Shown piece by piece: positions 1 to 64,000 of a DNA stretch of 64,000 nt. Positions within the stretch are counted from its first letter, which is position 1. Each line of letters opens with the position of its first letter. The translations under genes and the position numbers were made by a program. The stretch comes from Amycolatopsis thermoflava N1165 (lineage in GTDB: Bacteria; Actinomycetota; Actinomycetes; Mycobacteriales; Pseudonocardiaceae), in assembly GCF_000473265.1 (NCBI RefSeq), contig NZ_KI421511.1, positions 7,723,314 through 7,787,313 of the forward strand. Direction: 5' to 3'. The notes under the pieces were generated by a model. It made no database searches. It saw only the letters and a list, made by a program, of their open reading frames with translations, and was not told where the DNA came from.

Positions 1-561
1 GCGGCGGTGGGGGAGCATCCGGCGCGCCGCGACCGCCACCACCAGCATCAGCACCGCCGACACGAAGTAGATCGTCCGCCACCCGAACGCCCCCGCGACC
101 AGGCTGGACAATGTCCGCGCCAGCAGGATCCCCAGCAGCAGACCGGTCATGACCGTGCCGACGAACCGGCCGCGCTGCTCCTCCGGCGCGAGGTGCGCGG
201 CGAACGGGATGAGGATCTGCGCCACCACCGACGTCACGCCGATCAGCACCGACGCCGCCAGGAACACCCCGAACACCGGCGCCACGGCCGCGACCACCAG
301 CGCCAGCGCGGTGAACACCAGCGTGCGCGACGCCAGCGCCCGGTTCTCCACCAGGTCGCCGAGCGGCATCAGCAACGCGAGCCCGGCCGCGTAACCCAGC
401 TGCGTCAACGTCACCACCAGTGCGGCGCTGCCCTGGCTCACCCCGAACGCGGTCGCGATCTCGGTCAGCAGTGGCTGCGCGTAGTACAGGTTGGCCACCG
501 TGGCGCCGCACGAGAACGCGAGCACCACCATGATCAGCCGCAGGTTGCGGATTTCCGGCAT
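1..561 (-). CDS. MFS transporter, N-terminal part (cut by window edge)
   Basis: Reading leftward from ATG at 561, an open frame runs to the window edge without a stop (187 codons seen). It begins MPEIRNLRLIMVVLAFSCGA and continues with five to six hydrophobic segments separated by short polar loops. A loop with LMPLGDLVENR fits the MFS motif-A position and EEQRGRFVGTVMTG fits the central half of DHA1-type drug or sugar efflux permeases. It lies 76 bp beyond the TetR gene stop on the same strand and may be cotranscribed with it. The substrate cannot be read from the sequence; efflux is a family-level guess. Confidence 0.85.
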   Translation of the reverse strand, partial: MPEIRNLRLIMVVLAFSCGATVANLYYAQPLLTEIATAFGVSQGSAALVVTLTQLGYAAGLALLMPLGDLVENRALASRTLVFTALALVVAAVAPVFGVFLAASVLIGVTSVVAQILIPFAAHLAPEEQRGRFVGTVMTGLLLGILLARTLSSLVAGAFGWRTIYFVSAVLMLVVAVAARRMLPHRR

Positions 562-637
562 GACAGTGCGGACACCACACACGGCCGGTGCATTCCCGGT
601 GTGAGACCGTTCACCCGGGAAACCCGGCAAACGAGTC

Positions 638-1252
638 CTAAGCGGACCGCACCCGCAGCCCGTCGAAGGCCACGGCCGCCACCGTCTCCGCCAGCTCGTC
701 GCCGCTCTGCCCGCCGCGCGGCCGGTACCACTCGATCAGCGAGTTGACCATGCCGAACAACAGCCGCGCCGCGGTCGGCGGATCGATGTCCGGCCGCAGG
801 TCGCCCTCGTCGACGGCCTTGGTGACCAGTTCGGACACGATGTGGTCGAACTCACGACGACGGGCCAGCGCGTCCCGCTCCACCTTCGTGTTGCCGCGCA
901 CCCGCAGCAGCAGCGTCACGAACGGCAGCCGGTCCACCAGCACCCGGACACTGCCGCGCACCAGGTACTCCAGCCGGTCCACCGCGCGCCCGTCGACCGA
1001 GTCCAGCTCGGCCACGATCTCGAACAGCCCGTCCAGCGCCCGGTTCACCGCCAGCCGCAACAACTCCTGCTTGCTCGGCACGTGGTGGTAGATGGCGGAC
1101 TTGGTGATGCCGAGCTTGCGCGACAGGTCCTCCATGCTGGTGCCGTCGTAGCCGCGCTCGTTGAACAGCTTGACCGCGACCGCGAGCAGGGACTCCAGGT
1201 CGTAGCCCGGCCTGCCACGCCGGGCGGGCCGGGCCGGAGGTGCGGTCGTCAT
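638..1252 (-). CDS. TetR/AcrR family regulator, probable phenylacetate repressor
   Basis: A 204-residue protein with an N-terminal helix-turn-helix at about residues 39-60 (SMEDLSRKLGITKSAIYHHV), the usual TetR DNA-binding helices, and a C-terminal ligand and dimer domain. It starts 22 bp after the paaK stop on the same strand, so it is probably the last gene of a paaG-paaI-paaK-tetR transcript. TetR proteins in this place in actinobacterial paa loci usually repress the pathway and respond to phenylacetyl-CoA. That role is inferred from position; the ligand is not visible. Candidate operators are at 3060-3085 and 3915-3940. Confidence 0.85.
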   Translation of the reverse strand: MTTAPPARPARRGRPGYDLESLLAVAVKLFNERGYDGTSMEDLSRKLGITKSAIYHHVPSKQELLRLAVNRALDGLFEIVAELDSVDGRAVDRLEYLVRGSVRVLVDRLPFVTLLLRVRGNTKVERDALARRREFDHIVSELVTKAVDEGDLRPDIDPPTAARLLFGMVNSLIEWYRPRGGQSGDELAETVAAVAFDGLRVRSA

Positions 1253-1274
1253 GACCCCAGTATCCCAAGCGGTC

Positions 1275-2621
1275 TCAGGCCGGCGGGCGCTGGTCGATCA
1301 CGCGGCGCAGCTTGCCCATCGACCGTTCCAGTGTGTCCGGGTCGAGCACCTCCACGCCGACGCTGATCCCCACGCCGTCTTTGACCCGTGCCGCGATCTC
1401 CGCGGCGGCGCCGGAACGGCGGTCGGCCGGGGTGTCGTGCCGGGCCTCGACCAGCACCGTCAGGTGGTCCATCCGGTCCTTTTTGGTCAGCTTCAGCTGG
1501 AAGTGCGGCGCCAGGCCCTCGGTCGCCAGCACGATCTCCTCGATCTGCGTCGGGAACACGTTGACCCCGCGCAGGATGATCATGTCGTCGCTGCGGCCGG
1601 TGACCTTGTCCATGCGCCGGAACGCCGGCCGCGCGGTGCCGGGGCGCAGCGCGGTCAGGTCCCGTGTGCGGTAGCGGATGACCGGCATGGCCTGCTTGGT
1701 GAGCGAGGTGAACAGCAGCTCACCCGTCTCGCCCTCGGCCAGCACGTTCCCCTCGACCGGGTCCACCACCTCGGGGTAGAAGTGGTCCTCCCAGATGTGC
1801 AGGCCGTCCTTGGTTTCCACACACTCCTGCGCGACACCCGGCCCCATCACCTCGGACAGGCCGTAGATGTCGACGGCGTGCAGGTCCATCCGCTGCTCGA
1901 TCTCCCGCCGCATCTGCTCGGTCCACGGCTCGGCGCCGAAGATGCCCACCCGCAGCGAGGACTTCGCCGGGTCCAGGCCCTGGCGCTCGAACTCGTCCAG
2001 CAGCGTCAGCATGTACGACGGGGTCACCATGATGACCTCGGGCCGGAAGTCGGTGATGATCTGCACCTGCCGGGCGGTCATGCCGCCGGACGCGGGGATC
2101 GCGGTGCAGCCCAGCTTCTCCACCCCGTAGTGCGCGCCGAGCCCGCCGGTGAACAGGCCGTAGCCGTAGGCCACGTGCACCTTGTGCCCCGGCCGCCCGC
2201 CCGCCGCGTAGATCGAGCGGGCCATCACGGTCGCCCAGGTGTCGATGTCGGCTTCGGTGTACCCGACCACGGTCGGCTTGCCGGTGGTGCCGCTGGAGGC
2301 GTGGATGCGGCGCACCTGCTCCTGCGGCACCGCGAACATCCCGAACGGGTAGTTGTCCCGCAGGTCGTGCTTGGTGGTGCAGGGGAACTTCGCCAGGTCC
2401 GACAGCTCGCGGCAGTCGTCCGGGTGCACCCCGGCCTCGTCGAACTTGCGGCGGTAGAACGGCACGTTCTCGTAGGCGTGCCGCAACGTCCACTGCAGAC
2501 GTTCCAGCTGGGTGGCGCGCAGCTCGTCGACGCTCATCCGCTCGGCGGCGGTCAGGTCGTCCGGCGCGGGCGCGGTGCCGAGGCGCTTCGCCTGGGGCAC
2601 GTCGCTGTGCATGGTCGTCAT
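1275..2621 (-). CDS. paaK: Phenylacetate-CoA ligase PaaK
   Basis: 448 residues. It activates phenylacetate to phenylacetyl-CoA with ATP and CoA, the entry step of the pathway. The ANL-family P-loop SSGTTGKPTV is at about 109-118, and the PaaK-type signature GRSDDMIILRGVNVFP precedes the C-terminal lid domain. Length fits the family (about 430-450). The start ATG at 2621 has GAGGAG about 9 bp upstream, overlapping the end of paaI, and the 13-bp gap suggests translational coupling. The regulator gene follows directly. Confidence 0.95.
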   Translation of the reverse strand: MTTMHSDVPQAKRLGTAPAPDDLTAAERMSVDELRATQLERLQWTLRHAYENVPFYRRKFDEAGVHPDDCRELSDLAKFPCTTKHDLRDNYPFGMFAVPQEQVRRIHASSGTTGKPTVVGYTEADIDTWATVMARSIYAAGGRPGHKVHVAYGYGLFTGGLGAHYGVEKLGCTAIPASGGMTARQVQIITDFRPEVIMVTPSYMLTLLDEFERQGLDPAKSSLRVGIFGAEPWTEQMRREIEQRMDLHAVDIYGLSEVMGPGVAQECVETKDGLHIWEDHFYPEVVDPVEGNVLAEGETGELLFTSLTKQAMPVIRYRTRDLTALRPGTARPAFRRMDKVTGRSDDMIILRGVNVFPTQIEEIVLATEGLAPHFQLKLTKKDRMDHLTVLVEARHDTPADRRSGAAAEIAARVKDGVGISVGVEVLDPDTLERSMGKLRRVIDQRPPA

Positions 2622-2634
2622 GGGGGCCGGCTCC

Positions 2635-3039
2635 TCAGTTCTTCCCGATCGTGCGGCTGCGGCCGCGGAATTCGGCGATCACTTCGCGCCCGGCGCCGGT
2701 CTCGCGGTGCACCGTGACGTCGTAGATGCCGTTGCGCCCGTAACGCGTGCGTTCCTCGGCCGTGGCGACCAGCCGGTCGCCGAGGCGGGCGCTGGCGACG
2801 AACGAGATCTCGGCGCCCGCCGCGACCGTCACCGGGCCGTGGCTGTTGCACGCGCAGGCGAACGTCGTGTCGGCCAGCAGGAAGATGTACCCGCCGTGGG
2901 CGATCGCGTGCCCGTTCACCATCTGCTCGGTGACCGTCATGCGGGCGACCGCCCGGCCACCGTCGGCTTCGACGAGTTCGATGCCGAGCGACTTCGACGC
3001 GACGTCGTCGGCGAACATCGCCTGCGCGGCTTGGGACAC
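2635..3039 (-). CDS. paaI: Hydroxyphenylacetyl-CoA thioesterase PaaI
   Basis: 134 residues with a single hotdog fold. The catalytic-helix signature NGHAIAHGGYIFLLAD lies at about 42-57, with the HGG turn and the Asp at 57 expected for PaaI. PaaI hydrolyses dead-end hydroxyphenylacetyl-CoA species and returns CoA. The start is GTG at 3039 with GGAAGG upstream. It is followed by paaK with 13 bp between them. A 68-bp gap containing an inverted-repeat operator candidate separates it from paaG, so it may also have its own promoter. Confidence 0.92.
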   Translation of the reverse strand: MSQAAQAMFADDVASKSLGIELVEADGGRAVARMTVTEQMVNGHAIAHGGYIFLLADTTFACACNSHGPVTVAAGAEISFVASARLGDRLVATAEERTRYGRNGIYDVTVHRETGAGREVIAEFRGRSRTIGKN

Positions 3040-3059
3040 GGCAGCACTGCCTTCCGTCG

Positions 3060-3085
3060 TTACTGACCGAATGGACGGTTAATAA
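3060..3085. promoter_or_regulatory. Candidate TetR-type operator upstream of paaI
   Basis: TTACTGACCG and CGGTTAATAA form an imperfect inverted repeat (8 of 10 positions) around a 6-bp spacer in the paaG-paaI gap. The 26-bp site matches the site at 3915-3940 at about 16 positions. Two related sites in front of the two arms of the locus suggest the local TetR protein binds them; that is inference. Confidence 0.5.
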
Positions 3086-3107
3086 TGTGCGTCCGGCCTC
3101 GGCACTG

Positions 3108-3899
3108 TCAAGACCCTTGGAACACCGGCTTCGACTTGCCCAGGAAGGCCTCGACGGCTCCGCGGTGGTCGTCGGTGAGCCCGAGTCGCGCCTGTGCTTC
3201 GCCTTCCAGGCGCAGGACTTCCGGCAGCGGCGCGCCCCAGGACGCGGCCAGCGCGCGCTTGGCCTCCGCGTAGGCGCGCGTGGGGCCCGCGGCCAGGCGG
3301 GCCGCCAAGTCGGCGGCGGTCGCGGCCACCTCGTCGGCCGGCACGACGCGCCCGGCGATGCCCCACTCCGCGGCCTGCGCGGCGGTGAACGTCTCGCCGA
3401 GCAGGACGAGTTCGCTCGCCCTGGCCGCGCCGACGGCGCGCGCGAGCGTGGCGGACAGGCCGGAGTCGCAGGTCAGGCCGATGCCGGTGAACGCGGTGCC
3501 GAACTTCGCGGTGTCCGCGGTGACCCGCAGGTCGCAGGCGAGGGCGAACCCGAGCCCGGCGCCGACGCACGTCCCGTTGACCGCCGCGACCACCGGTTTC
3601 GGCATGGTCGCCAGCGTCGTGACGATCGGGTTGTAGTGCTCGTCGATGGTGGCGAACGCGGTCGCCGGGTCGGCGCGCAGCGCGTCGGCGTGCTCGGCCA
3701 GGTCCTGGCCCACGCAGAACGCCCGGCCGGTGCCGGTGAGTACGACGGCGCGGACCGAATCGTCCGCCGCCACCCGCTCCAGCGCGTCCCGCAGCTCGGT
3801 CTTCAGTTCACCGGTGAGGGCGGGCCGGAGCATCGTCACGGTGGCCACGGCGCCTTCGCGGGAAACGGAAACAACGTCACTGGTGCTTTCGTCAGCCAT
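3108..3899 (-). CDS. paaG: Enoyl-CoA hydratase/isomerase, PaaG-type
   Basis: 263-residue crotonase-fold protein. Oxyanion-hole segments are GRAFCVGQDL (about 58-67) and NGTCVGAG (about 108-115). The active-site loop reads GIGLTCDSGLS with Asp145, as in PaaG, which isomerises ring-1,2-epoxyphenylacetyl-CoA to the oxepin, rather than the Glu pair of ordinary hydratases. E. coli PaaG has 262 residues. It is divergent from paaZ across a 61-bp gap that contains a candidate operator. A second hydratase role (PaaF) cannot be excluded, because paaF, paaH and paaJ are not in the window. Confidence 0.82.
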   Translation of the reverse strand: MADESTSDVVSVSREGAVATVTMLRPALTGELKTELRDALERVAADDSVRAVVLTGTGRAFCVGQDLAEHADALRADPATAFATIDEHYNPIVTTLATMPKPVVAAVNGTCVGAGLGFALACDLRVTADTAKFGTAFTGIGLTCDSGLSATLARAVGAARASELVLLGETFTAAQAAEWGIAGRVVPADEVAATAADLAARLAAGPTRAYAEAKRALAASWGAPLPEVLRLEGEAQARLGLTDDHRGAVEAFLGKSKPVFQGS

Positions 3900-3914
3900 G
3901 CCGAGACGCTACCA

Positions 3915-3940
3915 TGACTTCCTGAACGTTCGGTTGGTTA
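3915..3940. promoter_or_regulatory. Candidate TetR-type operator between paaG and paaZ
   Basis: The site contains GAACGTTCGGTTGGTTA and aligns with the site at 3060-3085 on the same strand with a common pattern TnACTnnCnGAAnGnnCGGTTnnTnA. It fills most of the 61-bp divergent gap, so a bound protein could control both directions. Confidence 0.5.
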
Positions 3941-3960
3941 ATCCGGGGAAGCGAGGAACG

Positions 3961-6006
3961 ATGGCCCAGCAGTCGACGAGGATGCTGCGCAGCTACGTCA
4001 GCGGCGGCTGGCGGACCGGGGAGGGCGAGGGGGCGCCCCTGCACGACGCGGTCACCGGCGCCGAGGTCGCACGGATCTCGTCCGCCGGCATCGACATGGC
4101 CGCCGCGCTCGACCACGGCCGCCGCGTCGGCGGGCCTGCCCTGCGCGAGCTGACCTTCCACCAGCGGGCCGCGCTGCTCAAAGCCGTGGCCTCCCACCTC
4201 CGCGAGCACCGCGACGAGCTGTACGAGCTGTCCGCCAAGACCGGCGCCACGCTCGGCGACTCGAAGTTCGACGTCGACGGCGGCATCGGCGTGCTGTTCG
4301 CCTACTCCGGCAAGGGCAAGCGCGAGCTGCCCAACGACACCGTCTATGTCGACGGCAACGTGGAGCCGCTGAGCAAGGGCGGCACGTTCCTCGGCCAGCA
4401 CATCGCCACCCCGCTGCGGGGCGTCGCCGTGCAGATCAACGCCTTCAACTTCCCGGTGTGGGGTCCGCTGGAGAAGTTCGCCCCGGCGTTCCTCGCGGGC
4501 GTGCCGAGCCTCGTGAAGCCGGCTAGCCAGACCGCCTACCTGACCGAGCGGTTGGTCGAGCTGATCATCGAATCCGGTCTGATCCCGGAGGGCACGCTGC
4601 AGCTGATCTCCGGCAGTGCCGGCGACCTGCTGGACCACCTCACCGAGCAGGACCTGGTGTCGTTCACCGGGTCGGCGTCGACGGCGCAGAAGCTGCGCAC
4701 GCACCCGGTGATCGTGCGCCAGGCTGTTCGGTTCAATGCCGAGGCCGACTCGCTGAACTGCTCGATCCTCGGCCCGGACGCGAAGCCCGGCACGGCCGAG
4801 TTCGACCTCTACGTCAAGCAGCTGGTCACCGAGATGACCGTCAAGGCCGGACAGAAGTGCACCGCGATCCGCCGTGCGTTCGTGCCGGCCGAGCTGCTCG
4901 ACGACGTGGCCGAGGCCGCCGCCGAGCGCCTGGCGAAGGTCAAGATCGGCAACCCCGCGGCGGAGGGCGTCCGCATGGGCGCGCTGGCCAGCCTGGAGCA
5001 GCGCGAGGAGGTCCGCCGCTCGCTGAAGGCGCTGCAGGACGCCTCCAGCGTCGTGTTCGGCGACCCGGAGCGGGTCGAGGTGGTCGACGCCGACGCCGAG
5101 CGCGGCGCGTTCATCTCGCCGGTGCTGCTCAAGGGCGACGCCGACCGCGCCGAGCCGCACGAGGTCGAGGCCTTCGGCCCGGTCTCCACGCTGATGCCCT
5201 ACACCTCGGTCGAGCAGGTCATCGGCTACGCCGCGCGCGGCCAGGGCAGCCTCGCCGGGTCGGTCGTCACCGGCGACGCCCAGTTCGCCCGCGAGGTCGT
5301 GCTGGGCGTGGCGCCGTGGCACGGCCGCCTGCTGGTGCTCGACGCCGACGACGCGAAGGAGTCGACCGGCCACGGTTCGCCGATGCCGGGCCTGGTGCAC
5401 GGTGGCCCTGGCCGCGCCGGTGGCGGCGAGGAGATGGGCGGCATCCGCGGCGTGCTGCACCACATGCAGCGCACGGCCGTGCAGGGCAGCCCGAAGGTGC
5501 TGTCCGCGGTCACCGGCCGGTGGGTCGAGGGCGCGCCGCGCAACACCGAGGACGTCCACCCGTTCCGCAAGTCCCTGGCGGAGCTGAAGATCGGCGACTC
5601 GGTGGTGGCCGGGCCGCGCACCGTGACCCAGGAGGACGTGGACCACTTCGCCGAGTTCACCGGCGACACCTTCTACGCCCACACCGACCCCGAGGCGGCG
5701 GCTGCCAACCCGTTGTTCGGCGGCATCGTGGCGCACGGCTACCTGGTCGTGTCGTTCGCGGCGGGCCTGTTCGTCTCGCCCGAGCCGGGGCCGGTCCTGG
5801 CCAACTACGGCCTGGAGAACCTGCGGTTCCTGACCCCGGTCAAGCCCGGTGACGAGCTGACCGTGACGCTGACCGCCAAGCAGATCACCCCGCGCGAGAA
5901 CGCCGACTACGGCGAGGTGCGCTGGGACGCCGACGTGACCAACTCCGCGGGCGAATCCGTCGCCAAGTACGACGTGCTCACCCTGGTGGCCAAGGAGAAT
6001 CGATGA
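3961..6006 (+). CDS. paaZ: PaaZ bifunctional oxepin-CoA hydrolase / semialdehyde dehydrogenase
   Basis: 681 residues, the same length as E. coli PaaZ. The N-terminal aldehyde dehydrogenase domain (about 1-520) has FTGSAS at about 235-240, the active-site Glu in NAEADSLN (about 256) and nucleophile Cys300 in [10 protein letters not shown]. The C-terminal MaoC-like hotdog domain (about 545-680) carries [10 protein letters not shown] and GGIVAHGY. Together they open the oxepin-CoA ring and oxidise the resulting aldehyde. ATG 3961 was chosen because PaaZ homology begins there and GGGGAAGCGAGG lies upstream; longer in-frame extension would run into paaG. The stop overlaps paaA by ATGA. Confidence 0.95.
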
Positions 6007-6947
6007 CTGCCATCCTCGACGAGAAGGACCTCGAACGGCACTTCGAGCACACCATCGAAAAGGACCAGCGGATCGAGCCGCGGGACTGGGTGCCGGAGGG
6101 CTACCGCAAGACGATGATCCGGCAGATCGCGCAGCACGCGCACTCCGAGATCATCGGCATGCAGCCGGAGGGCAACTGGATCACCCGCGCGCCGTCGTTG
6201 CGGCGCAAGGCGATCCTGCTGGCGAAGGTGCAGGACGAGGCCGGGCACGGGCTGTACCTGTACTCGGCCGCCGAGACGCTGGGCGCGGACCGCGCGGACC
6301 TGACCGAGAAGCTGATCAGCGGGCGGCAGAAGTACTCGTCGATCTTCAACTACCCGACGCTGACGTTCGCCGACGTGGGCGCGATCGGCTGGCTCGTCGA
6401 CGGCGCCGCGATCTGCAACCAGGTGCCGCTGTGCCGGTCCTCGTACGGGCCGTACGCCCGGGCGATGATCCGGATCTGCAAGGAGGAGTCGTTCCACCAG
6501 CGGCAGGGCTACGAGCTGCTGATGACGATGATGAAGGGCACGCAGGCGCAGCGGGACATGGTGCAGGACGCGGTGAACCGGTTCTGGTGGCCGTCGCTGA
6601 TGATGTTCGGCCCGCCGGACGCCGAATCCGCCAACACCGCGCAGTCGATGGCGTGGAAGATCAAGCGGCACACCAACGACGAGCTGCGCCAGCGGTTCGT
6701 CGACATGACCGTGCCGCAGGCCGAGGCGCTCGGCGTGACCCTGCCGGACCCGGACCTGAATTGGAACGCCGAGCGCGGGCACTACGACTTCGGCCAGGTC
6801 GACTGGGACGAGATGAAGCAGGTCGTCGCGGGCAACGGCCCGTGCAACACCGAGCGGCTGGCGCGGCGGCGGCAGGCGCACGAGGACGGCGCGTGGGTCC
6901 GCGAGGCCGCGGCCGCGCACGCGCGCAAGATGGCGGAGGCGAAGTGA
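6003..6947 (+). CDS. paaA: 1,2-phenylacetyl-CoA epoxidase subunit PaaA
   Basis: 314 residues; the catalytic diiron subunit of the epoxidase that forms ring-1,2-epoxyphenylacetyl-CoA. Carboxylate and histidine ligand motifs are visible in [13 protein letters not shown] and [12 protein letters not shown], on the four-helix ferritin-like core. The reading frame overlaps paaZ (ATGA at 6003-6006) and paaB (GTGA at 6944-6947), so the operon is translationally coupled. Confidence 0.97.
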
Positions 6948-7231
6948 GCAAGAGCGAGTGGCCGCTGTACGAGGTTTTCGTGCGTGGCAAGCGAGGCCTC
7001 AACCACGTGCACGTCGGGTCGCTGCGCGCGGCCGACGACCAGATGGCCCTGCACAACGCGCGTGACCTGTACACGCGGCGCAACGAGGGCGTCAGCATCT
7101 GGGTGGTCAAGGCCGCCGACATCACCGCGTCCTCGCCGGACGAGAAGGACCCGTTCTTCGCGCCGTCCGGCGACAAGGTGTACCGGCACCCGACGTTCTA
7201 CGACATCCCCGACAACGTTCCCCACATGTGA
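6944..7231 (+). CDS. paaB: 1,2-phenylacetyl-CoA epoxidase subunit PaaB
   Basis: 95 residues from GTG 6944, exactly the length of E. coli PaaB. It begins [19 protein letters not shown] and contains [20 protein letters not shown], typical of this small structural subunit, which bridges PaaAC heterodimers. The start overlaps the paaA stop by GTGA. paaC follows after only a few bases. Confidence 0.96.
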
Positions 7232-7235
7232 GCTG

Positions 7236-8174
7236 ATGATGTCCTTTGACAACGCCTACGAGGCTTTGATCGACGCTCACGACGACTCGCGGTGGGCGTT
7301 CGGCACCGGGTTCGAGGACCCGCTCGCCGGGGTCGACACCTCGGTGCCGTCCGGTGTGGACGGTGCGGACCTGGCGCGGTACTGCCTGATGCTGGGCGAC
7401 GACGCCCTGGTGTTCTCGCACCGGCTGCAGCAGTGGTGCACCCGCGCGCCCGAGCTGGAGGACGAGGTCGCGATCGCCAACATCGGCCTCGACCTGCTCG
7501 GCCAGGCGCGGCTGCTGCTGGCGCGCGCGGGCAAAGCAGAAGCAGCGGCGCAGAGCGCCTCCGTTGAGGGTGGCGGTGGGCGACGGGCGGGCGGTTCAGA
7601 CCGCGGCGAGGACGACTACGCATTCTTCCGCGACGAGCACGAGTTCCGCAACGTCCGGCTCGCGGAGCTGGAGCGCGGCGACTTCGGGCAGCTGATCGCG
7701 GTGCTGCTGGTGTTCTCGACCTGGCGGCTGGCGCTGTTCCAGCGGCTGCGGTCGTCGGTGGACCCGGTGCTGGCCGCGATCGCCGACAAGGGCGTCAAGG
7801 AGCTGACCTACCACCGCGACTACGCCGCGCAGTGGGCCGTGCGGCTCGGTGACGGCACCGCGTTCTCGCACGAGCGGATGCAGGCCGGGCTGGACGGGAT
7901 CTGGCCGTTCGTGGACGAGCTGTTCGTGCCGCACGAGACCGAGTCGCGGCTGGCCGCGGCCGGTGTCGCGGTCGCCCCGGCGTCGGTGCGCGAGGAGTTC
8001 GACGACGTCCTGGCGCAGGTGTTCGCCGCCGGTTCCCTGTCCCGCCCGGAGATCGCGGGCAAGGCCGGGGTCAACGGGCAGACCGGACGGGGCGGCCGGC
8101 ACACCGAGGCGATGGGCTACCTGCTTGCCGAGCTGCAGAGCGTCGCCCGCGCCCATCCGGAGGCGACATGGTGA
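7236..8174 (+). CDS. paaC: 1,2-phenylacetyl-CoA epoxidase subunit PaaC (with an internal insertion)
   Basis: 312 residues from ATG 7236 (ATG 7239 is equally possible; no clear Shine-Dalgarno). PaaC is the non-catalytic ferritin-like partner of PaaA. Conserved segments include DLLGQARLLLARAG (about 85-98), FFRDEHEFRNVRL, and a C-terminal GGRHTEAMGYLLAELQ. Between residues about 99 and 123 there is a Gly/Arg/Ala-rich stretch (AEAAAQSASVEGGGGRRAGG onward), longer than the linker in E. coli PaaC. The stretch keeps the frame and looks like a small insertion. The end overlaps paaD by 7 bp. Confidence 0.94.
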   Translation: MMSFDNAYEALIDAHDDSRWAFGTGFEDPLAGVDTSVPSGVDGADLARYCLMLGDDALVFSHRLQQWCTRAPELEDEVAIANIGLDLLGQARLLLARAGKAEAAAQSASVEGGGGRRAGGSDRGEDDYAFFRDEHEFRNVRLAELERGDFGQLIAVLLVFSTWRLALFQRLRSSVDPVLAAIADKGVKELTYHRDYAAQWAVRLGDGTAFSHERMQAGLDGIWPFVDELFVPHETESRLAAAGVAVAPASVREEFDDVLAQVFAAGSLSRPEIAGKAGVNGQTGRGGRHTEAMGYLLAELQSVARAHPEATW

Positions 8175-8659
8175 GCGCCCGCGCCGTCGCGGAGACCGTC
8201 CGCGACCCCGAGCTGCCCATGCTGACGCTGGCCGACCTCGGCGTGCTGCGCGAGGTGTCCGAACAGGACGGTGCGGTGACGGTGTCGATCACGCCCACCT
8301 ACACCGGGTGCCCGGCGATGGACACCATGCGCGACGACCTGGTGCACGCGCTGCAGAGCGCCGGCTACTCGCGCGTCGAGGTCCGCACGGTGCTGCAGCC
8401 TGCCTGGAGCACCGACTGGATCAGCGAGCGGGGCCGCCGGGCGCTGGCCGAGGCGGGTATCGCGCCGCCGGGCAGCGCGCCGCGACGGCCGACCGGGCCG
8501 GTTCCGCTGACGCTGAGCCCGCCGGTGCGCCGGGTGTCCTGCCCGCGGTGCGGGTCGGCGGACACCGAGCTGGTGTCGGAGTTCGGGGCCACCGCCTGCA
8601 AGTCGTTGCTGCGCTGCCGGTCCTGCGACGAACCCTTCGAGCACGTCAAGGAGATCTGA
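8168..8659 (+). CDS. paaD: PaaD, phenylacetyl-CoA epoxidase maturation protein
   Basis: 163 residues. The N-terminal MIP18/DUF59-type domain contains YTGCPAMDTM with the conserved Cys. The C-terminal zinc-ribbon-like tail has CPRCGS and CRSCDEPF, giving two CxxC pairs. PaaD is thought to help assemble the metal centre of the epoxidase system. ATG 8168 overlaps the paaC end; GTG 8171 is an alternative start. paaE begins 1 bp after the stop. Confidence 0.95.
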   Translation: MVSARAVAETVRDPELPMLTLADLGVLREVSEQDGAVTVSITPTYTGCPAMDTMRDDLVHALQSAGYSRVEVRTVLQPAWSTDWISERGRRALAEAGIAPPGSAPRRPTGPVPLTLSPPVRRVSCPRCGSADTELVSEFGATACKSLLRCRSCDEPFEHVKEI

Positions 8660-8660
8660 G

Positions 8661-9743
8661 GTGACCGCGAGCACCAAATCGAGGCTGCGGGGCGACTTCC
8701 ACACGCTGACCGTGGCCGAGGTGACGCCCCTGTGCGACGACGCCGTCGCGGTCACCTTCGACGTGCCGCCGGAGCTGGCGGAGGCCTACGCGTTCCGCGC
8801 CGGGCAGTCGCTCACGCTGCGGCGGACGATCGACGGGCGCGAGGAGCGCCGGTCGTACTCGATCTGCTCGCCCGAGGGCAGCAAGCCGCGCATCGGGGTG
8901 CGCGAGGTGCCGGACGGGCTGTTCTCGACGTGGCTGGTGCACCAGGTGCGGCCGGGCGACGAGATCGAGGTCGGCACGCCGACCGGGAACTTCACGCCCG
9001 ACCTGTCGGTGCCGGAGCACCACGTGCTCATCGCGGCCGGCTCGGGCATCACGCCGGTGCTGTCGATCGCGGCGACGGTGCTGCGCGACCCGGCGGCGAC
9101 CGTCACCGTGCTGTACGGCAACCGCCGCACGGACACGGTGATGTTCGCCGACGAGCTGGCCGACCTGAAGGACCGCTACCCGGACCGGCTCGAGCTGGTG
9201 CACGTGCTGTCCCGCGAGCCGCGCGAGGCGGAGCTGTTCACCGGACGGCTCGACGGCGAGAAGCTGTCCGCGTTGCTGGCGCTGTTCCCGGACGTGTCGG
9301 CGGTCGGGCACTGGTGGCTGTGCGGGCCGTTCGGGATGGTCACGGTGGCGCAGGACCGGCTGCGCGCGGCCGGAGTGCCTGCTTCGCGGATCCACCAGGA
9401 ACTGTTCTATGTGGACGACGTGCCGCCGGAGCCGGTGCGGCACGAGGAGAAGCCGCTCGACGGAGTCGTCACCCAGGCGACGATCATCCTCGACGGCCGC
9501 GCCACGACGCTCGCCGTGCCGCGGGACGTGCCGGTGCTGGACAGCGCTCAGCGCGCGCGGCCGGATCTGCCGTTCGCGTGCAAGGGCGGCGTGTGCGGCA
9601 CGTGCCGGGCGAAGGTGACCGCCGGAGCCGTGGACATGCGCCGCAACTTCGCGCTCGAGGAGAGCGAGGTCGCCGACGGGTTCGTGCTGACTTGCCAGTC
9701 GCTGCCGGTGTCCGACGCGCTCACGGTCGACTTCGACGTGTGA
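8661..9743 (+). CDS. paaE: Phenylacetyl-CoA epoxidase reductase PaaE
   Basis: 360 residues from GTG 8661. An FAD-binding ferredoxin-NADP reductase domain (RSYSICSPEG near 70-80), an NADP-binding domain (AAGSGITPVLSIAATVL) and a C-terminal plant-type 2Fe-2S ferredoxin domain with CKGGVCGTCRAKV and a fourth Cys in LTCQS. It passes electrons from NADPH to the PaaAC diiron centre. It is the last gene of the rightward operon; a strong hairpin follows at 9752-9792. Confidence 0.96.
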   Translation: MTASTKSRLRGDFHTLTVAEVTPLCDDAVAVTFDVPPELAEAYAFRAGQSLTLRRTIDGREERRSYSICSPEGSKPRIGVREVPDGLFSTWLVHQVRPGDEIEVGTPTGNFTPDLSVPEHHVLIAAGSGITPVLSIAATVLRDPAATVTVLYGNRRTDTVMFADELADLKDRYPDRLELVHVLSREPREAELFTGRLDGEKLSALLALFPDVSAVGHWWLCGPFGMVTVAQDRLRAAGVPASRIHQELFYVDDVPPEPVRHEEKPLDGVVTQATIILDGRATTLAVPRDVPVLDSAQRARPDLPFACKGGVCGTCRAKVTAGAVDMRRNFALEESEVADGFVLTCQSLPVSDALTVDFDV

Positions 9744-9939
9744 TCGGCACTGCCTTCGCCGCGGCGGCCAGTGACCCCGCCGCGGCGAAGGCGAGCACGA
9801 TCGCCAGAACGCCGGACAACCACACGGACATGGCGAGCGCCAGGTAGACCTGTACCGCCGCGGTCGCCGCGAACACCGCCGTCAGGACAAGCCAGACTGG
9901 ACGGTCGGTGACCGGAGTCTTGGACTGGCCCAAACTCAC
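9721..9939 (-). CDS. Small two-helix membrane protein, unknown function
   Basis: 72 residues from GTG 9939, preceded by GGGAGGGG at good spacing. Two hydrophobic segments (about 14-36 and 38-60) suggest a small integral membrane protein with the basic C-terminus ITRRSRP. It converges on paaE and overlaps its 3' end by 23 bp. Part of its C-terminal Ala-rich coding sequence coincides with the paaE terminator-like hairpin. No family is recognised; the ribosome binding site is the main support. Confidence 0.5.
   Translation of the reverse strand: MSLGQSKTPVTDRPVWLVLTAVFAATAAVQVYLALAMSVWLSGVLAIVLAFAAAGSLAAAAKAVPITRRSRP
9752..9792. terminator. Strong hairpin after paaE
   Basis: Perfect 16-bp arms (GCCTTCGCCGCGGCGG and its complement) with a 9-base loop, beginning 9 bp after the paaE stop. 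There is no T tract, which is common for GC-rich actinobacterial terminators. It lies inside the 3' end of the converging small membrane-protein gene. Confidence 0.6.
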
Positions 9940-9965
9940 TGCGAAACCCCTCCCGCGATCTTTCG

Positions 9966-9980
9966 GATACCCCTGGTATC
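9966..9980. promoter_or_regulatory. Short palindrome upstream of two divergent genes
   Basis: GATACC-CCT-GGTATC, 6-bp perfect arms, lies between the small membrane-protein gene (start 9939) and the MFS gene (start 10166). It may be an operator; nothing else supports a named regulator. Confidence 0.25.
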
Positions 9981-10165
9981 GCCAATTGGGTCGTCCGGGT
10001 TACCGCTGGGCACCATCCGTGACGTTGTCAACATTTGCCAGTCGGCGCGCTTCCCGTGGCGGACTTGCTGCGTGGAGTGGCCGAACCATTGCCGAGAGTG
10101 CGCAGCCCCAGTCTTTCACAGCGTGACGCCGTTCACCCGGCCGGGCGGAGCGGTTCATCCGGCTC

Positions 10166-11470
10166 GTGGACAATCATGCCGTGACCGTCACCGCCAAGGC
10201 CTCGCCGGGCGCGCGCAAAGCCGTGCTGAGCTGGGCGTTCTGGGACTGGGGAGCGTCCGCGTTCAGCGCCGTCATCCTCACGTTCGTCTTCTCCGTCTAC
10301 CTCACCGACGGTGTCGCCGCCGACACGGAAAGCGGGTCGCAAGCGCTTGGCGTCGCGATGACGATCGCCGGTGTGGCGGTCGCCCTGCTGGCTCCGGTCA
10401 CCGGGCAGCGCAGCGACGTCGGCGGCAGGCGCAAGCTCTGGCTCGGGATCCACAGCGCCATCGCGATCGCCTGCACGGCCGGGCTGTTCTTCGTCCAGGA
10501 CGAGCCGTCCTACCTGCTGGCCGGGCTGGTCCTGCTCGCGGTCGGCAGCGTGTTCTTCGAGTTCGCCGAGGTCAACTACAACGCGATGCTCGTGCAGGTG
10601 TCCACGCCGAAGACGATGGGCCGCGTGTCCGGCTTCGGCTGGGGCATGGGCTACTTCGGCAGCGTCATCGCCCTCGCGATCGTGTTGTTCGCGTTCGTGC
10701 AGCCGGACGTCGGGCTGTTCGGCGTGACCTCCGAGGACGGCCTGAACATCCGCGCGGTGGCCCTGTTCGTCGCGGTGTGGTTCTTGGTGTTCGCCCTGCC
10801 GGTGCTGCTGTTCGTGCCGGAGAACCCGCCGTCCCGCGAACAGGCCAGGGGCAACTTCTTCGCCGGCTACAAGGTGCTCGCCAAGCGGCTGGCGCACCTG
10901 TGGCGGACCGACCGGCGGACGCTGTGGTTCCTCGCCGCGAGCGCGATCTACCGCGACGGCCTGACCGCGATCTTCACATTCGGCGGCGTGGTCGCGGCCG
11001 GGACGTTCGGGTTCAGCCAGACCGAGGTCGTGATGTTCGCGATCGTGGCGAACGTGACCGCCGGGATCGGCGCGGTCAGCGGTGGCAGGCTGGACGACCG
11101 CCTCGGGCCCAAGACCGTGATCGTGACATCGCTGATCGCGCTGGTGATCATCGGTGTCGCGCTGACCGTGCTGCCCGGCAAGGCGACGTTCTGGGTGTGC
11201 GGGCTGGCGCTGTCGGTGTTCCTCGGCCCGGCGCAGGCCGCGAGCCGGACGTTCCTGGCGCGGATCGTCGAGCCGGAGCGGGAGGGCGAGGCGTTCGGCC
11301 TGTACGCGACCACCGGGCGGGCGGTGAGCTTCCTGGGGCCGCTGGCGTTCAGCGGGTTCATCGCGATCTTCGACAGCCAGCGCGCCGGCATGGCGGGGAT
11401 CGTGCTGATCCTCGCGGCCGGGCTGGCGGCGATCCTGCCGGTCAAGGCGCCGGCGAGGCAAGATGGATGA
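10166..11470 (+). CDS. MFS transporter, UMF1/Atg22-like
   Basis: 434 residues with about 12 predicted membrane helices. The opening AVLSWAFWDWGASAFSAVIL and the segment EFAEVNYNAMLVQV followed by GRVSGFGWGMGYFGSVI are typical of the UMF1 (Atg22-like) branch of the MFS. Substrates of bacterial members are mostly unknown. GTG 10166 was taken as the start; GTG 10181 is possible. The stop overlaps the S4-protein start by ATGA, so the two genes are likely cotranscribed. Confidence 0.88.
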   Translation: MDNHAVTVTAKASPGARKAVLSWAFWDWGASAFSAVILTFVFSVYLTDGVAADTESGSQALGVAMTIAGVAVALLAPVTGQRSDVGGRRKLWLGIHSAIAIACTAGLFFVQDEPSYLLAGLVLLAVGSVFFEFAEVNYNAMLVQVSTPKTMGRVSGFGWGMGYFGSVIALAIVLFAFVQPDVGLFGVTSEDGLNIRAVALFVAVWFLVFALPVLLFVPENPPSREQARGNFFAGYKVLAKRLAHLWRTDRRTLWFLAASAIYRDGLTAIFTFGGVVAAGTFGFSQTEVVMFAIVANVTAGIGAVSGGRLDDRLGPKTVIVTSLIALVIIGVALTVLPGKATFWVCGLALSVFLGPAQAASRTFLARIVEPEREGEAFGLYATTGRAVSFLGPLAFSGFIAIFDSQRAGMAGIVLILAAGLAAILPVKAPARQDG

Positions 11471-11835
11471 CCATGGAGTCCACGCGCGTGGACCGCTGGC
11501 TGTGGGCGGTCCGTCTGACGAAGACCCGATCCGACGCGGCCGCGGCCTGTCGCGGCGGGCACGTGCGGGTCAACGACCGCCCGGCGAAGCCCGCGACGGG
11601 CGTACACCCCGGCGACACGGTGCGGGCGCGCGTCCATGACCGGACGCGGATCGTCGAGGTCGTGCGGGTCATCGAAAAACGGGTGGGCGCCCCTGACGCG
11701 GCCACGTGCTACATCGACCGCACCCCGGCGCCCCCGCCGGAGGCCCTGACGCCGGTCGCCCGCCGCGAGCGCGGAGCGGGCCGCCCGACGAAGCGGGACC
11801 GCCGCCTGCTCGACCGGCTGCGCGGCCAGGGCTGA
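11467..11835 (+). CDS. S4-domain RNA-binding protein (Hsp15-like)
   Basis: 122 residues. The S4 domain fills the N-terminal half: RVDRWLWAVRLTKTRSDAAA, then GHVRVNDRPAKPATGVHPGD, matching the RNA-binding loop of Hsp15 and RqcP-type proteins, which bind 50S-nascent chain-tRNA complexes. The C-terminal half is basic (RERGAGRPTKRDRRLLDRLR). ATG 11467 overlaps the preceding MFS stop; ATG 11473 is the alternative. Confidence 0.9.
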   Translation: MTMESTRVDRWLWAVRLTKTRSDAAAACRGGHVRVNDRPAKPATGVHPGDTVRARVHDRTRIVEVVRVIEKRVGAPDAATCYIDRTPAPPPEALTPVARRERGAGRPTKRDRRLLDRLRGQG

Positions 11836-11847
11836 TGAGCTGCGGGG

Positions 11848-11871
11848 CCGGCCACGCCGCGGCGTGGCCGG
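11848..11871. terminator. Palindromic bidirectional terminator candidate
   Basis: CCGGCCACGCC-GC-GGCGTGGCCGG, a 24-bp perfect palindrome between the convergent S4-protein gene and amidohydrolase gene. It has no T tract; position is the main support. Confidence 0.55.
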
Positions 11872-11889
11872 GCCGGTAAATCGCGCCGC

Positions 11890-13011
11890 TCAAAGCCGGT
11901 ACACGCGCCGCGCGTTGTCGCGCGCGATCATGGTCACCACGCGCCGCGCGTCGGCTTCCGGCCAGTCGCCGTCGGCGACCCACCGGCCGAACGTCGTGGT
12001 CACCGCGCGGCGCCACAACAGCGCGCCGAGGTAGTGCAGCTCCGGCGGCCCCCACGCGTCCGACGAGTACAGCTGCTTCGCGAACGGCGCCAGCTCGAAC
12101 GACTCCGCCACCACCGCCACGCTGCGCACCCCCGTGTGGTTGATGCCCAGCCCCACGTCGAAGTGCACGTTCGGGAACGCCTGTGCCAGGTACCCGGCCT
12201 CCCGGTGGTACGGGTAGCAGTGCAGCAGCAGAACCGGCACGTCCGGCGTCGCGCGCAGGAAGTCCAGCAGGTGCAACGGGTTGACGCGGTGCAGGTCGAG
12301 GTCCCGGTCGCCGATGCCGGTGTGCAGCTGCAGCGGCAGGCCCCGCTCGATCGCCGCGTGCAGGCCGAACCGGATCAGCACCTCGTCGTCCATCCGCGGC
12401 TCGTCGCCCGCCGTGTCCAGCCACCGGTCCGCCGCCGCCGTCACCTCGGCCGGTGACGGCGGGGTCAGGTCGATGTCGAATCCGGTGCGGTAGGCCAGGA
12501 TCGACTTGGCCCCCACGGCGTTCTCGGCGCGCGCGGCCAGCCGGGCGGTGAACGCGTCGGCGTAGTCACGCCCGGCCACGTTCTCCAGCGCGAGCTCCTC
12601 GGCCAGCGCCTCGAGCCGCACCACCTCGTGCGCCCGCGCGCCGGAGGCCGACTCCATGCCCTCCAGCCCGAGCAGCGAACGGGTGGCGTACCCGGTGTCG
12701 ACGATCCAGTCGCTCACGCCGGCGCCGCCGAGGAACCGCCGCGTCACCTCGGCCACACCGAGCTCCGTGCGGCGCTTCCAGTACTCGTCGGCCGGGGCGT
12801 GCTCGGGCAGGTCGAGCACCGGCGCGCACCACCGCCGCACCGCGAACCCGAGCTGCGAGTCGAACTGCGTCATCCACGGCGGGATCGGGTCGGGCGAACC
12901 CTCGTTGAGGTGCCCCTCGAACTCGGCCCGCTCCAGCTCGACCGTGAAGGCGCCGTGCACGTGGTGGTCCACTAGCGGCGCGGCGGCGACGTGCTCGGCG
13001 AGCGCGCTCAC
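11890..13011 (-). CDS. Amidohydrolase (FluG N-terminal-like)
   Basis: 373 residues, amidohydrolase-2 TIM-barrel fold. A metal-binding HxH near the N-terminus (PLVDHHVHGAF), LQLHTGIGDRD in the middle with a metal His, LLHCYPYHREAGYLA, and the late Asp in YSSDAWGPPELHYLG fit the superfamily. The start GTG 13011 overlaps the stop of the glutamine-synthetase homologue (GTGA), so the two are translationally coupled. The order and pairing mirror fungal FluG, which fuses these two domains. A gamma-glutamylated amine or amide substrate is possible but unproven. Confidence 0.85.
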   Translation of the reverse strand: MSALAEHVAAAPLVDHHVHGAFTVELERAEFEGHLNEGSPDPIPPWMTQFDSQLGFAVRRWCAPVLDLPEHAPADEYWKRRTELGVAEVTRRFLGGAGVSDWIVDTGYATRSLLGLEGMESASGARAHEVVRLEALAEELALENVAGRDYADAFTARLAARAENAVGAKSILAYRTGFDIDLTPPSPAEVTAAADRWLDTAGDEPRMDDEVLIRFGLHAAIERGLPLQLHTGIGDRDLDLHRVNPLHLLDFLRATPDVPVLLLHCYPYHREAGYLAQAFPNVHFDVGLGINHTGVRSVAVVAESFELAPFAKQLYSSDAWGPPELHYLGALLWRRAVTTTFGRWVADGDWPEADARRVVTMIARDNARRVYRL

Positions 13012-14297
13012 CACGTGAACCTGAACTTCCCGGTCAGCACGTCGATCTCCGCCTTGCCGTAGGTGTCCAGTTCGTGGCGGCGCACCGCCGTCAGCGCACT
13101 GGCGATTTCCGGGCCGAGCAGCCGCCGCGCGAGCGGGGATGCCACGAACGCGTCGAGTGCGGCGGCCGGATCGGGCAGCCGGGGCACCGCCGGCAGTTCC
13201 GACGGGTTGCGGGTGACCTCCCGGGGCAACGGCAACCGCCGGGTGATGCCGTCGAGGGCGAGCCCGAGCAGCGTCGCCAGCGCGAGGTACGGGTTGGCCG
13301 ACGGGTCCGCGCACTTCAGCTCGACGCTCGCGCCGTGCGGGTTGCCCGCGGTGGCGGCGCAGAACCGCACCGCCGCCTCCCGGTTCTCCCAGCCCCAGCA
13401 CGCGTGGGCGCCGGACCAGGTGTCCGGCTGGAGACGGTGTCCGGACAGGACGGATCCGGCGAACACCGCGAGGGTTTCCGGCAGACCGGTCACGATCCCC
13501 GCGATGGCGGCGCCACCGTCGGCGGTCAGGCCGTGCGGGCCGTCGCCGCCGGAGAGCAACGGAACGCCGTCGCGCGCGAGGGAAACGTGCAGGTGCGCGC
13601 CGTTCCCGCTGCCGCCGGCGTAGGGCAGCGGCGAAAAGGAGACCGACAACCCGTGCCGGCGCGCGATGCGGCTGGTCAGCAACCGGGCGAGCACGACCTC
13701 GTCCGCGGCCTCGACCGGGCTCGCCGGCGCGAGGGAGAACTCGAACTGCCCGTCGCCGTACTCGCTGTGGATCTGCTCGACGGGCAGGCCGGCGTCGGCC
13801 AGGTCGGCGAGGAACGGCTCGGCGGCGAGGTTGAGGCCGTAGGCGTTCCAGTGCGGGAAGGCGTCGGTGACCACGAACTCCAGCTCGCACCCGGCGCGCG
13901 CGACGATGCCGTGGTCGGCGAGCGCGTTTTCCACCTCGCGCAGGGCTTTCCGGGCGCACAGTCCGCTCGGCTCACCGTCCTGTGTGGACACCTCGGCAGG
14001 CGCCCAGGCCAACCCGTCGCCGAGGAGCCGGAGCGCGTCCAGGTCGGCACGCAGCCGCAGGTCGCCGACCACGCCCAGGTCCGGGGTGAACGCGATCGCG
14101 TTGTCGATGCAGAACACGTGCCAGCTGGGGGAGGCGCCCAGACCCGCGCGGTGGAAGTCCCGCGCGCGGTGCGGCGGCACGAACTTCGCCCGCGTCACCC
14201 CCGCGGGATCCACCACGGTGCCGGCGAGGAGACGGCAACCGGCGTCGGCCAGGCGGCGCTCGACCGCGGCCAGCTGGGCGTCGTCGAGCTGCCGCAT
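13008..14297 (-). CDS. Glutamine synthetase-family ligase (FluG C-terminal-like)
   Basis: 429 residues. GS catalytic motifs are present: the metal-binding GCELEFVVTD, HSEYGDGQFEFS, NGAHLHVS, and the C-terminal VELKCADPSANPYLALA. The protein is shorter than GSI (about 470) and lacks the adenylylation-loop region, as in gamma-glutamylamide synthetase-like enzymes (GlnT, PuuA, IpuC types). ATG 14297 was chosen because GS homology starts there; an upstream GTG extension is basic and unlikely. It is coupled to the downstream amidohydrolase. The amine substrate is not known. Confidence 0.87.
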   Translation of the reverse strand: MRQLDDAQLAAVERRLADAGCRLLAGTVVDPAGVTRAKFVPPHRARDFHRAGLGASPSWHVFCIDNAIAFTPDLGVVGDLRLRADLDALRLLGDGLAWAPAEVSTQDGEPSGLCARKALREVENALADHGIVARAGCELEFVVTDAFPHWNAYGLNLAAEPFLADLADAGLPVEQIHSEYGDGQFEFSLAPASPVEAADEVVLARLLTSRIARRHGLSVSFSPLPYAGGSGNGAHLHVSLARDGVPLLSGGDGPHGLTADGGAAIAGIVTGLPETLAVFAGSVLSGHRLQPDTWSGAHACWGWENREAAVRFCAATAGNPHGASVELKCADPSANPYLALATLLGLALDGITRRLPLPREVTRNPSELPAVPRLPDPAAALDAFVASPLARRLLGPEIASALTAVRRHELDTYGKAEIDVLTGKFRFTW

Positions 14298-14391
14298 GAG
14301 GATCAGTGTCCCACCGAGCGCGATGCCCTGCGCGACTCGGCGAGGTGAGCGAAAATGGAGGGCCATCGCAACGCGGCGAGGAGGGTTCGTG

Positions 14392-15237
14392 ATGCGACGC
14401 TTCGGGTGGATCGGTGCGGCACTCCTGCTGGTCCTGTTCTCGGTCACGCCCGCCTCGGCCGGGCAGCACGACTACCTCGCCCTCGGCGACTCGGTCGCGT
14501 TCGGTTACCGTCCGCCCGCGGTGACTCCACCCGCCGACTACTTCGACGCCTCGAACTTCGCCGGCTACCCGGAGCGGTACTCGCCCAACGTGACGAACGC
14601 GTCCTGCCCGGGTGAGACGACCGCCAGCATGATCATCCCCGGTGCGCAGAGCAACGGCTGCGAGAACTCGGTCGGGTCCCCGTTCGGCTACCGGACGATC
14701 TACCCGTTGCACGTCAGCTACTCCGGCACCCAGCTGGAGTACGCCGTGTGGTTCCTCAAGACGCACCCGCGCACCCGGCTCGTCACGATCGACATCGGCG
14801 CGAACGACCTGTTCGTGTGCCAGCAGACCACACCCGACCAATGCACCGGGGCCAGTTTCCCGGTCGAACTGCAGCGGATCAGCCGCAACCTGACCACCAT
14901 CTTCGCGGCTCTGCGCGGTGCGGCCCGGTACCGGCACGACCTGGTGCTGGTGTCCTACTACGCGCTCGACTACCGCGATCCGGTCGCGGTCGCGCAGGTC
15001 CAGGCCCTCAACGCCGCACTCGCCGGGCCCACCCTCCGGTTCGGTGGCGTAGTGGCTGACGGCTTCGGCGCGTTCCAGGAGGCGTCCCGGTCCACCGGCG
15101 GCGACCCGTGCGCGGCCGGCCTGCTGATCGCACTGCCCACCGGCGGCTGCGACGTCCACCCCACCGCCAAGGGCCACGCCGTGCTGGCCGGCGCCGTCGA
15201 GGACGCCGTCGCGAAGGGGCAGCGTCACGCCGCCTGA
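14392..15237 (+). CDS. Secreted SGNH/GDSL hydrolase
   Basis: 281 residues. A signal peptide of about 24 residues (MRRFGWIGAALLLVLFSV ending in ASAG) directs export. Block I is YLALGDSVAFGY with nucleophile Ser34; block III is DIGANDLFVC; block V is CDVHPTAKGH with the catalytic Asp and His. Six or more Cys suggest disulfides, as in secreted Streptomyces SGNH esterases and lipases. GAGGAGGG lies 6 bp before the ATG. It is divergent from the GS-like gene across 94 bp. Confidence 0.9.
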   Translation: MRRFGWIGAALLLVLFSVTPASAGQHDYLALGDSVAFGYRPPAVTPPADYFDASNFAGYPERYSPNVTNASCPGETTASMIIPGAQSNGCENSVGSPFGYRTIYPLHVSYSGTQLEYAVWFLKTHPRTRLVTIDIGANDLFVCQQTTPDQCTGASFPVELQRISRNLTTIFAALRGAARYRHDLVLVSYYALDYRDPVAVAQVQALNAALAGPTLRFGGVVADGFGAFQEASRSTGGDPCAAGLLIALPTGGCDVHPTAKGHAVLAGAVEDAVAKGQRHAA

Positions 15238-15330
15238 CCCAGGTTCAGCGGCGGCCGCGCCGCCCCGCGCTCGGCCGCCACTTCCGTTGTGATGCCTGTC
15301 TACCAGCGCCTGCCCGCGTGTGCCTCCTGT

Positions 15331-15346
15331 ATTACCGTGCGGTAAT
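15331..15346. promoter_or_regulatory. Perfect palindrome overlapping the tesB start codon
   Basis: ATTACCG-TG-CGGTAAT has 7-bp perfect arms and its last bases are part of the tesB ATG. This form (TTACCG...CGGTAA) resembles operators of TetR regulators of acyl-CoA metabolism. A bound protein here would block initiation. The regulator is unknown. Confidence 0.5.
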
Positions 15347-16148
15347 GCACGCCGTCAGTGAGAAAGCGGTGGACGAGCCCACCCTGGCCGACCTGCTCGA
15401 CCTCGAGGAGATCGACCGCGACCTCTACCGCGCCAACCTCGTGTTCGACGACCCCCTGCCGCTCTACGGGGGCCAGGTCGCCGCGCAGGCGCTCGCCGCG
15501 GCCGGGCGCACGGTGCCGGAGGACCGGCTGCCGCACTCGCTGCACGGCTACTTCCTCCGCCCGGGTGACGCGACGCGCCCGACGATCTTCCACGTCGACC
15601 GGGACCGCGACGGCGGCTCCTACTCCGCCCGCCGGGTGGTCGCCGTGCAGAACGGCGAGGTCATCTTCAACATGTCGGCGTCCTTCCACCGCCGCGAGGA
15701 GGGCGTCGACCGCGAGGCCCACCCCGAGCGTCCCGAAGGCGACCCGGAGCAGCTGCCCGGTGGCGGCATGCCGCGGCTCTTCTCGATGCAGGGCGCGCTG
15801 CCGCCGCAGCCGTACCCGGACGGCCAGTGGCCGACCCGCTTCTGGGCACGCTGCGAGCTCGACCTGCCCGACAACCCGCTCATCCACGCCTGCGTCCTGA
15901 CCTACCTCTCGGACATCTCGTCCGGTGTCGCGGCCTTCGGCAACGACGAGGCGTCCGCGTCGTCGAGCCTGGACCACGCGGTGTGGTTCCACCGGCCGGG
16001 CCGCCTCGACGAGTGGGTGCACATGGACCTGGTGCCGCAGAGCGTCGCGGGCGGCCGCGGCTGGTACACCGGCACCGTCCGCACGCGGGACGGCGTGCTG
16101 CTGGCGAGCCTCGCGCAGGAGTGCCTGTTCCGGAACCGCAGGCGGTAG
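15345..16148 (+). CDS. tesB: Acyl-CoA thioesterase II (TesB)
   Basis: 267 residues with a double hotdog. N-terminal YGGQVAAQALAAAGRTV and HSLHGYFLRPGDATRP are the TesB signature; the second hotdog has LDHAVWFHRPGRLDEWVHMD. The enzyme hydrolyses medium and long acyl-CoAs to free fatty acid and CoA. Family length is 280-290, so this one is slightly short. The ATG lies within a palindromic operator candidate, suggesting tight control. The next gene starts 10 bp downstream. Confidence 0.93.
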   Translation: MHAVSEKAVDEPTLADLLDLEEIDRDLYRANLVFDDPLPLYGGQVAAQALAAAGRTVPEDRLPHSLHGYFLRPGDATRPTIFHVDRDRDGGSYSARRVVAVQNGEVIFNMSASFHRREEGVDREAHPERPEGDPEQLPGGGMPRLFSMQGALPPQPYPDGQWPTRFWARCELDLPDNPLIHACVLTYLSDISSGVAAFGNDEASASSSLDHAVWFHRPGRLDEWVHMDLVPQSVAGGRGWYTGTVRTRDGVLLASLAQECLFRNRRR

Positions 16149-16158
16149 CGTTCGCAGG

Positions 16159-17157
16159 GTGAAGGTCGATTTCGCGGTCCCGTTCGAAAGTCCGGCCGAC
16201 TGCCGGGAGACGATGCGGCGGGCCGAGCGCGACGGTTTCGACGGCGTGTGGAACACCGAGGTCAAGCACGACCCGTTCCTGCCGCTCGCGCTCGGCGCGA
16301 CGGTCACCGAGCGCGTCACGCTCGGCACGGCGATCGCGGTGGCGTTCGCGCGCAACCCGATGACGGTCGCGCAGACCGCGAACGACCTGCAGGAACTCTC
16401 CGGCGGACGGCTGCTGCTCGGCCTCGGCACGCAGATCAAGACGCACGTCACCCGGCGGTTCTCGATGCCGTGGTCGCAACCGGCCGCCCGGATGCGCGAG
16501 TTCGTGCTGGCGCTGCGGGCGATCTGGGACAGCTGGCAGACCGGTGCGCGCCTCAACTTCCGGGGCGAGTTCTACACCCACACGGTGATGACCCCGATGT
16601 TCACGCCGCCGCCGCACCCGTACGGTCCGCCGAAGGTGCTGCTCGCCGGTGTGGGGGAGGGCATGACACGTGCGGCGGGCGAGGTCGCGGACGGCTTCCT
16701 GTGCCACGGGTTCACCACCGAGCGGTACCTGCGCGAGGTGACGGTGCCTGCGCTGCGGTCCGGGCGGAGCTCACTGGACGGCTTCGAACTGGTCGGCTCG
16801 CCCATGGTGGTGACCGGCCGGACGGACGCCGAGATCGCCGCCGCGCTCGCGGGCACGCGGCGGCAGATCGCGTTCTACGGATCGACGCCGGCCTACCGCG
16901 GGGTGCTGGAGCTGCACGACCGCGGCGAGCTGGGTGACGAGCTGCACCGGCTGTCCCGTCGCGGCGAGTGGGAGCGGATGGGCACGCTCGTCGACGACGA
17001 GCTGCTGGCCGCGATCGCGGTGGTGGGCAAGCCCGACGAGGTCGCGGCCGAGGTGCGGCGCCGCTACGGCGATCTGTTCACGCGCGCGACGCTCTACCTG
17101 CCGTACGAGGCGGAGCCGGGCCTGGTGGCCGAGGTCGCGGCGGCGGTGCGCTCGTAG
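16159..17157 (+). CDS. LLM-class F420-dependent oxidoreductase
   Basis: 332 residues from GTG 16159. A luciferase-like monooxygenase TIM barrel with RVTLGTAIAVAFARNPMTVA, LSGGRLLLGLGTQIKTH and a PPKVLLAGVGEGMTRAAGEV loop. This resembles the actinobacterial TIGR03617-type F420-linked subfamily. It lies 10 bp after tesB, likely in the same transcript. The substrate is unknown; F420 use is inferred from the subfamily. Confidence 0.87.
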   Translation: MKVDFAVPFESPADCRETMRRAERDGFDGVWNTEVKHDPFLPLALGATVTERVTLGTAIAVAFARNPMTVAQTANDLQELSGGRLLLGLGTQIKTHVTRRFSMPWSQPAARMREFVLALRAIWDSWQTGARLNFRGEFYTHTVMTPMFTPPPHPYGPPKVLLAGVGEGMTRAAGEVADGFLCHGFTTERYLREVTVPALRSGRSSLDGFELVGSPMVVTGRTDAEIAAALAGTRRQIAFYGSTPAYRGVLELHDRGELGDELHRLSRRGEWERMGTLVDDELLAAIAVVGKPDEVAAEVRRRYGDLFTRATLYLPYEAEPGLVAEVAAAVRS

Positions 17158-17168
17158 GCCGCGGGCCC

Positions 17169-17342
17169 TCAGGAGGGGGAGAAGTGGTCGTCGTCCTCCT
17201 GGTGGGGCGGGTGTTCGGCCGGGGCGCCCTCCTGCTCGGCCTGCTCGTGGGGCCGCGTGAGCTTCGCGTCCCGCGCCGCTTCCTTCGCCTCGGCCAGCGC
17301 CTGCCTCGACTCGGCCAGCTCGTCGTGCTTCTCGTCCGGCAC
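17169..17342 (-). CDS. Small charged protein, unknown function
   Basis: 57 residues from GTG 17342, which has GGGAGG 5 bp upstream. It is very hydrophilic: KHDELAESRQALAEAKEAAR predicts a short amphipathic or coiled helix, followed by an acidic and His-rich tail (EDDDHFSPS). No family is recognised. The good ribosome binding site decides the start over the longer reading from 17375. Confidence 0.5.
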   Translation of the reverse strand: MPDEKHDELAESRQALAEAKEAARDAKLTRPHEQAEQEGAPAEHPPHQEDDDHFSPS

Positions 17343-17368
17343 GATCGCCTCCCTTCGTCCGCTCCCGG

Positions 17369-17464
17369 CTACCACTTCCGCCGTCCCGCAAACCAGTAGC
17401 GTGACGGGCCGAACACCGTGACCGACGGGGTGCCGAAGGCGTAGGCGAGGTGCACGAAACGATG
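17369..17464 (-). pseudogene. Remnant of a GT9-type glycosyltransferase 3' end
   Basis: In the gap between the small charged protein and ynfA, the reverse frame reads RFVHLAYAFGTPSVTVFGPS and then ten more residues to a TAG at 17369. This matches the conserved C-terminal HLAxAFGTPSVxLFGP block of family-9 (heptosyltransferase-like) glycosyltransferases. The upstream part of the gene is absent, replaced by ynfA, so this looks like a decayed fragment. Confidence 0.5.
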
Positions 17465-17465
17465 T

Positions 17466-17798
17466 TCAGCCGCGCGGGGCGTACATGATGACCGCGACGC
17501 CCGCGAGGCAGATGAGCGCGCCGATGACGTCGAACCGGTCGGGCCGGTACCCGTCGGCGACCACGCCCCAGGCCAGCGAGCCGGCGACGAACACACCGCC
17601 GTAGGCTGCGAGGATGCGGCCGAAGTTGGCGTCCGGCTGCAGCGTGGCGACGAAGCCGTACAACCCGAGCGCGATCACGCCCGCGCCGATCCAGATCCAC
17701 CCGCGGTGCTCGCGGACGCCCTGCCAGACGAGCCAGGCGCCGCCGATCTCGGCGAGCGCCGCCAGCACGAACAGTCCGATCGAACGGAAAACCAGCAC
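17466..17798 (-). CDS. YnfA/UPF0060 family membrane protein
   Basis: 110 residues with four hydrophobic helices. [20 protein letters not shown] and the [22 protein letters not shown] loop are the YnfA signature; the family resembles small multidrug resistance proteins. Function is uncertain. The C-terminal helix ends IMYAPRG. Confidence 0.92.
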
Positions 17799-18075
17799 GA
17801 GCCGACCCTAGCTACGGGCTGCCAGTCCCACATGCGGCACTTCGGTCAACCGGCGGCCCGCGCTCGCCCACTCGGTGGAAGTTGTTGCGAACGGTCCGAC
17901 GGGCAGGGTAGCGGCAGCCGTTCTTGGCGGGTGGTTTGTGCGACCCCGCCGCTCCGGGCGGTTGCGACCAGGGTGGTTCCAGACCCACCCGATCGACTCG
18001 GCCCGTCGGAACCAAGCCGGGCCTGGTGAACCATCCCTCGGCCCGGTGGCCCGGATCCGGCTTCGGACAGGGGCG

Positions 18076-19809
18076 TCAGGGGCGCGGGATGTTCCGCAGG
18101 TTGCTGCGCGCCAGCTCGACCATCTTGCCCACCCCGCCGTTCAGCACCGTCTTGCTCGCGGCCAGCGCGAAGCCCCGCAGCATCTCGCTCGTGATCTTGG
18201 GTGGGATGGACATCGCGTTGGGGTCGGTGGTCAGCTCGACCAGCGCGGGCCCCTGGTGCTCGAACGCCTTCGTCAGCGCCGACCGCACCTCGCCCGGGTG
18301 GTCGACGCGCGTGGACCAGATCCCGCACGCCGCGGCGATCGCGCTGAAGTCGACCGGCGTGTGGTCGGTGCCGTAGGACGGGAGGCCGTCCACGAGCATC
18401 TCCAGTTTCACCATGCCCAGCGACGCGTTGTTGAACAGCACCACCTTCACCGGCACGTCGTACAGCGACAGCGTCAGCAGGTCGCCCATCAGCATCGCCA
18501 GCCCGCCGTCGCCCGAGATGGACACCACCTGGCGGCCAGGCGAGGACAGCGCGGCGCCGATGGCGTGCGGCAGCGCGTTCGCCATGCTGCCGTGGCGGAA
18601 CGAGCCGATCACCCGGCGCCGCCCGTTCGGCGTCAGGTACCGCGCCGCCCACACGTTGCCCATCCCGGTGTCCACAGTGAACACCGCGTCGTCGGCGGCG
18701 ACCTCGTCCAGCACCGCGGCCGCGTACTCGGGGTGGATCGGCGTGTGGTGCTCGATGTCCTTCGTGTACGCGTCGACCACCTTCTCCAGCCGCCGCGCGT
18801 GTTCGTGCAGCATGCGGTCCAGGAAGGACCGGTCGGTGCGCTGCCGCAGGCGGGGGAGCACCGCCGCGAGCGTCTCCTTTACCGAGCCGTGTACGGCCAG
18901 GTCCAGCGGCGTGCGGCGGCCGAGGTGCGCGGGGTTCGTGTCGATCTGCACCGTGTGCGCCTGCGGCAGGAACCCGTCGTACGGGAAGTCCGTGCCCAGC
19001 AGCACCACGCGGTCCGCCTCGTGCATCGCGTCGTAGCACGCGCCGTACCCGAGCAGCCCGCTCATGCCGACGTCGTACGGGTTGTCGAACTGGATCCACT
19101 CCTTGCCGCCGAGCGAGTGGCCCACCGGCGCGAGCAGGCGGCCGGCCAGCGCCATCACCTCGTCGTGCGCGTCCCGGCAGCCTGCGCCGGCGAACAGCAT
19201 CACCTTCTCGCCGCTGTCGAGCACCTCGGCCAGCTCGGCGATGGCCGCCTCCCGCGGCACCACGGGCGACGGCTCGACCAGGTGCACCGACTCGGCCGCG
19301 GAGCCGGTCGCCCGCCGCTCCGACACGTCACCCGGGATGCTCAGCACCGACACCCCGCCGCGCCCGACCGCGGTCTGCATCGCGATCCGCAACAGCCGCG
19401 GCATCTGGTCCGCCTGCGACACCAGCTCGCTGAAGTGGCTGCACTCGGCGAACAACTGCTCCGGGTGGGTCTCCTGGAAGAACCCGGTGCCGATCTGGTT
19501 GGACGGGATGTGCGAGGCGATCGCCAGCACCGGCGCGCCGCTGCGGTGCGCGTCGTAGAGACCGTTGATCAGGTGCAGGTTCCCCGGGCCGCAACTGCCC
19601 GCGCACACGGTGAGCCGCCCGGTGATCTGCGCTTCCGCGGCCGCGGCGAACGCCGCCGTCTCCTCGTGCCGGACGTGCACCCACTCGATGCCCGGCGTGC
19701 GGCGCACCGCGTCCACGACCGGGTTCAGGCTGTCGCCGACGATCCCGTAGATGCGGCGCACACCGCTGTCCCGCAGGATCCGCACCATCTGCTCGGCCAC
19801 TGTCGCCAT
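18076..19809 (-). CDS. poxB: Pyruvate dehydrogenase (quinone) / pyruvate oxidase PoxB
   Basis: 577 residues (E. coli PoxB 572). A ThDP-dependent enzyme: the catalytic Glu is in VRHEETAAFAAAAEAQ, and the ThDP/Mg motif is GDGGLAMLMGDLLTLSLYDV with NNASLGMV. The C-terminal segment is shorter and less amphipathic than the E. coli membrane-binding helix. It decarboxylates pyruvate to acetate and CO2 and passes electrons to quinone. ATG 19809 is preceded by a GGGGTGGGG tract. It lies downstream of the FadR-type gene on the same strand, 100 bp away. Confidence 0.92.
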   Translation of the reverse strand: MATVAEQMVRILRDSGVRRIYGIVGDSLNPVVDAVRRTPGIEWVHVRHEETAAFAAAAEAQITGRLTVCAGSCGPGNLHLINGLYDAHRSGAPVLAIASHIPSNQIGTGFFQETHPEQLFAECSHFSELVSQADQMPRLLRIAMQTAVGRGGVSVLSIPGDVSERRATGSAAESVHLVEPSPVVPREAAIAELAEVLDSGEKVMLFAGAGCRDAHDEVMALAGRLLAPVGHSLGGKEWIQFDNPYDVGMSGLLGYGACYDAMHEADRVVLLGTDFPYDGFLPQAHTVQIDTNPAHLGRRTPLDLAVHGSVKETLAAVLPRLRQRTDRSFLDRMLHEHARRLEKVVDAYTKDIEHHTPIHPEYAAAVLDEVAADDAVFTVDTGMGNVWAARYLTPNGRRRVIGSFRHGSMANALPHAIGAALSSPGRQVVSISGDGGLAMLMGDLLTLSLYDVPVKVVLFNNASLGMVKLEMLVDGLPSYGTDHTPVDFSAIAAACGIWSTRVDHPGEVRSALTKAFEHQGPALVELTTDPNAMSIPPKITSEMLRGFALAASKTVLNGGVGKMVELARSNLRNIPRP

Positions 19810-19909
19810 CGCCCCACCCCTTCTGCTCCTGGGACCCAGGGTCCTCTCGCAGCGGTGCGGACGTCCACCCGACTTCACTCGTTACGGGCGAAAATCGAAT
19901 ACGCCACAA

Positions 19910-20587
19910 TCAGGTGAGCCGGCTCCGGACCTCGTCGAAGTGGTGGCGCACGGCGTCGTCGATCGCCTCCGGGTCGCCTCCGGCGATGGCGTCGACGATC
20001 CGCTGGTGCTTGGCGACCAGCGCGTCCGACGGCGTGCGCGGCGCGCCGATGAGCGCCTCGGTCTGCCGGTAGACGCTCCAGAACAGGCGGATCAGCTCGG
20101 CGGCCAGCTCGTTGCCCGCGGCGGTGCAGATCAGCTCGTGGAACTCGCCGTCGGCGGCCGTGGCGGTGGCCGGGTCGGACATCCGGCGCACCCGCTCGGC
20201 GAGCTGTTCGAGCAGTTCGTCGTCGCGCTGCCGGGCGAGCTTGCGGGTCAGCTCGGTCTCCAGGATCTGCCGGACCTCCAGCAGATCGCGCAGCCCGCTC
20301 AGGTCGTCGCGCGAGCGGGCGCGCGTGCGGAACAGCAGCGACGGGCTCAGCGCGGTCATGCTCGCCGCGCCGACGAACGTGCCGTAGCCGTGGCGGATTT
20401 CGACGATGCCCAGCGCCTGCAGGGTGCGCAGCGCCTCGCGGACCGAGTTGCGGGCCGCGCCGAACTCCTCCATCAGCCGCGGTTCCGGCGGCAGGGGATC
20501 GCCGGGCCCGAGGCGCCGCCGGTCGATCAGCTCGACGATCGAATCGGCCAGTTCCTGGCTGCGCAGTGTCCGCACTCTTGCCACCAT
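19910..20587 (-). CDS. FadR/GntR family transcriptional regulator
   Basis: 225 residues from ATG 20587. The winged HTH (about 8-75) contains PPEPRLMEEFGAARNSVREALRTL cut by the usual FadR turn, then GIVEIRHGYGTFV. The C-terminal FCD domain has the metal-binding pattern around LLEVRQILETELTRKLA, FHELICTAAGN and KHQRIVDAIAGGD. It is divergent from a NanT-like permease; E. coli NanR belongs to the same family, so control of the permease is a reasonable inference. Longer starts up to GTG 20638 exist. The gap holds three ACGTCC copies. Confidence 0.88.
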   Translation of the reverse strand: MVARVRTLRSQELADSIVELIDRRRLGPGDPLPPEPRLMEEFGAARNSVREALRTLQALGIVEIRHGYGTFVGAASMTALSPSLLFRTRARSRDDLSGLRDLLEVRQILETELTRKLARQRDDELLEQLAERVRRMSDPATATAADGEFHELICTAAGNELAAELIRLFWSVYRQTEALIGAPRTPSDALVAKHQRIVDAIAGGDPEAIDDAVRHHFDEVRSRLT

Positions 20588-20667
20588 CCGGAATCGTCGG
20601 CTAACGTCCGCAGCATCATACGACGTCCAACGTCCCACGACTAGCCCTCGATGAAGAGGTACGGAAC

Positions 20668-22062
20668 ATGAACCCGTGGTACCGCCGGCTCGGTCCGGGC
20701 CAGTGGAAGGCGTTCGGCGCAGCGTGGCTCGGCTACCTGCTCGACGGCTTCGACTTCGTGATCATCACGCTGGTGCTCACCGAGCTGCGCGACGAGTTCG
20801 ACCTGTCGCTGGCCACCGCGTCCACGCTGGTGTCGGCCGCCTTCGTGTCCCGCTGGCTGGGCGGGCTCGCGCTGGGCGCGCTCGGCGACCGCTTCGGCCG
20901 CCGCCCGGCGATGATCGCGTCCATCGTGCTCTACGCGGTCGGCACGGCGCTGTGCGGGTTCGCCTGGGACTACTGGTCGTTGTTCATCTTCCGGGTCGTC
21001 GTCGGCCTCGGCATGGCGGGCGAGTACGGCTCCAGCAGCACGTATGTGATGGAGAGCTGGCCGAAGGGCCTGCGCAACCGGGCGACGGGGTGCCTGCTGT
21101 CGGCGTACCCGATCGGCACGGTGCTCGCTGCGCGTGCCTACGACCTGATCGTGCCGAGCTTCGGCTGGCGGTGGCTGTTCTGGCTGGGAATCCTGCCGGT
21201 GTTCGTGGCGCTGTGGCTGCGGCGCACGTTGCCCGAGGCGAAGGACTGGACCGAGGAGGTCGGGTCTGGCGGCGGCTCGACGAGCGCGACGGCGTTGTTG
21301 AACCGGCGGTGGGCGCCGCTCAACATGGTCGTGGCGGTGGTGCTGGCGACCTGCCTGGTGCTGATCTTCTCGGGGCACGCGGGGAGCCTGTATCCGCTGT
21401 ACATCGCGCTGTGCGTGGTGGGGTTCGTGGTGTTCGGGGTGCAGATCAGCGGCCGAGCCTGGCCGGTGGCGGTCGGGTTGATGCTGACCGTGTTCTGCGC
21501 GTTCCTGTACTCGTGGCCGATCCAGTCGCTCCTGCCCACGTACCTGAAGACGGAGCTGCACTACAACGCCGGGCAGGTGGCCAATGCGCTGACCTGGGCC
21601 GGGCTCGGCTATGCGGCCGGTTCGTGCCTGGCCGGGGTGGTCGGCGACCGGTTCGGCACGCGCGCGACGTACGTGGGCGGGCTGCTGCTGTCGCTGGTGT
21701 TCGTGTTCCCGGCGTTCGCGCTCGGCCCGGGCAGCATCGTGCTGGTCTGGTTGCTGCTGTTCGTGTTGCAGGGCACCAGTTCCGGGATATCCGGGCTGCT
21801 GCCGAAGTACATCGGGGACCACTTCCCGACCCGCCTCCGCGCGGCGAGCCTCGGGTTCACCTACAACGTCGGCGCACTCGGCGGCGCGGTCGCCCCGCTG
21901 CTCGGCGCGCAGGTGGCCGGGCACATCGGGCTGGGGCCGGCGCTGGGGTGGCTCGCGGCCGGGCTGACGGTGCTCACGGCGCTGCTGGTCGGTTTCGACG
22001 TGCCTGCGCGGCTCGGGCGGATCGGGCGCAGGGGGCGGCGGGAGGGGGTGGAGGTCGGTTGA
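20668..22062 (+). CDS. MFS sialate/organic-acid permease, NanT-like
   Basis: 464 residues, about 12-14 membrane helices. The N-terminal WYRRLGPGQWKAFGAAWLGY and LLDGFDFVIITLVLTE, the AGEYGSSSTYVMESWPKGLR loop, YSWPIQSLLPTYLKTEL and GFTYNVGALGGAVAPLLGA all closely resemble E. coli NanT (496 residues). No nanA, nanE or nanK is nearby, so the real substrate may be another carboxylate. It is divergent from a FadR-family regulator. Its 3' end borders a large repeat array. Confidence 0.85.
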   Translation: MNPWYRRLGPGQWKAFGAAWLGYLLDGFDFVIITLVLTELRDEFDLSLATASTLVSAAFVSRWLGGLALGALGDRFGRRPAMIASIVLYAVGTALCGFAWDYWSLFIFRVVVGLGMAGEYGSSSTYVMESWPKGLRNRATGCLLSAYPIGTVLAARAYDLIVPSFGWRWLFWLGILPVFVALWLRRTLPEAKDWTEEVGSGGGSTSATALLNRRWAPLNMVVAVVLATCLVLIFSGHAGSLYPLYIALCVVGFVVFGVQISGRAWPVAVGLMLTVFCAFLYSWPIQSLLPTYLKTELHYNAGQVANALTWAGLGYAAGSCLAGVVGDRFGTRATYVGGLLLSLVFVFPAFALGPGSIVLVWLLLFVLQGTSSGISGLLPKYIGDHFPTRLRAASLGFTYNVGALGGAVAPLLGAQVAGHIGLGPALGWLAAGLTVLTALLVGFDVPARLGRIGRRGRREGVEVG

Positions 22063-22112
22063 ATCCGCGGCGGGATTCGGGTGGCCCGCGCGAGGGGGGC
22101 GGTGGTGTGGGG

Positions 22113-22741
22113 GTGAATGGTCGGTTCATGGCTTGGGGCGCGCGAGGTGCCCTGTCGCGTGGCGGTGAATGGTCCGTTCGTGAGTTTGGGCGGCACGAGG
22201 TGTCGTGTGGTGTGGCGGTGAATGGTCCGTTCATGGCTTGGGGCGTGCGAGGTGCCCTGTCGTGTAGCGGTGAATGGTCCGTTCATGAGTTTGGTGGTGC
22301 GAGGTGTCCAGCCACGCGCCGGTGAACGGTCCGGTTCGTGAGCTCGGGCGGCACGAGGTGCCGTGTGGTGTGGCGGTGAATGGTCGGTTCATGGCTTGGG
22401 GCGTGCGAGATGCCCTGTCGTGTAGGGATGAATGGTCCGTTCATGAGTGTGGTGGTGCGACGTGTCCAGCCACGCGCCGGTGAACGGTCCGTTCATGGCT
22501 TGCACGTGGCGACATGGCCAGCCGTGCGGCGATGAATGGTCCGTTCACGGCTTGAGGCTGCGCGAGATGTCCAGTGGTGCGGCGATGAATGGCCCATTCA
22601 TGGCTTCCCTGCCGCGAGATGCCCGACCGTGCCTCGGTGAATGGTCCATTCATACCGGCAACACCTCGGGTCCGCGGAGAAGGGCCCGACCTACCGCGCA
22701 TACGAAACGTCCAGTCACGCGCGGATGAACGGTCCGTTCAT
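22113..22741. repeat. Array 1: 12 copies of a palindromic ~52-bp repeat
   Basis: Twelve copies of a 17-bp near-palindrome (consensus ATGAAYGGWCCRTTCAT) begin at 22113, 22165, 22218, 22270, 22322, 22376, 22428, 22480, 22532, 22585, 22637 and 22725. Spacing is 52-54 bp except the last (88). The 35-36-bp linkers share GCGAGGTGYCC. Units 2-4 are repeated as units 5-7 with a 158-bp period. The array fills the 809-bp gap between the convergent NanT-like and LuxR-type genes. From 22742 to about 22868 the top strand is G-poor and rich in ACC/CCA. No protein gene is supported here; reading frames through it give repeated MNGPFMA peptides and shift frame each unit. Confidence 0.93.
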
Positions 22742-22871
22742 GCCTTCACCCCGCAGCCCAAGCCGCCCACCCCGCCCGAAGCCATCCACCGACAACCAGC
22801 ACCGAACCACCAAGCACCAAACTCTGGCAACCAGCACCGCCAAACCAACACCAACCCCAACCGCGCGAACC

Positions 22872-25157
22872 TCACGCCTCATTGGCCGTGATCCAAGCAG
22901 CGATCTGGCTGCGTGAAGTGAACCCCAGTTTGGCGAGGATGTGCTCGACGTGCGTTTCGGCCGTCCGCTGGGAAATGACGAGCTGCCCGGCGATCTGCCG
23001 GTTGCTCAGTCCCTTCGCGACCAGCGCGGCGATTTCCGATTCGCGGGCGGTCAGCGGGTTGCGCGAAGGGCTGGCCGGCGCCGCCGACATCCGCCGCTCG
23101 TCCAGGGCGAACGCCACCGCCTTGTCGAACGTCATCGACGCCCCGCGCGCGTACTCCTGCTCGAACACCTGCCGTCCCAGGGCCTCCCGCGCCGGGAGCG
23201 CGGCGTGCGTCTGCGAAACCTGCTGCAGCGCCGGTTCGATCCGCCCGGCGCCGGACAAGCGCCACGCGGTCGCGGCCGCGCCGAGCAGCCGCGCCGCCCG
23301 GTTGAACCGCCGGTCGGACGCCGCGCACCAGGCCAGTGACTCCAGGCTCAGCGCGATCCCGGAATGATCGCCCGCCGGTTCGCGCAGGCGGATCGCGTCG
23401 CGCTGGAGGCGTTCCGCGCGCTGCAGGTCGCCGCGCCGCCACAGCGCCAGCCCCAGCACCCACACCGCCAGGGCGGTGTACCAGGGCGGGTTCCCGTGCG
23501 CCGCGCACAGATCGACCGCCTGCTCCCCGGCCTCCTCGGCGTTCGGCTCGCTGAGCACGAACCGCGCCAGCGCCAGGTACGGCAGGATCTGCAACGCCAG
23601 CCCGTCGTGCCCGGCCGCCCGGCACACCTCGTGCGCCTCCTCCAGCAACTCGCACGCCCGCCGCGGATCGCCCAGGAAGTAGCGGCTCACCCCCTCGCAC
23701 ACGAGCAACTCGACGCTGATCACCGGGTCGTCCAGTTCCGCCGCGATCGACCGGTATTCGCGCAGCCGCCCGGCGAACCCCCGCCGCACCCCCAGCCACG
23801 TGCAGGTGAGCAGCGACGCGTGCAACGCGCGGGCCCGCTCCCGCGACGGGCCGCCGCCGAGTTGGAGCACGCGGTCCAGCCACCGGCTGCCCTCCAGCAG
23901 GTGCCCGCCCGCGATCCAGAACGTCGACAGGTTCCCCGCCATTTCCAGCGCCGGCCGCGGATCCGGCTCCTCCAGCCACGACTCCAGCGCCGCGCGCAGG
24001 TTCGCGTGCTCGCTCTGCATGCGGGAGATCCACTCCTGCTGCCGCGAGGTGATCTTCTCCTCGGTGAACCGGCGGGCCAGCTCCCGGTAGAAATCGCGGT
24101 GCCGCCGCGTGGAACCGGCCGGATCACCGTTCTCGGCGAGCCGCGCCGCGCCGAACTCGGCGAGCGTTTCCAGCATCCGGTAGCGCGCGTTGTGCCCGTA
24201 GGTCTCCCGCACCCGCACCAGAACCGATTTGTCGACCAGTCCGGCGAGCAGTCCGAGGACCGAATCGCCGCCGATCTCGTCGCCCGCGCACACGAACTCG
24301 GCCGCGGGCAGGTCGAACCCGCCGCGGAACACCGACAGCCGCTCCCACGCCCGCTGCTCGGCGGGCAGGCACAGCCGGTAGCTCCAGTCGACGAGCGCCT
24401 CCAGGCCCTGCTGGCGCGGCGGCGCCGTGCGGGAGGCCTCGCTCAGCAGCGCGAACCGGTCGGCCAGGCGGTCGTTCAACTCGGTCAGCGACAGCGTGCG
24501 CAACCACACCGCGGCCAGCTCGATGGCCAGCGGCAGCCCCTCGACGTGCCGGCAGATCATCGCGATCAGCGCCTCGTTCTCGGCGGTGAGCGCGAAGCCC
24601 GGCGACACGGCGGCGGCGCGGTCGGCGAACAGCGCCATCGCGTCCCAGCCGCTGGTGCCCTCGGTCGTGCCGCTGTGGTCGGGCAGGCTCAGCGGTTCCA
24701 CCGGCAGCAGGTGCTCGCCCTCGACCGAGAGCCGCTGACGGCTGGTCGCCAGGATGCGCAGCCCGCTGGTCGCCGCGAGCAGCTTGCCGATCAGCGTCGC
24801 GCACGCGTCGGTCAGGTGCTCGCAGTTGTCCAGCACCAGCAGCACCTGGCGGTCGCCGAGGAACTGGGCGAGCCGGTCCGCGGGCTCGACGGCCTCGTCC
24901 CGCAGGCCGAGCGCGGTGGCGACGGTCTGCGGCAGCAACGCCGGGTCGTCCAGGTCCGCGAGTTCGGCGAGGTGCACCCCGTCCGGGAACGCGCGTTTCA
25001 ATCCGACCGCGGCCCGCACCGCGAGCCTGGTCTTGCCGACCCCGCCGAGTCCCGTCAGCGTCACCAGGCGCGCGGCCGACAGCAGCCGCCGGATGTCCGC
25101 GAGCTCCTGCCGCCGGCCGACGAAACTGGTGAGCTCGCTCGGAAGGGTGCCCGCCAC
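22872..25157 (-). CDS. LuxR-family regulator with AAA/NB-ARC-like ATPase domain
   Basis: 761 residues from GTG 25157. The N-terminal ATPase has Walker A GLGGVGKTRL (about 36-45) and Walker B LLVLDNCEHL (about 104-113), followed by an AfsR-like arrangement with LPLAIELAAVWLR. The middle region (about 330-670) is helical and TPR-like. The C-terminal LuxR HTH reads LTARESEIAALVAKGLSNRQ and then RTAETHVEHILAKLGF. Such proteins are ATP-gated transcription activators. It is divergent from the WYL regulator across about 100 bp. Its 3' end faces repeat array 1. The effector is unknown. Confidence 0.9.
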   Translation of the reverse strand: MAGTLPSELTSFVGRRQELADIRRLLSAARLVTLTGLGGVGKTRLAVRAAVGLKRAFPDGVHLAELADLDDPALLPQTVATALGLRDEAVEPADRLAQFLGDRQVLLVLDNCEHLTDACATLIGKLLAATSGLRILATSRQRLSVEGEHLLPVEPLSLPDHSGTTEGTSGWDAMALFADRAAAVSPGFALTAENEALIAMICRHVEGLPLAIELAAVWLRTLSLTELNDRLADRFALLSEASRTAPPRQQGLEALVDWSYRLCLPAEQRAWERLSVFRGGFDLPAAEFVCAGDEIGGDSVLGLLAGLVDKSVLVRVRETYGHNARYRMLETLAEFGAARLAENGDPAGSTRRHRDFYRELARRFTEEKITSRQQEWISRMQSEHANLRAALESWLEEPDPRPALEMAGNLSTFWIAGGHLLEGSRWLDRVLQLGGGPSRERARALHASLLTCTWLGVRRGFAGRLREYRSIAAELDDPVISVELLVCEGVSRYFLGDPRRACELLEEAHEVCRAAGHDGLALQILPYLALARFVLSEPNAEEAGEQAVDLCAAHGNPPWYTALAVWVLGLALWRRGDLQRAERLQRDAIRLREPAGDHSGIALSLESLAWCAASDRRFNRAARLLGAAATAWRLSGAGRIEPALQQVSQTHAALPAREALGRQVFEQEYARGASMTFDKAVAFALDERRMSAAPASPSRNPLTARESEIAALVAKGLSNRQIAGQLVISQRTAETHVEHILAKLGFTSRSQIAAWITANEA

Positions 25158-25260
25158 CGCAACAGCCTAGTTCGCCCGGACGGTGATCGGTGGGGTCGTG
25201 TTGCTGAGGGAATGATGAACTAGGTCAGTTTCCGTCACCGTTCGGTCGCATTCTGGAGCC

Positions 25261-26214
25261 ATGACGGACACCCCGGCGCGGCTGCTGACACTGCTGTCCC
25301 TGCTGCAGACACCGCGCGAATGGCCGGGCACCGAGCTGGCCGCGCGGCTCGCGGTCAGCACCCGGACGATCCGCAGGGACATCGACCGGCTGCGCGGGCT
25401 CGGGTACCCGGTGGAGTCCACGATGGGCGCCGAGGGCGGGTACCGGCTGGTGGCGGGCGCGGCGATGCCGCCGCTGCTGCTCGACGACGAGGAGGCCGTC
25501 GCGATCGCGGTCGGCCTGCGCACCGCCACGCGCCAGGCCGTGGCGGGAATCGACGAGGCCTCCGCCAGGGCGCTGGCGAAACTCGAGCAGGTGCTGCCCT
25601 CGCGGCTGCGCCGCCGGGTGCGCACGCTCGGCGCGGCGACCGTGCCGATGCCCGATCCCGGCCCGCCGGTCGTCCCCGAGGACCTCGCCGCACTGGCCGC
25701 CGCGATCGCCAACCACGAGCGCGTCCGGTTCGGCTACCACGACGCCGAGGGCCGCGAATCCCGCCGGCTGGCCGAACCGCACCGCCTGGTCGCCGCGGGA
25801 CGCCGCTGGTACCTGGTGGCGTGGGACGTCGACCGCGACGACTGGCGCCTGTTCCGCGTCGACCGCGTCCGCCGCCCCCACGGCACCGGCGCCCGCACCA
25901 CCCCGCGCGAGCTGCCCGCCGACGACGCGGCGGCCTTCGTCACGGCGAAGCTCTACCGCACCGCGCCGACGCACCGGGCGGTGGTGACCCTGCACGCGCC
26001 GCTGGAGGAGATGCGCCCGCGGGTGGAGAACGCCGGCGAGCTGACGGCGACCGGCCCGGCCGAGTGCCGGTTGGCGACCCACGCCGACACGCTCGACTGG
26101 CTGGCGTTCCGGCTGCTGGCCCTCGGCTGCGAGTTCGAGGTGCACGAACCGCCGGAACTGGCCGCGCACCTGCGCGCGCTGGCCGGCCGCATCACCCGCG
26201 CCACCAGCGGCTGA
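25261..26214 (+). CDS. HTH-WYL domain regulator (YafY/PafC type)
   Basis: 317 residues. The N-terminal HTH-11 domain has ELAARLAVSTRTIRRDIDRL (about 24-43). The central WYL domain has HRLVAAGRRWYLVAWDVDRD and FRVDRVRR. The WCX-like C-terminal extension follows. WYL regulators often respond to DNA damage or nucleic-acid ligands; it lies just upstream of ku, but about 95 bp separates them and no co-regulation is shown. Confidence 0.9.
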   Translation: MTDTPARLLTLLSLLQTPREWPGTELAARLAVSTRTIRRDIDRLRGLGYPVESTMGAEGGYRLVAGAAMPPLLLDDEEAVAIAVGLRTATRQAVAGIDEASARALAKLEQVLPSRLRRRVRTLGAATVPMPDPGPPVVPEDLAALAAAIANHERVRFGYHDAEGRESRRLAEPHRLVAAGRRWYLVAWDVDRDDWRLFRVDRVRRPHGTGARTTPRELPADDAAAFVTAKLYRTAPTHRAVVTLHAPLEEMRPRVENAGELTATGPAECRLATHADTLDWLAFRLLALGCEFEVHEPPELAAHLRALAGRITRATSG

Positions 26215-26309
26215 GCCCCGGTGCGACCGGCTGGCCGCCTGGTGGCGCGACCGGTTCTCGCGTAACGTCCGACCTGCGGTTATGTCGGCAGGGAGCGGAG
26301 GGCCCGGCG

Positions 26310-27167
26310 ATGCGATCGATGTGGAAGGGCTCGGTGTCGTTCGGGCTGGTCACGATCCCGATCAACCTCTACGCGGCCACCGAGAACAAGAACGTGTCCC
26401 TGCGCCAGGTGCACGTCAGCGACGGCGGGCGCATCCAGTACAAGCGCTTCTGCACCATCGACGGCGAAGAGGTGCCCTACGCCGACATCGCCAAGGGTTA
26501 CGAGACCGACGACGGCGAGATGGTGGTCATCACCGACGAGGACCTCAAGGAGCTGCCGCTGTCCAGCTCCAACGTCATCGACGTGCTGGAGTTCGTGCCG
26601 CTCGAGGCCATCGACCCGCTGCACTTCGACCGCCACTACTACCTGGAGCCGCAGAAGGCCGCGGTCAAGCCGTACGTGCTGCTGCGCGACGCGCTGCACA
26701 AGTCCGGCAACGTCGCCATCGCCAAGGTCGCCCTGCGCCAGCGCGAGACCCTCGCGCTGCTGCGCGTGCACGCCGACGTGATGGTCATGACCACGATGCT
26801 GTGGCCGGACGAGGTGCGCACCCCGGACTTCGGGTTCCTGCGTGACGAGCTGCCCCAGGTCCGCCCGCAGGAGCTGAGCATGGCCGGCTCGCTCATCGAG
26901 TCGCTGTCCGAGCCGGTTTTCGACCCCGACAAGTACACCGACCAGTACCGGGAGGCGCTGGAGTCGGTGATCGAGGCGAAGATCGCGGGCAAGAAGACCA
27001 CCCGGCCGAAGGGGCGCTCGCCCAAGACCGACGTGGTCGACCTGATGGCGGCGCTGGAGGCCAGCGTCAGCGAGGCGAAGAAGGCACGCAAACCGGCCAA
27101 GCGCACGGCCGCGAAGAAGCCGGCCGCGACCCCGGCGCGCAGCCGCCGCTCGCCGAAGAGCGCCTGA
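26310..27167 (+). CDS. ku: Ku protein, non-homologous end joining
   Basis: 285 residues. MRSMWKGSVSFGLVTIPINL is the conserved Ku N-terminus and SGNVAIAKVALRQRETLALL lies in the bridge. The core ends near 240, followed by a Lys/Ala-rich tail (KKARKPAKRTAAKKPAATPA) typical of actinobacterial Ku and used for DNA contacts. Ku homodimers ring DNA ends and recruit LigD; no ligD is in the window. ATG 26310 has GGAGGGCCC upstream. Confidence 0.96.
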   Translation: MRSMWKGSVSFGLVTIPINLYAATENKNVSLRQVHVSDGGRIQYKRFCTIDGEEVPYADIAKGYETDDGEMVVITDEDLKELPLSSSNVIDVLEFVPLEAIDPLHFDRHYYLEPQKAAVKPYVLLRDALHKSGNVAIAKVALRQRETLALLRVHADVMVMTTMLWPDEVRTPDFGFLRDELPQVRPQELSMAGSLIESLSEPVFDPDKYTDQYREALESVIEAKIAGKKTTRPKGRSPKTDVVDLMAALEASVSEAKKARKPAKRTAAKKPAATPARSRRSPKSA

Positions 27168-27260
27168 CGTCACGCCGACACGCCGGGACCTCCTCCCACC
27201 TTCCGGTGAAGCGCGGTGGTACCAAGGTGCCGCAACACGAACCGGCGGAAGGTGTCAGAC

Positions 27261-27464
27261 ATGGAGTGCCCCAGCTGCGCACGGGACCTCGACCACTGCC
27301 ACGGCACCCTCGTCCTGCACGTGGACGCCCTGGTGGAGTGCACCGAACCGGACTGCACCGACACCGACCTGGTGCGGCACAGCCTGACGGTCCGGTGCGA
27401 CGAGGTCGACGGCGGCTGTGTCTGCACGGCCGACTACGTGGTGGAGTACGCGCAGGCGTCCTGA
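27261..27464 (+). CDS. Small Cys-rich protein, probable zinc binding
   Basis: 67 residues with nine Cys and three His. It begins MECPSCARDLDHCHGTLVLH, then VECTEPDCTDTDLVRHSL and CDEVDGGCVC. CxxC, CxHG and CxxxxC spacings suggest one or two zinc sites. GGAAGG lies about 11 bp before ATG 27261. It appears to be a conserved type of actinobacterial hypothetical, but function is unknown. Confidence 0.75.
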   Translation: MECPSCARDLDHCHGTLVLHVDALVECTEPDCTDTDLVRHSLTVRCDEVDGGCVCTADYVVEYAQAS

Positions 27465-28355
27465 TCACCGCACCACGTTGACCAGCGGTTCGCCCCGCGC
27501 GAACCGCTGTAGTTGCTGCTCCACCAGCCGCTTCGCGCGGGGATAGAACGAGTCCGAACCACCCGCCACGTGCGGGGTGATGATCGCGCCCGGCGCCCGC
27601 CACAGCGGGTGGTCCGAGGGCAGCGGCTCCGGATCGACCACGTCCAGCGCGGCCCGCAACCGGCCCGACACGACCTCCTTCGTCAGCGCCGCGGTGTCGA
27701 TCGCGGTGCCGCGGCCGACGTTGACCACCAGCGCGCCGTCCGGCAGGGCCGCCAGCTCGGGCGCCCCGATCAGACCGCGGGTGGCGGGGGTGTCCGGCAG
27801 GATCAGCACCAGGATGTCCGCGGACGGCAGAAGTTCCGGCAGCTCGTCGATGCCGTGCACACCCTCACGCGCGGTGCTCGCGACACGCACGACGTCGGCT
27901 TCCCCGGCCACGAGGTACCGCTCGATCGCCTTGCCGATGGAGCCGTACCCGACGAGCAGGACACGCTCGTCCGCCAGCGACCGGGTGTGCTCGCGGTCCC
28001 ACGAGCCGGTGCCCTGCTGCCGGAACCAGCGCGGCAGGTTCCGCTGCGCGGCGAGGATCAGGGCGAGCGTGTGCTCGGCGACGCTGAGGTCGTGCAGGCC
28101 GCGGCCGTTGGCGAGGGTGACGCCGTCCGGGATCAACGGCAGGAGGCTGTCGACACCGGCGGACAGCGACTGCACCGCCTTCAGCGACGGCATCTTCGCG
28201 ATCAGCTTCGGCGGCTCGGGGCCGCTGTCGTAGGGAAGCACGTAGAACTCGACGCCGTCCAGGGCGGGTGGCGTGCCGGTGCCGTCGTAGCAGGCGGTTT
28301 CCAGGCCGTCCGGAACGGTGAGATCGGACCAGGGCAGCAGAACTCGGGGCGTCAT
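27465..28355 (-). CDS. D-isomer-specific 2-hydroxyacid dehydrogenase
   Basis: 296 residues. The Rossmann motif is LLVGYGSIGKAIERYL (GxGxxG), the catalytic Arg is in VVNVGRGTAID, the Glu in LDVVDPEPLPSDHPLW and the His in IITPHVAGG. It reduces a 2-oxoacid or oxidises a D-2-hydroxyacid with NAD(P). ATG 28355 overlaps the MFS stop by 4 bp, so it is coupled to that transporter. The pair is divergent from an IclR regulator. The natural acid is unknown. Confidence 0.9.
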   Translation of the reverse strand: MTPRVLLPWSDLTVPDGLETACYDGTGTPPALDGVEFYVLPYDSGPEPPKLIAKMPSLKAVQSLSAGVDSLLPLIPDGVTLANGRGLHDLSVAEHTLALILAAQRNLPRWFRQQGTGSWDREHTRSLADERVLLVGYGSIGKAIERYLVAGEADVVRVASTAREGVHGIDELPELLPSADILVLILPDTPATRGLIGAPELAALPDGALVVNVGRGTAIDTAALTKEVVSGRLRAALDVVDPEPLPSDHPLWRAPGAIITPHVAGGSDSFYPRAKRLVEQQLQRFARGEPLVNVVR

Positions 28356-29650
28356 GCGACCTTCCTCTTCGGGGTGCGGACGGCGAGCAGGACCAGCGCG
28401 GACGCGGCCATCGTGCCGGCCAGCATCAGGAACGCGGCGGCGTCGGTGCCGGTCGCGGTGCGCAACCAGCCCACCAGGTACGTGCCGAGAAAGCCACCGA
28501 GCGCGCCGGCGGCGTTGACCAGCGCCACGGCGACACCGGCGGTGCGGCGCGGCAGCAGCTCCGGGATCATCGCGAAGAACGGGCCGTAGGGCGCGTACAT
28601 CGCGATCCCGGCGAGGACCAGCAGCGGGAACGACAGCCAGAACGCGTCGTGGCCCGCCAGGTAGGAACCGTAGAACGTGACCGCGCCGCCGAGCAGCCAC
28701 GGCCACACGTAGCGGATGCGCCGGGTGGTGCGGTCGGAGCGGCGTGAGTTGAGCAGCATCGCGACGACGGCGAAGGCGTAGGGGACCGCCGAGAGGAGGC
28801 CGGTGGCGCCGATGCCGGCGGACGATCCGGCCTTCACGATCGACGGCAACCAGAACACGAACCCGTACACGCCGATGCTCCACAGGAGGTACTGCGCGGA
28901 CAGGACCAGCACGGCAGGGGTGCGCAGGGCTTCGCGCAGCGGGTGCACTCCCGAGTTGTCGGCGGCGGTGCTCGCGAGCTCGGCTTGCTCGGCGGCGATC
29001 GCGGTGTCCACGGCCTCGCGTTCGGCCGGGGCGAGCCACGGCGCGTCGGCAGGCCGGTCGCGGACCTGCGCGCGGAAGTAGAACGCCCAGATCAGGGCGG
29101 GCACGCCTTCGATGATGAACATGCCGCGCCAGCTCGTGGCCTCGATGAGGTAGCCGGAGGCGGCGGACAGCCACATCACGGTGACCGGGTTGCCCAGGAT
29201 GAGGAAGGCGTTGGCGCGGCCGCGTTCGGCCTTGGTGAACCAGCGGGCGAGCAGGACGACCAGCGCGGGCAGCACCGCGGCCTCGACCGCGCCGAGCAGG
29301 AAGCGGACGACGATCAGCAGCGGGACCGAGCTGAGCAGGCCCTGGAGCGTGGCGAGCGCGCCCCAAGCCAGGACCGACCAGAAGATCAGGTCGCGGACGC
29401 TGCGGCGGTCGGCGTAGAGCACGCCCGGGACCTGCAGCAGGAAGTAGCCGGCGAAGAACGACGCGGCGATGAGACCGGACGTCGAACTCATGATGCCCAG
29501 GTCCTCGGACATCCCACCGGCCGCGGCGATCGAGAAGTTCGAGCGGTCCAGGTAGGCGAGGCTGTAGGTGACGAACACGATCGGGATCAGGCGCAGCCAG
29601 CGCTGCCTGCCCGGTTGGGTGGCCGTGCCGGTCAGTGGCGGGCTCTCCAA
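28352..29650 (-). CDS. MFS transporter, anion:cation symporter (ACS) type
   Basis: 432 residues, about 12 membrane helices. VTYSLAYLDRSNFSIAAAGG near the N-terminus and GRANAFLILGNPVTVMW fit the ACS family, which imports organic anions such as tartrate, phthalate and glucarate. The start is TTG 29650, decided by AAGGAGG 5 bp upstream. It overlaps the dehydrogenase gene, implying import of an acid that the dehydrogenase oxidises. A perfect inverted repeat lies 19 bp upstream. Confidence 0.88.
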   Translation of the reverse strand: MESPPLTGTATQPGRQRWLRLIPIVFVTYSLAYLDRSNFSIAAAGGMSEDLGIMSSTSGLIAASFFAGYFLLQVPGVLYADRRSVRDLIFWSVLAWGALATLQGLLSSVPLLIVVRFLLGAVEAAVLPALVVLLARWFTKAERGRANAFLILGNPVTVMWLSAASGYLIEATSWRGMFIIEGVPALIWAFYFRAQVRDRPADAPWLAPAEREAVDTAIAAEQAELASTAADNSGVHPLREALRTPAVLVLSAQYLLWSIGVYGFVFWLPSIVKAGSSAGIGATGLLSAVPYAFAVVAMLLNSRRSDRTTRRIRYVWPWLLGGAVTFYGSYLAGHDAFWLSFPLLVLAGIAMYAPYGPFFAMIPELLPRRTAGVAVALVNAAGALGGFLGTYLVGWLRTATGTDAAAFLMLAGTMAASALVLLAVRTPKRKVA

Positions 29651-29668
29651 GGCGGCCTCCTTGCCGTT

Positions 29669-29687
29669 CTTTCCATGATGTGGAAAG
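29669..29687. promoter_or_regulatory. Inverted repeat, probable IclR operator
   Basis: CTTTCCA-TGATG-TGGAAAG: 7-bp perfect arms, 5-bp spacer. It lies between the divergent MFS (start 29650) and IclR (start 29752) genes, close to the MFS start. IclR-family sites are often of this kind, so the adjacent IclR protein is the likely ligand. Confidence 0.6.
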
Positions 29688-29751
29688 CTCTTCCGTATTG
29701 TGGTGCTCGATGAGTGTGGAACTTCGACCGGGAGACGTCAAGGGGTGGTGT

Positions 29752-30492
29752 GTGGCTGACATGGTGGGCAAGGCCCTGCGGGTGCTGTCGCTGCTCGGCG
29801 AGTACCCCGACGGGGTCGGGTTGTCCGAGCTCGCGCGGCGGGCGGGATACCCGGTGAGCACGACGCACCGGCTGCTGGGTTCGTTGCAGGAACAGGGTTT
29901 CGCGCGCAGCGACCCGGGGTCGAAGCGGTACGCGCTGGGGTTGCGGCTGTTCGAGCTGGGGCAGCGGGTGTCGCACGCGCGGGGGTTCGCCGGGGTGGCG
30001 TTGCCGGTGCTGCGGGCGCTGACGGAGCAGACCGGCGAGCCGACGTTGATGGCGGTGCTGGACGGGCACCAGCAGGTCTACGTGCATTCCGTGCAGGGGC
30101 CGCGGCAGATCCAGATCCGCGGCGAGCCGGGACAGCGGGGGCCGCTGCACTGCACGGCGATGGGGAAGTGCCTGGTGGCGTTCGCGCCGGACCGGGAGGT
30201 GCTGGTGGAGTCGCTGGAGCTGACGGGACTGGCGCCGCGGACGATCACCTCGCGGGCGGAGTTCGCGCGGGAGATCGCCGCGGTGCGGACCCAGGGCTAC
30301 GCGATCGCCGACGAGGAGCACGAGCCGGGGATAAGGGCCGTCGGGGTGCCGGTTCTGGGGCCCGACGGGCACGCGATCGCCGCGATCTCCACGGCGGCGC
30401 CCGCCTACCGGATGTCGGTGGCCGAGCTGGAGGCCTTCGTACCCGCCCTCCGCGCAGCGGCGCGGGAGCTGGGTGCGGTGCTGCCGCGGTGA
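29752..30492 (+). CDS. IclR family transcriptional regulator
   Basis: 246 residues from GTG 29752 (AAGGGG upstream; ATG 29710 and ATG 29761 are alternatives). The HTH is LSELARRAGYPVSTTHRLLG (about 26-45). The C-terminal IclR effector domain has GPLHCTAMGKCLVAF and GYAIADEEHEPGIRAVGVPV with the effector-pocket pattern. It probably controls the divergent transporter and hydroxyacid dehydrogenase pair. The 3' end of the gene is copied several times just downstream. Confidence 0.92.
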   Translation: MADMVGKALRVLSLLGEYPDGVGLSELARRAGYPVSTTHRLLGSLQEQGFARSDPGSKRYALGLRLFELGQRVSHARGFAGVALPVLRALTEQTGEPTLMAVLDGHQQVYVHSVQGPRQIQIRGEPGQRGPLHCTAMGKCLVAFAPDREVLVESLELTGLAPRTITSRAEFAREIAAVRTQGYAIADEEHEPGIRAVGVPVLGPDGHAIAAISTAAPAYRMSVAELEAFVPALRAAARELGAVLPR

Positions 30493-30685
30493 CGGTGGCC
30501 CGCGCGGCCCGCGTGGCGAGGTGGCGTGGGGGTTGGGGCGGTGCTGACGGTGACCCGCGTGGCGAGGTGGTGCGGGAGCTGGGTGCGGTGTTGCCGCGCC
30601 GACGGTGGCCCGCCGCGCTGACGGTGGCCCGCGCGGCCCGCGTGGCGAGGGGGCGCGGGAGTTGGGGGCGGTGCCGCCGAGCTGA
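30461..30685. repeat. Degenerate tandem copies of the iclR 3' end
   Basis: A block of about 60 bp covering the last codons of the IclR gene (GGGAGCTGGGTGCGGTG and what follows) and 30 bp beyond recurs, with divergence and truncation, at about 30524-30570, 30571-30650 and 30651-30685. The copies contain GACGGTGGCCCGCGCGGCCC and CGTGGCGAGG. No gene is supported. The region to 31056 otherwise contains only the inverted-repeat element listed next and no recognisable gene. Confidence 0.75.
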
Positions 30686-30752
30686 GCGCGTGTTGCGACG
30701 CCACCAGCCCGAGTCGAGGCGCCGTGCGGGTGTGGTGCGCGTGCTGCGGGGC

Positions 30753-30848
30753 GAGGTGGGGGAGTTGTTGTCTTCCCGGGCTCAGCCCGGGAAACATCGC
30801 CTCATGGAGCGTGGAGCTCCGCCCGTCGAGCGCACAACAACCCACCTC
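30753..30848. repeat. Nested inverted repeat in the iclR-VOC gap
   Basis: An inner hairpin with 9-bp perfect arms (TTCCCGGGC-TCA-GCCCGGGAA, 30773-30793) sits near the left arm of an outer inverted repeat (GAGGTGGG and TTGTTGT at 30753-30771; complement at 30834-30848, with a 4-bp bulge). It may be a terminator for iclR or a short mobile-type element. Confidence 0.55.
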
Positions 30849-31056
30849 CCCAAGGGCAGCACTCGCCCCCTGAGCGTCGAACAAGCCGCCTTGCGCATGG
30901 GACTCGCTCCCTGGTCGTGGGACTCGTCGCCGTGCGGACTCGCGTGACCAGTCACCCGGTGGGTGACCTCGTGCCGCCCAGGAAACCCACCGCCCTGCGC
31001 ACGGAACTTGCCGCCCCACCCTGGAACCCACCACCTCGATCCGGAACCGCGAAAAC

Positions 31057-31407
31057 TCAGTGGGGTTCGCCCACGCAGAACTGGTTCCCCTCCGGGTCCG
31101 TGAGCACCGTCCAGGTCAGGCCGGGCACCTCGTGCTCCGCGAGCTTCGCCGCGCCGAGGCCTACCAGCCGGGCCACCTCGCCGTCCCGGTCGGTGGTCGC
31201 CAGGTCCAGGTGCAGCCGGTTCTTCCCGGCCCGCTCCTCCGGCACCTGCTGGAACCCCAGCCGCACACCGCCCTCGCGCGCGGGTGTCAGCACCAGGTAC
31301 TCGCCCCAGTCCTGGTCCACCCGCACGCCCAGCGCCGCGCACCAGAACGCCGCCATCTGCCGTGGATCCGCGCAGTCCACGGTCACCATCCCCAGTTCGA
31401 GAGTCAT
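31057..31407 (-). CDS. VOC family (glyoxalase-like) protein
   Basis: 116 residues. It starts MTLELGMVTVDCADPRQMAA and ends TWTVLTDPEGNQFCVGEP; the last part is the beta-alpha-beta metal-binding signature of vicinal-oxygen-chelate proteins. The inner NRLHLDLATTD is a second typical strand. One domain, probably a dimer. Substrate unknown; some members confer antibiotic or aldehyde resistance. ATG 31407 was chosen over the longer upstream reading because homology starts there. Confidence 0.85.
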   Translation of the reverse strand: MTLELGMVTVDCADPRQMAAFWCAALGVRVDQDWGEYLVLTPAREGGVRLGFQQVPEERAGKNRLHLDLATTDRDGEVARLVGLGAAKLAEHEVPGLTWTVLTDPEGNQFCVGEPH

Positions 31408-31513
31408 CTCGGCACGGTAGCGCGCCCCACCGACAATTCCGGCCCGCCCGATAACCGCTGGACGCCCCTGACTACCCTGTTCACACCGTGTTTCGACGCC
31501 GAGGAGCAGCCCA

Positions 31514-33265
31514 GTGATCACCAGGATGTCGTCGTTGTTCCTGCGCACGCTGCGCGAGGATCCGGCCGACGCCGAGGTTCCCAGCCACAAGCTGCTGACG
31601 CGGGCGGGCTACGTCCGCCGGGTCGCGCCGGGCGGGTACTCGTGGCTGCCGCTGGGCCTGCGGGTGCTGCGCAAGATCGAGGAGGTCGTCCGCGAGGAGA
31701 TGGCCGCGATCGGCGCGCAGGAGATCCTGTTCCCCGCGCTGCTGCCCCGCGAGCCCTACGAGGCGACCGGCCGCTGGACCGAGTACGGCGACGCCCTGTT
31801 CCGCCTCAAGGACCGCAAGGGCGCCGACTACCTCCTCGGCCCGACGCACGAGGAGCTGTTCGCCCTCACCGTGAAGGGCGAGTACAGCTCGTACAAGGAC
31901 TACCCGGTCATCCTGTACCAAATCCAGACCAAGTACCGCGACGAGGCGCGCCCCCGCGCCGGCATCCTGCGCGGCCGCGAGTTCGTCATGAAGGACTCCT
32001 ACTCCTTCGACCTCGACGACGACGGCCTGTCCCGCTCCTACCAGCTGCACCGCGACGCCTACATCCGGATCTTCGACCGGCTGGGCCTGGAGTACGTGAT
32101 CGTCGCGGCGACGTCCGGCGCGATGGGCGGCTCGGCGTCCGAGGAGTTCCTCGCCGTCGCCGAGACGGGTGAGGACACCTACGTCCGCAGCAACGCGTCC
32201 GGTTACGCGGCCAACGTCGAGGCCGTCGTCACGCCCCCGCCGCCCGCGCAGTCCATCGAGGACAAGCCGCAGGCGCAGGTCCACCACACGCCGAACACGC
32301 CGACCATCCAGACGCTGGTCGACTACCTCAACGACAAGACCGACCTGGGCCGCACCTTCACCGCCGCGGACACGCTGAAGAACGTGATGGTGAAGATCCG
32401 CCAGCCGGGCGAGAAGGACTGGCAGATCCTCGGCATCGGCGTCCCCGGTGACCGCGAGGTCGACCAGAAGCGGCTCGAAGCTTCGCTGGAGCCGGCCGAG
32501 GTCGCGCTCCTCGACGAAGCCGACTTCGCGGCCAACCCCTTCCTCGTCAAGGGCTACATCGGCCCGAAGGCGTTGCAGGACAACGGGGTCCGGTACCTGG
32601 TCGACCCGCGCGTCGTCACCGGCACGGCGTGGGTGACCGGCGCCGACAAGGCCGACCACCACGTCGTCGACCTCGTCGTGGGCCGCGACTTCCAGCCGGA
32701 CGGCACGATCGAGGCCGCCGAGGTGCGCGAGGGCGACGCCTCGCCCGACGGGCAGGGCACGCTGGTCGCGGCGCGCGGCATCGAGATCGGGCACATCTTC
32801 CAGCTGGGCCGCAAGTACACCGACGCGTTCCAGGTGGACGCGCTCGGTGCGGACTCGAAGCCGATCCGCATCACGATGGGTTCCTACGGCGTCGGGGTGT
32901 CGCGCCTGGTCGCGGTGATCGCCGAGCAGAGCCACGACGAGCTGGGCCTGGTCTGGCCGCGTGAGGTCGCGCCGTACGACGTGCACGTGGTGATCGCGGG
33001 CAAGGACGAGTCGATCGCCGCGGGTGCGGAGAAGCTGGCCGCCGACCTCGACGCGGCCGGTGTGGAGGTCCTGCTGGACGACCGGAAGGCCACGCCGGGC
33101 GTCAAGTTCGCCGACGCGGAGCTGGTCGGGGTGCCGACGATCCTCGTGGTCGGGCGCGGCCTGGCGAAGGGCGTCGTCGAGGTGAAGGACCGCAAGACGG
33201 GCGACCGCGAGGAGATCGCGGTGGACGCGGTGGTCGACCACCTGGTCAAGCTCGTCCGCGGCTGA
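31514..33265 (+). CDS. proS: Prolyl-tRNA synthetase ProS
   Basis: 583 residues from GTG 31514, the bacterial long form. Class II motif 1 spans [20 protein letters not shown], motif 2 is [20 protein letters not shown], and motif 3 lies near [17 protein letters not shown]. The YbaK-like editing (INS) domain occupies about 225-400. The C-terminal anticodon-binding domain has DVHVVIAGK and ends LVKLVRG. It charges tRNA-Pro. A terminator hairpin follows. Confidence 0.97.
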
Positions 33266-33281
33266 ACCACCTTTACCGGCA

Positions 33282-33312
33282 ACGGGCCCGTCGCTTTTCG
33301 CGGCGGGCCCGT
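33282..33312 (+). terminator. Terminator hairpin after proS
   Basis: 13-bp arms with one wobble (ACGGGCCCGTCGC and GCGGCGGGCCCGT) around loop TTTTC, 17 bp after the proS stop. It has no downstream T tract. Confidence 0.7.
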
Positions 33313-33326
33313 AGCTGTCTTCGCCG

Positions 33327-33703
33327 CTAGCTGTAGTGCCTAGTGAGGTTGTCGACGCGGGTGAAGCGCTGGCTGCCCGGATTTCGGCCAGCGCGGTGCG
33401 GAAGGCGTGCGAGCGCCCTGTGCGGCGCGGCGGAGGAAGGCAGCGCAGGTGGTGGCGGTTTCGTCGGGGTATTTCGGCGTAGGCCAGCCGGGAGTGATCA
33501 TCGACGGCGCAGTGCGCGAACTCAAACCCGACCGGTGGTGCGCGGCGGGCGGCCTTGTGCTGATCACTGCGGCGACCGTGCGCCCACCACCCGCCACCTT
33601 CGCGGTGCCGTCCGAGTTTTTTCACATCGACATGCACCAGCTCGCCCGGCCGGTCCCGCACGGTGAGACACGAAGACCTCCGTTTGTGCGGGAAAGGCGT
33701 CAA
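33327..33703 (-). pseudogene. IS481-family transposase remnant
   Basis: In the reverse frame RDRPGELVHVDVKKLGR, then FAHCAVDDHSRLAYAEI show the two catalytic-Asp blocks of IS481 transposases. The frame then shifts and DETATTCAAFLRRAA continues the protein in another frame. The C-terminus TRVDNLTRHYS ends at TAG 33327. The N-terminal HTH part and much of the C-terminal catalytic region are missing. The element is frameshifted and internally deleted, so it is inactive. The rest of this gap (33704-33824) shows no gene. Confidence 0.8.
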
Positions 33704-33824
33704 GCACCTTCACCCCTCACGGAGGTCTCCGCCTTGATCAACCCGACGCGCCGACCGCACCGTCAACAACGTCCATGATCCTTACAGCTAGCCGAACACG
33801 GCGGCGAAGTGCGGGCCGAGACGC

Positions 33825-34532
33825 TCAGCCCTCCCCGAAGACCGCGGCCAGCACCAGCTTCGTGTCGCTGAGGTCGCGCAGCACCACCTGCGCCCCCGCC
33901 TCGCGGAGCGCGGCCGCGTCGAACCGGCCGGTCGCCACCCCCACGGCCACCGCTCCGTGTTCGCGCGCCGCGTCGATGTCGTGCGGCGTGTCGCCCACCA
34001 CGACGACCGATGCGGGCTCGAACGGGCGCCCGAGCGTCGCATGGGCGCGGTCGACCGCGTACGCCACCAGGTCCGGCCGGTGCGCGGACAGGTTCCCGTA
34101 GCCGCCGATCTCGAAGTCCAGGTGCGTGTGCAGCCCGAACGCGGACAGCTTGTGCCACGCGATCTCCCGCAGGTTCCCGGTCACCAGCGACTGCACGGCC
34201 CCGCCCGCCGCGGCCACCCCCGCCAGCGCGGTCGACGCGCCCGGCAATGCGAGGCCGCGCTTCGCCAGCTCCGGCAGCGCCAGCTCGGACACCGCGGTCA
34301 GCGCCGCCCACATCCGCTGGATCAGCTCTTCGGTCGGCTCGATCCCGTGCAGCGTCAGCACTCCCGCGGTGATCGCGCGCTCCGTCCGCCCGAAGAAGTC
34401 CGGCATCGCGGTCATCGGGACGCCGGTCACCTCCTCGAGCACCTGCCGGTACCAGCCGCGGCCCGCCCCGCGCAGGTCGATGAGGGTCTGGTCGATGTCC
34501 CACAGCACCAGCCGGTGCGCACTGCTCGTCAC
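33825..34532 (-). CDS. HAD-superfamily hydrolase (phosphatase)
   Basis: 235 residues from GTG 34532 (TTG 34550 is an alternative). Motif I is LVLWDIDQTLID (DxDxT), motif II is SLVTGN, and motif IV is VVVGDTPHDIDAAREHGA. The helical cap between about 18 and 95 makes it a PGP/Gph-like class. It probably removes phosphate from a small sugar phosphate; substrate unknown. Confidence 0.88.
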   Translation of the reverse strand: MTSSAHRLVLWDIDQTLIDLRGAGRGWYRQVLEEVTGVPMTAMPDFFGRTERAITAGVLTLHGIEPTEELIQRMWAALTAVSELALPELAKRGLALPGASTALAGVAAAGGAVQSLVTGNLREIAWHKLSAFGLHTHLDFEIGGYGNLSAHRPDLVAYAVDRAHATLGRPFEPASVVVVGDTPHDIDAAREHGAVAVGVATGRFDAAALREAGAQVVLRDLSDTKLVLAAVFGEG

Positions 34533-34569
34533 GTCCGCCGACGCTACCAAGGCCGTTATTCATCGTGCG

Positions 34570-34614
34570 TTGACTTCGCTCGAAGGCCGGGCTACCGTTC
34601 CCGTTGAATTCAAC
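34570..34614 (+). promoter_or_regulatory. Promoter and palindromic operator for the membrane protein gene
   Basis: TTGACT (34570-34575) and TACCGT (34593-34598) at 17-bp spacing fit an actinobacterial sigma-70-type promoter. The perfect palindrome GTTGAATTCAAC (34603-34614) lies just downstream, where a repressor would block transcription. Confidence 0.45.
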
Positions 34615-34641
34615 AGTCGAAGAAATTTAGGGGAGGTCCCC

Positions 34642-35679
34642 ATGGCTGGCACATCCCGGAGGCCGGTGGCCGGGCTGGCGGCCCTGGCCGGTGCGGTGGT
34701 CGCGGTGGTGCTGGGATTCCTGACCGTCGGGGTCCAGGCGTCGGTCGAACCCGACGGGCTGCCGGTGGCGGTCGCGGTGCCCGACAACGCCCCGCCGCAG
34801 CTGCGCGCCGCGGCCGGGCAGCTCACGAGCCAGGGCGGCGAGGCCCTCAGCTGGCAGGTCACCACACCCGCCGAAGCGAGGACGCTGCTCGACGACAAGG
34901 ACGTCTACGGCGTCCTGGAACTCGCGCCCGGACAGGTGGGCGTGGTCGTGTCCGGCGCGGTCAACCCGAGCGGCACGCAGGTCGTGCAACAGGCGCTCAC
35001 CGGCGCCGGGCAGGCGCTGTCGACGGCGATGAGCCAGGCGACCGGCACCCCGACCGCCCCGGTGCGGGTGGAGACCGTGCACCCGGCGAGCCCCGCGGGC
35101 CGCACGGCACCGCTCGCGGTGAGCATCCTCGCGTGGGTCGGCAGCCTGGCCGCGGGCGCCATCCTGGTCGTCGTCGCCGAGCGGACCGGGCGGCGAATCG
35201 GCGTCGCGGCGCGCCTCACCCAGGTCGGGGCCACGGCCGTGCTGATCACCGGCGTCGCGGCCGGGTTCCTCGCCTTGTGGGACTCGTCCCTGCCGCTGGG
35301 CTGGGACGTCCTCGGCTACATCCTGCTGGTCGCGGCGGCGTTCGCGGCCGTGCAGACCGCGTTGCTGCGGCTGCTGGGCATCCGCGCCATGGCGATCCTC
35401 GGGCCGCTCTACCTGCTCGCGCCGAACGTCGCCGGGCAGGTGCCGGAGCTGCTCAACCCGGCCTACCGGGTCCTGCTGTGGTCGTGGACGCCGTTCCGCT
35501 TCTCCACCGAGGGCACCCGCAGCCTGCTGCAGGGCACCCCGGGCGCGCCGGACGTGACCACCGGCATCTGGGTGCTCGGGGCGATGCTGGTCGCCGGCCT
35601 GGTGGTCATCCTCTGGCCGGGCCGGGTGAAGTCGCCGGCGCCGGTGGAGGCGGCGCCGGAGCTTCAGCCGGCGAGGTAG
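34642..35679 (+). CDS. Membrane protein with YhgE/ABC-2-like architecture
   Basis: 345 residues. One N-terminal membrane helix (about 10-32), an extracytoplasmic domain of about 130 residues (DGLPVAVAVPDNAPPQLRAA through PVRVETVHPASP), then about five to six helices ending in VVILWPGRVKS. This resembles small YhgE/Pip or ABC-2 permease-like proteins. GGGGAGG lies 8 bp before the ATG. No ATP-binding partner is adjacent. Function unknown. Confidence 0.65.
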   Translation: MAGTSRRPVAGLAALAGAVVAVVLGFLTVGVQASVEPDGLPVAVAVPDNAPPQLRAAAGQLTSQGGEALSWQVTTPAEARTLLDDKDVYGVLELAPGQVGVVVSGAVNPSGTQVVQQALTGAGQALSTAMSQATGTPTAPVRVETVHPASPAGRTAPLAVSILAWVGSLAAGAILVVVAERTGRRIGVAARLTQVGATAVLITGVAAGFLALWDSSLPLGWDVLGYILLVAAAFAAVQTALLRLLGIRAMAILGPLYLLAPNVAGQVPELLNPAYRVLLWSWTPFRFSTEGTRSLLQGTPGAPDVTTGIWVLGAMLVAGLVVILWPGRVKSPAPVEAAPELQPAR

Positions 35680-36074
35680 CTGAACCGGACGTGCCGGACC
35701 GGGTTGTCGATGTTGGTGTCCACCAGGCAGATCGACTGCCAGGTGCCCAGCGCCGGCGACCCGCCCAGCACGGGCACGCTCGCGTACGGCGGCACCAGCG
35801 CGGGCAGCACGTGGTCCCGGCCGTGGCCCTTGCTGCCGTGCTGGTGCCGCCACCGGTTGTCCCTGGGCAGCAGCTCGTCCAGCGCGGCGAGCAGGTCGTC
35901 GTCGCTGCCCGCGCCGGTCTCCAGGATCGCCAGGCCCGCGGTGGCGTGCGGCACGAACACGTGCAGCAGGCCGTCCGAGGCGTCCGCTTCGGCCAGGAAC
36001 GCGTCGGCGTCCCTGGTCAGGTCGTGCACCACGGCGCGGCCGCCGGTCTTCACCTCGATCTCCTTGGAGTACAT
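35664..36074 (-). CDS. YjbQ-family protein
   Basis: 136 residues. HVFVPHATAGLAILETGAGS and the His-rich LPRDNRWRHQHGSKGHGRDH are the YjbQ (UPF0047) signature, with the C-terminal LGTWQSICLVDTN. Some members show thiamine-phosphate synthase activity in vivo. It converges on and overlaps the preceding gene by 16 bp. ATG 36074 fits family length although GGAGG is very close to it. Confidence 0.92.
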   Translation of the reverse strand: MYSKEIEVKTGGRAVVHDLTRDADAFLAEADASDGLLHVFVPHATAGLAILETGAGSDDDLLAALDELLPRDNRWRHQHGSKGHGRDHVLPALVPPYASVPVLGGSPALGTWQSICLVDTNIDNPVRHVRFSYLAG

Positions 36075-36163
36075 GCCTCCCACCGTAGGCGTCCCAACGG
36101 GTGGTACGCGAAATAGCGCGGGCCGCCCGATCGCTGGACCGGGGGAGGCGAAAGGAGCGAGGC

Positions 36164-37273
36164 ATGGTTCATCTCGCGGTGGCACTGGAGGGCGCGGGCT
36201 GGCACCCGGCCGCGTGGCGGGAGCCGGACGCGCGCCCGGACGAGCTGTTCCGCCCGCGGTACTGGGCCGATCTGGTGCTCGAGGCCGAACACGGCCTGCT
36301 GGACTTCGTCACGATCGAGGACTCGCTGGGCGCGCCGCGGGACGGGCGCACCGACCGGGTGGACGGCAGGCTGGACGCCGTGCTGATCGCCGCCCGCGTC
36401 GCGCCGCTGACCCGGCACATCGGGTTCCTGCCGACGGCGATCGCCACGCACACCGAACCGTTCCACCTGTCCAAGGCGATCGCGACGCTCGACTACGTGT
36501 CCACCGGGCGCGGCGGCGTGCGCGTCCGGATCGCGAGCAGCGCCGACGACGCCGCGCACTTCGGCCGCCGCGAGTTCCCGGTCCCGCTGCCCGACCTGGC
36601 CGAGGAGGCCGGTGACTGGGTCGAGGTCGTGCGGCGGCTGTGGGACAGCTGGGAGGACGACGCCGAGATCCGCGACACCGCCACCGGCCGCTTCATCGAC
36701 CGGGACAAGCTGCACTACATCGATTTCACCGGTCGGTTCTTCAGCGTCAAGGGCCCGTCGATCACGCCGCGCCCGCCGCAGGGCCAGCCGCCCGTCGCGG
36801 TGCTCTCGCACGTCACCGAGATCCACCGGCTCGCGGCCCGCTCGGCCGACCTCGTGTTCCTCACCCCGCAGGACACCGACGAGGCGCGCGCTCTGGGGCA
36901 GGAGGTGCGCGGGCTGCGCGCGGACCTGCTGGTGTTCGGCGACGTCGTGGTGTTCCTCGACGAGACCGAGCAAGCGGCCCGCGACCGCAAGGCCCGCCTG
37001 GACGACCTCGCCGAGTTCACCTCCGACGCCCTGGTCTTCACCGGCACGCCAGCCCAGCTCGCCGACCAGCTGCTGGCCTGGCGCGACGCAGGCCTGTCCG
37101 GTTTCCGGCTGCGCCCCGGCGCCCTGCCGCACGATCTGTCCGCCATCACCCGCGGGCTCGTCCCCGAACTGCAGCAGCGCGGCGCGTTCCGCCGCGAGTA
37201 CGAGGCCACCACGCTGCGGGGCCTGCTCGGCCTGGAGCGTCCCGCCAACCGGTACGCAGGAGCGACGCGATGA
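36164..37273 (+). CDS. LLM-class FMN monooxygenase, NtaA/SnaA/DszA-like (first of pair)
   Basis: 369 residues. RPRYWADLVLEAEHGLLDFV near the N-terminus, IGFLPTAIATHTEPFHLSKA and LDYVSTGRGGVRVRIASSAD are barrel strands of the bacterial luciferase family. The end, REYEATTLRGLLGL, matches the NtaA-type C-terminus. AAAGGAGCGAGGC precedes ATG 36164. It overlaps the next gene by ATGA. These enzymes need FMNH2 from a separate reductase, which is not adjacent. Substrate unknown. Confidence 0.88.
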   Translation: MVHLAVALEGAGWHPAAWREPDARPDELFRPRYWADLVLEAEHGLLDFVTIEDSLGAPRDGRTDRVDGRLDAVLIAARVAPLTRHIGFLPTAIATHTEPFHLSKAIATLDYVSTGRGGVRVRIASSADDAAHFGRREFPVPLPDLAEEAGDWVEVVRRLWDSWEDDAEIRDTATGRFIDRDKLHYIDFTGRFFSVKGPSITPRPPQGQPPVAVLSHVTEIHRLAARSADLVFLTPQDTDEARALGQEVRGLRADLLVFGDVVVFLDETEQAARDRKARLDDLAEFTSDALVFTGTPAQLADQLLAWRDAGLSGFRLRPGALPHDLSAITRGLVPELQQRGAFRREYEATTLRGLLGLERPANRYAGATR

Positions 37274-38598
37274 AGCAGATCCACCTCGCCGCGCACTTCC
37301 CCGGCGTCAACAACACCACGGTGTGGAGCGACCCGGAGGCGGGCAGCCACATCGAGTTCTCCTCGTTCACGCACCTCGCGCGCACCGCCGAGCGGGCGAA
37401 GTTCGACTTCTTCTTCCTCGCCGAAGGGCTGCGGCTGCGCGAGCACGCGGGCAAGATCTACGACCTGGACGTGGTCGGCCGGCCGGACACGTTCACGGTG
37501 CTGGCCGCGCTCGCCGCGGTCACCGACCGGCTCGGCCTGACCGGGACGATCAACTCGACGTTCAACGAGCCGTACGAGGTGGCCCGCCAGTTCGCCAGCC
37601 TCGACCACCTGTCCGAAGGCCGCGCCGGGTGGAACGTGGTCACCTCGTGGGACGCGTTCACCGGCGAGAACTTCCGCCGCGGCGGCTACCTGCCGGAGGA
37701 ACAGCGTTACCAGCGCGCGAAGTTGTTCCTGCAGACGGCGTTCGAGCTGTTCGACTCCTGGGGCGCGGACGACATCGCCGCGGACAAGGCGTCCGGGGTG
37801 TTCCTGCGCAACGCCCGCGCGGGCGCGTTCGAGCACCACGACGCGCAGTTCGACATCGCGGGCCGGTTCAACGTGCCGCGCGGTCCGCAGGGCAGGCCGG
37901 TGATCCTGCAGGCAGGCGACTCGGACGAGGGCCGCGAGTTCGCCGCGGCGACGGCCGACGCGATCTTCACGCGGCACGGGACGCTGGAGGCGGGGCAGAA
38001 GTTCTACGCCGACGTCAAGCGCCGGTTGCCCGCTTACGGGCGCGAGCCGCACCAGTTGCTGGTGCTCCCCGCGGCGACCTTCGTGCTCGGTGACACCGAC
38101 GCGGAGGCCGAGGAGCTGGCGAACGTCGTGCGGTACCAGCAGGTGAGCGGCCAGACGGCGATCAAGTTCCTGGAGCAGGTGTGGAACCGCGACCTGTCCG
38201 GCTACGACCCGGAGGGGCCGCTGCCCGAGGTCGAGCCGGCAGTCGGCGCGGAGGCGGTCGCCAAGGGGCGCGCGCAGACGCGGATGTACCGCGACCCGGT
38301 GGCGACGGTGCGGCAGTGGCGGGAGCTGGCGGAGGCGAAGAACCTGTCGATCCGGGACCTGGTGGTCGAGGTCAGCGGACGGCAGACGTTCGTCGGCTCC
38401 CCGGAGACGGTCGCCGAGGCGATCAACACGTACGTGCAGGAGGACGCGAGCGACGGGTTCATCCTGGTGCCGCACGTGACCCCCGGCGGGCTGGACCCGT
38501 TCGCGGACAAGGTGGTGCCGTTGTTGCAGGAGCGGGGCGTCTTCCGCGCCGACTACAGCGGCACCACGCTGCGGGAGCACCTCGGCATCGACCGCTGA
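37270..38598 (+). CDS. NtaA/SnaA/DszA-family FMN monooxygenase (second of pair)
   Basis: 442 residues, full length for the family. MKQIHLAAHFPGVNNTTVW, SLDHLSEGRAGWNVVTSWD, and RPVILQAGDSDEGREFAA are characteristic of the xenobiotic and dibenzothiophene/nitrilotriacetate monooxygenase family. The C-terminus RADYSGTTLREHLGI resembles that of the upstream gene, suggesting an old duplication. ATGA overlap implies coupled translation. A hairpin follows at 38616. Confidence 0.92.
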   Translation: MKQIHLAAHFPGVNNTTVWSDPEAGSHIEFSSFTHLARTAERAKFDFFFLAEGLRLREHAGKIYDLDVVGRPDTFTVLAALAAVTDRLGLTGTINSTFNEPYEVARQFASLDHLSEGRAGWNVVTSWDAFTGENFRRGGYLPEEQRYQRAKLFLQTAFELFDSWGADDIAADKASGVFLRNARAGAFEHHDAQFDIAGRFNVPRGPQGRPVILQAGDSDEGREFAAATADAIFTRHGTLEAGQKFYADVKRRLPAYGREPHQLLVLPAATFVLGDTDAEAEELANVVRYQQVSGQTAIKFLEQVWNRDLSGYDPEGPLPEVEPAVGAEAVAKGRAQTRMYRDPVATVRQWRELAEAKNLSIRDLVVEVSGRQTFVGSPETVAEAINTYVQEDASDGFILVPHVTPGGLDPFADKVVPLLQERGVFRADYSGTTLREHLGIDR

Positions 38599-38615
38599 TC
38601 CCGATCTTGGGAAAC

Positions 38616-38648
38616 ACGCCGGGGCGCTTCGCTGAAGTGCCCCGGCGT
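38616..38648 (+). terminator. Terminator-like hairpin after the monooxygenase pair
   Basis: ACGCCGGGGC and GCCCCGGCGT, 10-bp perfect arms, 13-base loop, 18 bp after the stop. Confidence 0.65.
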
Positions 38649-38782
38649 CGCTCGCCGAGTGCGACCTGGCACCGGGCGTCCCCGTCAGTGGCCGGGGCGA
38701 TCGGGGCCGGCGGCGGGAATGCTTGGTGGCAGTAGGGAACTACGGCACTTCACCGAGTGCGCTCCCGCGCCGGATGCCGCAC

Positions 38783-39592
38783 TCAGTTCGTGGCCGCGGA
38801 GAACACCACGGGCGGCGCCTTGCGCACGGTCTTGCGAGGAGCCTTCTCCGCCGGCGCGACCTTCTTCATGGCCGGCTTCTTGGCGGTCGCGTTCTCCTTC
38901 GCGGGCGCGGCCTCGGCGGGCTTCGCCTTCGCCTTCGCGCGCGACGGCTTCGCGGCGGGCTTGGTCTTCTTGTCCTCCGCCGCGGCCTTCGTCGCGATGG
39001 TCTTCGGCGCGGAAACCGTGGTGGCCCTGCGCCGGGTGGCCGGCTTGGGCGTGGTGGCCTCAGCAGGCTTCGCCGCCGTGGTCTTCTTGCCCTTGGTCGT
39101 CTTGGTGTCGGTGGCCTTCGGTGCCGCCGGGGTTGCCTTGCGCCGGGTGGCCGGCTTCGGGCTGGTGGCGTCAGCGGGCTTCGCCGCCGCCGTGGTCTTC
39201 TTGCCCTTGGCAGCGGCCTCCGCCTTCGCGGTCTTGCTCGCTGCCGCCGTACGAGCGGTCGCGCGCTTGCCCGCCGCGGCGGGAGCCTTCGCCGCTCCGG
39301 TGGCGCCCGTCTTCTTCGCCGGCGAGTCCGTGGCCTTCCGAGACGTCGTGGCAGTGGAGTTCGCCGTGCGGCGCGTGCGCTTCACCGGGGCGAGGCGGCG
39401 CGGCGGGCGCTTGCGGCCGCCCGTGCGGCGGCCCGCCTGCACGTAGGTGGCCAGCAGCTCGCGCAGGCTGCCCGCGTTCGAGTCCGAGAGGTCGATGTCG
39501 TACTCGACGCCGTCCAGGCCGAACCGCACCGTCTCCGCGGCCGGTTCGCCGTTCAGGTCGTCCAGTAGTTGCACCGCGGTGTTCTTCGCCAC
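38783..39592 (-). CDS. Lsr2 N-terminal domain fused to a histone H1-like tail
   Basis: 269 residues from GTG 39592 (GGAGG 6 bp upstream). Residues 1-57 match the Lsr2 dimerisation domain: VQLLDDLNGEPAAETVRFGL, then YDIDLSDSNAGSLRELLATY and AGRRTGGRKR. Instead of the Lsr2 C-terminal DNA-binding domain (IREWA...RGRIP), about 205 residues of Lys/Ala/Thr/Pro-rich sequence follow, with imperfect repeats such as KPATRRKAT and KGKKTTAA. This resembles histone H1-like tails. It probably binds DNA electrostatically and bridges or compacts it. It is divergent from an oxidoreductase gene. Confidence 0.85.
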   Translation of the reverse strand: MAKNTAVQLLDDLNGEPAAETVRFGLDGVEYDIDLSDSNAGSLRELLATYVQAGRRTGGRKRPPRRLAPVKRTRRTANSTATTSRKATDSPAKKTGATGAAKAPAAAGKRATARTAAASKTAKAEAAAKGKKTTAAAKPADATSPKPATRRKATPAAPKATDTKTTKGKKTTAAKPAEATTPKPATRRRATTVSAPKTIATKAAAEDKKTKPAAKPSRAKAKAKPAEAAPAKENATAKKPAMKKVAPAEKAPRKTVRKAPPVVFSAATN

Positions 39593-39676
39593 CGATAACC
39601 TCCAGTACTTACGATTTGCCGCTGAGAATACCCGCCCCACTTGCGCCGGGCGCCGGGCTGGTGTGCGCTGTGACCC

Positions 39677-41071
39677 ATGTCCGAGGAGACTTTTGACGTC
39701 ATCGTGATCGGTGGCGGACCGGTGGGGGAGAACGCGGCGGACCGGGCGGTCAAGGGCGGCCTGTCCACCGCGCTGGTGGAGCGGGAACGGTTCGGGGGCG
39801 AGTGCTCCTACTGGGCCTGCATCCCGAGCAAAGCCTTGCTGCGACCGGGAAACGCGCTCGCCGCCGCCCGGCGGTTGCCCGGCGTTCCGGTGGGCGAGGC
39901 GCTCGACCCGGCGGCGGTGTTCGAACGCCGCGACTACTTCACCAGCAAGGGCGACGACACCGGTCAGGTCGAGTGGGCCCGCGGCGCGGGCATCACGACG
40001 ATCCGCGGGCGCGGCCGCATCACCGGTGAGCGCGAGATCACTGTGGACGGCGGCCGGGTACTGCGGGCTCGGCACGCCGTGGTGGTCTGTACCGGCAGCG
40101 TGCCGAAGACGCCGCCGATCCCGGGCCTGGACGAGGTGCCGGTGTGGGGTTCCCGCGAAGCCACGTCCAGCAGCACGGTGCCGGGCAGGCTGGCCGTCGT
40201 CGGCGGCGGGGTGGTCGGCGTCGAGATGGCGCAGGCCTGGGCACGGCTCGGCGCGCAGGTGGACCTGATCGTCACCGGCCCGCGCCCGCTGCCGCGGTAC
40301 CCGGACTTCGCCGGCGACGCCGTCGCGGAGGGCCTGCGGGCCGACGGCGTGCGTGTGCACACCGACTCCGGCCTGGAGCGAGCCTCCCGAGTGGACGGTG
40401 CCGCCCGGCTGGAACTCAAGGGCGGCGCGGTCGTCACGGCCGATCAGGTGCTCGTCGCGACCGGGCGGCGTCCCGCGACCGACGACCTCGGCCTGGAGGT
40501 CATCGGGCTCGCGCCGGGCAAGCCGCTCACTGTCGACGACAGCGGGCTGGTGTCCGAAGTGGACGGCGAGTGGCTGTACGCGGCTGGTGACGTCACCGGC
40601 CGCGCGTTGCTGACGCACCAGGGCAAGTACGCTGCCCGGGTGGTCGGCGACGTGATCTCCGCGCGCGCCACGGGCAAGCCGGTGGACACCCGGCCGTGGG
40701 GCAAGCACAGCGCCACCGCCGACCACCACGCGGTGCCGCAGGTCGTGTTCACCGACCCGGAGGTCGCCTCGGTGGGCCTGACCGAGCCCGAATCGGGCGC
40801 ACCGCACCGGGTGGTCGACATCGACATCGCCGTCGCGGGGTCGTCGCTGCACGCGGACGGCTACGCGGGCAAGGCCAGGATGATCGTCGACACCGACCGC
40901 GAGGTGCTGGTCGGCGTCACGTTCGTCGGGCAGGACGTCGCGGAGCTGCTGCACTCGGCGACCGTCGCCATCGCGGGCGAGGTGCCGCTGGGCAGGCTGT
41001 GGCACGCGGTCCCGTCGTTCCCCACGATCAGCGAGGTGTGGCTGCGGCTGCTGGAGGAGTACGGGCTCTGA
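39677..41071 (+). CDS. FAD-dependent pyridine nucleotide-disulfide oxidoreductase, atypical
   Basis: 464 residues. FAD-binding IVIGGGPVGENAADRA, redox disulfide GGECSYWACIPSK (Cys43, Cys48), NAD(P)-binding LAVVGGGVVGVEMAQAWARL, and YAAGDVTGRALLTHQGKYAA. The layout is that of lipoamide or mercuric reductase. The C-terminal HPHPTxSE catalytic motif is replaced: HAVPSFPTISE has Phe448 where the catalytic His is expected, with Glu453 kept. The natural substrate is therefore unlikely to be lipoamide. It is followed by an alpha/beta hydrolase 23 bp on. Confidence 0.87.
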   Translation: MSEETFDVIVIGGGPVGENAADRAVKGGLSTALVERERFGGECSYWACIPSKALLRPGNALAAARRLPGVPVGEALDPAAVFERRDYFTSKGDDTGQVEWARGAGITTIRGRGRITGEREITVDGGRVLRARHAVVVCTGSVPKTPPIPGLDEVPVWGSREATSSSTVPGRLAVVGGGVVGVEMAQAWARLGAQVDLIVTGPRPLPRYPDFAGDAVAEGLRADGVRVHTDSGLERASRVDGAARLELKGGAVVTADQVLVATGRRPATDDLGLEVIGLAPGKPLTVDDSGLVSEVDGEWLYAAGDVTGRALLTHQGKYAARVVGDVISARATGKPVDTRPWGKHSATADHHAVPQVVFTDPEVASVGLTEPESGAPHRVVDIDIAVAGSSLHADGYAGKARMIVDTDREVLVGVTFVGQDVAELLHSATVAIAGEVPLGRLWHAVPSFPTISEVWLRLLEEYGL

Positions 41072-41094
41072 AACCGGTTGCGGGAGGGGCAGCC

Positions 41095-41934
41095 GTGGCC
41101 GACGCTTCGCGAGTGCGCTTCGATCATGAGCTGCTGCTCCCCGGCGGCCGGGTCCTCGCCTGGTCCGAGACCGGGCCCAGGGACGGCACGCCGGTTCTGT
41201 TCCTGGCCGGCGCCGCGACCGGCCGGTCCATGGTCTTCGGCGGCGGGCGCCGGGTCCGGTTGGTGACCGTGGACCGCCCCGGCATCGGCGCTTCGACACA
41301 CGACCCACGCCGGTCGGCGGCGTCCACGGCCGCCGACCTCGCCGCACTCGTGGCGCGCCTCGGCGGGCCGGTGCCGGTCGTGGCGAACTCGCAGGCCGCG
41401 GTCTTCGGGCTCGCGGCCGCCGAGCGCGGGATCGCGTCCCGGCTGCTGCTGGTGTCCCCGGCCGACGAGGTCGCCGATCCCCGGGTGTTCGCGCGGTTGC
41501 CCGGCCCGGTGCGGGACGTCGTCACGCGGGTGCGGGTGGACCCGGCGGCCGCGCGGGAGTTCTTCGCCCGGCTCGGCCCCGGCGGGATGGAACGGATGGT
41601 GCTGGACAGCGCGGATCCGGCCGACCGCGAGGTGTACCAGGATCCGGTGTTCTTGGCCCGGTACCGCGCGGCTCTGCGGGAGGGGTTCGCGAACGACGGC
41701 GCGGGCTACGCCGCCGACTCGATCATCGCGATGTCGCCGTGGCAGCTGGACTGGGCCGCGATCCGGGTGCCGGTGCAGGTGTGGTTCGGCGAACGGGACC
41801 GGGTGCACTCACCAGACCTCGGCGCGCTGCTCACCTCCCGGATTCCGGGCGCGCGACGCCATGTGGTGCCCGGGGCGGGCGGCGCTCTGCTGTGGACCCA
41901 CGCCGAGGAGATCCTCGCCGCGGCGGCCGGCTAA
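41095..41934 (+). CDS. Alpha/beta hydrolase with degenerate nucleophile elbow
   Basis: 279 residues from GTG 41095 (GGGAGGGG upstream). The fold is recognisable: VLFLAGAATGRSM as the oxyanion strand, VTVDRPGIGAST, and VQVWFGERDRVHSP near the acid residue. The elbow reads VVANSQAAVFGL, with Ser99 but without the flanking Gly residues of GxSxG. The usual GxGH is GAGGALLWTH, so the expected His is Gly. Catalysis may differ or be lost. It overlaps the converging gene by 4 bp. Confidence 0.78.
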   Translation: MADASRVRFDHELLLPGGRVLAWSETGPRDGTPVLFLAGAATGRSMVFGGGRRVRLVTVDRPGIGASTHDPRRSAASTAADLAALVARLGGPVPVVANSQAAVFGLAAAERGIASRLLLVSPADEVADPRVFARLPGPVRDVVTRVRVDPAAAREFFARLGPGGMERMVLDSADPADREVYQDPVFLARYRAALREGFANDGAGYAADSIIAMSPWQLDWAAIRVPVQVWFGERDRVHSPDLGALLTSRIPGARRHVVPGAGGALLWTHAEEILAAAAG

Positions 41935-43274
41935 CTGATCCGCACGCCCAGCGCGGCGCCCGCCGCGCGCAGCAGGGCCGGGTCGTCCGGTGACGACTGG
42001 CCGTCCACGTAGGCGGCCAGCACCAGCCGGACGGCCGGGCCCGAGATCGCGCTCTGGTACGCCGCGCCCGCGGTGTCCGGCTCGCGCGGCCACTGGTGCG
42101 TCTCGGTGGCGAGATCGGCGATCCCGCCGCTGCCCGGGGTGTCGGCGAGCTGCTTGAAGGCCGTGGCCTGTTCGTCGCTGCCGAAGGTGAGCACCGCGAC
42201 CGACACGGCGACCGCCCGCCCGTCCACGGTGGCCTCGAAGCTGCCGCGTTCCATGCCCGCGCAACCGCTTGCCTGCAACCGCGCCTGCAGGTCCCCGTAG
42301 GCGCGGGCGGCGCAGGTGCGTTCCGTGCCGGAGGCCCGTTTGGTGAACTCGATGCCCGCGACGGCCTGCGGCGCCGGCGTGACCGCGGTGGTCGTCGGGG
42401 GCGCGGTGACCGTTTCGCCGTCCCCGCCGGTCGTCACCACCACGAGTACGACGGCCAGCAGCACCAGCGCCACGGCGATCGCCGCGACCGGCCGCCACGG
42501 CACGGGCGCGGAAGCCGGGACCGCGCGCGCGGGCGCGGCCGCGGCGATCCGGGGCACCGGCATCGTCACCTCGGCGGGCGGGACGATCGGCGGCACGGCG
42601 GCGGGCGCGGCCGGGCGGTGCCGCCGGGGGCGGGGTTTGACCGGCGCCAGCTTCACCGTCGCCGACTCCTCGGTGACGGTGAAGCCTTCCGCCGCCAGTT
42701 CGTCGCCGGTGAGACCGGTGTCCGGAGCGAGCGTGTCGATCAGGGCGCGGGCCTGCGCCGGCGTGCACGGCCATGGCGCGGGGGTCAGCGACGCGATGGC
42801 CGCGAGCAGGCTGTTCTGCGTCGGGAACAGGACGCGGACGTTCCCGGCGAGGTCGGCGGGCGGTTGCTCGATCTCCTCCACGAACGGCCCGACGGCGAGG
42901 ATCGTCGCGATCGGCAGGTGCTCCGGGACGTCCGGGCGCAGCCGCTCGATGACCGCGTCGGCGAGCGCGAGCGCGTCCGCCGCGGGGTTGACCACGTCCC
43001 CGTCGGCGACGAGCGGCCAGCCGTCGGCCTTCCACTGGCCGGTCAGGGGCGCTTCGAGGCGGATCGCCGGGTCCGGCAGATCGACGCCGATCACGACCAG
43101 GACGACGGTCGGCATGACGACGATCGCCTCGATCGGCGGCCGGTCCGGCAGCGGCCGTGCCCCGGCCAGCGCGATGCCGCCGGCGAAGTAGTCACCGCGG
43201 CCGAGCGCGGCGAGCGCGGCCCGGACGTCGTCGGCGACGCGCGAGGGCTGTCGTTCCAGGCGGATCAGCCGCAC
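41931..43274 (-). CDS. Single-pass membrane protein with cytoplasmic N-domain, unknown function
   Basis: 447 residues from GTG 43274 (GGGGAGG upstream). Residues about 1-200 form a globular domain; it includes LEAPLTGQWKADGW and LFPTQNSLLAAI, reminiscent of a NERD-type domain, but this is uncertain. A Pro/Ala-rich linker precedes a membrane helix at about 275-297 (VAAIAVALVLLAVVLVVVTT). The outer domain (about 300-447) has two Cys and resembles lipoprotein-type sensor domains. Function unknown. Confidence 0.7.
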   Translation of the reverse strand: MRLIRLERQPSRVADDVRAALAALGRGDYFAGGIALAGARPLPDRPPIEAIVVMPTVVLVVIGVDLPDPAIRLEAPLTGQWKADGWPLVADGDVVNPAADALALADAVIERLRPDVPEHLPIATILAVGPFVEEIEQPPADLAGNVRVLFPTQNSLLAAIASLTPAPWPCTPAQARALIDTLAPDTGLTGDELAAEGFTVTEESATVKLAPVKPRPRRHRPAAPAAVPPIVPPAEVTMPVPRIAAAAPARAVPASAPVPWRPVAAIAVALVLLAVVLVVVTTGGDGETVTAPPTTTAVTPAPQAVAGIEFTKRASGTERTCAARAYGDLQARLQASGCAGMERGSFEATVDGRAVAVSVAVLTFGSDEQATAFKQLADTPGSGGIADLATETHQWPREPDTAGAAYQSAISGPAVRLVLAAYVDGQSSPDDPALLRAAGAALGVRIS

Positions 43275-43405
43275 CTCGCACCTCCCCGGTCCCGTCCACG
43301 TGCGCGCTTACGCTAGCGCGCTGTGCAGTTGCCGACCCTCGATGGTGTGAAAATCACTCGCGGAAGGTGTCTGCTTCCGGGCACACCCGTGCGGGTAGGT
43401 GATCG

Positions 43406-43433
43406 TTGACAGTGATCGGAGTCACCCTATTGA
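43406..43433 (+). promoter_or_regulatory. Possible promoter of the subtilisin gene
   Basis: TTGACA (43406-43411) and TATTGA (43428-43433) at 16-bp spacing lie about 50 bp before the ATG at 43483. The -10 is a weak match. Confidence 0.3.
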
Positions 43434-43482
43434 GTGCTACTCGTTGGTAGATCGTAGGGCCGGCTGGAGATAGGGGACCCCG

Positions 43483-44937
43483 ATGCGATGGCGCTCCACG
43501 CGCGCGGTGGCGATCGCCGCCGCCGTGCTCGTCCTCCCGTTCACCGGCGCCGTCCCCGCGGCGAACGCCCAGGCCCCGCTCGCGCCCGTGTCGGACACGC
43601 TCGACCGGGTGCTGGCCACCGCGACCGCGCTCACTCCGGTCACGACCCTCGTGCACGCCGCGGACGCGGGCACCGCGGCGCAGGCCGTGCGGGCGGCCGG
43701 GATGCGGGAGATCACCCGGTTCCCGCGCATCGGCGTCGTCGCCGCGACGGGCACCGCAGCGCAGGTCGCCGCGGTGCGCAAGGCGGCCGGTGTCACCTAC
43801 GTCGAGAACAACGACCCGCTCGTCGCGTTCGGCTCGTCCGGCACGACCGCGACCCGCAGCGCCGAAGCACGTACCACTCTCACCGGCGCGGACGGCGCTC
43901 CGCTGGACGGGCGCGGGGTGTCCGTGGCGATCATCGACACCGGGATCGACCCGACGCACCCGGCGTTCCGCGGCGCCGACGGATCGACCCGCGTGGTGCG
44001 CAACCTGAAGAGCCTGTGCCTCGACGGCACCACCACCTCGTGCATCGTTGACGTGCCCACCTCGGTCGACACCGACGCGACCGCGCTCGGCGGGCACGGC
44101 ACCCACGTCGCCGGCATCGCGGCGGGTGCGCCGTACACGCTGGCCGACGGTTCGTCCGTCGGCGGTTCGGCGCCGGGCGCGAAGATCGTGTCGATCTCGA
44201 CCGGCCTGGCGATCCTGGTGCTGGGCACGGACGCCGCGCTGAACTGGGTGCTGGAGAACCACGCCGCGCCGTGCGGGGCCGGGGTGCCGGCAACGGTGTG
44301 CCCGCCGATCAAGGTGATCAACAACTCGTACGGCCCGAGCGGCGGCGGCGAGTTCGACCCGGAGTCGGCGACGGTCAAGCTGCAGCGCGCGCTCGCGGCC
44401 GAAGGGGTCGTGACGGTGTGGGCGAACGGCAACGACGGCGGGGACGGTTCGGCGGACCTGTCGAACCCGCCGGGCAAGGACCCGACGCCCGGGGTCATCT
44501 CGGTGGCCTCCTACAACGACCAGAGCACCGGGACGCGCGACGGGACCGTGTCGGACTTCTCCTCGCGCGGGCTCGCGTCGGACCCGTCGACGTGGCCGGA
44601 CGTGTCCGCGCCGGGCGAGAACATCCTGTCCGCGTGCCGGCCGTACCTGGTGATCTGCGCGACCGGGTTGCAGCCGTCGAACGGGCCGGGAATGCTCGAC
44701 CTCGGCACCTACAACGTGATCAGCGGCACCTCGATGGCGACGCCGCAGATCACCGGCATCGTGGCGCAGCTGTTCCAGTCCCGGCCGGGCGCCACGCCGG
44801 GCGAGATCGAGGCCGCGATCAAGTCGACGGCGTACAAGTACAGTGACGGCGCCGCGTACCAGGGTGGTTCGAGCTTCGACAAGGGCGCCGGGCTCGTCGA
44901 CACCGTCGCCGCCGTGGGGGCTCTCGCCGGGACCTGA
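43483..44937 (+). CDS. Secreted subtilisin-like serine protease (S8)
   Basis: 484 residues. A signal peptide (RAVAIAAAVLVLPFTGAVPA, cleavage near AANAQA), a short inhibitor-like propeptide (about 30-118), then the catalytic domain. The triad is Asp152 in AIIDTGIDPTHP, His205 in GGHGTHVAGIAAG and Ser in ISGTSMATPQITG near 417; the oxyanion Asn is in INNSYGPSGGG. There is no C-terminal anchor or sorting motif. Probably a free extracellular protease. Confidence 0.95.
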   Translation: MRWRSTRAVAIAAAVLVLPFTGAVPAANAQAPLAPVSDTLDRVLATATALTPVTTLVHAADAGTAAQAVRAAGMREITRFPRIGVVAATGTAAQVAAVRKAAGVTYVENNDPLVAFGSSGTTATRSAEARTTLTGADGAPLDGRGVSVAIIDTGIDPTHPAFRGADGSTRVVRNLKSLCLDGTTTSCIVDVPTSVDTDATALGGHGTHVAGIAAGAPYTLADGSSVGGSAPGAKIVSISTGLAILVLGTDAALNWVLENHAAPCGAGVPATVCPPIKVINNSYGPSGGGEFDPESATVKLQRALAAEGVVTVWANGNDGGDGSADLSNPPGKDPTPGVISVASYNDQSTGTRDGTVSDFSSRGLASDPSTWPDVSAPGENILSACRPYLVICATGLQPSNGPGMLDLGTYNVISGTSMATPQITGIVAQLFQSRPGATPGEIEAAIKSTAYKYSDGAAYQGGSSFDKGAGLVDTVAAVGALAGT

Positions 44938-45102
44938 CGGCTTCCGGCCAGTGGTGGTGCTGCGACATCTGAGGTTCCTGTGGCGAAATGCCATCGTCCG
45001 GGTGCACAATATGGGCAGTCACGGCAGGGATGCTTGTCAGCAGGCTCCGAGCTCGCGAGGTCGTAGGGGAAGACGCCCCTCGTCGAGTAGCGGAGGTCAG
45101 CA

Positions 45103-45594
45103 GTGAGCACCCGTGGCGTGGTTTACGTCCACTCGTCGCCGTCTGCGGTGTGCCCGCACGTCGAGTGGGCGATTTCGGGCACCCTGGGTACCCGAGTGGA
45201 TCTGAAGTGGACGGCGCAACCCGCCGCTCCAGGGCAGCTTCGCGCCGAGTGCACGTGGAGCGCGCCCGCCGGAACCGGCGCCAAGCTGGCGGCCGGTCTC
45301 AAGGCGTGGCCGATGCTGCGCTTCGAGGTGACCGAGGAGCCGAGCGCCGGCGTCGACGGCGAGCGGTTCTGCTACGTGCCCGGGCTGGGACTGTGGCGCG
45401 GCCGGACGAGCGCCAACGGAGACATCGTCGTCGGGGAAGACCAGCTGCGCACACTCGTGGCGACCTGCCGCGCGGGGGAGCAGCTGGCGCACAAACTCGA
45501 TGAGCTGCTCGCTTCGAGCTGGGATGAGGCGCTGGAGCCGTTCCGGCACGCCGGGGACGGGGCTCCGGTCACCTGGCTGCACCGGGTGGGGTGA
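45103..45594 (+). CDS. DUF3145 family protein
   Basis: 163 residues from GTG 45103 with GCGGAGG upstream. It begins MSTRGVVYVHSSPSAVCPHV and includes VEWAISGTLGTRVDLKWTAQ, the conserved start of this actinobacteria-specific family. Function is unknown. The sequence after it contains a heptamer tandem repeat and repeat array 2. Confidence 0.9.
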   Translation: MSTRGVVYVHSSPSAVCPHVEWAISGTLGTRVDLKWTAQPAAPGQLRAECTWSAPAGTGAKLAAGLKAWPMLRFEVTEEPSAGVDGERFCYVPGLGLWRGRTSANGDIVVGEDQLRTLVATCRAGEQLAHKLDELLASSWDEALEPFRHAGDGAPVTWLHRVG

Positions 45595-45650
45595 GTTTTC
45601 AGGCGAGCCGGTTGGGCGGCTGTGCTTGGCTTCGGTGCTTGGCTTCGGTG

Positions 45651-45699
45651 CTCGGTGCTCGGTGCTCGGTGCTCGGTGCTCGGTGCTCGGTGCTCGGTG
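45651..45699. repeat. Heptanucleotide tandem repeat (CTCGGTG)x7
   Basis: Seven perfect CTCGGTG copies, preceded by two degenerate CTTCGGTG-type copies from about 45621 and followed by one more after TGGGGG. It probably changes copy number by slippage. It lies 57 bp after the DUF3145 stop and leads into array 2. Confidence 0.95.
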
Positions 45700-45733
45700 C
45701 TGGGGGCTCGGTGAGGTGCCCACTCATGTGGCG

Positions 45734-46171
45734 ATGAATGGACCGTTCATGCCTTGAAGCTGCGTGAGGTGCCCAGTCGTGCGGTGATGAACGGTCCGTT
45801 CATGACTTCAGCCCGCGCGAGGTGCACACTCCTGTGGCGATGAACGGACCATTCAGTGCTTCCCCCGGCGAGGTGTCCGCTCGCGCGCCGACGAGTGGCC
45901 GTTCATGGCTTTCAGTCCGCGTGAGGTGTCCGGTCGCGCGGCGATGAACGGACCGTTCATGCCTTGCGCCGCGCGAGGTGTCCGGTCGCGCGGCGATGAA
46001 TGGTCCGTTCATGGCTTGCGCCGCGCGAGGTGTCCGGTCGCGCGGCGATGAATGGTCCGTTCATGGCTTCCGTCCGCGTGAGGTGTCCAGTTGCGCGGCG
46101 ATGAATGGTCCGTTCATGGCTTTCAGTCCGCGTGAGGTGTCCGGTCGCGCGGCGATGAACGGACCATTCAT
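45734..46171. repeat. Array 2: 9 copies of the palindromic ~52-bp repeat
   Basis: Copies of the same 17-bp palindrome as array 1 begin at 45734, 45787, 45840, 45891, 45944, 45996, 46048, 46101 and 46155; spacing 51-54 bp. The fourth is degenerate. Linkers contain GYGAGGTGTCCGGTCGCGCG. Both arrays run in the same orientation. A G-poor, C/A-rich tract follows (46172 to about 46310), as in array 1. The gap 45595-46338 contains no supported gene. Confidence 0.93.
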
Positions 46172-46338
46172 CGCCGCAACCCTGCCCCCGAACCAACCCT
46201 CGCCCCGTAACCACCCGCACCCACCCCAGCCACCAGAACCCCGGATCAGCCGAGCCCCTTCACCTGCCCGGCCCAACCACACCAACCCGCTCCGCACAAA
46301 AGACAGCACTCGGTAACGATCACCACTACGCTGCCGAT

Positions 46339-46932
46339 GTGACAGCCATGTCGGCGCCTCCCGCAGCACCGCCGCGATGGTTGGTGCCCGTCGTCATCGT
46401 CGTGGTGTCGATCATGGTCGGCGGCGGTCTCCTGGCCCGCGAGTTGTACCGCCTGCCCGAAGCGACGCCGGACGCTATCCTCGCCCAGTCGTCGACCGCC
46501 CGGCCGCTCGCGCAGCAGCCTGGGCCGGGCACCGTCGAGCTCACCCCGGACGCCGCGGCGCACCCGCAGAACACCACGGTCCGCACGCTGCTCCAGACGT
46601 ACTTCGACTCGATCAACAACCGCGACTACGAGCTGTGGAAATCGGCCGTCACCCGCGAGCGCGTCCAGGCCAAGTCGAAGAGCACCTGGCTCAACGACTA
46701 CCGCACGACGCGGGACGGCAGCATCCTCGTCTACCGCATCGACCCGGTCGCCGACGACGAGCTCCGCGCCCTCGTCGGCTTCACCAGCACGCAGGACGTC
46801 AAGGACGCCCCGGCCGAACTCCCGGAACCCTGCGTGCACTGGCGCCTCGTGCTCCCGCTGACCCTGGAATCCGGCGCCTGGAAGGTGGACACCGTCACCG
46901 GCTCCACCACCCCCGAACTGTCCCGCTGCTGA
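46339..46932 (+). CDS. Membrane-anchored protein with NTF2-like outer domain, unknown function
   Basis: 197 residues from GTG 46339 (ATG 46348 possible). One N-terminal membrane helix (WLVPVVIVVVSIMVGGGLLA) is followed by an outer domain. VRTLLQTYFDSINNRDYELW is typical of NTF2/SnoaL-like folds that sit outside the actinobacterial membrane, and ACV-type Cys near the end (EPCVHW, SRC) may pair. No partner gene is recognised. Confidence 0.7.
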   Translation: MTAMSAPPAAPPRWLVPVVIVVVSIMVGGGLLARELYRLPEATPDAILAQSSTARPLAQQPGPGTVELTPDAAAHPQNTTVRTLLQTYFDSINNRDYELWKSAVTRERVQAKSKSTWLNDYRTTRDGSILVYRIDPVADDELRALVGFTSTQDVKDAPAELPEPCVHWRLVLPLTLESGAWKVDTVTGSTTPELSRC

Positions 46933-46949
46933 CCGCACACACGAGAAAA

Positions 46950-46971
46950 CCCCGGCCACCAACGGCCGGGG
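46950..46971 (-). terminator. Rho-independent terminator of fabF
   Basis: CCCCGGCC-ACCAAC-GGCCGGGG. Read on the minus strand, the hairpin is followed by TTTTCTC, a proper T tract, 22 bp after the fabF stop. It also lies after the converging gene. Confidence 0.8.
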
Positions 46972-46992
46972 TCCTCCCAACAGAAGCGGAAC

Positions 46993-48240
46993 TCAGACGC
47001 CGGTGAACAGCAGCGCCGTGTTGTGACCGCCGAAGCCGAACGAGTTGCTCAGCGCCGCGGTCAGCTCGACCTTCCGCGGCTCGCCCGCGACGACGTCGAG
47101 CCCGACCTTCGGGTCCAGGTTCTCCAGGTTCAGCGTCGGCGGCACCAGACCGTGGTAGATCGAGAGCAGCGTGAGGATGCCCTCGACCGCCCCGGCGCCA
47201 CCGACCAGGTGACCCAGCGCGGACTTCGGCGCCGTCACCACCGGGTGCTCACCGACGGCCTTGCGGATCGCCGCGGCCTCGCCGATGTCGCCGACCACCG
47301 TGGACGTCGCGTGGGCGTTCACGTGCCCCACGTCCGCCGACGTCAGCCCCGCCATGGTCATCGCGTTCGCCATCGCGGCGATCTGGCCGATGCCCTCCGG
47401 GTGGTTGCCGGTGATGTGGTGCGCGTCCGAGGTGATGCCGTACCCGGCCAGCCGCCCGTAGATCCGCGCGCCGCGGGCCTTCGCTCGGTCCGCCCGCTCC
47501 AGGACGACCACACCGGCGCCCTCACCGAGCACGAACCCGTCCCGGTCGGTGTCGAACGGGCGCGACGCGCGCTCGGGCTCGTCGTTGCGCGTCGACACCG
47601 TCCGGGCCTGCGCGAAACCGGCCACGGTGATCGGGTGGATGCAGGACTCCGCACCACCCGCCACCACGACGTCGGCCCGCCCGTTCTGGATCATCTGGTA
47701 ACCGTTGGCGATGCCCTCGGCGCCGGAGGCGCACGCCGAAGCCGGCGAGTGCACCCCGGCCCTGGCCTTGAGGTCGATGCCGACGTGCGCGGCAGGCCCG
47801 TTCGGCATCAGCATCGGCACGGTCAGCGGCGAGACCTTCCGGATGCCCTCCTGCTCGAGCAGGTCGTCCATCGCCAGCAGCGTCAGCGGCCCGCCGATGC
47901 CGGTGCCGATGGACACGCCGAGCCGGTCCGGGTCGACGTCCGTGCGCTCGTCGCTGGGCTGCTCGAAACCGGCGTCGGCCCACGCCTGCCGGGCGGCGAT
48001 GAGCGCGATCTGCTCACACCGGTCCAGCCGGCGCGCCTGCACGCGCGGCAGCTTCTCCGCCGGATCCTCGGCGAGCGTGGCGCCGATCTTGACCGGCAGG
48101 TCGAACTTCTCGACCCAGTCGGCCTCGATCCGCCGGATGCCGCTGCGGCCGGCGAGCAAGCCCTCCCACGTGGACGCGACGTCCCCGCCGAGTGGCGTCG
48201 TCGCGCCGATCCCGGTGATCACGACGTCGATGTTGCTCAT
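46993..48240 (-). CDS. fabF: Beta-ketoacyl-ACP synthase II (FabF/KasA)
   Basis: 415 residues. Catalytic Cys in SPASACASGAEG, His residues in NAHATSTVVGD and SALGHLVGGAGA, and the GFGGHN gate. It condenses malonyl-ACP with acyl-ACP to elongate fatty acids. It is the last gene of fabD-fabH-acpP-fabF, 42 bp after acpP, followed by a terminator. In mycobacteria the matching gene is kasA. Confidence 0.96.
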   Translation of the reverse strand: MSNIDVVITGIGATTPLGGDVASTWEGLLAGRSGIRRIEADWVEKFDLPVKIGATLAEDPAEKLPRVQARRLDRCEQIALIAARQAWADAGFEQPSDERTDVDPDRLGVSIGTGIGGPLTLLAMDDLLEQEGIRKVSPLTVPMLMPNGPAAHVGIDLKARAGVHSPASACASGAEGIANGYQMIQNGRADVVVAGGAESCIHPITVAGFAQARTVSTRNDEPERASRPFDTDRDGFVLGEGAGVVVLERADRAKARGARIYGRLAGYGITSDAHHITGNHPEGIGQIAAMANAMTMAGLTSADVGHVNAHATSTVVGDIGEAAAIRKAVGEHPVVTAPKSALGHLVGGAGAVEGILTLLSIYHGLVPPTLNLENLDPKVGLDVVAGEPRKVELTAALSNSFGFGGHNTALLFTGV

Positions 48241-48282
48241 GAGGAGTCTCCCCGAGGTTCAGACGAAGAATTCAGCTCGTGC

Positions 48283-48528
48283 TTACTTGGCGTTCGCGGC
48301 GACGTAGTCCACCGCGTCGCCGACGGTCTTCAGGTTGGCCAGCTCGTCGTCCGGGATCTTGACCCCGAACTTGTCCTCGGCCTGCACCGCGATCTCCACC
48401 ATCGACAGCGAGTCGATGTCCAGGTCGTCGACGAAGGACTTCTCCAGGCTCACGTCGTCCTGCGCGACACCCGCGACCTCCTCGACGATCTCCGCGAGGC
48501 CGCTGAGGATCTCCTGCTTGTCCGCCAC
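48283..48528 (-). CDS. acpP: Acyl carrier protein
   Basis: 81 residues from GTG 48528. It is acidic, with the phosphopantetheine site at FVDDLDIDSLSMVEIAV (Ser in DSL). GAAAGGAAAC precedes the start. It carries growing acyl chains for the neighbouring enzymes. Unlike mycobacterial AcpM it has no long C-terminal extension. Confidence 0.95.
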   Translation of the reverse strand: MADKQEILSGLAEIVEEVAGVAQDDVSLEKSFVDDLDIDSLSMVEIAVQAEDKFGVKIPDDELANLKTVGDAVDYVAANAK

Positions 48529-48589
48529 GATGGTGTTTCCTTTCTGGGGTTCGACACCGGCAGGCCCGCGCCTGCCGGCGATAGTGGTA

Positions 48590-49567
48590 TCACGGGCAGA
48601 TGACGACCTGTCCGGCGTAGGACAGGCCCGCGCCGAATCCAACCATCAGCACCACGTCACCCGTTTTGACGGTGCCCGCTTTCCGCATGTGGTCCAGCGC
48701 CATGGGAATCGACGCGGACGAGGTGTTGCCGGAGAACTTGATGTCGTCGGCGACGACCAGGTCCTCCCGCGCGCCCTTGGCCTTGAGCCGCTTGGCGATG
48801 GCGTCCACGATCCGCAGGTTCGCCTGGTGCGGGATGAGCACGTCGATGTCCGACGGCTCCAGCCCGGCCAGCTCGACCGCCTTCAACGCGATCGGCGCGA
48901 TCTGCGTGGTCGCCCACCGGAAGACCGACTGGCCCTCCTGGTAGATGTACTTGTGGTCGCGCATGTAGATCGTGTCGACCAGGTCGCCCGCGCTGCCCCA
49001 GGACACCGGCCCGATGCCCGGCTCGTCGGACGGACCGACCACCGCGGCGCCGGCGCCGTCGGCGAAGATGATCGCGTTGGCCCGGTCCACCGGGTCGACC
49101 ACGTCGGTCAGCTTCTCCGCGCCGATCACCAGCACCTTGCCCGCCGAGCCGGCGCGGATCAGGTCGGAGGCGACGCCGAGGCCGTAGCAGAACCCGGCGC
49201 ACGCGGCGTTGAGGTCGAACGCGCCGGCCGCCTTCACACCGATCCGGTCGGCGACCTGGCCGGCCGCGTTCGGGATGGGCGCGGGCATCGTGCAGTTCGG
49301 CACGATCACGGTGTCCACATCGGACGGCTGCAGGCCCGCGTCGGTGAGCGCGGCGTTGCCCGCCTTGACCGCCATGTCGACCAGCAGCTCGTCCTTCTCG
49401 GCGAAGCGGCGCTCGATGATGCCGACCCGCTCACGGATCCACTGGTCGTTGGTCTCCATGATCTGGGACAGGTCGTCGTTGGTGACGACGCGGTCCGGCT
49501 GGTAGCTGCCGACGCCCAGGATCCGGGTGGCGGCGGGCCCCTGCTTCTGGCGCAACACCGGGCTCAC
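48590..49567 (-). CDS. fabH: Beta-ketoacyl-ACP synthase III (FabH)
   Basis: 325 residues from GTG 49567. Triad: Cys in DLNAACAGFCYGL, His in LIPHQANLRIVDA, Asn in FSGNTSSASIPMA. It starts fatty-acid synthesis by condensing acyl-CoA with malonyl-ACP. GTG overlaps the fabD stop (GTGA). It is 61 bp before acpP. Confidence 0.96.
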   Translation of the reverse strand: MSPVLRQKQGPAATRILGVGSYQPDRVVTNDDLSQIMETNDQWIRERVGIIERRFAEKDELLVDMAVKAGNAALTDAGLQPSDVDTVIVPNCTMPAPIPNAAGQVADRIGVKAAGAFDLNAACAGFCYGLGVASDLIRAGSAGKVLVIGAEKLTDVVDPVDRANAIIFADGAGAAVVGPSDEPGIGPVSWGSAGDLVDTIYMRDHKYIYQEGQSVFRWATTQIAPIALKAVELAGLEPSDIDVLIPHQANLRIVDAIAKRLKAKGAREDLVVADDIKFSGNTSSASIPMALDHMRKAGTVKTGDVVLMVGFGAGLSYAGQVVICP

Positions 49568-50484
49568 AGGATCTCCTTCGCGGCGGGCAGGTCGGTGGGG
49601 GTCTTGAGCGCGACGGTCTGCGTGACCGTGCCCTTGAGCTGGCGCTTGACCAGACCGGTCAGGGTGCCTGCCGGCGGCAGCTCGACCGTGGCGGTGACGC
49701 CCAGCTCGACGAGGCCGTCCATCGTCAGGTCCCAGCGGACCGGGCGGGTGACCTGCTTGACCAGCCGCTCCAGGTACTCGGCGCCGCTGGTGACCACGGT
49801 GCCGTCGGCGTTGGACAGCAGCGGGCGGACCGGGTCCTTCGGCGTGATCGACGCGGCGTGCGCGCGCAGGGCCTCCTCGGCGGGGGCCATGTAAGAGGTG
49901 TGGAAGGCGCCGGCGACCTTCAGCGGCCGGACCTTCGTGCCTTCGAGGGGCTCGGCGACGATCCGCTCGATGGCGTCCTTCGCGCCGGAGGCGACGATCT
50001 GGCCGGCGCCGTTGCGGTTCGCTGCGGTGAGTCCGTGGCCCTCCAGCCAGGCGACGACCTCGTCCGGGTCGCCCAGCATGACGGCGGCCATGGACGTCGG
50101 CTCGATCGCGCACGCCTTGGCCATTTCCGCGCCGCGCACGGCCGCCAGCGCGACCGCGTCCTCGGCCGTGAGCACACCCGCCGCGGCGGCTGCCGCGAGC
50201 TCGCCGACGGAGTGGCCGGCGACCGGCGTGTCGTCCGGGACGTCGCCGAGGGCGTCGAAGGCCAGCAGCGAGAGCGCGACGATCAGCGGCTGCGTGATCG
50301 CGGTGTCCTGGATGGTCTCGGCGTCGGCCTCGGTCCCGAGGTGGACCAGGTCGAGCCCGGTTCGCTCGGACCAGCGCGTGAGCTTCTCGCGGGTGCCGTC
50401 GAGTTCGAGCCAGGGGGAGAACATGCCGGGCGCTTGGGAGCCCTGTCCGGGAGCGAGCACTGCTGTCACGCCTCTAGGGAACAT
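49564..50484 (-). CDS. fabD: Malonyl-CoA:ACP transacylase (FabD)
   Basis: 306 residues. Nucleophile Ser in VAGHSVGELAAAAAAG, the N-terminal oxyanion loop LAPGQGSQAPGM, and GAFHTSYM with the catalytic His. It loads malonyl groups on ACP. ATG 50484 (GGGGAAGC upstream) was preferred; GTG 50469 gives the more usual N-terminus VTAVLAPGQ. It is first in the fab operon, with a palindrome in the upstream gap. Confidence 0.96.
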   Translation of the reverse strand: MFPRGVTAVLAPGQGSQAPGMFSPWLELDGTREKLTRWSERTGLDLVHLGTEADAETIQDTAITQPLIVALSLLAFDALGDVPDDTPVAGHSVGELAAAAAAGVLTAEDAVALAAVRGAEMAKACAIEPTSMAAVMLGDPDEVVAWLEGHGLTAANRNGAGQIVASGAKDAIERIVAEPLEGTKVRPLKVAGAFHTSYMAPAEEALRAHAASITPKDPVRPLLSNADGTVVTSGAEYLERLVKQVTRPVRWDLTMDGLVELGVTATVELPPAGTLTGLVKRQLKGTVTQTVALKTPTDLPAAKEIL

Positions 50485-50536
50485 GCTTCCCCAGCGGGCC
50501 CGGGATGCCGCTGTTCACCAAGTCGGAGCGGTGATC

Positions 50537-50553
50537 TTGTAGAGAGCCTACAA
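50537..50553. promoter_or_regulatory. Inverted repeat upstream of fabD, candidate FasR site
   Basis: TTGTAG-AGAGC-CTACAA, perfect 6-bp arms, 53 bp before the fabD start in the fasR-fabD gap. In Streptomyces coelicolor FasR activates fabDHPF from a site upstream of fabD. Assignment here is by position only. Confidence 0.5.
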
Positions 50554-50597
50554 AAATGGCGCCCGCAGGTCCGCATCCAGCGCTGATGTGTTGTCGG

Positions 50598-50614
50598 TTC
50601 CGGGCAGCCCGGAA
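50598..50614 (-). terminator. Hairpin after fasR
   Basis: TTCCGGGC-A-GCCCGGAA, perfect 8-bp arms, 10 bp past the fasR stop on the minus strand. No T tract and a one-base loop, so it may instead be a protein-binding palindrome. Confidence 0.4.
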
Positions 50615-50624
50615 GTGAGACCGG

Positions 50625-51866
50625 TCACCAGAGGCCGCGAGCCCTGGCCAGCCGTCCCACCGTCAGGGCCACGCGCAGCACCAGCGCGTCCCGCGGCTCG
50701 GTGGCGTTGCGGCCGGTCAGCTCGGCCGCCCGCCGCAGCCGGTAGCGCACGGTGTTGGGGTGCACGAACAGCTTCTTCGCGCACGTCTCCAGCACCCCGC
50801 CGGACTCCAGGTACTCGTCCACCGTCTGCAGCATCGTCGGCCCGGCCGCCTCCAGCGGCTGCGCGATCTCCTCGATCAGCAGCCGCTCGGCCTCGGCGTC
50901 GCCGGACAGCGCTCGTTCCGGCAGCAGGTCCGACGACCGCACCGGGCGCGGCGCACCCGGCCAGCCGACCACCGCGCGCAACCCGGACAGCGCCTCGGCG
51001 GCGCTGCGGTGCGCCTCGGCCAGGCTGTCCACCGTGGGCCCGGCCACCACCGGCCCGTCGCCGAACGCGCCTGCCAGCTTGCCGAGCACCTCCTTCTGCT
51101 TGGCGTCGCCGTCGGTCGGCCCGCCTGCCACCACGATCAGCCGCGAGCCCTGGACGCTCAGCAGCACCGGCCGTCCCAGCCGCGCGGCCAGGCGGCGCAC
51201 CTCGAACACCACGCTCGGCGGGTCGTCCGAGGGCGGCCTGCCGGCCAGCACGGTCGCCATCGCCGACGGCTCCCAGCCCAGCGCCGCGGCCCGCGACAGC
51301 ACCGCCTCCTCGGCGTCGCCGCGGACGATGCCGTCCACGACCAGCGCCTCCAGCCGGGCGTCCCACGCGCCGCGAGCCTCCGCGGCCGCGGCGTAGGAGT
51401 TGGCCGTCGCGAAGGCGATCTCGCGGCCGTAGCGGAGGATGCCTTCGGTGAGCGCGGCGTCCTCGGCCTCGGTGGCGGCGAACTCCGGCAGCTGCTCCTC
51501 GAACACCTCGATCGCCAGCCGCACCAGACCCACCGCCTGCCGCAGGCTGATCCAGCGGGACAGGTCTTCGGGCGCGCCGCGGAAGGCGTCGGTGGTGAGC
51601 TTGAGCGCCTCCTGCGAATCACGCAGCCAGTCGACGAACCCGGCCGCGCCGGTCTGGGTGATCAGCAGGATGCTCGCCCGCTGCTCGGCGGGCAATCGTC
51701 CGAACCACGGCAGCCGCTGCTCCATGGCGGCGACGCTGGCCGAGGCGAGGCGCCCGGAGGCGCGCTCCAGCCTGCGCAGCGTCTTCGCCGAGAGGCCGTG
51801 GTGCTTGGCCGGCCGCCTGCCGCTGGTCTGGCTGCCGTTGGTCTGGCTGCCATTGGTCTGGGTCAT
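50625..51866 (-). CDS. fasR: FasR, PucR-type regulator of fatty-acid synthesis
   Basis: 413 residues. The C-terminal PucR HTH reads KKLFVHPNTVRYRLRRAAEL, preceded by a CdaR/GGDEF-like central domain. The N-terminus has a short NGSQT tandem repeat. Position directly upstream of fabD-fabH-acpP-fabF matches S. coelicolor FasR and the mycobacterial Rv2242 locus. It most likely activates the fab operon in response to acyl-CoA status. Two palindromes lie in its upstream gap. Confidence 0.9.
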   Translation of the reverse strand: MTQTNGSQTNGSQTSGRRPAKHHGLSAKTLRRLERASGRLASASVAAMEQRLPWFGRLPAEQRASILLITQTGAAGFVDWLRDSQEALKLTTDAFRGAPEDLSRWISLRQAVGLVRLAIEVFEEQLPEFAATEAEDAALTEGILRYGREIAFATANSYAAAAEARGAWDARLEALVVDGIVRGDAEEAVLSRAAALGWEPSAMATVLAGRPPSDDPPSVVFEVRRLAARLGRPVLLSVQGSRLIVVAGGPTDGDAKQKEVLGKLAGAFGDGPVVAGPTVDSLAEAHRSAAEALSGLRAVVGWPGAPRPVRSSDLLPERALSGDAEAERLLIEEIAQPLEAAGPTMLQTVDEYLESGGVLETCAKKLFVHPNTVRYRLRRAAELTGRNATEPRDALVLRVALTVGRLARARGLW

Positions 51867-51878
51867 GGTGAAACCGAC

Positions 51879-51900
51879 TTTAACCGGCCGTCCGGTAAAC
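51879..51900. promoter_or_regulatory. Imperfect palindrome at the fasR start
   Basis: TTTAACCGG-CCGT-CCGGTAAAC, 12 bp before the fasR ATG. It may be an autoregulatory or other operator. Confidence 0.35.
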
Positions 51901-51902
51901 GC

Positions 51903-51947
51903 GAGGCCGCCCGGCGCATCGCGGTTCTCGCAGCGCCGGGCGGCCTC
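51903..51947. other. 15-bp-stem hairpin between divergent fasR and pnuC
   Basis: GAGGCCGCCCGGCGC and its exact complement flank a 15-base loop. It looks like a strong terminator but lies upstream of both flanking genes. It may insulate the two promoters or mark a lost gene. Confidence 0.6.
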
Positions 51948-51968
51948 ATCTCCCCGGTCCCCACCGGT

Positions 51969-51985
51969 AGGTCCACTATGGACCT
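51969..51985. promoter_or_regulatory. Perfect palindrome upstream of pnuC
   Basis: AGGTCCA-CTA-TGGACCT, 7-bp perfect arms, next to an AT-richer stretch (ATATTTTT) that may hold the pnuC promoter. A regulator is not identified. Confidence 0.4.
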
Positions 51986-52053
51986 TGTGGATATTTTTCC
52001 GCCAGTCTTCTCACTCGATCGTGCAAGTAATTTTCGAGAGGTGTAGCGGGGCT

Positions 52054-52100
52054 CACTGGCGGTGAGGGAATCAGTGCCGGATGTGGCGGGTTGATCCGGC
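52054..52100 (+). promoter_or_regulatory. Possible structured leader of pnuC
   Basis: Two adjacent stems, CACTG...CAGTG (52054-52076) and GCCGGAT...ATCCGGC (52076-52100), end 14 bp before the pnuC ATG. Many pnuC-type transporter genes are riboswitch-controlled, but this does not match a TPP, FMN or cobalamin consensus that I can recognise. Confidence 0.25.
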
Positions 52101-52114
52101 AGACGGGAGGCGCC

Positions 52115-52744
52115 ATGCACGTTCTGTTGCAGCACGGTTTGTCCGTTTTCGGGCAGTGGATCTCCATCGCGGAGCTGGTCGGCCAGCTGTGCGCGCTCGC
52201 CGTGGTCTTCCTGGCGCAGCGACGCACGCTCTGGACCTGGCCCGTGCAGGTCGGCGCGACGGTGCTGCTCTTCGCCGTGTACGCCTCCGCGCACCTGGGC
52301 GGGCTCGCGGCCCGGCAGGTCGCGATCCTGCTGATCTCGGTCTACGGCTGGTGGGCCTGGACCCGTCGCCGCGACCCGGTGTACGGGGTGGTCGTGCGCA
52401 GCGGCCGGGCCGTCGAGCGGCTGGTGATGGCGGGTACGTTCGTGGCCGGCACCGTAGTGATGGCGCTGGTGCTCGACGCGCTGGACGCCTCCTGGGCGCC
52501 ATGGCCGGACGCGGCGATCTTCATCGGCACGCTCGTCGCCTTCGCCGCCCAGGGCCGCGGCCTGGTCGAGTTCTGGCTGGTGTGGCTGGTCGTCGACGCG
52601 ATCGGTGTGCCGCTGCAGATCTCCTCGGGCCTGTACTTCTCCGCGGCGGTCTACCTCGTGTTCGCCGCGCTGGTCGTGCACGGCTGGTGGAGCTGGCACC
52701 GCGCCGCGGTGACGCGCCCGGAGCTCACGGCAGCATCCCGCTGA
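52115..52744 (+). CDS. pnuC: PnuC-family vitamin (nicotinamide riboside-type) transporter
   Basis: 209 residues, about seven membrane helices. The PnuC features are an N-terminal ELVGQLCALAVVFLAQRRTL, then QVAILLISVYGWWAWTRRRD with the paired Trp, and a repeat of the pattern near the C-terminus (VYLVFAALVVHGWWSWHR). It imports a vitamin precursor by facilitated diffusion; nicotinamide riboside is the commonest substrate, thiamine or riboflavin are alternatives. GGGAGG lies 5 bp before the ATG. Confidence 0.88.
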   Translation: MHVLLQHGLSVFGQWISIAELVGQLCALAVVFLAQRRTLWTWPVQVGATVLLFAVYASAHLGGLAARQVAILLISVYGWWAWTRRRDPVYGVVVRSGRAVERLVMAGTFVAGTVVMALVLDALDASWAPWPDAAIFIGTLVAFAAQGRGLVEFWLVWLVVDAIGVPLQISSGLYFSAAVYLVFAALVVHGWWSWHRAAVTRPELTAASR

Positions 52745-52799
52745 GGAAGCTCGCCTGCGCCACCACGATCAGGCACATCACGAACAGCAGTCCCACGCT

Positions 52800-54338
52800 T
52801 CACGGCAGCACCTTGCGCAACAGCGTGCCCTCTTCGCCCGGCAGCATCGCCGCCGCGCACGCGATGCTCAGGTTCTGCGGGGAGATCATCTTGCCGAGCA
52901 CGCCGCCTGAGGAGTTGGCCGCGGCGAGCAGTTCGGGCGACAGCCCGGCCTGGTGCGCCGCGGTCACCTGGAGGGCGCCGAACAGGGCGTTGGCCGAGGT
53001 GTCGGAACCGGAGACCGCGACGCCGAACCATCCGAGCACCGGGGACAGGAACGCCAAGCCGGCGCCCGCGCCCGCGATGAAGTAGCCGATCGTGGTGGCC
53101 TGGCCGGACAGGTTCATCACGTACGCCAGCGCGAGCACGCTCGTCACGGTCAGGATGGCGAACCGCAGCTCGTGCACCGTGCCGCCCCATTCGCGCACCG
53201 CGTCCCGGGCGCGGACCCGCAGGAACACCGCGGTCAGGACGCCCGCGATCAACACGAGCGTGCCGCCGGTGCTCAGGAACGGCACCGAGAACGTGTTGCC
53301 GGACACCGGTTTGCCCGCCGAGTTCGCCACCGACAGCGCCGGCCAGTCGAACTTCCACGTCGCCGCGTCGAGCAGCCGCTTGACCGGCGGCAGCTGGCCG
53401 ATCGAGAAGATCACGATGATAAGCGCGTACGGCAGGTAGGCGCGGACGACCTCGCCGCGGTCCTCGGGCCGGTCCAGCGTTTCGGTGGCCACGCCGGTGA
53501 GCACCGCGGTCCGGACATCTTCGCGGGCCGGCTTGCGGGCGGCGGGCAACGCGACCAGTGCGGCCGCGCCGGCGAGCGCGGCGCCGATGTCGGCGAGCTG
53601 CGCGGAGACGTAGTTGGCGGCGGCGAACTGCACCACCCCGAACGCCGCGCCGCACACCAGCGCGGGCAGCCAGGTTTCCCGCAGCCCGCGACGGCCGTCG
53701 ACGATGAAGACCAGCAGCAGCGGCACGAACAACGCGAGGATCGGCGTCTGGCGGCCCACGATCGACGACACGGTGTCCAGTGGCAGCCCGGTGACCTGCG
53801 CGAGGGTGACGACCGGCGTGCCCATGGCGCCGAACGCGACCGGGGCGGTGTTGGCGACCAGCGCGACGACCGCCGCCCGCACCGGGGTGAACCCGAGCGC
53901 CACGAGCATCACCGAGCTGATCGCGACCGGCGCGCCGAAGCCGGCCAGCGCCTCCATCAGGGCGCCGAAGCAGAACGCGATGATCAGCGCCTGGATGCGG
54001 GGATCGTCGGAGACCCGGCCGAATGACCGGCGGAGGACGTCGAAATGCCCGGTGCGCACGGTGATCCGGTAGATCCACAGCGCGTTGACGACGATCCACA
54101 TGATGGGGAAGAGCCCGAACGCGGCGCCCTGGAACCCGCTCGAGATCGCCTGCCCGATCGGCATGCCGAAGATCGTGACGGCGACGATGAGGGCGACGGC
54201 CAGGCCGATCAGGCCGGCCTGGTGGGCCTTCATCCGGACCACGCCCAGCAGGACGAGGACGGTGGCCAGTGGGAGTGCCGCGACCAGCGCGGACAGGCCG
54301 AGTGAACCGGCTAGCGGGGCGAGCTCCTGCACGAACAT
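52800..54338 (-). CDS. lctP: L-lactate permease with premature stop before the last helix
   Basis: 512 residues from ATG 54338 (GAGGTC upstream). LctP/LldP features: FQGAAFGLFPIMWIVVNALW, GALMEALAGFGAPVAISSVM, SGSDTSANALFGALQ and GGVLGKMISPQNLSIACAAA. The frame ends at TGA 52800 after LLRKVLP. If read through, it continues SVGLLFVMCLIVVAQASFLS and ends GMLP at TGA 52725, matching the final membrane helix of E. coli LldP (ends LQAYVLTWMIP). So an in-frame TGA, possibly from TGG, removes the last helix. Lactate uptake would fit the neighbouring lldD. Confidence 0.9.
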   Translation of the reverse strand: MFVQELAPLAGSLGLSALVAALPLATVLVLLGVVRMKAHQAGLIGLAVALIVAVTIFGMPIGQAISSGFQGAAFGLFPIMWIVVNALWIYRITVRTGHFDVLRRSFGRVSDDPRIQALIIAFCFGALMEALAGFGAPVAISSVMLVALGFTPVRAAVVALVANTAPVAFGAMGTPVVTLAQVTGLPLDTVSSIVGRQTPILALFVPLLLVFIVDGRRGLRETWLPALVCGAAFGVVQFAAANYVSAQLADIGAALAGAAALVALPAARKPAREDVRTAVLTGVATETLDRPEDRGEVVRAYLPYALIIVIFSIGQLPPVKRLLDAATWKFDWPALSVANSAGKPVSGNTFSVPFLSTGGTLVLIAGVLTAVFLRVRARDAVREWGGTVHELRFAILTVTSVLALAYVMNLSGQATTIGYFIAGAGAGLAFLSPVLGWFGVAVSGSDTSANALFGALQVTAAHQAGLSPELLAAANSSGGVLGKMISPQNLSIACAAAMLPGEEGTLLRKVLP

Positions 54339-54536
54339 GCCGACCTCGATTCCACATCGCGGAAGTGGGGTTCCGCTGGGGGTGTCGAGGATCGTCCGGT
54401 TCCGGGAGCGGGTGGTCAAGCGAGGCGTTTCACTGATCGAGATGGCTCGGGGCGCTACGCGGGTTTCTCGATCGTCGGCTTCGCTTCGCTACTCCCCGAT
54501 CGAGAGGGGCCCCTTCCGAACCCGATCTTGAATTGT

Positions 54537-54600
54537 TCGGTTGCCGAGACACCGCGTCAAGGCGGGAAAGCGTGCCTTGACCCGGTGGCTCGGCAACCGA
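54537..54600. repeat. Dispersed hairpin element, copy 1
   Basis: Outer arms TCGGTTGCCGAG and CTCGGCAACCGA (12-bp perfect), inner arms GTCAAGGC and GCCTTGAC, loop GGGAAAGCGT. The same 26-bp core occurs inverted at 61614-61639. The gap 54339-54705 otherwise shows no gene; it has further short inverted repeats around ATCGAGA at 54438-54505. Confidence 0.9.
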
Positions 54601-54705
54601 TTTGGCTGGGGATCGGGTTGCGGGAGGGGAGTGGTTCGTGGGGTGGGTGCGTTTCGTTGCCGGGCGGCGGTTTGGTGGTTGGCGGGTGGCGGGTGGCGGT
54701 TTTCT

Positions 54706-55917
54706 TTACCGCACGGTGGCGTGGGTTGGTTGTAGGGCGTCGATCGTTCGCACGCCCAGTAGCTGCATGGTGCGGATGATTTCCTGTCGCAGGATGTCCA
54801 CGCAGCGCTGGACTCCCCGTTCGCCTCCGGCCATGAGGCCGTACAGGTACGCCCGGCCGATCAGGCACATCGACGCGCCCCGCGCCATCGCGGCCACGAT
54901 GTCGCCGCCGGAGAGGATTCCGGTGTCCACCCACACTTCCGCGTCGCCGCCCACTGCGTCCAGCGTGGGGGTCAGCAGTTCCAGCGGGGTGGGCGCTCGA
55001 TCGAGCTGGCGGCCGCCGTGGTTGGACAGCACCACCGCGTCCGCGCCGTGTTTCACCACGTCCCGTGCGTCGTCCGGGTTCTGGATCCCCTTGACGACCA
55101 GCTTGCCCTTCCAGGTTTCCCGCACCCACGCCAGGTCGTCGAAGCTGAGCGTCGGGTCGAAGAGGGCGTTGATCAGCTCCGCGACGGTGCCGTCCCACGA
55201 ACCGAACGACGCGAACTCCAGCGGCTCCGTCGTGAGCAGGTTGAACCACCACGCGGGGTGCGTCGCGCCGTCCAGGAACGTGCGCAGCGTCAGCGTCGGC
55301 GGGATGGTCAGGCCGTTGCGCACGTCCCGCATCCGCGCGCCGGCCACCGGGGTGTCCACGGTCAGCAACAGCGTGTCGTAACCGCTTTCCTCCGCCCGTC
55401 GCATCAGCTCCGCGCCCGCTGCGTGGTCGCGCCACACGTAGAGCTGGAACCACTTCCGCGCGTGCGGGGCGGCCTTCGCGACGTCCTCGATCGACGTCGT
55501 CCCCATCGTCGACAACGCGTACGGGATGCGTTCCCGCTGCGCCACCCGGACCACCGCGCGTTCACCCTCGTGGTGCATCATCCGCGTGAAACCGGTCGGC
55601 GCGAACGCGAACGGCAACGCCGACTGCTCGCCGAGCACCGCCACACTGGTGTCCACATCGGACACCCCGCGGAGCACGTTGGGGTGGAACTCCACGCTGC
55701 GGAACGCCTGCCGGGCGCGGCGCAGGCTGTCTTCGAGCTCCGCGGCACCGTCGGTGTAGTCGAACACCGCCCGCGGCGTCCGCCTGCGCGCGATGGTGCG
55801 CAGGTCGGCGATCGTGTGGGCGTTCGACAGGCGGCGATCGGTCGGGTTGAGCTTCACCGGTTTCGGTCGCAGGATCTGCTGCAGCTCACTGGGCCTCGGC
55901 AGGCGGCGTCGCGTCAT
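54706..55917 (-). CDS. lldD: L-lactate dehydrogenase (FMN), LldD
   Basis: 403 residues, alpha-hydroxy-acid oxidase family. FMN-binding FAFAPTGFTRMMHHEGE, substrate-binding residues in TVDTPVAGARMRDVRNG, active-site His in VVLSNHGGRQLDRAPTPLEL and C-terminal DTGILSGGDIVAAMARGA. It oxidises lactate to pyruvate and passes electrons to quinone. It lies between a lactate permease and aceE. Substrate could also be another 2-hydroxyacid. Confidence 0.92.
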   Translation of the reverse strand: MTRRRLPRPSELQQILRPKPVKLNPTDRRLSNAHTIADLRTIARRRTPRAVFDYTDGAAELEDSLRRARQAFRSVEFHPNVLRGVSDVDTSVAVLGEQSALPFAFAPTGFTRMMHHEGERAVVRVAQRERIPYALSTMGTTSIEDVAKAAPHARKWFQLYVWRDHAAGAELMRRAEESGYDTLLLTVDTPVAGARMRDVRNGLTIPPTLTLRTFLDGATHPAWWFNLLTTEPLEFASFGSWDGTVAELINALFDPTLSFDDLAWVRETWKGKLVVKGIQNPDDARDVVKHGADAVVLSNHGGRQLDRAPTPLELLTPTLDAVGGDAEVWVDTGILSGGDIVAAMARGASMCLIGRAYLYGLMAGGERGVQRCVDILRQEIIRTMQLLGVRTIDALQPTHATVR

Positions 55918-55945
55918 AGATACATCATCGGTGATGACGCCGTGC

Positions 55946-55980
55946 GAAGGCCACCCGCGCGAAGCACGCGGGTGGCCTTC
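55946..55980. terminator. Hairpin between aceE and lldD
   Basis: GAAGGCCACCCGCG and CGCGGGTGGCCTTC, 14-bp perfect arms, 7-base loop, 14 bp past the aceE stop. It has no T tract on the minus strand. Confidence 0.65.
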
Positions 55981-55993
55981 GAAAAACCGGAGA

Positions 55994-58801
55994 TCAGGCG
56001 TTCCCGGCGTCGGTCAGCTGCGGACCGGCGGCGGACACGTCGTGGATCCGGTACTTCCGGGCAGCCTCGACTACCTTCTCCTGCGCGACCTCACCGCGCT
56101 TGGCGAGCGCGGCCAGCGTGGCGACCGTGATCGACTCGGCGTCGACCAGGAAGTGCCGCCGCGCCGCCGGACGCGTGTCGGAGAAGCCGAACCCGTCGGT
56201 GCCCAGGGTGACCATGTCGGTCGGCACCCACGGGCGGATCAGGTCGGGCACCGCGCGCATCCAGTCCGACACCGCCACGACCGGGCCGGTCGCGCCGGAC
56301 AGGGCCTCCGTCACGTACGGCACGCGCGGCGAGTCGCCCGGGTGCAGCAGGTTGTCCCGGTCGATCTCCACGGCCTCGCGCCGCAGCTCCGACCACGACG
56401 TCGCCGACCACACGGCCGCGCGCACGCCCCACTCCTCGGCCAGCATCGTCTGCGCCTTGAGCGCGTCCGGCATCGTCACGCCGGACACCAGGATCTGCGC
56501 CTCCGGACCGTCGCCCGACGGCGCCTCCGCGTACCGGTACAGGCCCTTGAGCAGCCCCTCGACGTCGAGGTTCTCCGGCTCGGCCGGCTGCCGGTACGGC
56601 TCGTTGTAGACCGTCATGTAGTAGAAGACGTTCTCGCCGTTGCCGTCCGGGCCGCCCTCGCCGTACATGCGGCGCAGGCCGTCCTTGACGATGTGGGCGA
56701 TCTCGAACGACCACGCCGGGTCGTAGGCCACCACGGCCGGGTTGGTGTGCGCCAGCAGCAGCGAATGCCCGTCGGCGTGCTGCAGGCCCTCACCGGTCAG
56801 CGTGGTGCGGCCCGCGGTGGCACCCAGCACGAAACCACGCGCCATCTGGTCCGCCGCCGCGTACAGGCCGTCGCCCGTGCGCTGGAACCCGAACATCGAG
56901 TAGAAGATGTAGATCGGGATCATCGGCTCGCCGTGCGTGGCGTAGGACGTGCCCACCGCCGTGAACGACGACGTCGACCCGGCCTCGTTGATGCCCTCGT
57001 GCAGCAGCTGGCCGTGCTCGGACTCCTTGTACGCCAGCATCAGGTTGGCGTCCACCGACGTGTAGGTCTGCCCGTGCGGGTTGTAGATCTTCGCCGTCGG
57101 GAACATCGAGTCCAGGCCGAACGTGCGGGCCTCGTCCGGGATGATCGGCACGATGCGGTGGCCGATCTCGGCGTCCTTGGCCAGCTCGCGCACCAGCCGC
57201 ACGAACGCCATCGTGGTGGCGACCTCCTGCTTGCCGGAGCCCTTCCGGATGGCCTCGTACACCTTGTCGCCCGGCAGCACCAGCGGCTTGGCCCGGTTGC
57301 GCCGCTCCGGCACGAACCCGCCGAGGGTCTTGCGGCGGCCGACCATGTACTCGATCTCGGGCGAGTTCGCGCCCGGGTGGTAGTACGGCGGCAGCTTCGG
57401 GTCGCGCTCCAGCTCCTCGTCGCTGATCGGGATGCGCTGCGCGTCCCGGAACAGCTTCAGGTCGTCCAGCGTGAGCTTCTTCATCTGGTGCGTGGCGTTG
57501 CGGCCCTCGAACGCCGGGCCGAGGCCGTAGCCCTTGATGGTGTGGGCCAGGATCACCGTCGGCTGGCCGTGGTGCTCCATCGCCGCCTTGTACGCTGCGT
57601 ACACCTTGCGGTAGTCGTGGCCGCCGCGCTTGAGGTTCCAGATGTCGGCGTCGCTCATGTCCTTGACCAGGTCCTTCGTCCGCGGGTCGCGGCCGAAGAA
57701 GTGCTCCCGGACGTAGGCGCCGTCGTTGGCCTTGTAGGTCTGGTAGTCACCGTCCGGCGTCTGGTTCATCAGGTTGACCAGCGCGCCGTCGCGGTCGGCG
57801 TGCAGCAGCGCGTCCCACTCGCGGCCCCAGATGACCTTGATCACGTTCCAGCCCGCGCCGCGGAAGTACGCCTCGAGCTCCTGGATGATCTTGCCGTTGC
57901 CGCGCACCGGGCCGTCGAGCCGCTGCAGGTTGCAGTTGATGACGAAGGTCAGGTTGTCCAGGCCCTCGCCCGCGGCCACGTGGATGAGGCCCCGCGACTC
58001 CGGCTCGTCCATCTCGCCGTCGCCGAGGAACGCCCACACGTGCTGGTCGGAGGTGTCCTTGATGCCGCGGTCGCGCAGGTACCGGTTGAACCGGGCCTGG
58101 TAGATCGCGTTCATCGGGCCCAGGCCCATGGACACGGTCGGGTACTCCCAGAAGCCCGGCATCAGCCGCGGGTGAGGGTACGACGGCAGGCCGCCGCCCT
58201 CGCCGGCGTGCGACAGCTCCTGGCGGAAGCCGTCGAGCTGCTGCTCGTTGAGACGGCCCTCCAGGTAGGCGCGGGCGTAGATGCCCGGGGAGGCGTGACC
58301 CTGGATGAAGACGTGGTCACCGCCGCCGGAGTGGTCCTTGCCCCGGAAGAAGTGGTTGAAGCCCACCTCGTAGAGCGCCGCCGACGACGCGTACGTGGAG
58401 ATGTGGCCGCCGACACTGACGCCGGGGCGCTGGGCGCGGTGCACCATGATCGCCGCGTTCCAGCGGATGTAGGCCCGGTAGCGGCGCTCGATCTCCTCGT
58501 CGCCGGGGAACCACGGCTCGTTCTCCGTGGGGATGGTGTTGACGTAGTCCGTCGCGGTCAGCGGCGGGACACCGACGTTGCGCTCGCGGGCGCGCTCCAG
58601 GATCCGCAGCATCAGGTAGCGAGCCCGCTGCTGGCCGCCCCGGGCGAGTGCCTCGTCGAACGAGTCCAGCCACTCGGCTGTCTCCTCGGGGTCGATGTCG
58701 GGCAGGTGGGCCGCCAATCCGTCACGGATGACGCGGACCCGGGCCGGGGCCCGATCGGTGCTGGCGCCGGTGCCTGCGGCCTGGTCGTTCTGGGGGGCCA
58801 A
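55994..58801 (-). CDS. aceE: Pyruvate dehydrogenase E1 component AceE
   Basis: 935 residues from TTG 58801, chosen because GAGGAGA lies 7 bp upstream; GTG 58840 would add 13 residues. Homodimeric E1 features: [20 protein letters not shown], ThDP motif [20 protein letters not shown] and later [20 protein letters not shown], and [13 protein letters not shown]. It decarboxylates pyruvate and passes acetyl groups to E2, which is not in the window. Beside lldD and the fab genes it links lactate to acetyl-CoA and lipid synthesis. Confidence 0.96.
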
Positions 58802-59169
58802 GGGATCTCCTCGCCGGTTGTCACTTCGCGTGCGGGGCACGGATGCCTCAGTTCGGCCGTGCCCTCTCTGTCATGGTCGTCTAGTCCGGGCTTCCCGTCA
58901 TCGCTACTGAGCGGTAACGTTCACCTAAGTCCGCGCGCGCACGCGCGCGCGTTATGCCTACCCTAGGCCAGGTGTGCCCGGACGGGTGCCGCCGAGGGTC
59001 GTTTTGCGGTCGCGAACACGTCCCCCGGGGCCCTACGCTGCGCTACGAGTTGACAGAGATCCGGTGTGGACGGTTGCGCCGGAGGCTCCAGGCGTGTTCG
59101 CTACACCCATCCGTATGTCGAGTGGGCGGCGCCGTGCCGCCCGCGTCGTGAGTTGGAGGAGTGACAGCA
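58802..59169. promoter_or_regulatory. Divergent aceE / DUF3052 control region with CG-alternating tract
   Basis: A 368-bp gap without a gene. A run of alternating C/G with one A (58932-58952) could form Z-DNA. Next to it is the near-palindrome GGTAACGTTCACC (58912-58924). Promoters for aceE and the DUF3052 gene must lie here, but no clear -35/-10 pair stands out. Confidence 0.4.
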
Positions 59170-59601
59170 GTGGTCGCCGCTGGAGACGCTGAGTACAGCA
59201 GCGTCGCCGAGAGGCTTGGCATCAAGCCGGACATGGTTGTTCAGGAGATCGGGTGGGACGAGGACGTCGACGACGACCTGCGTGCCGCGATCGAAGAACA
59301 TATCGGCGGCGATCTCCTCGACGAGGACGCCGACGAGGTCATCGACGTGGTTCTGCTGTGGTGGCGGGAGGACGACGGGGACCTGGTCGACGCGATCATG
59401 GACGCCCGGTCGCCCCTCGACGAGAACGGCATCATCTGGGTCCTGACGCCCAAGACCGGGCAGCCGGGGCACGTGGAGCCGAGTGAGATCGCCGAGGCGG
59501 TGCCCACCGTCGGGCTCGCGCAGACCTCCAACATCAGCGTCGGCCCGAACTGGGCCGGGACCAAGCTGGTGCCGCCGAAGTCGAAGTCGAAGCAGCGCTG
59601 A
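59170..59601 (+). CDS. DUF3052 family protein
   Basis: 143 residues from GTG 59170; GGAGGA lies 9 bp upstream (GTG 59161 is too close to it). AEYSSVAERLGIKPDMVVQE, WDEDVDDDLRAAIEEHIGGD and GIIWVLTPKTGQPGHVEPSE are typical of this acidic actinobacterial family. The order aceE, DUF3052, ahpE equals that in Mycobacterium tuberculosis (Rv2241, Rv2239c, Rv2238c). Function unknown. Confidence 0.9.
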   Translation: MVAAGDAEYSSVAERLGIKPDMVVQEIGWDEDVDDDLRAAIEEHIGGDLLDEDADEVIDVVLLWWREDDGDLVDAIMDARSPLDENGIIWVLTPKTGQPGHVEPSEIAEAVPTVGLAQTSNISVGPNWAGTKLVPPKSKSKQR

Positions 59602-59663
59602 GCGGCCGCACGCTAAGGTGAGCGTGCGGCAAGTGCAACGTTGGCGATGTGAGAGGTGCTTCG

Positions 59664-60128
<465 letters not shown>

Positions 60129-60135
60129 TGCTCGC

Positions 60136-60168
60136 ACCGGCGGCGCCCGTGGGTTGGGCGCCGCCGGT
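60136..60168 (+). terminator. Terminator hairpin after ahpE
   Basis: ACCGGCGGCGCCC and GGGCGCCGCCGGT, 13-bp perfect arms, 7-base loop, 7 bp past the stop and immediately before the tRNA gene. Confidence 0.75.
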
Positions 60169-60171
60169 CCG

Positions 60172-60243
60172 GGGCGCATAGCTCAGCGGAAGAGCACCTC
60201 CCTTACAAGGAGGGGGTCGCAGGTTCGAACCCTGCTGCGCCCA
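60172..60243 (+). tRNA. tRNA-Val (anticodon TAC)
   Basis: A complete cloverleaf: acceptor GGGCGCA pairing with TGCGCCC, D-arm GCTC...GAGC, anticodon stem CCTCC/GGAGG with loop CTTACAA (anticodon TAC at 60204-60206), and T-arm with GGTTCGAACC. CCA is not encoded. Confidence 0.96.
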
Positions 60244-60401
60244 CCGTTTTCGATGGCCGGTGGCCCGTTGTGGGCAGGCGCCGGATGGGTCGGCCGGCCC
60301 ACCCGTAGGGGTCTTCTTTCTCGGAGTGGCGCCGGACGGGCGCGCCCGTTGCGCCATCCGGTGGCGTTCCCCGGGCGGGGTTCTTCTGCCACCGTCATCG
60401 G

Positions 60402-60611
60402 GTGCCGCCCGAGCCCGATCCGTTCAACCCCCGCCCGGCGCGGAGCGCGATGCTCACCGCGATCGGGTGGACCGCGCTGGTCGCTTTCCAGGTGATCGTC
60501 TGGGGCATCTTCTCCGACTGGGAGCTGTGGATGCGGATCACGCTTCCCGCGCTCAACGCCGTGATCGCCGGCTACTGGTGGGTCCGGTTCGTCCGCCTGC
60601 GACGGGAGTGA
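60402..60611 (+). CDS. Small membrane protein, unknown function
   Basis: 69 residues from GTG 60402 (ATG 60450 possible). Two hydrophobic segments (MLTAIGWTALVAFQVIVWGI and ITLPALNAVIAGYWWVRFV), Pro-rich N-terminus and basic C-terminus RLRRE. No clear ribosome binding site. No family is recognised. Confidence 0.5.
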   Translation: MPPEPDPFNPRPARSAMLTAIGWTALVAFQVIVWGIFSDWELWMRITLPALNAVIAGYWWVRFVRLRRE

Positions 60612-60691
60612 GCCGAATGCGCGCGCTTCCGCGCTGACGATCACCGGAAATTGGCGTGCGCGTCCGTCCCGGTACCGGGCAGGCTGCCGTC

Positions 60692-61408
60692 GTGGAACGT
60701 GACTTGATCTCGCGCCTCGCGCATGCCGACCATCCCATTGCCGCGCCCCTCGGGGACGCCGCGGTGACCGCCCTGCTGGAGCGGGCCCTGCCGCGCGGGG
60801 ACGAGCGGCTCCTCGACCTCGGGTGCGGTGGCGGGGAGTGGCTGCTGCGCGCCCTGGCGCTGGCGCCAGGCGCCACGGCGGAAGGCGTGGACGTCTCCGA
60901 AGCGGCCCTCGACCACGCCCGCCGGGAGGGCGCGCGCCGTGGTCTCGCCGAGCGGCTCACGCTCCACCAGACCGACGCGGCCGGCTTCGTCCCCGGACAA
61001 CCCGCCGACGTCGTGTTCTGCGTCGGCGCCACCCACGCCTTCGGCGGCCTCCGGCAGGCGCTCGCGGCGACCCGGAAGGTCCTCGCGCCCGGCGGGCGGG
61101 TCGTCGTCGGCGAGGGATACTGGGAACGCGAACCGAGCGCGGCGGCCGTCGAGGTCCTCGGTGACCTCGCGGACCTCCCCACCACGGTCGACACGATCAC
61201 CGCCGACGGCTGGGTGCCGCTCTACGGTCACCTCAGCACGCGCCACGAGCTGGACGACTACGAGTGGAACTGGACCGGCTCACTCGCCGCCCGCAGCCTC
61301 GACCAGCCCGACGTGCTCGCCATCGCCGCCGCCCACCGGGACGAGTGGCTGCGTGGCTACCGGGACTGCTTCGGCTTCGCCACGCTGCTCCTCGCGCCCC
61401 TCAACTGA
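60692..61408 (+). CDS. SAM-dependent methyltransferase (class I)
   Basis: 238 residues from GTG 60692 (GTG 60656 would add 12). Motif I is RLLDLGCGGGEWLLRAL; the acidic residue of motif II is in GVDVSEAALDHA; motif III-IV is PADVVFCVGATHAFGG. It has a C-terminal extension rich in Trp (YEWNWTGSL). It resembles small-molecule methyltransferases; substrate unknown. Confidence 0.85.
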   Translation: MERDLISRLAHADHPIAAPLGDAAVTALLERALPRGDERLLDLGCGGGEWLLRALALAPGATAEGVDVSEAALDHARREGARRGLAERLTLHQTDAAGFVPGQPADVVFCVGATHAFGGLRQALAATRKVLAPGGRVVVGEGYWEREPSAAAVEVLGDLADLPTTVDTITADGWVPLYGHLSTRHELDDYEWNWTGSLAARSLDQPDVLAIAAAHRDEWLRGYRDCFGFATLLLAPLN

Positions 61409-61477
61409 CCGACCCCTTTCCCGGGATCGGCGGCGCTGGTAGTTGTTGCCAGGGCTGGGCATCACACATGCACGCAA

Positions 61478-61541
61478 ACGCAAGCCGGCAACGCAAGTAA
61501 GCCGACTACCCCAACCAGCGACACGCAAGCCGGCAACGCAA
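61478..61541. repeat. Two 19-bp direct repeats
   Basis: ACGCAAGCCGGCAACGCAA occurs perfectly at 61478-61496 and 61523-61541, 45 bp apart, in the gap after the methyltransferase gene. Confidence 0.85.
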
Positions 61542-61597
61542 CGACACCGACCATTCCAACCAGACCTCCCCCGCCCCCGATCCACAGCCGATCTTTA

Positions 61598-61655
61598 GTC
61601 GCCGACCAGGCGTGTCAAGGCACGCTTTCCCGCCTTGACACGGCTGCTCGGCGAC
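61598..61655. repeat. Dispersed hairpin element, copy 2 (inverted)
   Basis: Core GTCAAGGC, ACGCTTTCCC, GCCTTGAC (61614-61639) is the exact reverse complement of the copy-1 core at 54556-54581. Outer arms are GTCGCCGA and TCGGCGAC: they differ from copy 1 yet stay complementary. Confidence 0.9.
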
Positions 61656-61821
61656 TGAAACACAATCAGGCATCGGGGGCGGGGGTGGTCGTAAGGTGAC
61701 CGTTTGGCGCCGCAAGGCGCACCGCCCGCAGGGCGGAAAAAGATCAAAAGAGTCCTCGCCGGACGGGCAGGCTCCGGGATGACAGAAAAGCACTTCACCT
61801 CACCTTGGCGAGGTGGTCGCC

Positions 61822-61966
61822 GGGTGGTCATCCCGTCGCCTTCCGGTTTGTGCATATCACCTTGAGCCAGGGCCGCAAGGTTGGCATGTTCGGCCGCCGG
61901 AGAGAGCCCGGGTTGCGGCCCTGGCTCAAGGTGATCGTCCGGTGTCAGGCGACGGGATGACCACCC
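61822..61966. repeat. Large nested palindrome
   Basis: Outer perfect 19-bp arms (61822-61840 and 61948-61966; GGGTGGTCATCCCGTCGCC) enclose inner perfect 22-bp arms (61857-61878 and 61913-61934). A 34-bp loop remains. The rest of the gap 61409-62027 has no supported gene. Confidence 0.92.
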
Positions 61967-62027
61967 AGCTACCTTGTGGTCACTGCAGGCGCTGGCGCGC
62001 CCTGTTTGGTGGTGGGATTGTGGGGTG

Positions 62028-62960
62028 GTGAGGGAACGTGCTGTGGCGGCTCTGGCGGGTCTGGCCATCGGGGATGCGCTCGGTATGCCCACAGAAGGAC
62101 TGTCACCGGCGGAAATCACGCCTGTCACGGGCTTCGCGGCGGCGCGGGGGTTGCCTGCGGGCGGTGTCACCGATGACACCCAGCAGGCGATGATCGTCGC
62201 ACAGTTGCTGGTCTCCGGGGGTGGGCGGATCGACCCCCACGGGCTCGCCGATGCGCTCCTGGAGTGGGAGCGGGACCTGCGCAGCCGCGGCATTCGGGGG
62301 TTGCTCGGGCCGTCCACGCGCGCCGCTCTCACGGCCGTCGCCGCGGGGGAAGCGCTTGAGGAGGCCGGCAAGTACGGCACCACGAACGGTGCGGCCATGC
62401 GCATCGCCCCGGTGGGGATCGCGAATCCGGCCGACCTCGACGTGCTCGTGGACAGCGTGGTCGAGGCCAGTTGGGTCACCCACAACACGGGCGTCGCCCT
62501 CGCGGGGGCTGCCGCGGTCGCCGCCGCAGTGAGTGCGGGCGTCGGTGGGGCGAGCCTGTCCGAGGCGATCGACTTCGCCGTCGAGGCGGCGGAACGAGCC
62601 GCCAAGCGGGGGAACTGGGTCGCGGCCGGGGACGTCGCCGCGCGGATCCGCTGGAGCCGCACCATGGATCCGGCCGACGTGCCCGCGCTGATCGGCACGA
62701 GCGTCGCTACCCAGGAGTCGGTGCCCGCCGCGTTCGCGGTGCTCCGCCACGCGGAGGACCCGTGGCAGGCCTGTTGCACGGCGGCGAGCCTCGGCGGCGA
62801 CACGGACACCATCGCGGCCATCGCCGGCGCGATCGCGGGCGCCTGCACCGGCGCGGGCGCATTCCCGGACGAAGCCGTTCGCACGGTGACCGAGGTCAAC
62901 GACCTTCCGCTGCCGGAACTCGCCGACGATCTGCTGAAACTGCGCGCCAGAACCCGATGA
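62028..62960 (+). CDS. ADP-ribosylglycohydrolase family protein
   Basis: 310 residues from GTG 62028 (GTG 62025 is equally possible). AALAGLAIGDALGMPTEGLS starts the DraG/ARH fold. The dinuclear metal-binding residues are in GGVTDDTQQAMIVA and SLGGDTDTIAAIAGAIAGA. These enzymes remove ADP-ribose from proteins or small molecules. It converges on and overlaps the next gene by 65 bp. The upstream gap is full of inverted repeats. Confidence 0.92.
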   Translation: MRERAVAALAGLAIGDALGMPTEGLSPAEITPVTGFAAARGLPAGGVTDDTQQAMIVAQLLVSGGGRIDPHGLADALLEWERDLRSRGIRGLLGPSTRAALTAVAAGEALEEAGKYGTTNGAAMRIAPVGIANPADLDVLVDSVVEASWVTHNTGVALAGAAAVAAAVSAGVGGASLSEAIDFAVEAAERAAKRGNWVAAGDVAARIRWSRTMDPADVPALIGTSVATQESVPAAFAVLRHAEDPWQACCTAASLGGDTDTIAAIAGAIAGACTGAGAFPDEAVRTVTEVNDLPLPELADDLLKLRARTR

Positions 62961-63744
62961 GCGCCTCGGCCGTCTCCTGTGGACGGTCCAGCTGCACGCA
63001 ATGGCCAGCGCCCTCGACGGCGACCGCGTCCCGCCCGAACCGGTGGGCCGTCCGCTGGTACTCCTCGGGCGAACCGGTGAACTCGTCGTCCACGCCATGC
63101 ACGAACAACAACGGCACCCCGGAACCGGCCAGCTCGCCGACCCCCGCCCGCGGCCCGCACAGCAGCCGCGCGAACCCGACGAGGTGACCGGTCCGCGTGG
63201 TCGACAACCGGGTCCGCATCAGATCCGCCCGGTCCGGATCCGTGCGGACCCAGTGGTCGACCAGGTTGCGCAGGCCCGCGGCTCCCTCCGCGGCGACCGC
63301 GTCCGCGCACCAGGTGAGGAACGCCGTCTCCTTCTCCGAACCGGTCAGCAGGCTGCCCAGCGGCGCGAAACTGCGCACCGCCCGCGGCAGGGCGACGGCG
63401 GCGGCGTGCGCGACCGCGGCGCCCGCGCAGTGCGCCACCACGTGCGCCGGCTCCCCCTCGCCGACCTCGCCGATCACCGCCAGCAAGTCCTGCGCCATCG
63501 CGGACAACGTGTACGCGCTCGGATCGTCCGAGCCCGGGCTTTCGTGCTGACCGTGGTGGTCGACCGCCCAGGCCGCGTACCCGGCGGCGGCCAGCAGCGG
63601 CAACAGCGGTGCGAAGTCCTCTTTGGACCCCAGGTACCCGCCCACCAGGACGACGGGCTCGCCGGACCCGGCCCGGCAGGCGGCGAACCGGCCGCGGTCG
63701 GTCTCCAGCATGACGTTTCGGACCGGGCTCTCCAGTGTCGTCAC
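62896..63744 (-). CDS. Alpha/beta hydrolase with Cys at the nucleophile
   Basis: 282 residues from GTG 63744. The elbow is VVAHCAGAAVAH with Cys106 in place of Ser. The acid is near HGVDDEFTG (Asp219/220) and the base is His248 in GAGHCVQLDRP. A Cys-His-Asp triad occurs in dienelactone hydrolases and some others. GTGA overlap with the upstream glycosyltransferase stop shows coupling. Substrate unknown. Confidence 0.85.
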   Translation of the reverse strand: MTTLESPVRNVMLETDRGRFAACRAGSGEPVVLVGGYLGSKEDFAPLLPLLAAAGYAAWAVDHHGQHESPGSDDPSAYTLSAMAQDLLAVIGEVGEGEPAHVVAHCAGAAVAHAAAVALPRAVRSFAPLGSLLTGSEKETAFLTWCADAVAAEGAAGLRNLVDHWVRTDPDRADLMRTRLSTTRTGHLVGFARLLCGPRAGVGELAGSGVPLLFVHGVDDEFTGSPEEYQRTAHRFGRDAVAVEGAGHCVQLDRPQETAEALIGFWRAVSADRRRVPAAEGR

Positions 63745-64000
63745 AGCGCGGCACCTTCCCGGACCGAGGCCTTTTCGATCACGTCCGCGGCCTCCGCCGC
63801 CCCACCGCAGGCCCGCACGATTTCCCGCATGCCCGCCACGTTCGCTGCGATGCCGGCATCCGACGACACCCGCAGCACGGCGTTGTGCAGCGTCTGCGCC
63901 GACACCTCCGCACGGTCGAGCGTCACGCCCAGTCCGAGTTCGGCGAGACGCGCCGCGTTCAGCCGCTGCTCGGCCATCTGCGGGACCGCGACCATCGGCA
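63741..64000 (-). CDS. MGT-type glycosyltransferase, C-terminal end (cut by window edge)
   Basis: The last 86 codons are seen. MVAVPQMAEQRLNAARLAEL follows the conserved nucleotide-sugar binding region of GT1/MGT macrolide-type glycosyltransferases, and the helical tail SSDAGIAANVAGMREIVRAC is also typical. The stop overlaps the hydrolase start (GTGA). A partner role in modifying a natural product is possible. Confidence 0.8.
   Translation of the reverse strand, partial: PMVAVPQMAEQRLNAARLAELGLGVTLDRAEVSAQTLHNAVLRVSSDAGIAANVAGMREIVRACGGAAEAADVIEKASVREGAAL

Follow-up and report, generated by a model that had tools for sequence, protein, structure and literature searches.

Amycolatopsis thermoflava N1165 carries, between its predicted genes, tandem arrays of a short dyad, which we read, with a confidence slightly better than even, as operator-like candidate sites for one sequence-specific dimeric DNA-binding protein. 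The kept dyad core, the absence of consistent pairing between its arms, and the helical phase of the copies fit a dimeric protein on one face of the DNA better than a hairpin. Two of the arrays lie in the window, that is, the whole stretch of 64,000 nucleotides that was analysed. These arrays, their parts, and the neighbouring genes are as follows.

20668..22062, + strand: MFS transporter gene, sialate:H+ symport type (NCBIfam), ending 50 bp before array 1
22113..22741, no strand: array 1, 12 dyads TGAAYGGNCCRTTCA, one with a 1-bp insertion
22130..22164, no strand: first array 1 linker, 35 bp, including GCGCGAGGTGCCCTGTCGCG
22322..22339, no strand: decayed array 1 copy, 1-bp insertion, right half-site
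22872..25157, − strand: regulator gene with NB-ARC/AAA, TPR, and LuxR-type (GerE) domains, convergent, ending 130 bp after array 1
45313..45594, + strand: DUF3145 gene, 3' part, upstream of array 2
45734..46171, no strand: array 2, sister of array 1, 9 unit positions at a spacing of 52-54 bp
46381..46932, + strand: small predicted gene downstream of array 2, with an Rv0361 C-terminal domain match below the curated cut-off

Dyad arrays in the window

The dyad measures 15 to 17 bp, has TGAAYGGNCCRTTCA as its best form, and contains N5 between GAAC and GTTC. The actinobacterial SOS box, which is bound by LexA, is GAAC-N4-GTTC. Copies in array 1 start at 22113, 22165, 22218, 22270, 22322, 22376, 22428, 22480, 22532, 22585, 22637, and 22725, and the spacings between them are 52, 53, 52, 52, 54, 52, 52, 52, 53, 52, and 88 bp. 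The first-pass annotation of this DNA had described twelve palindromes here, spaced 52 to 54 bp apart. All twelve were recovered, 11 with at most one mismatch to TGAAYGGNCCRTTCA and one with the insertion; the spacing applied to 10 of the 11 gaps, the final gap of 88 bp being the exception. The 17-mer that had been given for the palindrome, ATG..CAT around a central W, proved slightly over-strict: the base 5' of the 15-mer is G in 8 of the 12 copies and A in 4, and the centre is T in 11 copies and C in 1. Array 2 consists of 8 exact dyads and a decayed one at about 45892. At up to 2 mismatches, the window contains 19 matches, split 11 and 8 between arrays 1 and 2; chance predicts 0.45, and 100 shuffles gave at most 3. 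The linkers are alike between arrays 1 and 2 and differ from those at other loci.

Several further features of the window were recorded. A 141-aa ORF on the − strand (21861-22286), in which NGPF occurs twice, crosses the first part of array 1 and could be annotated as a spurious protein. Tandem repeats of 13 bp and 7 bp (TCGGTGC, about 10 copies) at 45622-45713 directly adjoin array 2. The intergenic hairpins at 54537-54600 and 61597-61656 both carry an exact TCAAGGCACGCTTTCCCGCCTTGA in opposite orientations, possibly representing a second dispersed element, and no exact match to TCAAGGCACGCTTTCCCGCCTTGA was found among 241 fetched loci. A 45-bp direct repeat (1.9 copies) occupies 61478-61563. 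An Rfam scan of the window at the gathering threshold returned one tRNA.

Conservation of the dyad and its linkers

Pairwise comparison of 10 array 1 units gave mean differences of 0.34 for the linkers, 0.123 for the 17-bp palindrome, and 0.059 for its 12 fixed core columns, in agreement with the earlier observation that the linkers are the more divergent part. The fixed core columns also differed less (0.00-0.15) than the linkers (0.15-0.53) in 11 of 11 regular arrays, which were picked by hand, and palindrome columns were less different than linker columns in 7 of 7 ortholog comparisons; the copies behind these counts were gathered by dyad similarity with orthologs included, which makes them non-independent and biases them toward palindrome conservation. 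Both sets of comparisons uphold the proposal that the palindrome is the part that is kept. A palindrome decaying faster than its linkers, which had been named as an outcome that would contradict the proposal, was seen in none of the seven ortholog comparisons. In the same comparisons, the palindrome and linker columns both differed more than the flanks, and this higher divergence probably means that the units are not strictly orthologous.

Distribution and turnover of the arrays

The 8.69-Mb genome of A. thermoflava N1165 contains 45 exact dyads, all inside seven loci, and no exact match to a reversed pattern used as the control. At up to one mismatch, there were 73 copies, 64 of which lie within the seven loci, and one match to the reversed pattern. 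The seven loci comprise arrays 1 and 2 and five arrays elsewhere, all between predicted genes; the gene context was convergent at 3, tandem at 4, and divergent at 0, according to orientations predicted by our own GC-based gene finder instead of the annotation. If the parS-like sites at 5.869 Mb are taken as the origin, 6 of the 7 arrays fall on one side of it, and all are within about 2.6 Mb.

Spacing is specific to the locus. It is 52-54 bp in arrays 1 and 2 and, at the other loci of this genome, alternating 46/50, 46-50, about 74, about 85, and 93 bp; across loci and species, we found 23, 31, 42, 46/50, 52, 74, 84, and 95 bp. The view that 52 bp is a special constant length was therefore abandoned. 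An exact match was detected in 14 of the 19 genomes of the window genus, with eight genomes holding at least 11 and five holding none. In the family, 115 of 297 genomes had an exact match, compared with 4 of 297 for the reversed pattern.

Congeners carry arrays at corresponding sites with differing copy number. The array 1 site has 12 copies here and 3 in genome G009. The same two flanking genes were found in G000 and G009 with dyads between them and in G008 and G018 with a 38-bp gap and no dyad; for this comparison, G017 stops at a contig end, and the remaining genomes have another neighbour. Two relatives with both flanking genes lack array 1, which is therefore not essential to the genus. 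Arrays grow and shrink fast between close species, as copy number varies where the flanks are about 89-97% identical.

This variation in copy number, the presence or absence of dyads at the array 1 site, and the linkers that differ by locus would also suit a neutral or selfish minisatellite, produced by slippage or unequal recombination and without function, whose dyad is a recombination or replication hot spot. We consider such an origin unlikely, as the dyad core is retained in arrays whose linkers diverge by as much as 53% (locus L109), the dyad spans genera, and the distances between copies are phased at 10.5 bp, as described below.

Helical phasing of the dyads

The phasing set was built from 54 loci, of which 45 contained arrays with 3 or more copies (at most 2 mismatches, gaps up to 130 bp) and 9 were dropped; duplicate records of genomes already used (5 loci) were excluded. 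Grouping by flanking homology gave 24 ortholog-collapsed locus groups from two genera. The loci represent part of all arrays, with 4 loci from genome G016, 8 from G250, and none from G017. The locus-weighted spectrum of adjacent spacings over the 24 groups peaked at 10.5 bp (R 0.43, phase +0.4 bp), with p = 1e-4 for random locus offsets and p = 0.001 when maximised over periods 8-14. With every pair of copies lying up to 250 bp apart in an array taken into account, the mean cosine was 0.326 at 10.5 bp and was positive in 19 of the 24 groups, compared with 0.04 at 10.3 bp and −0.04 at 10.8 bp. The null had a mean of −0.010 and an sd of 0.055, and the observed value was reached by 0 of 3000 randomisations and by 0 of 600 when maximised over periods. 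By genus, the mean cosine was 0.371 in the 16 groups of the window genus and 0.235 in the 8 groups of a second genus, g22.

Arrays with similar linkers at different loci, such as arrays 1 and 2, are non-independent within the 24 groups, and this is addressed by a collapsed set of 14 arrays, which contains one array per genus and spacing class, with arrays of modal spacing 52 removed. In this set, the mean cosine was 0.261 (p = 0.0002), and a second, lower value of 0.196 appeared at 12 bp. The 15 distinct spacing classes alone gave a phasing p of 0.014.

The suggestion of the first-pass annotation that the palindromes face the same side of the helix thus holds over the 24 locus groups and over many different spacings, the best period being 10.5 bp. 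As in an operator array, the dyads lie on one helix face, with exceptions at 23 and 46 bp, two frequent spacings that do not fit the 10.5-bp grid. Copies at random spacing in other genomes had been listed as a finding that would count against the arrays; the spacings do vary between genomes, yet they are quantised, except for these two values. These results indicate that helical phase, not length, is what is kept.

DNA site or RNA hairpin

The main rival explanation is that the dyads are transcription terminators, namely RNA hairpins at gene ends that were multiplied in tandem. We regard it as rather unlikely, and the evidence on arm pairing, folding, and gene context is given here for both sides. 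Arm pairing was assessed at the only two palindrome pairs unbiased by the search pattern, the inner variable pair and the outermost pair. Over 395 copies, the inner pair showed no co-variation, being Watson-Crick in 207 against 221 ± 6 expected from shuffles within arrays, i.e. in fewer, which disfavours a terminator; the outermost pair was Watson-Crick in 231 against the same expectation of 221 ± 6, a borderline co-variation (5% of shuffles reach 231) that favours one. On the sense strand in tandem-gene contexts, C.A was as frequent as U.G (22 each; by array, 6 and 5, respectively), which likewise disfavours a terminator. Paired changes in the two arms had been reported for array 1 at first; instead, 7 of 11 copies have an unpaired T..G at the variable pair, where the 395 copies are likewise without excess pairing. 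Arm pairing is not consistently kept.

Folding as RNA gave support to both sides. For array 1, a 146-nt piece outperformed its shuffles as the + strand (z −4.4) and matched them as the − strand (z −0.5); for array 2, a 147-nt piece outperformed shuffles as either strand (z −4.2 and −5.7).

Terminators are also suggested by the form that the dyad takes in A. coloradensis (genome G169, which contains a 4201-bp query from L071 at 100%), where it is doubled to about 55 bp and folds to one hairpin of about 25 bp; the two elements that were folded gave z −10 to −13 on both strands. In that species, 26 element clusters were examined and 23 were placed (2 are inside predicted ORFs and 1 is at an edge), and 19 of the 23 lie between convergent genes, compared with 23 of 111 gaps (p = 4e-10). 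The distance to the stop codon was 7-21 bp in 31 of 42 cases. At the same two convergent junctions in A. coloradensis and four relatives (L222-L226), each species was seen by eye to have a long hairpin with its own sequence, a pattern that would fit replacement of terminator hairpins in one species after another. Long complementary arms were likewise seen by eye at the site behind the PTS EIIA gene in genus g22.

The arrays themselves are only weakly enriched at convergent locations (8 of 23; p = 0.02 by gap count and 0.12 by gap length), and helical phasing is unexpected for terminators. Moreover, a 16-copy array in genome G250 (L148, 4770-5570) lies between an ftsW-type and a murG-type gene of the same orientation, a place where strong termination would presumably be costly; the names ftsW and murG, like recQ and EIIA, are based on family matches. 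On balance, the evidence favours a DNA-binding dyad over an RNA hairpin. With arms that lack consistent co-variation and wobble pairs that lack a strand preference, the arrays behave more like the site for a dyad-binding protein that was originally proposed. The dyad may have different functions from species to species, or terminators may be the ancestors of the arrays.

Single sites and candidate regulators

In genera g22 and g8, single dyads occupy corresponding places (loci L164, L166, L167, and L089-L101), either upstream of a gene with a WYL domain or behind PTS EIIA; the WYL and EIIA families were tested on one gene each. A dyad upstream of recQ is exact in just 1 of the 19 genomes of the window genus and degenerate in five, and it was not found in the array-rich genomes of that genus. 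Because the recQ site is rare and was not detected in the array-rich genomes, a conserved regulon deduced from single sites was rejected, and no regulator is named here. In L116, a WYL gene (identified with Pfam) has an array upstream of it, and similar genes were seen by eye in L002 and L120, making a WYL regulator a weak lead as the candidate cognate protein. Regulator genes were noticed beside some of the arrays, an observation that forms no part of our argument.

Searches of mobile DNA were negative: blastn with the low-complexity filter on gave no match for array 1 in phage records and none for array 2 in plasmid records, and viral contigs contained no exact dyad pair with 8-38 bp between the dyads.

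Proposed role of the arrays

The most likely role of the arrays, which we propose with low confidence, is that of a local nucleoprotein patch at gene ends. A dimer would bind each dyad, and dimers on the same face would touch each other or bridge DNA, forming a cooperative patch that would usually be located at gene ends. The patch might act by organising the chromosome locally, by stopping polymerases, or by titrating the protein. New copies would most likely arise via unequal recombination or slippage between units, with selection retaining those that are in phase. The occurrence of one dyad at many spacings makes length and sequence separable. In addition, the dyad makes a specific protein findable, and half-turn changes in spacing would assay binding on the same face.

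Comparison with known systems

CRISPR was ruled out, as the linkers within one array are recognisable copies of each other and not unrelated spacers. ParB binds parS, a TGTTTCACGTGAAACA-type sequence near the origin. ParB parS sites were also ruled out, as the dyad differs in sequence and the arrays are away from the parS-like sites.

Bidirectional hairpin terminators share with the A. coloradensis form of the dyad its position at convergent gene ends; the arrays of the window differ from them in having no consistent arm pairing, and convergent enrichment is weak. REP/BIME elements are likewise extragenic palindromes that are often grouped, and the intergenic palindromes described here and the dispersed pairs in A. 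coloradensis would be compatible with elements spread by a RAYT (Y1) transposase. This explanation is, however, very improbable: Y1_Tnp (PF01797), sought in 24 genomes, was detected in 3 of the 12 copy-poor ones and in none of the 12 copy-rich ones, and exact copies are confined to the seven loci in this genome.

In the literature searched, no paper contained the dyad motif strings, and none was found on the topic of such arrays. In the portion of PMC6749651 available to us, A. mediterranei appears a single time, in the row of a table, with 23 satellites. The closest published kind, judging from the accessible part of the source, is the 52-nt tandem repeats of Bacillus and other Firmicutes (Subirana & Messeguer 2021, PMC8161180). 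As presented in that part, these repeats have 52-nt units, mostly 4-10 per array, occur at many non-coding loci per genome with partial conservation between strains, and are stated to be restricted to Firmicutes and species-specific in sequence. The authors propose a protein that polymerises on DNA to explain them, and they describe bacterial satellites of constant length, leaving the length without explanation. Among the Bacillus consensus units printed there, we found an inverted repeat above mononucleotide shuffles (p ≤ 0.05) in 14 of 27.

So far as that part of the paper describes them, the Bacillus repeats resemble the present arrays in that short conserved signals are embedded in variable units (here, core 0.00-0.15 and linker 0.15-0.53 in 11 arrays) and in that they are non-coding and present at several loci (here, seven loci between predicted genes). 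They differ in several respects. A constant length of 51-53 nt describes arrays 1 and 2, apart from the 88-bp gap, but not the other arrays, and the host here is an actinobacterium, outside the Firmicutes to which the repeats are said to be confined. In the 14 Bacillus units, 5-28 nt separate the arms of the inverted repeat, compared with 1 nt here. Furthermore, one dyad is common to loci, species, and genera in the present case, and length is largely quantised in helical turns. By a tentative and rather doubtful extension of our reading, the Firmicute 52-nt repeats and such satellites would also be scaffolds, encoded in the sequence, for an oligomeric protein on one helix face, with a length that drifts mostly by helical turns.
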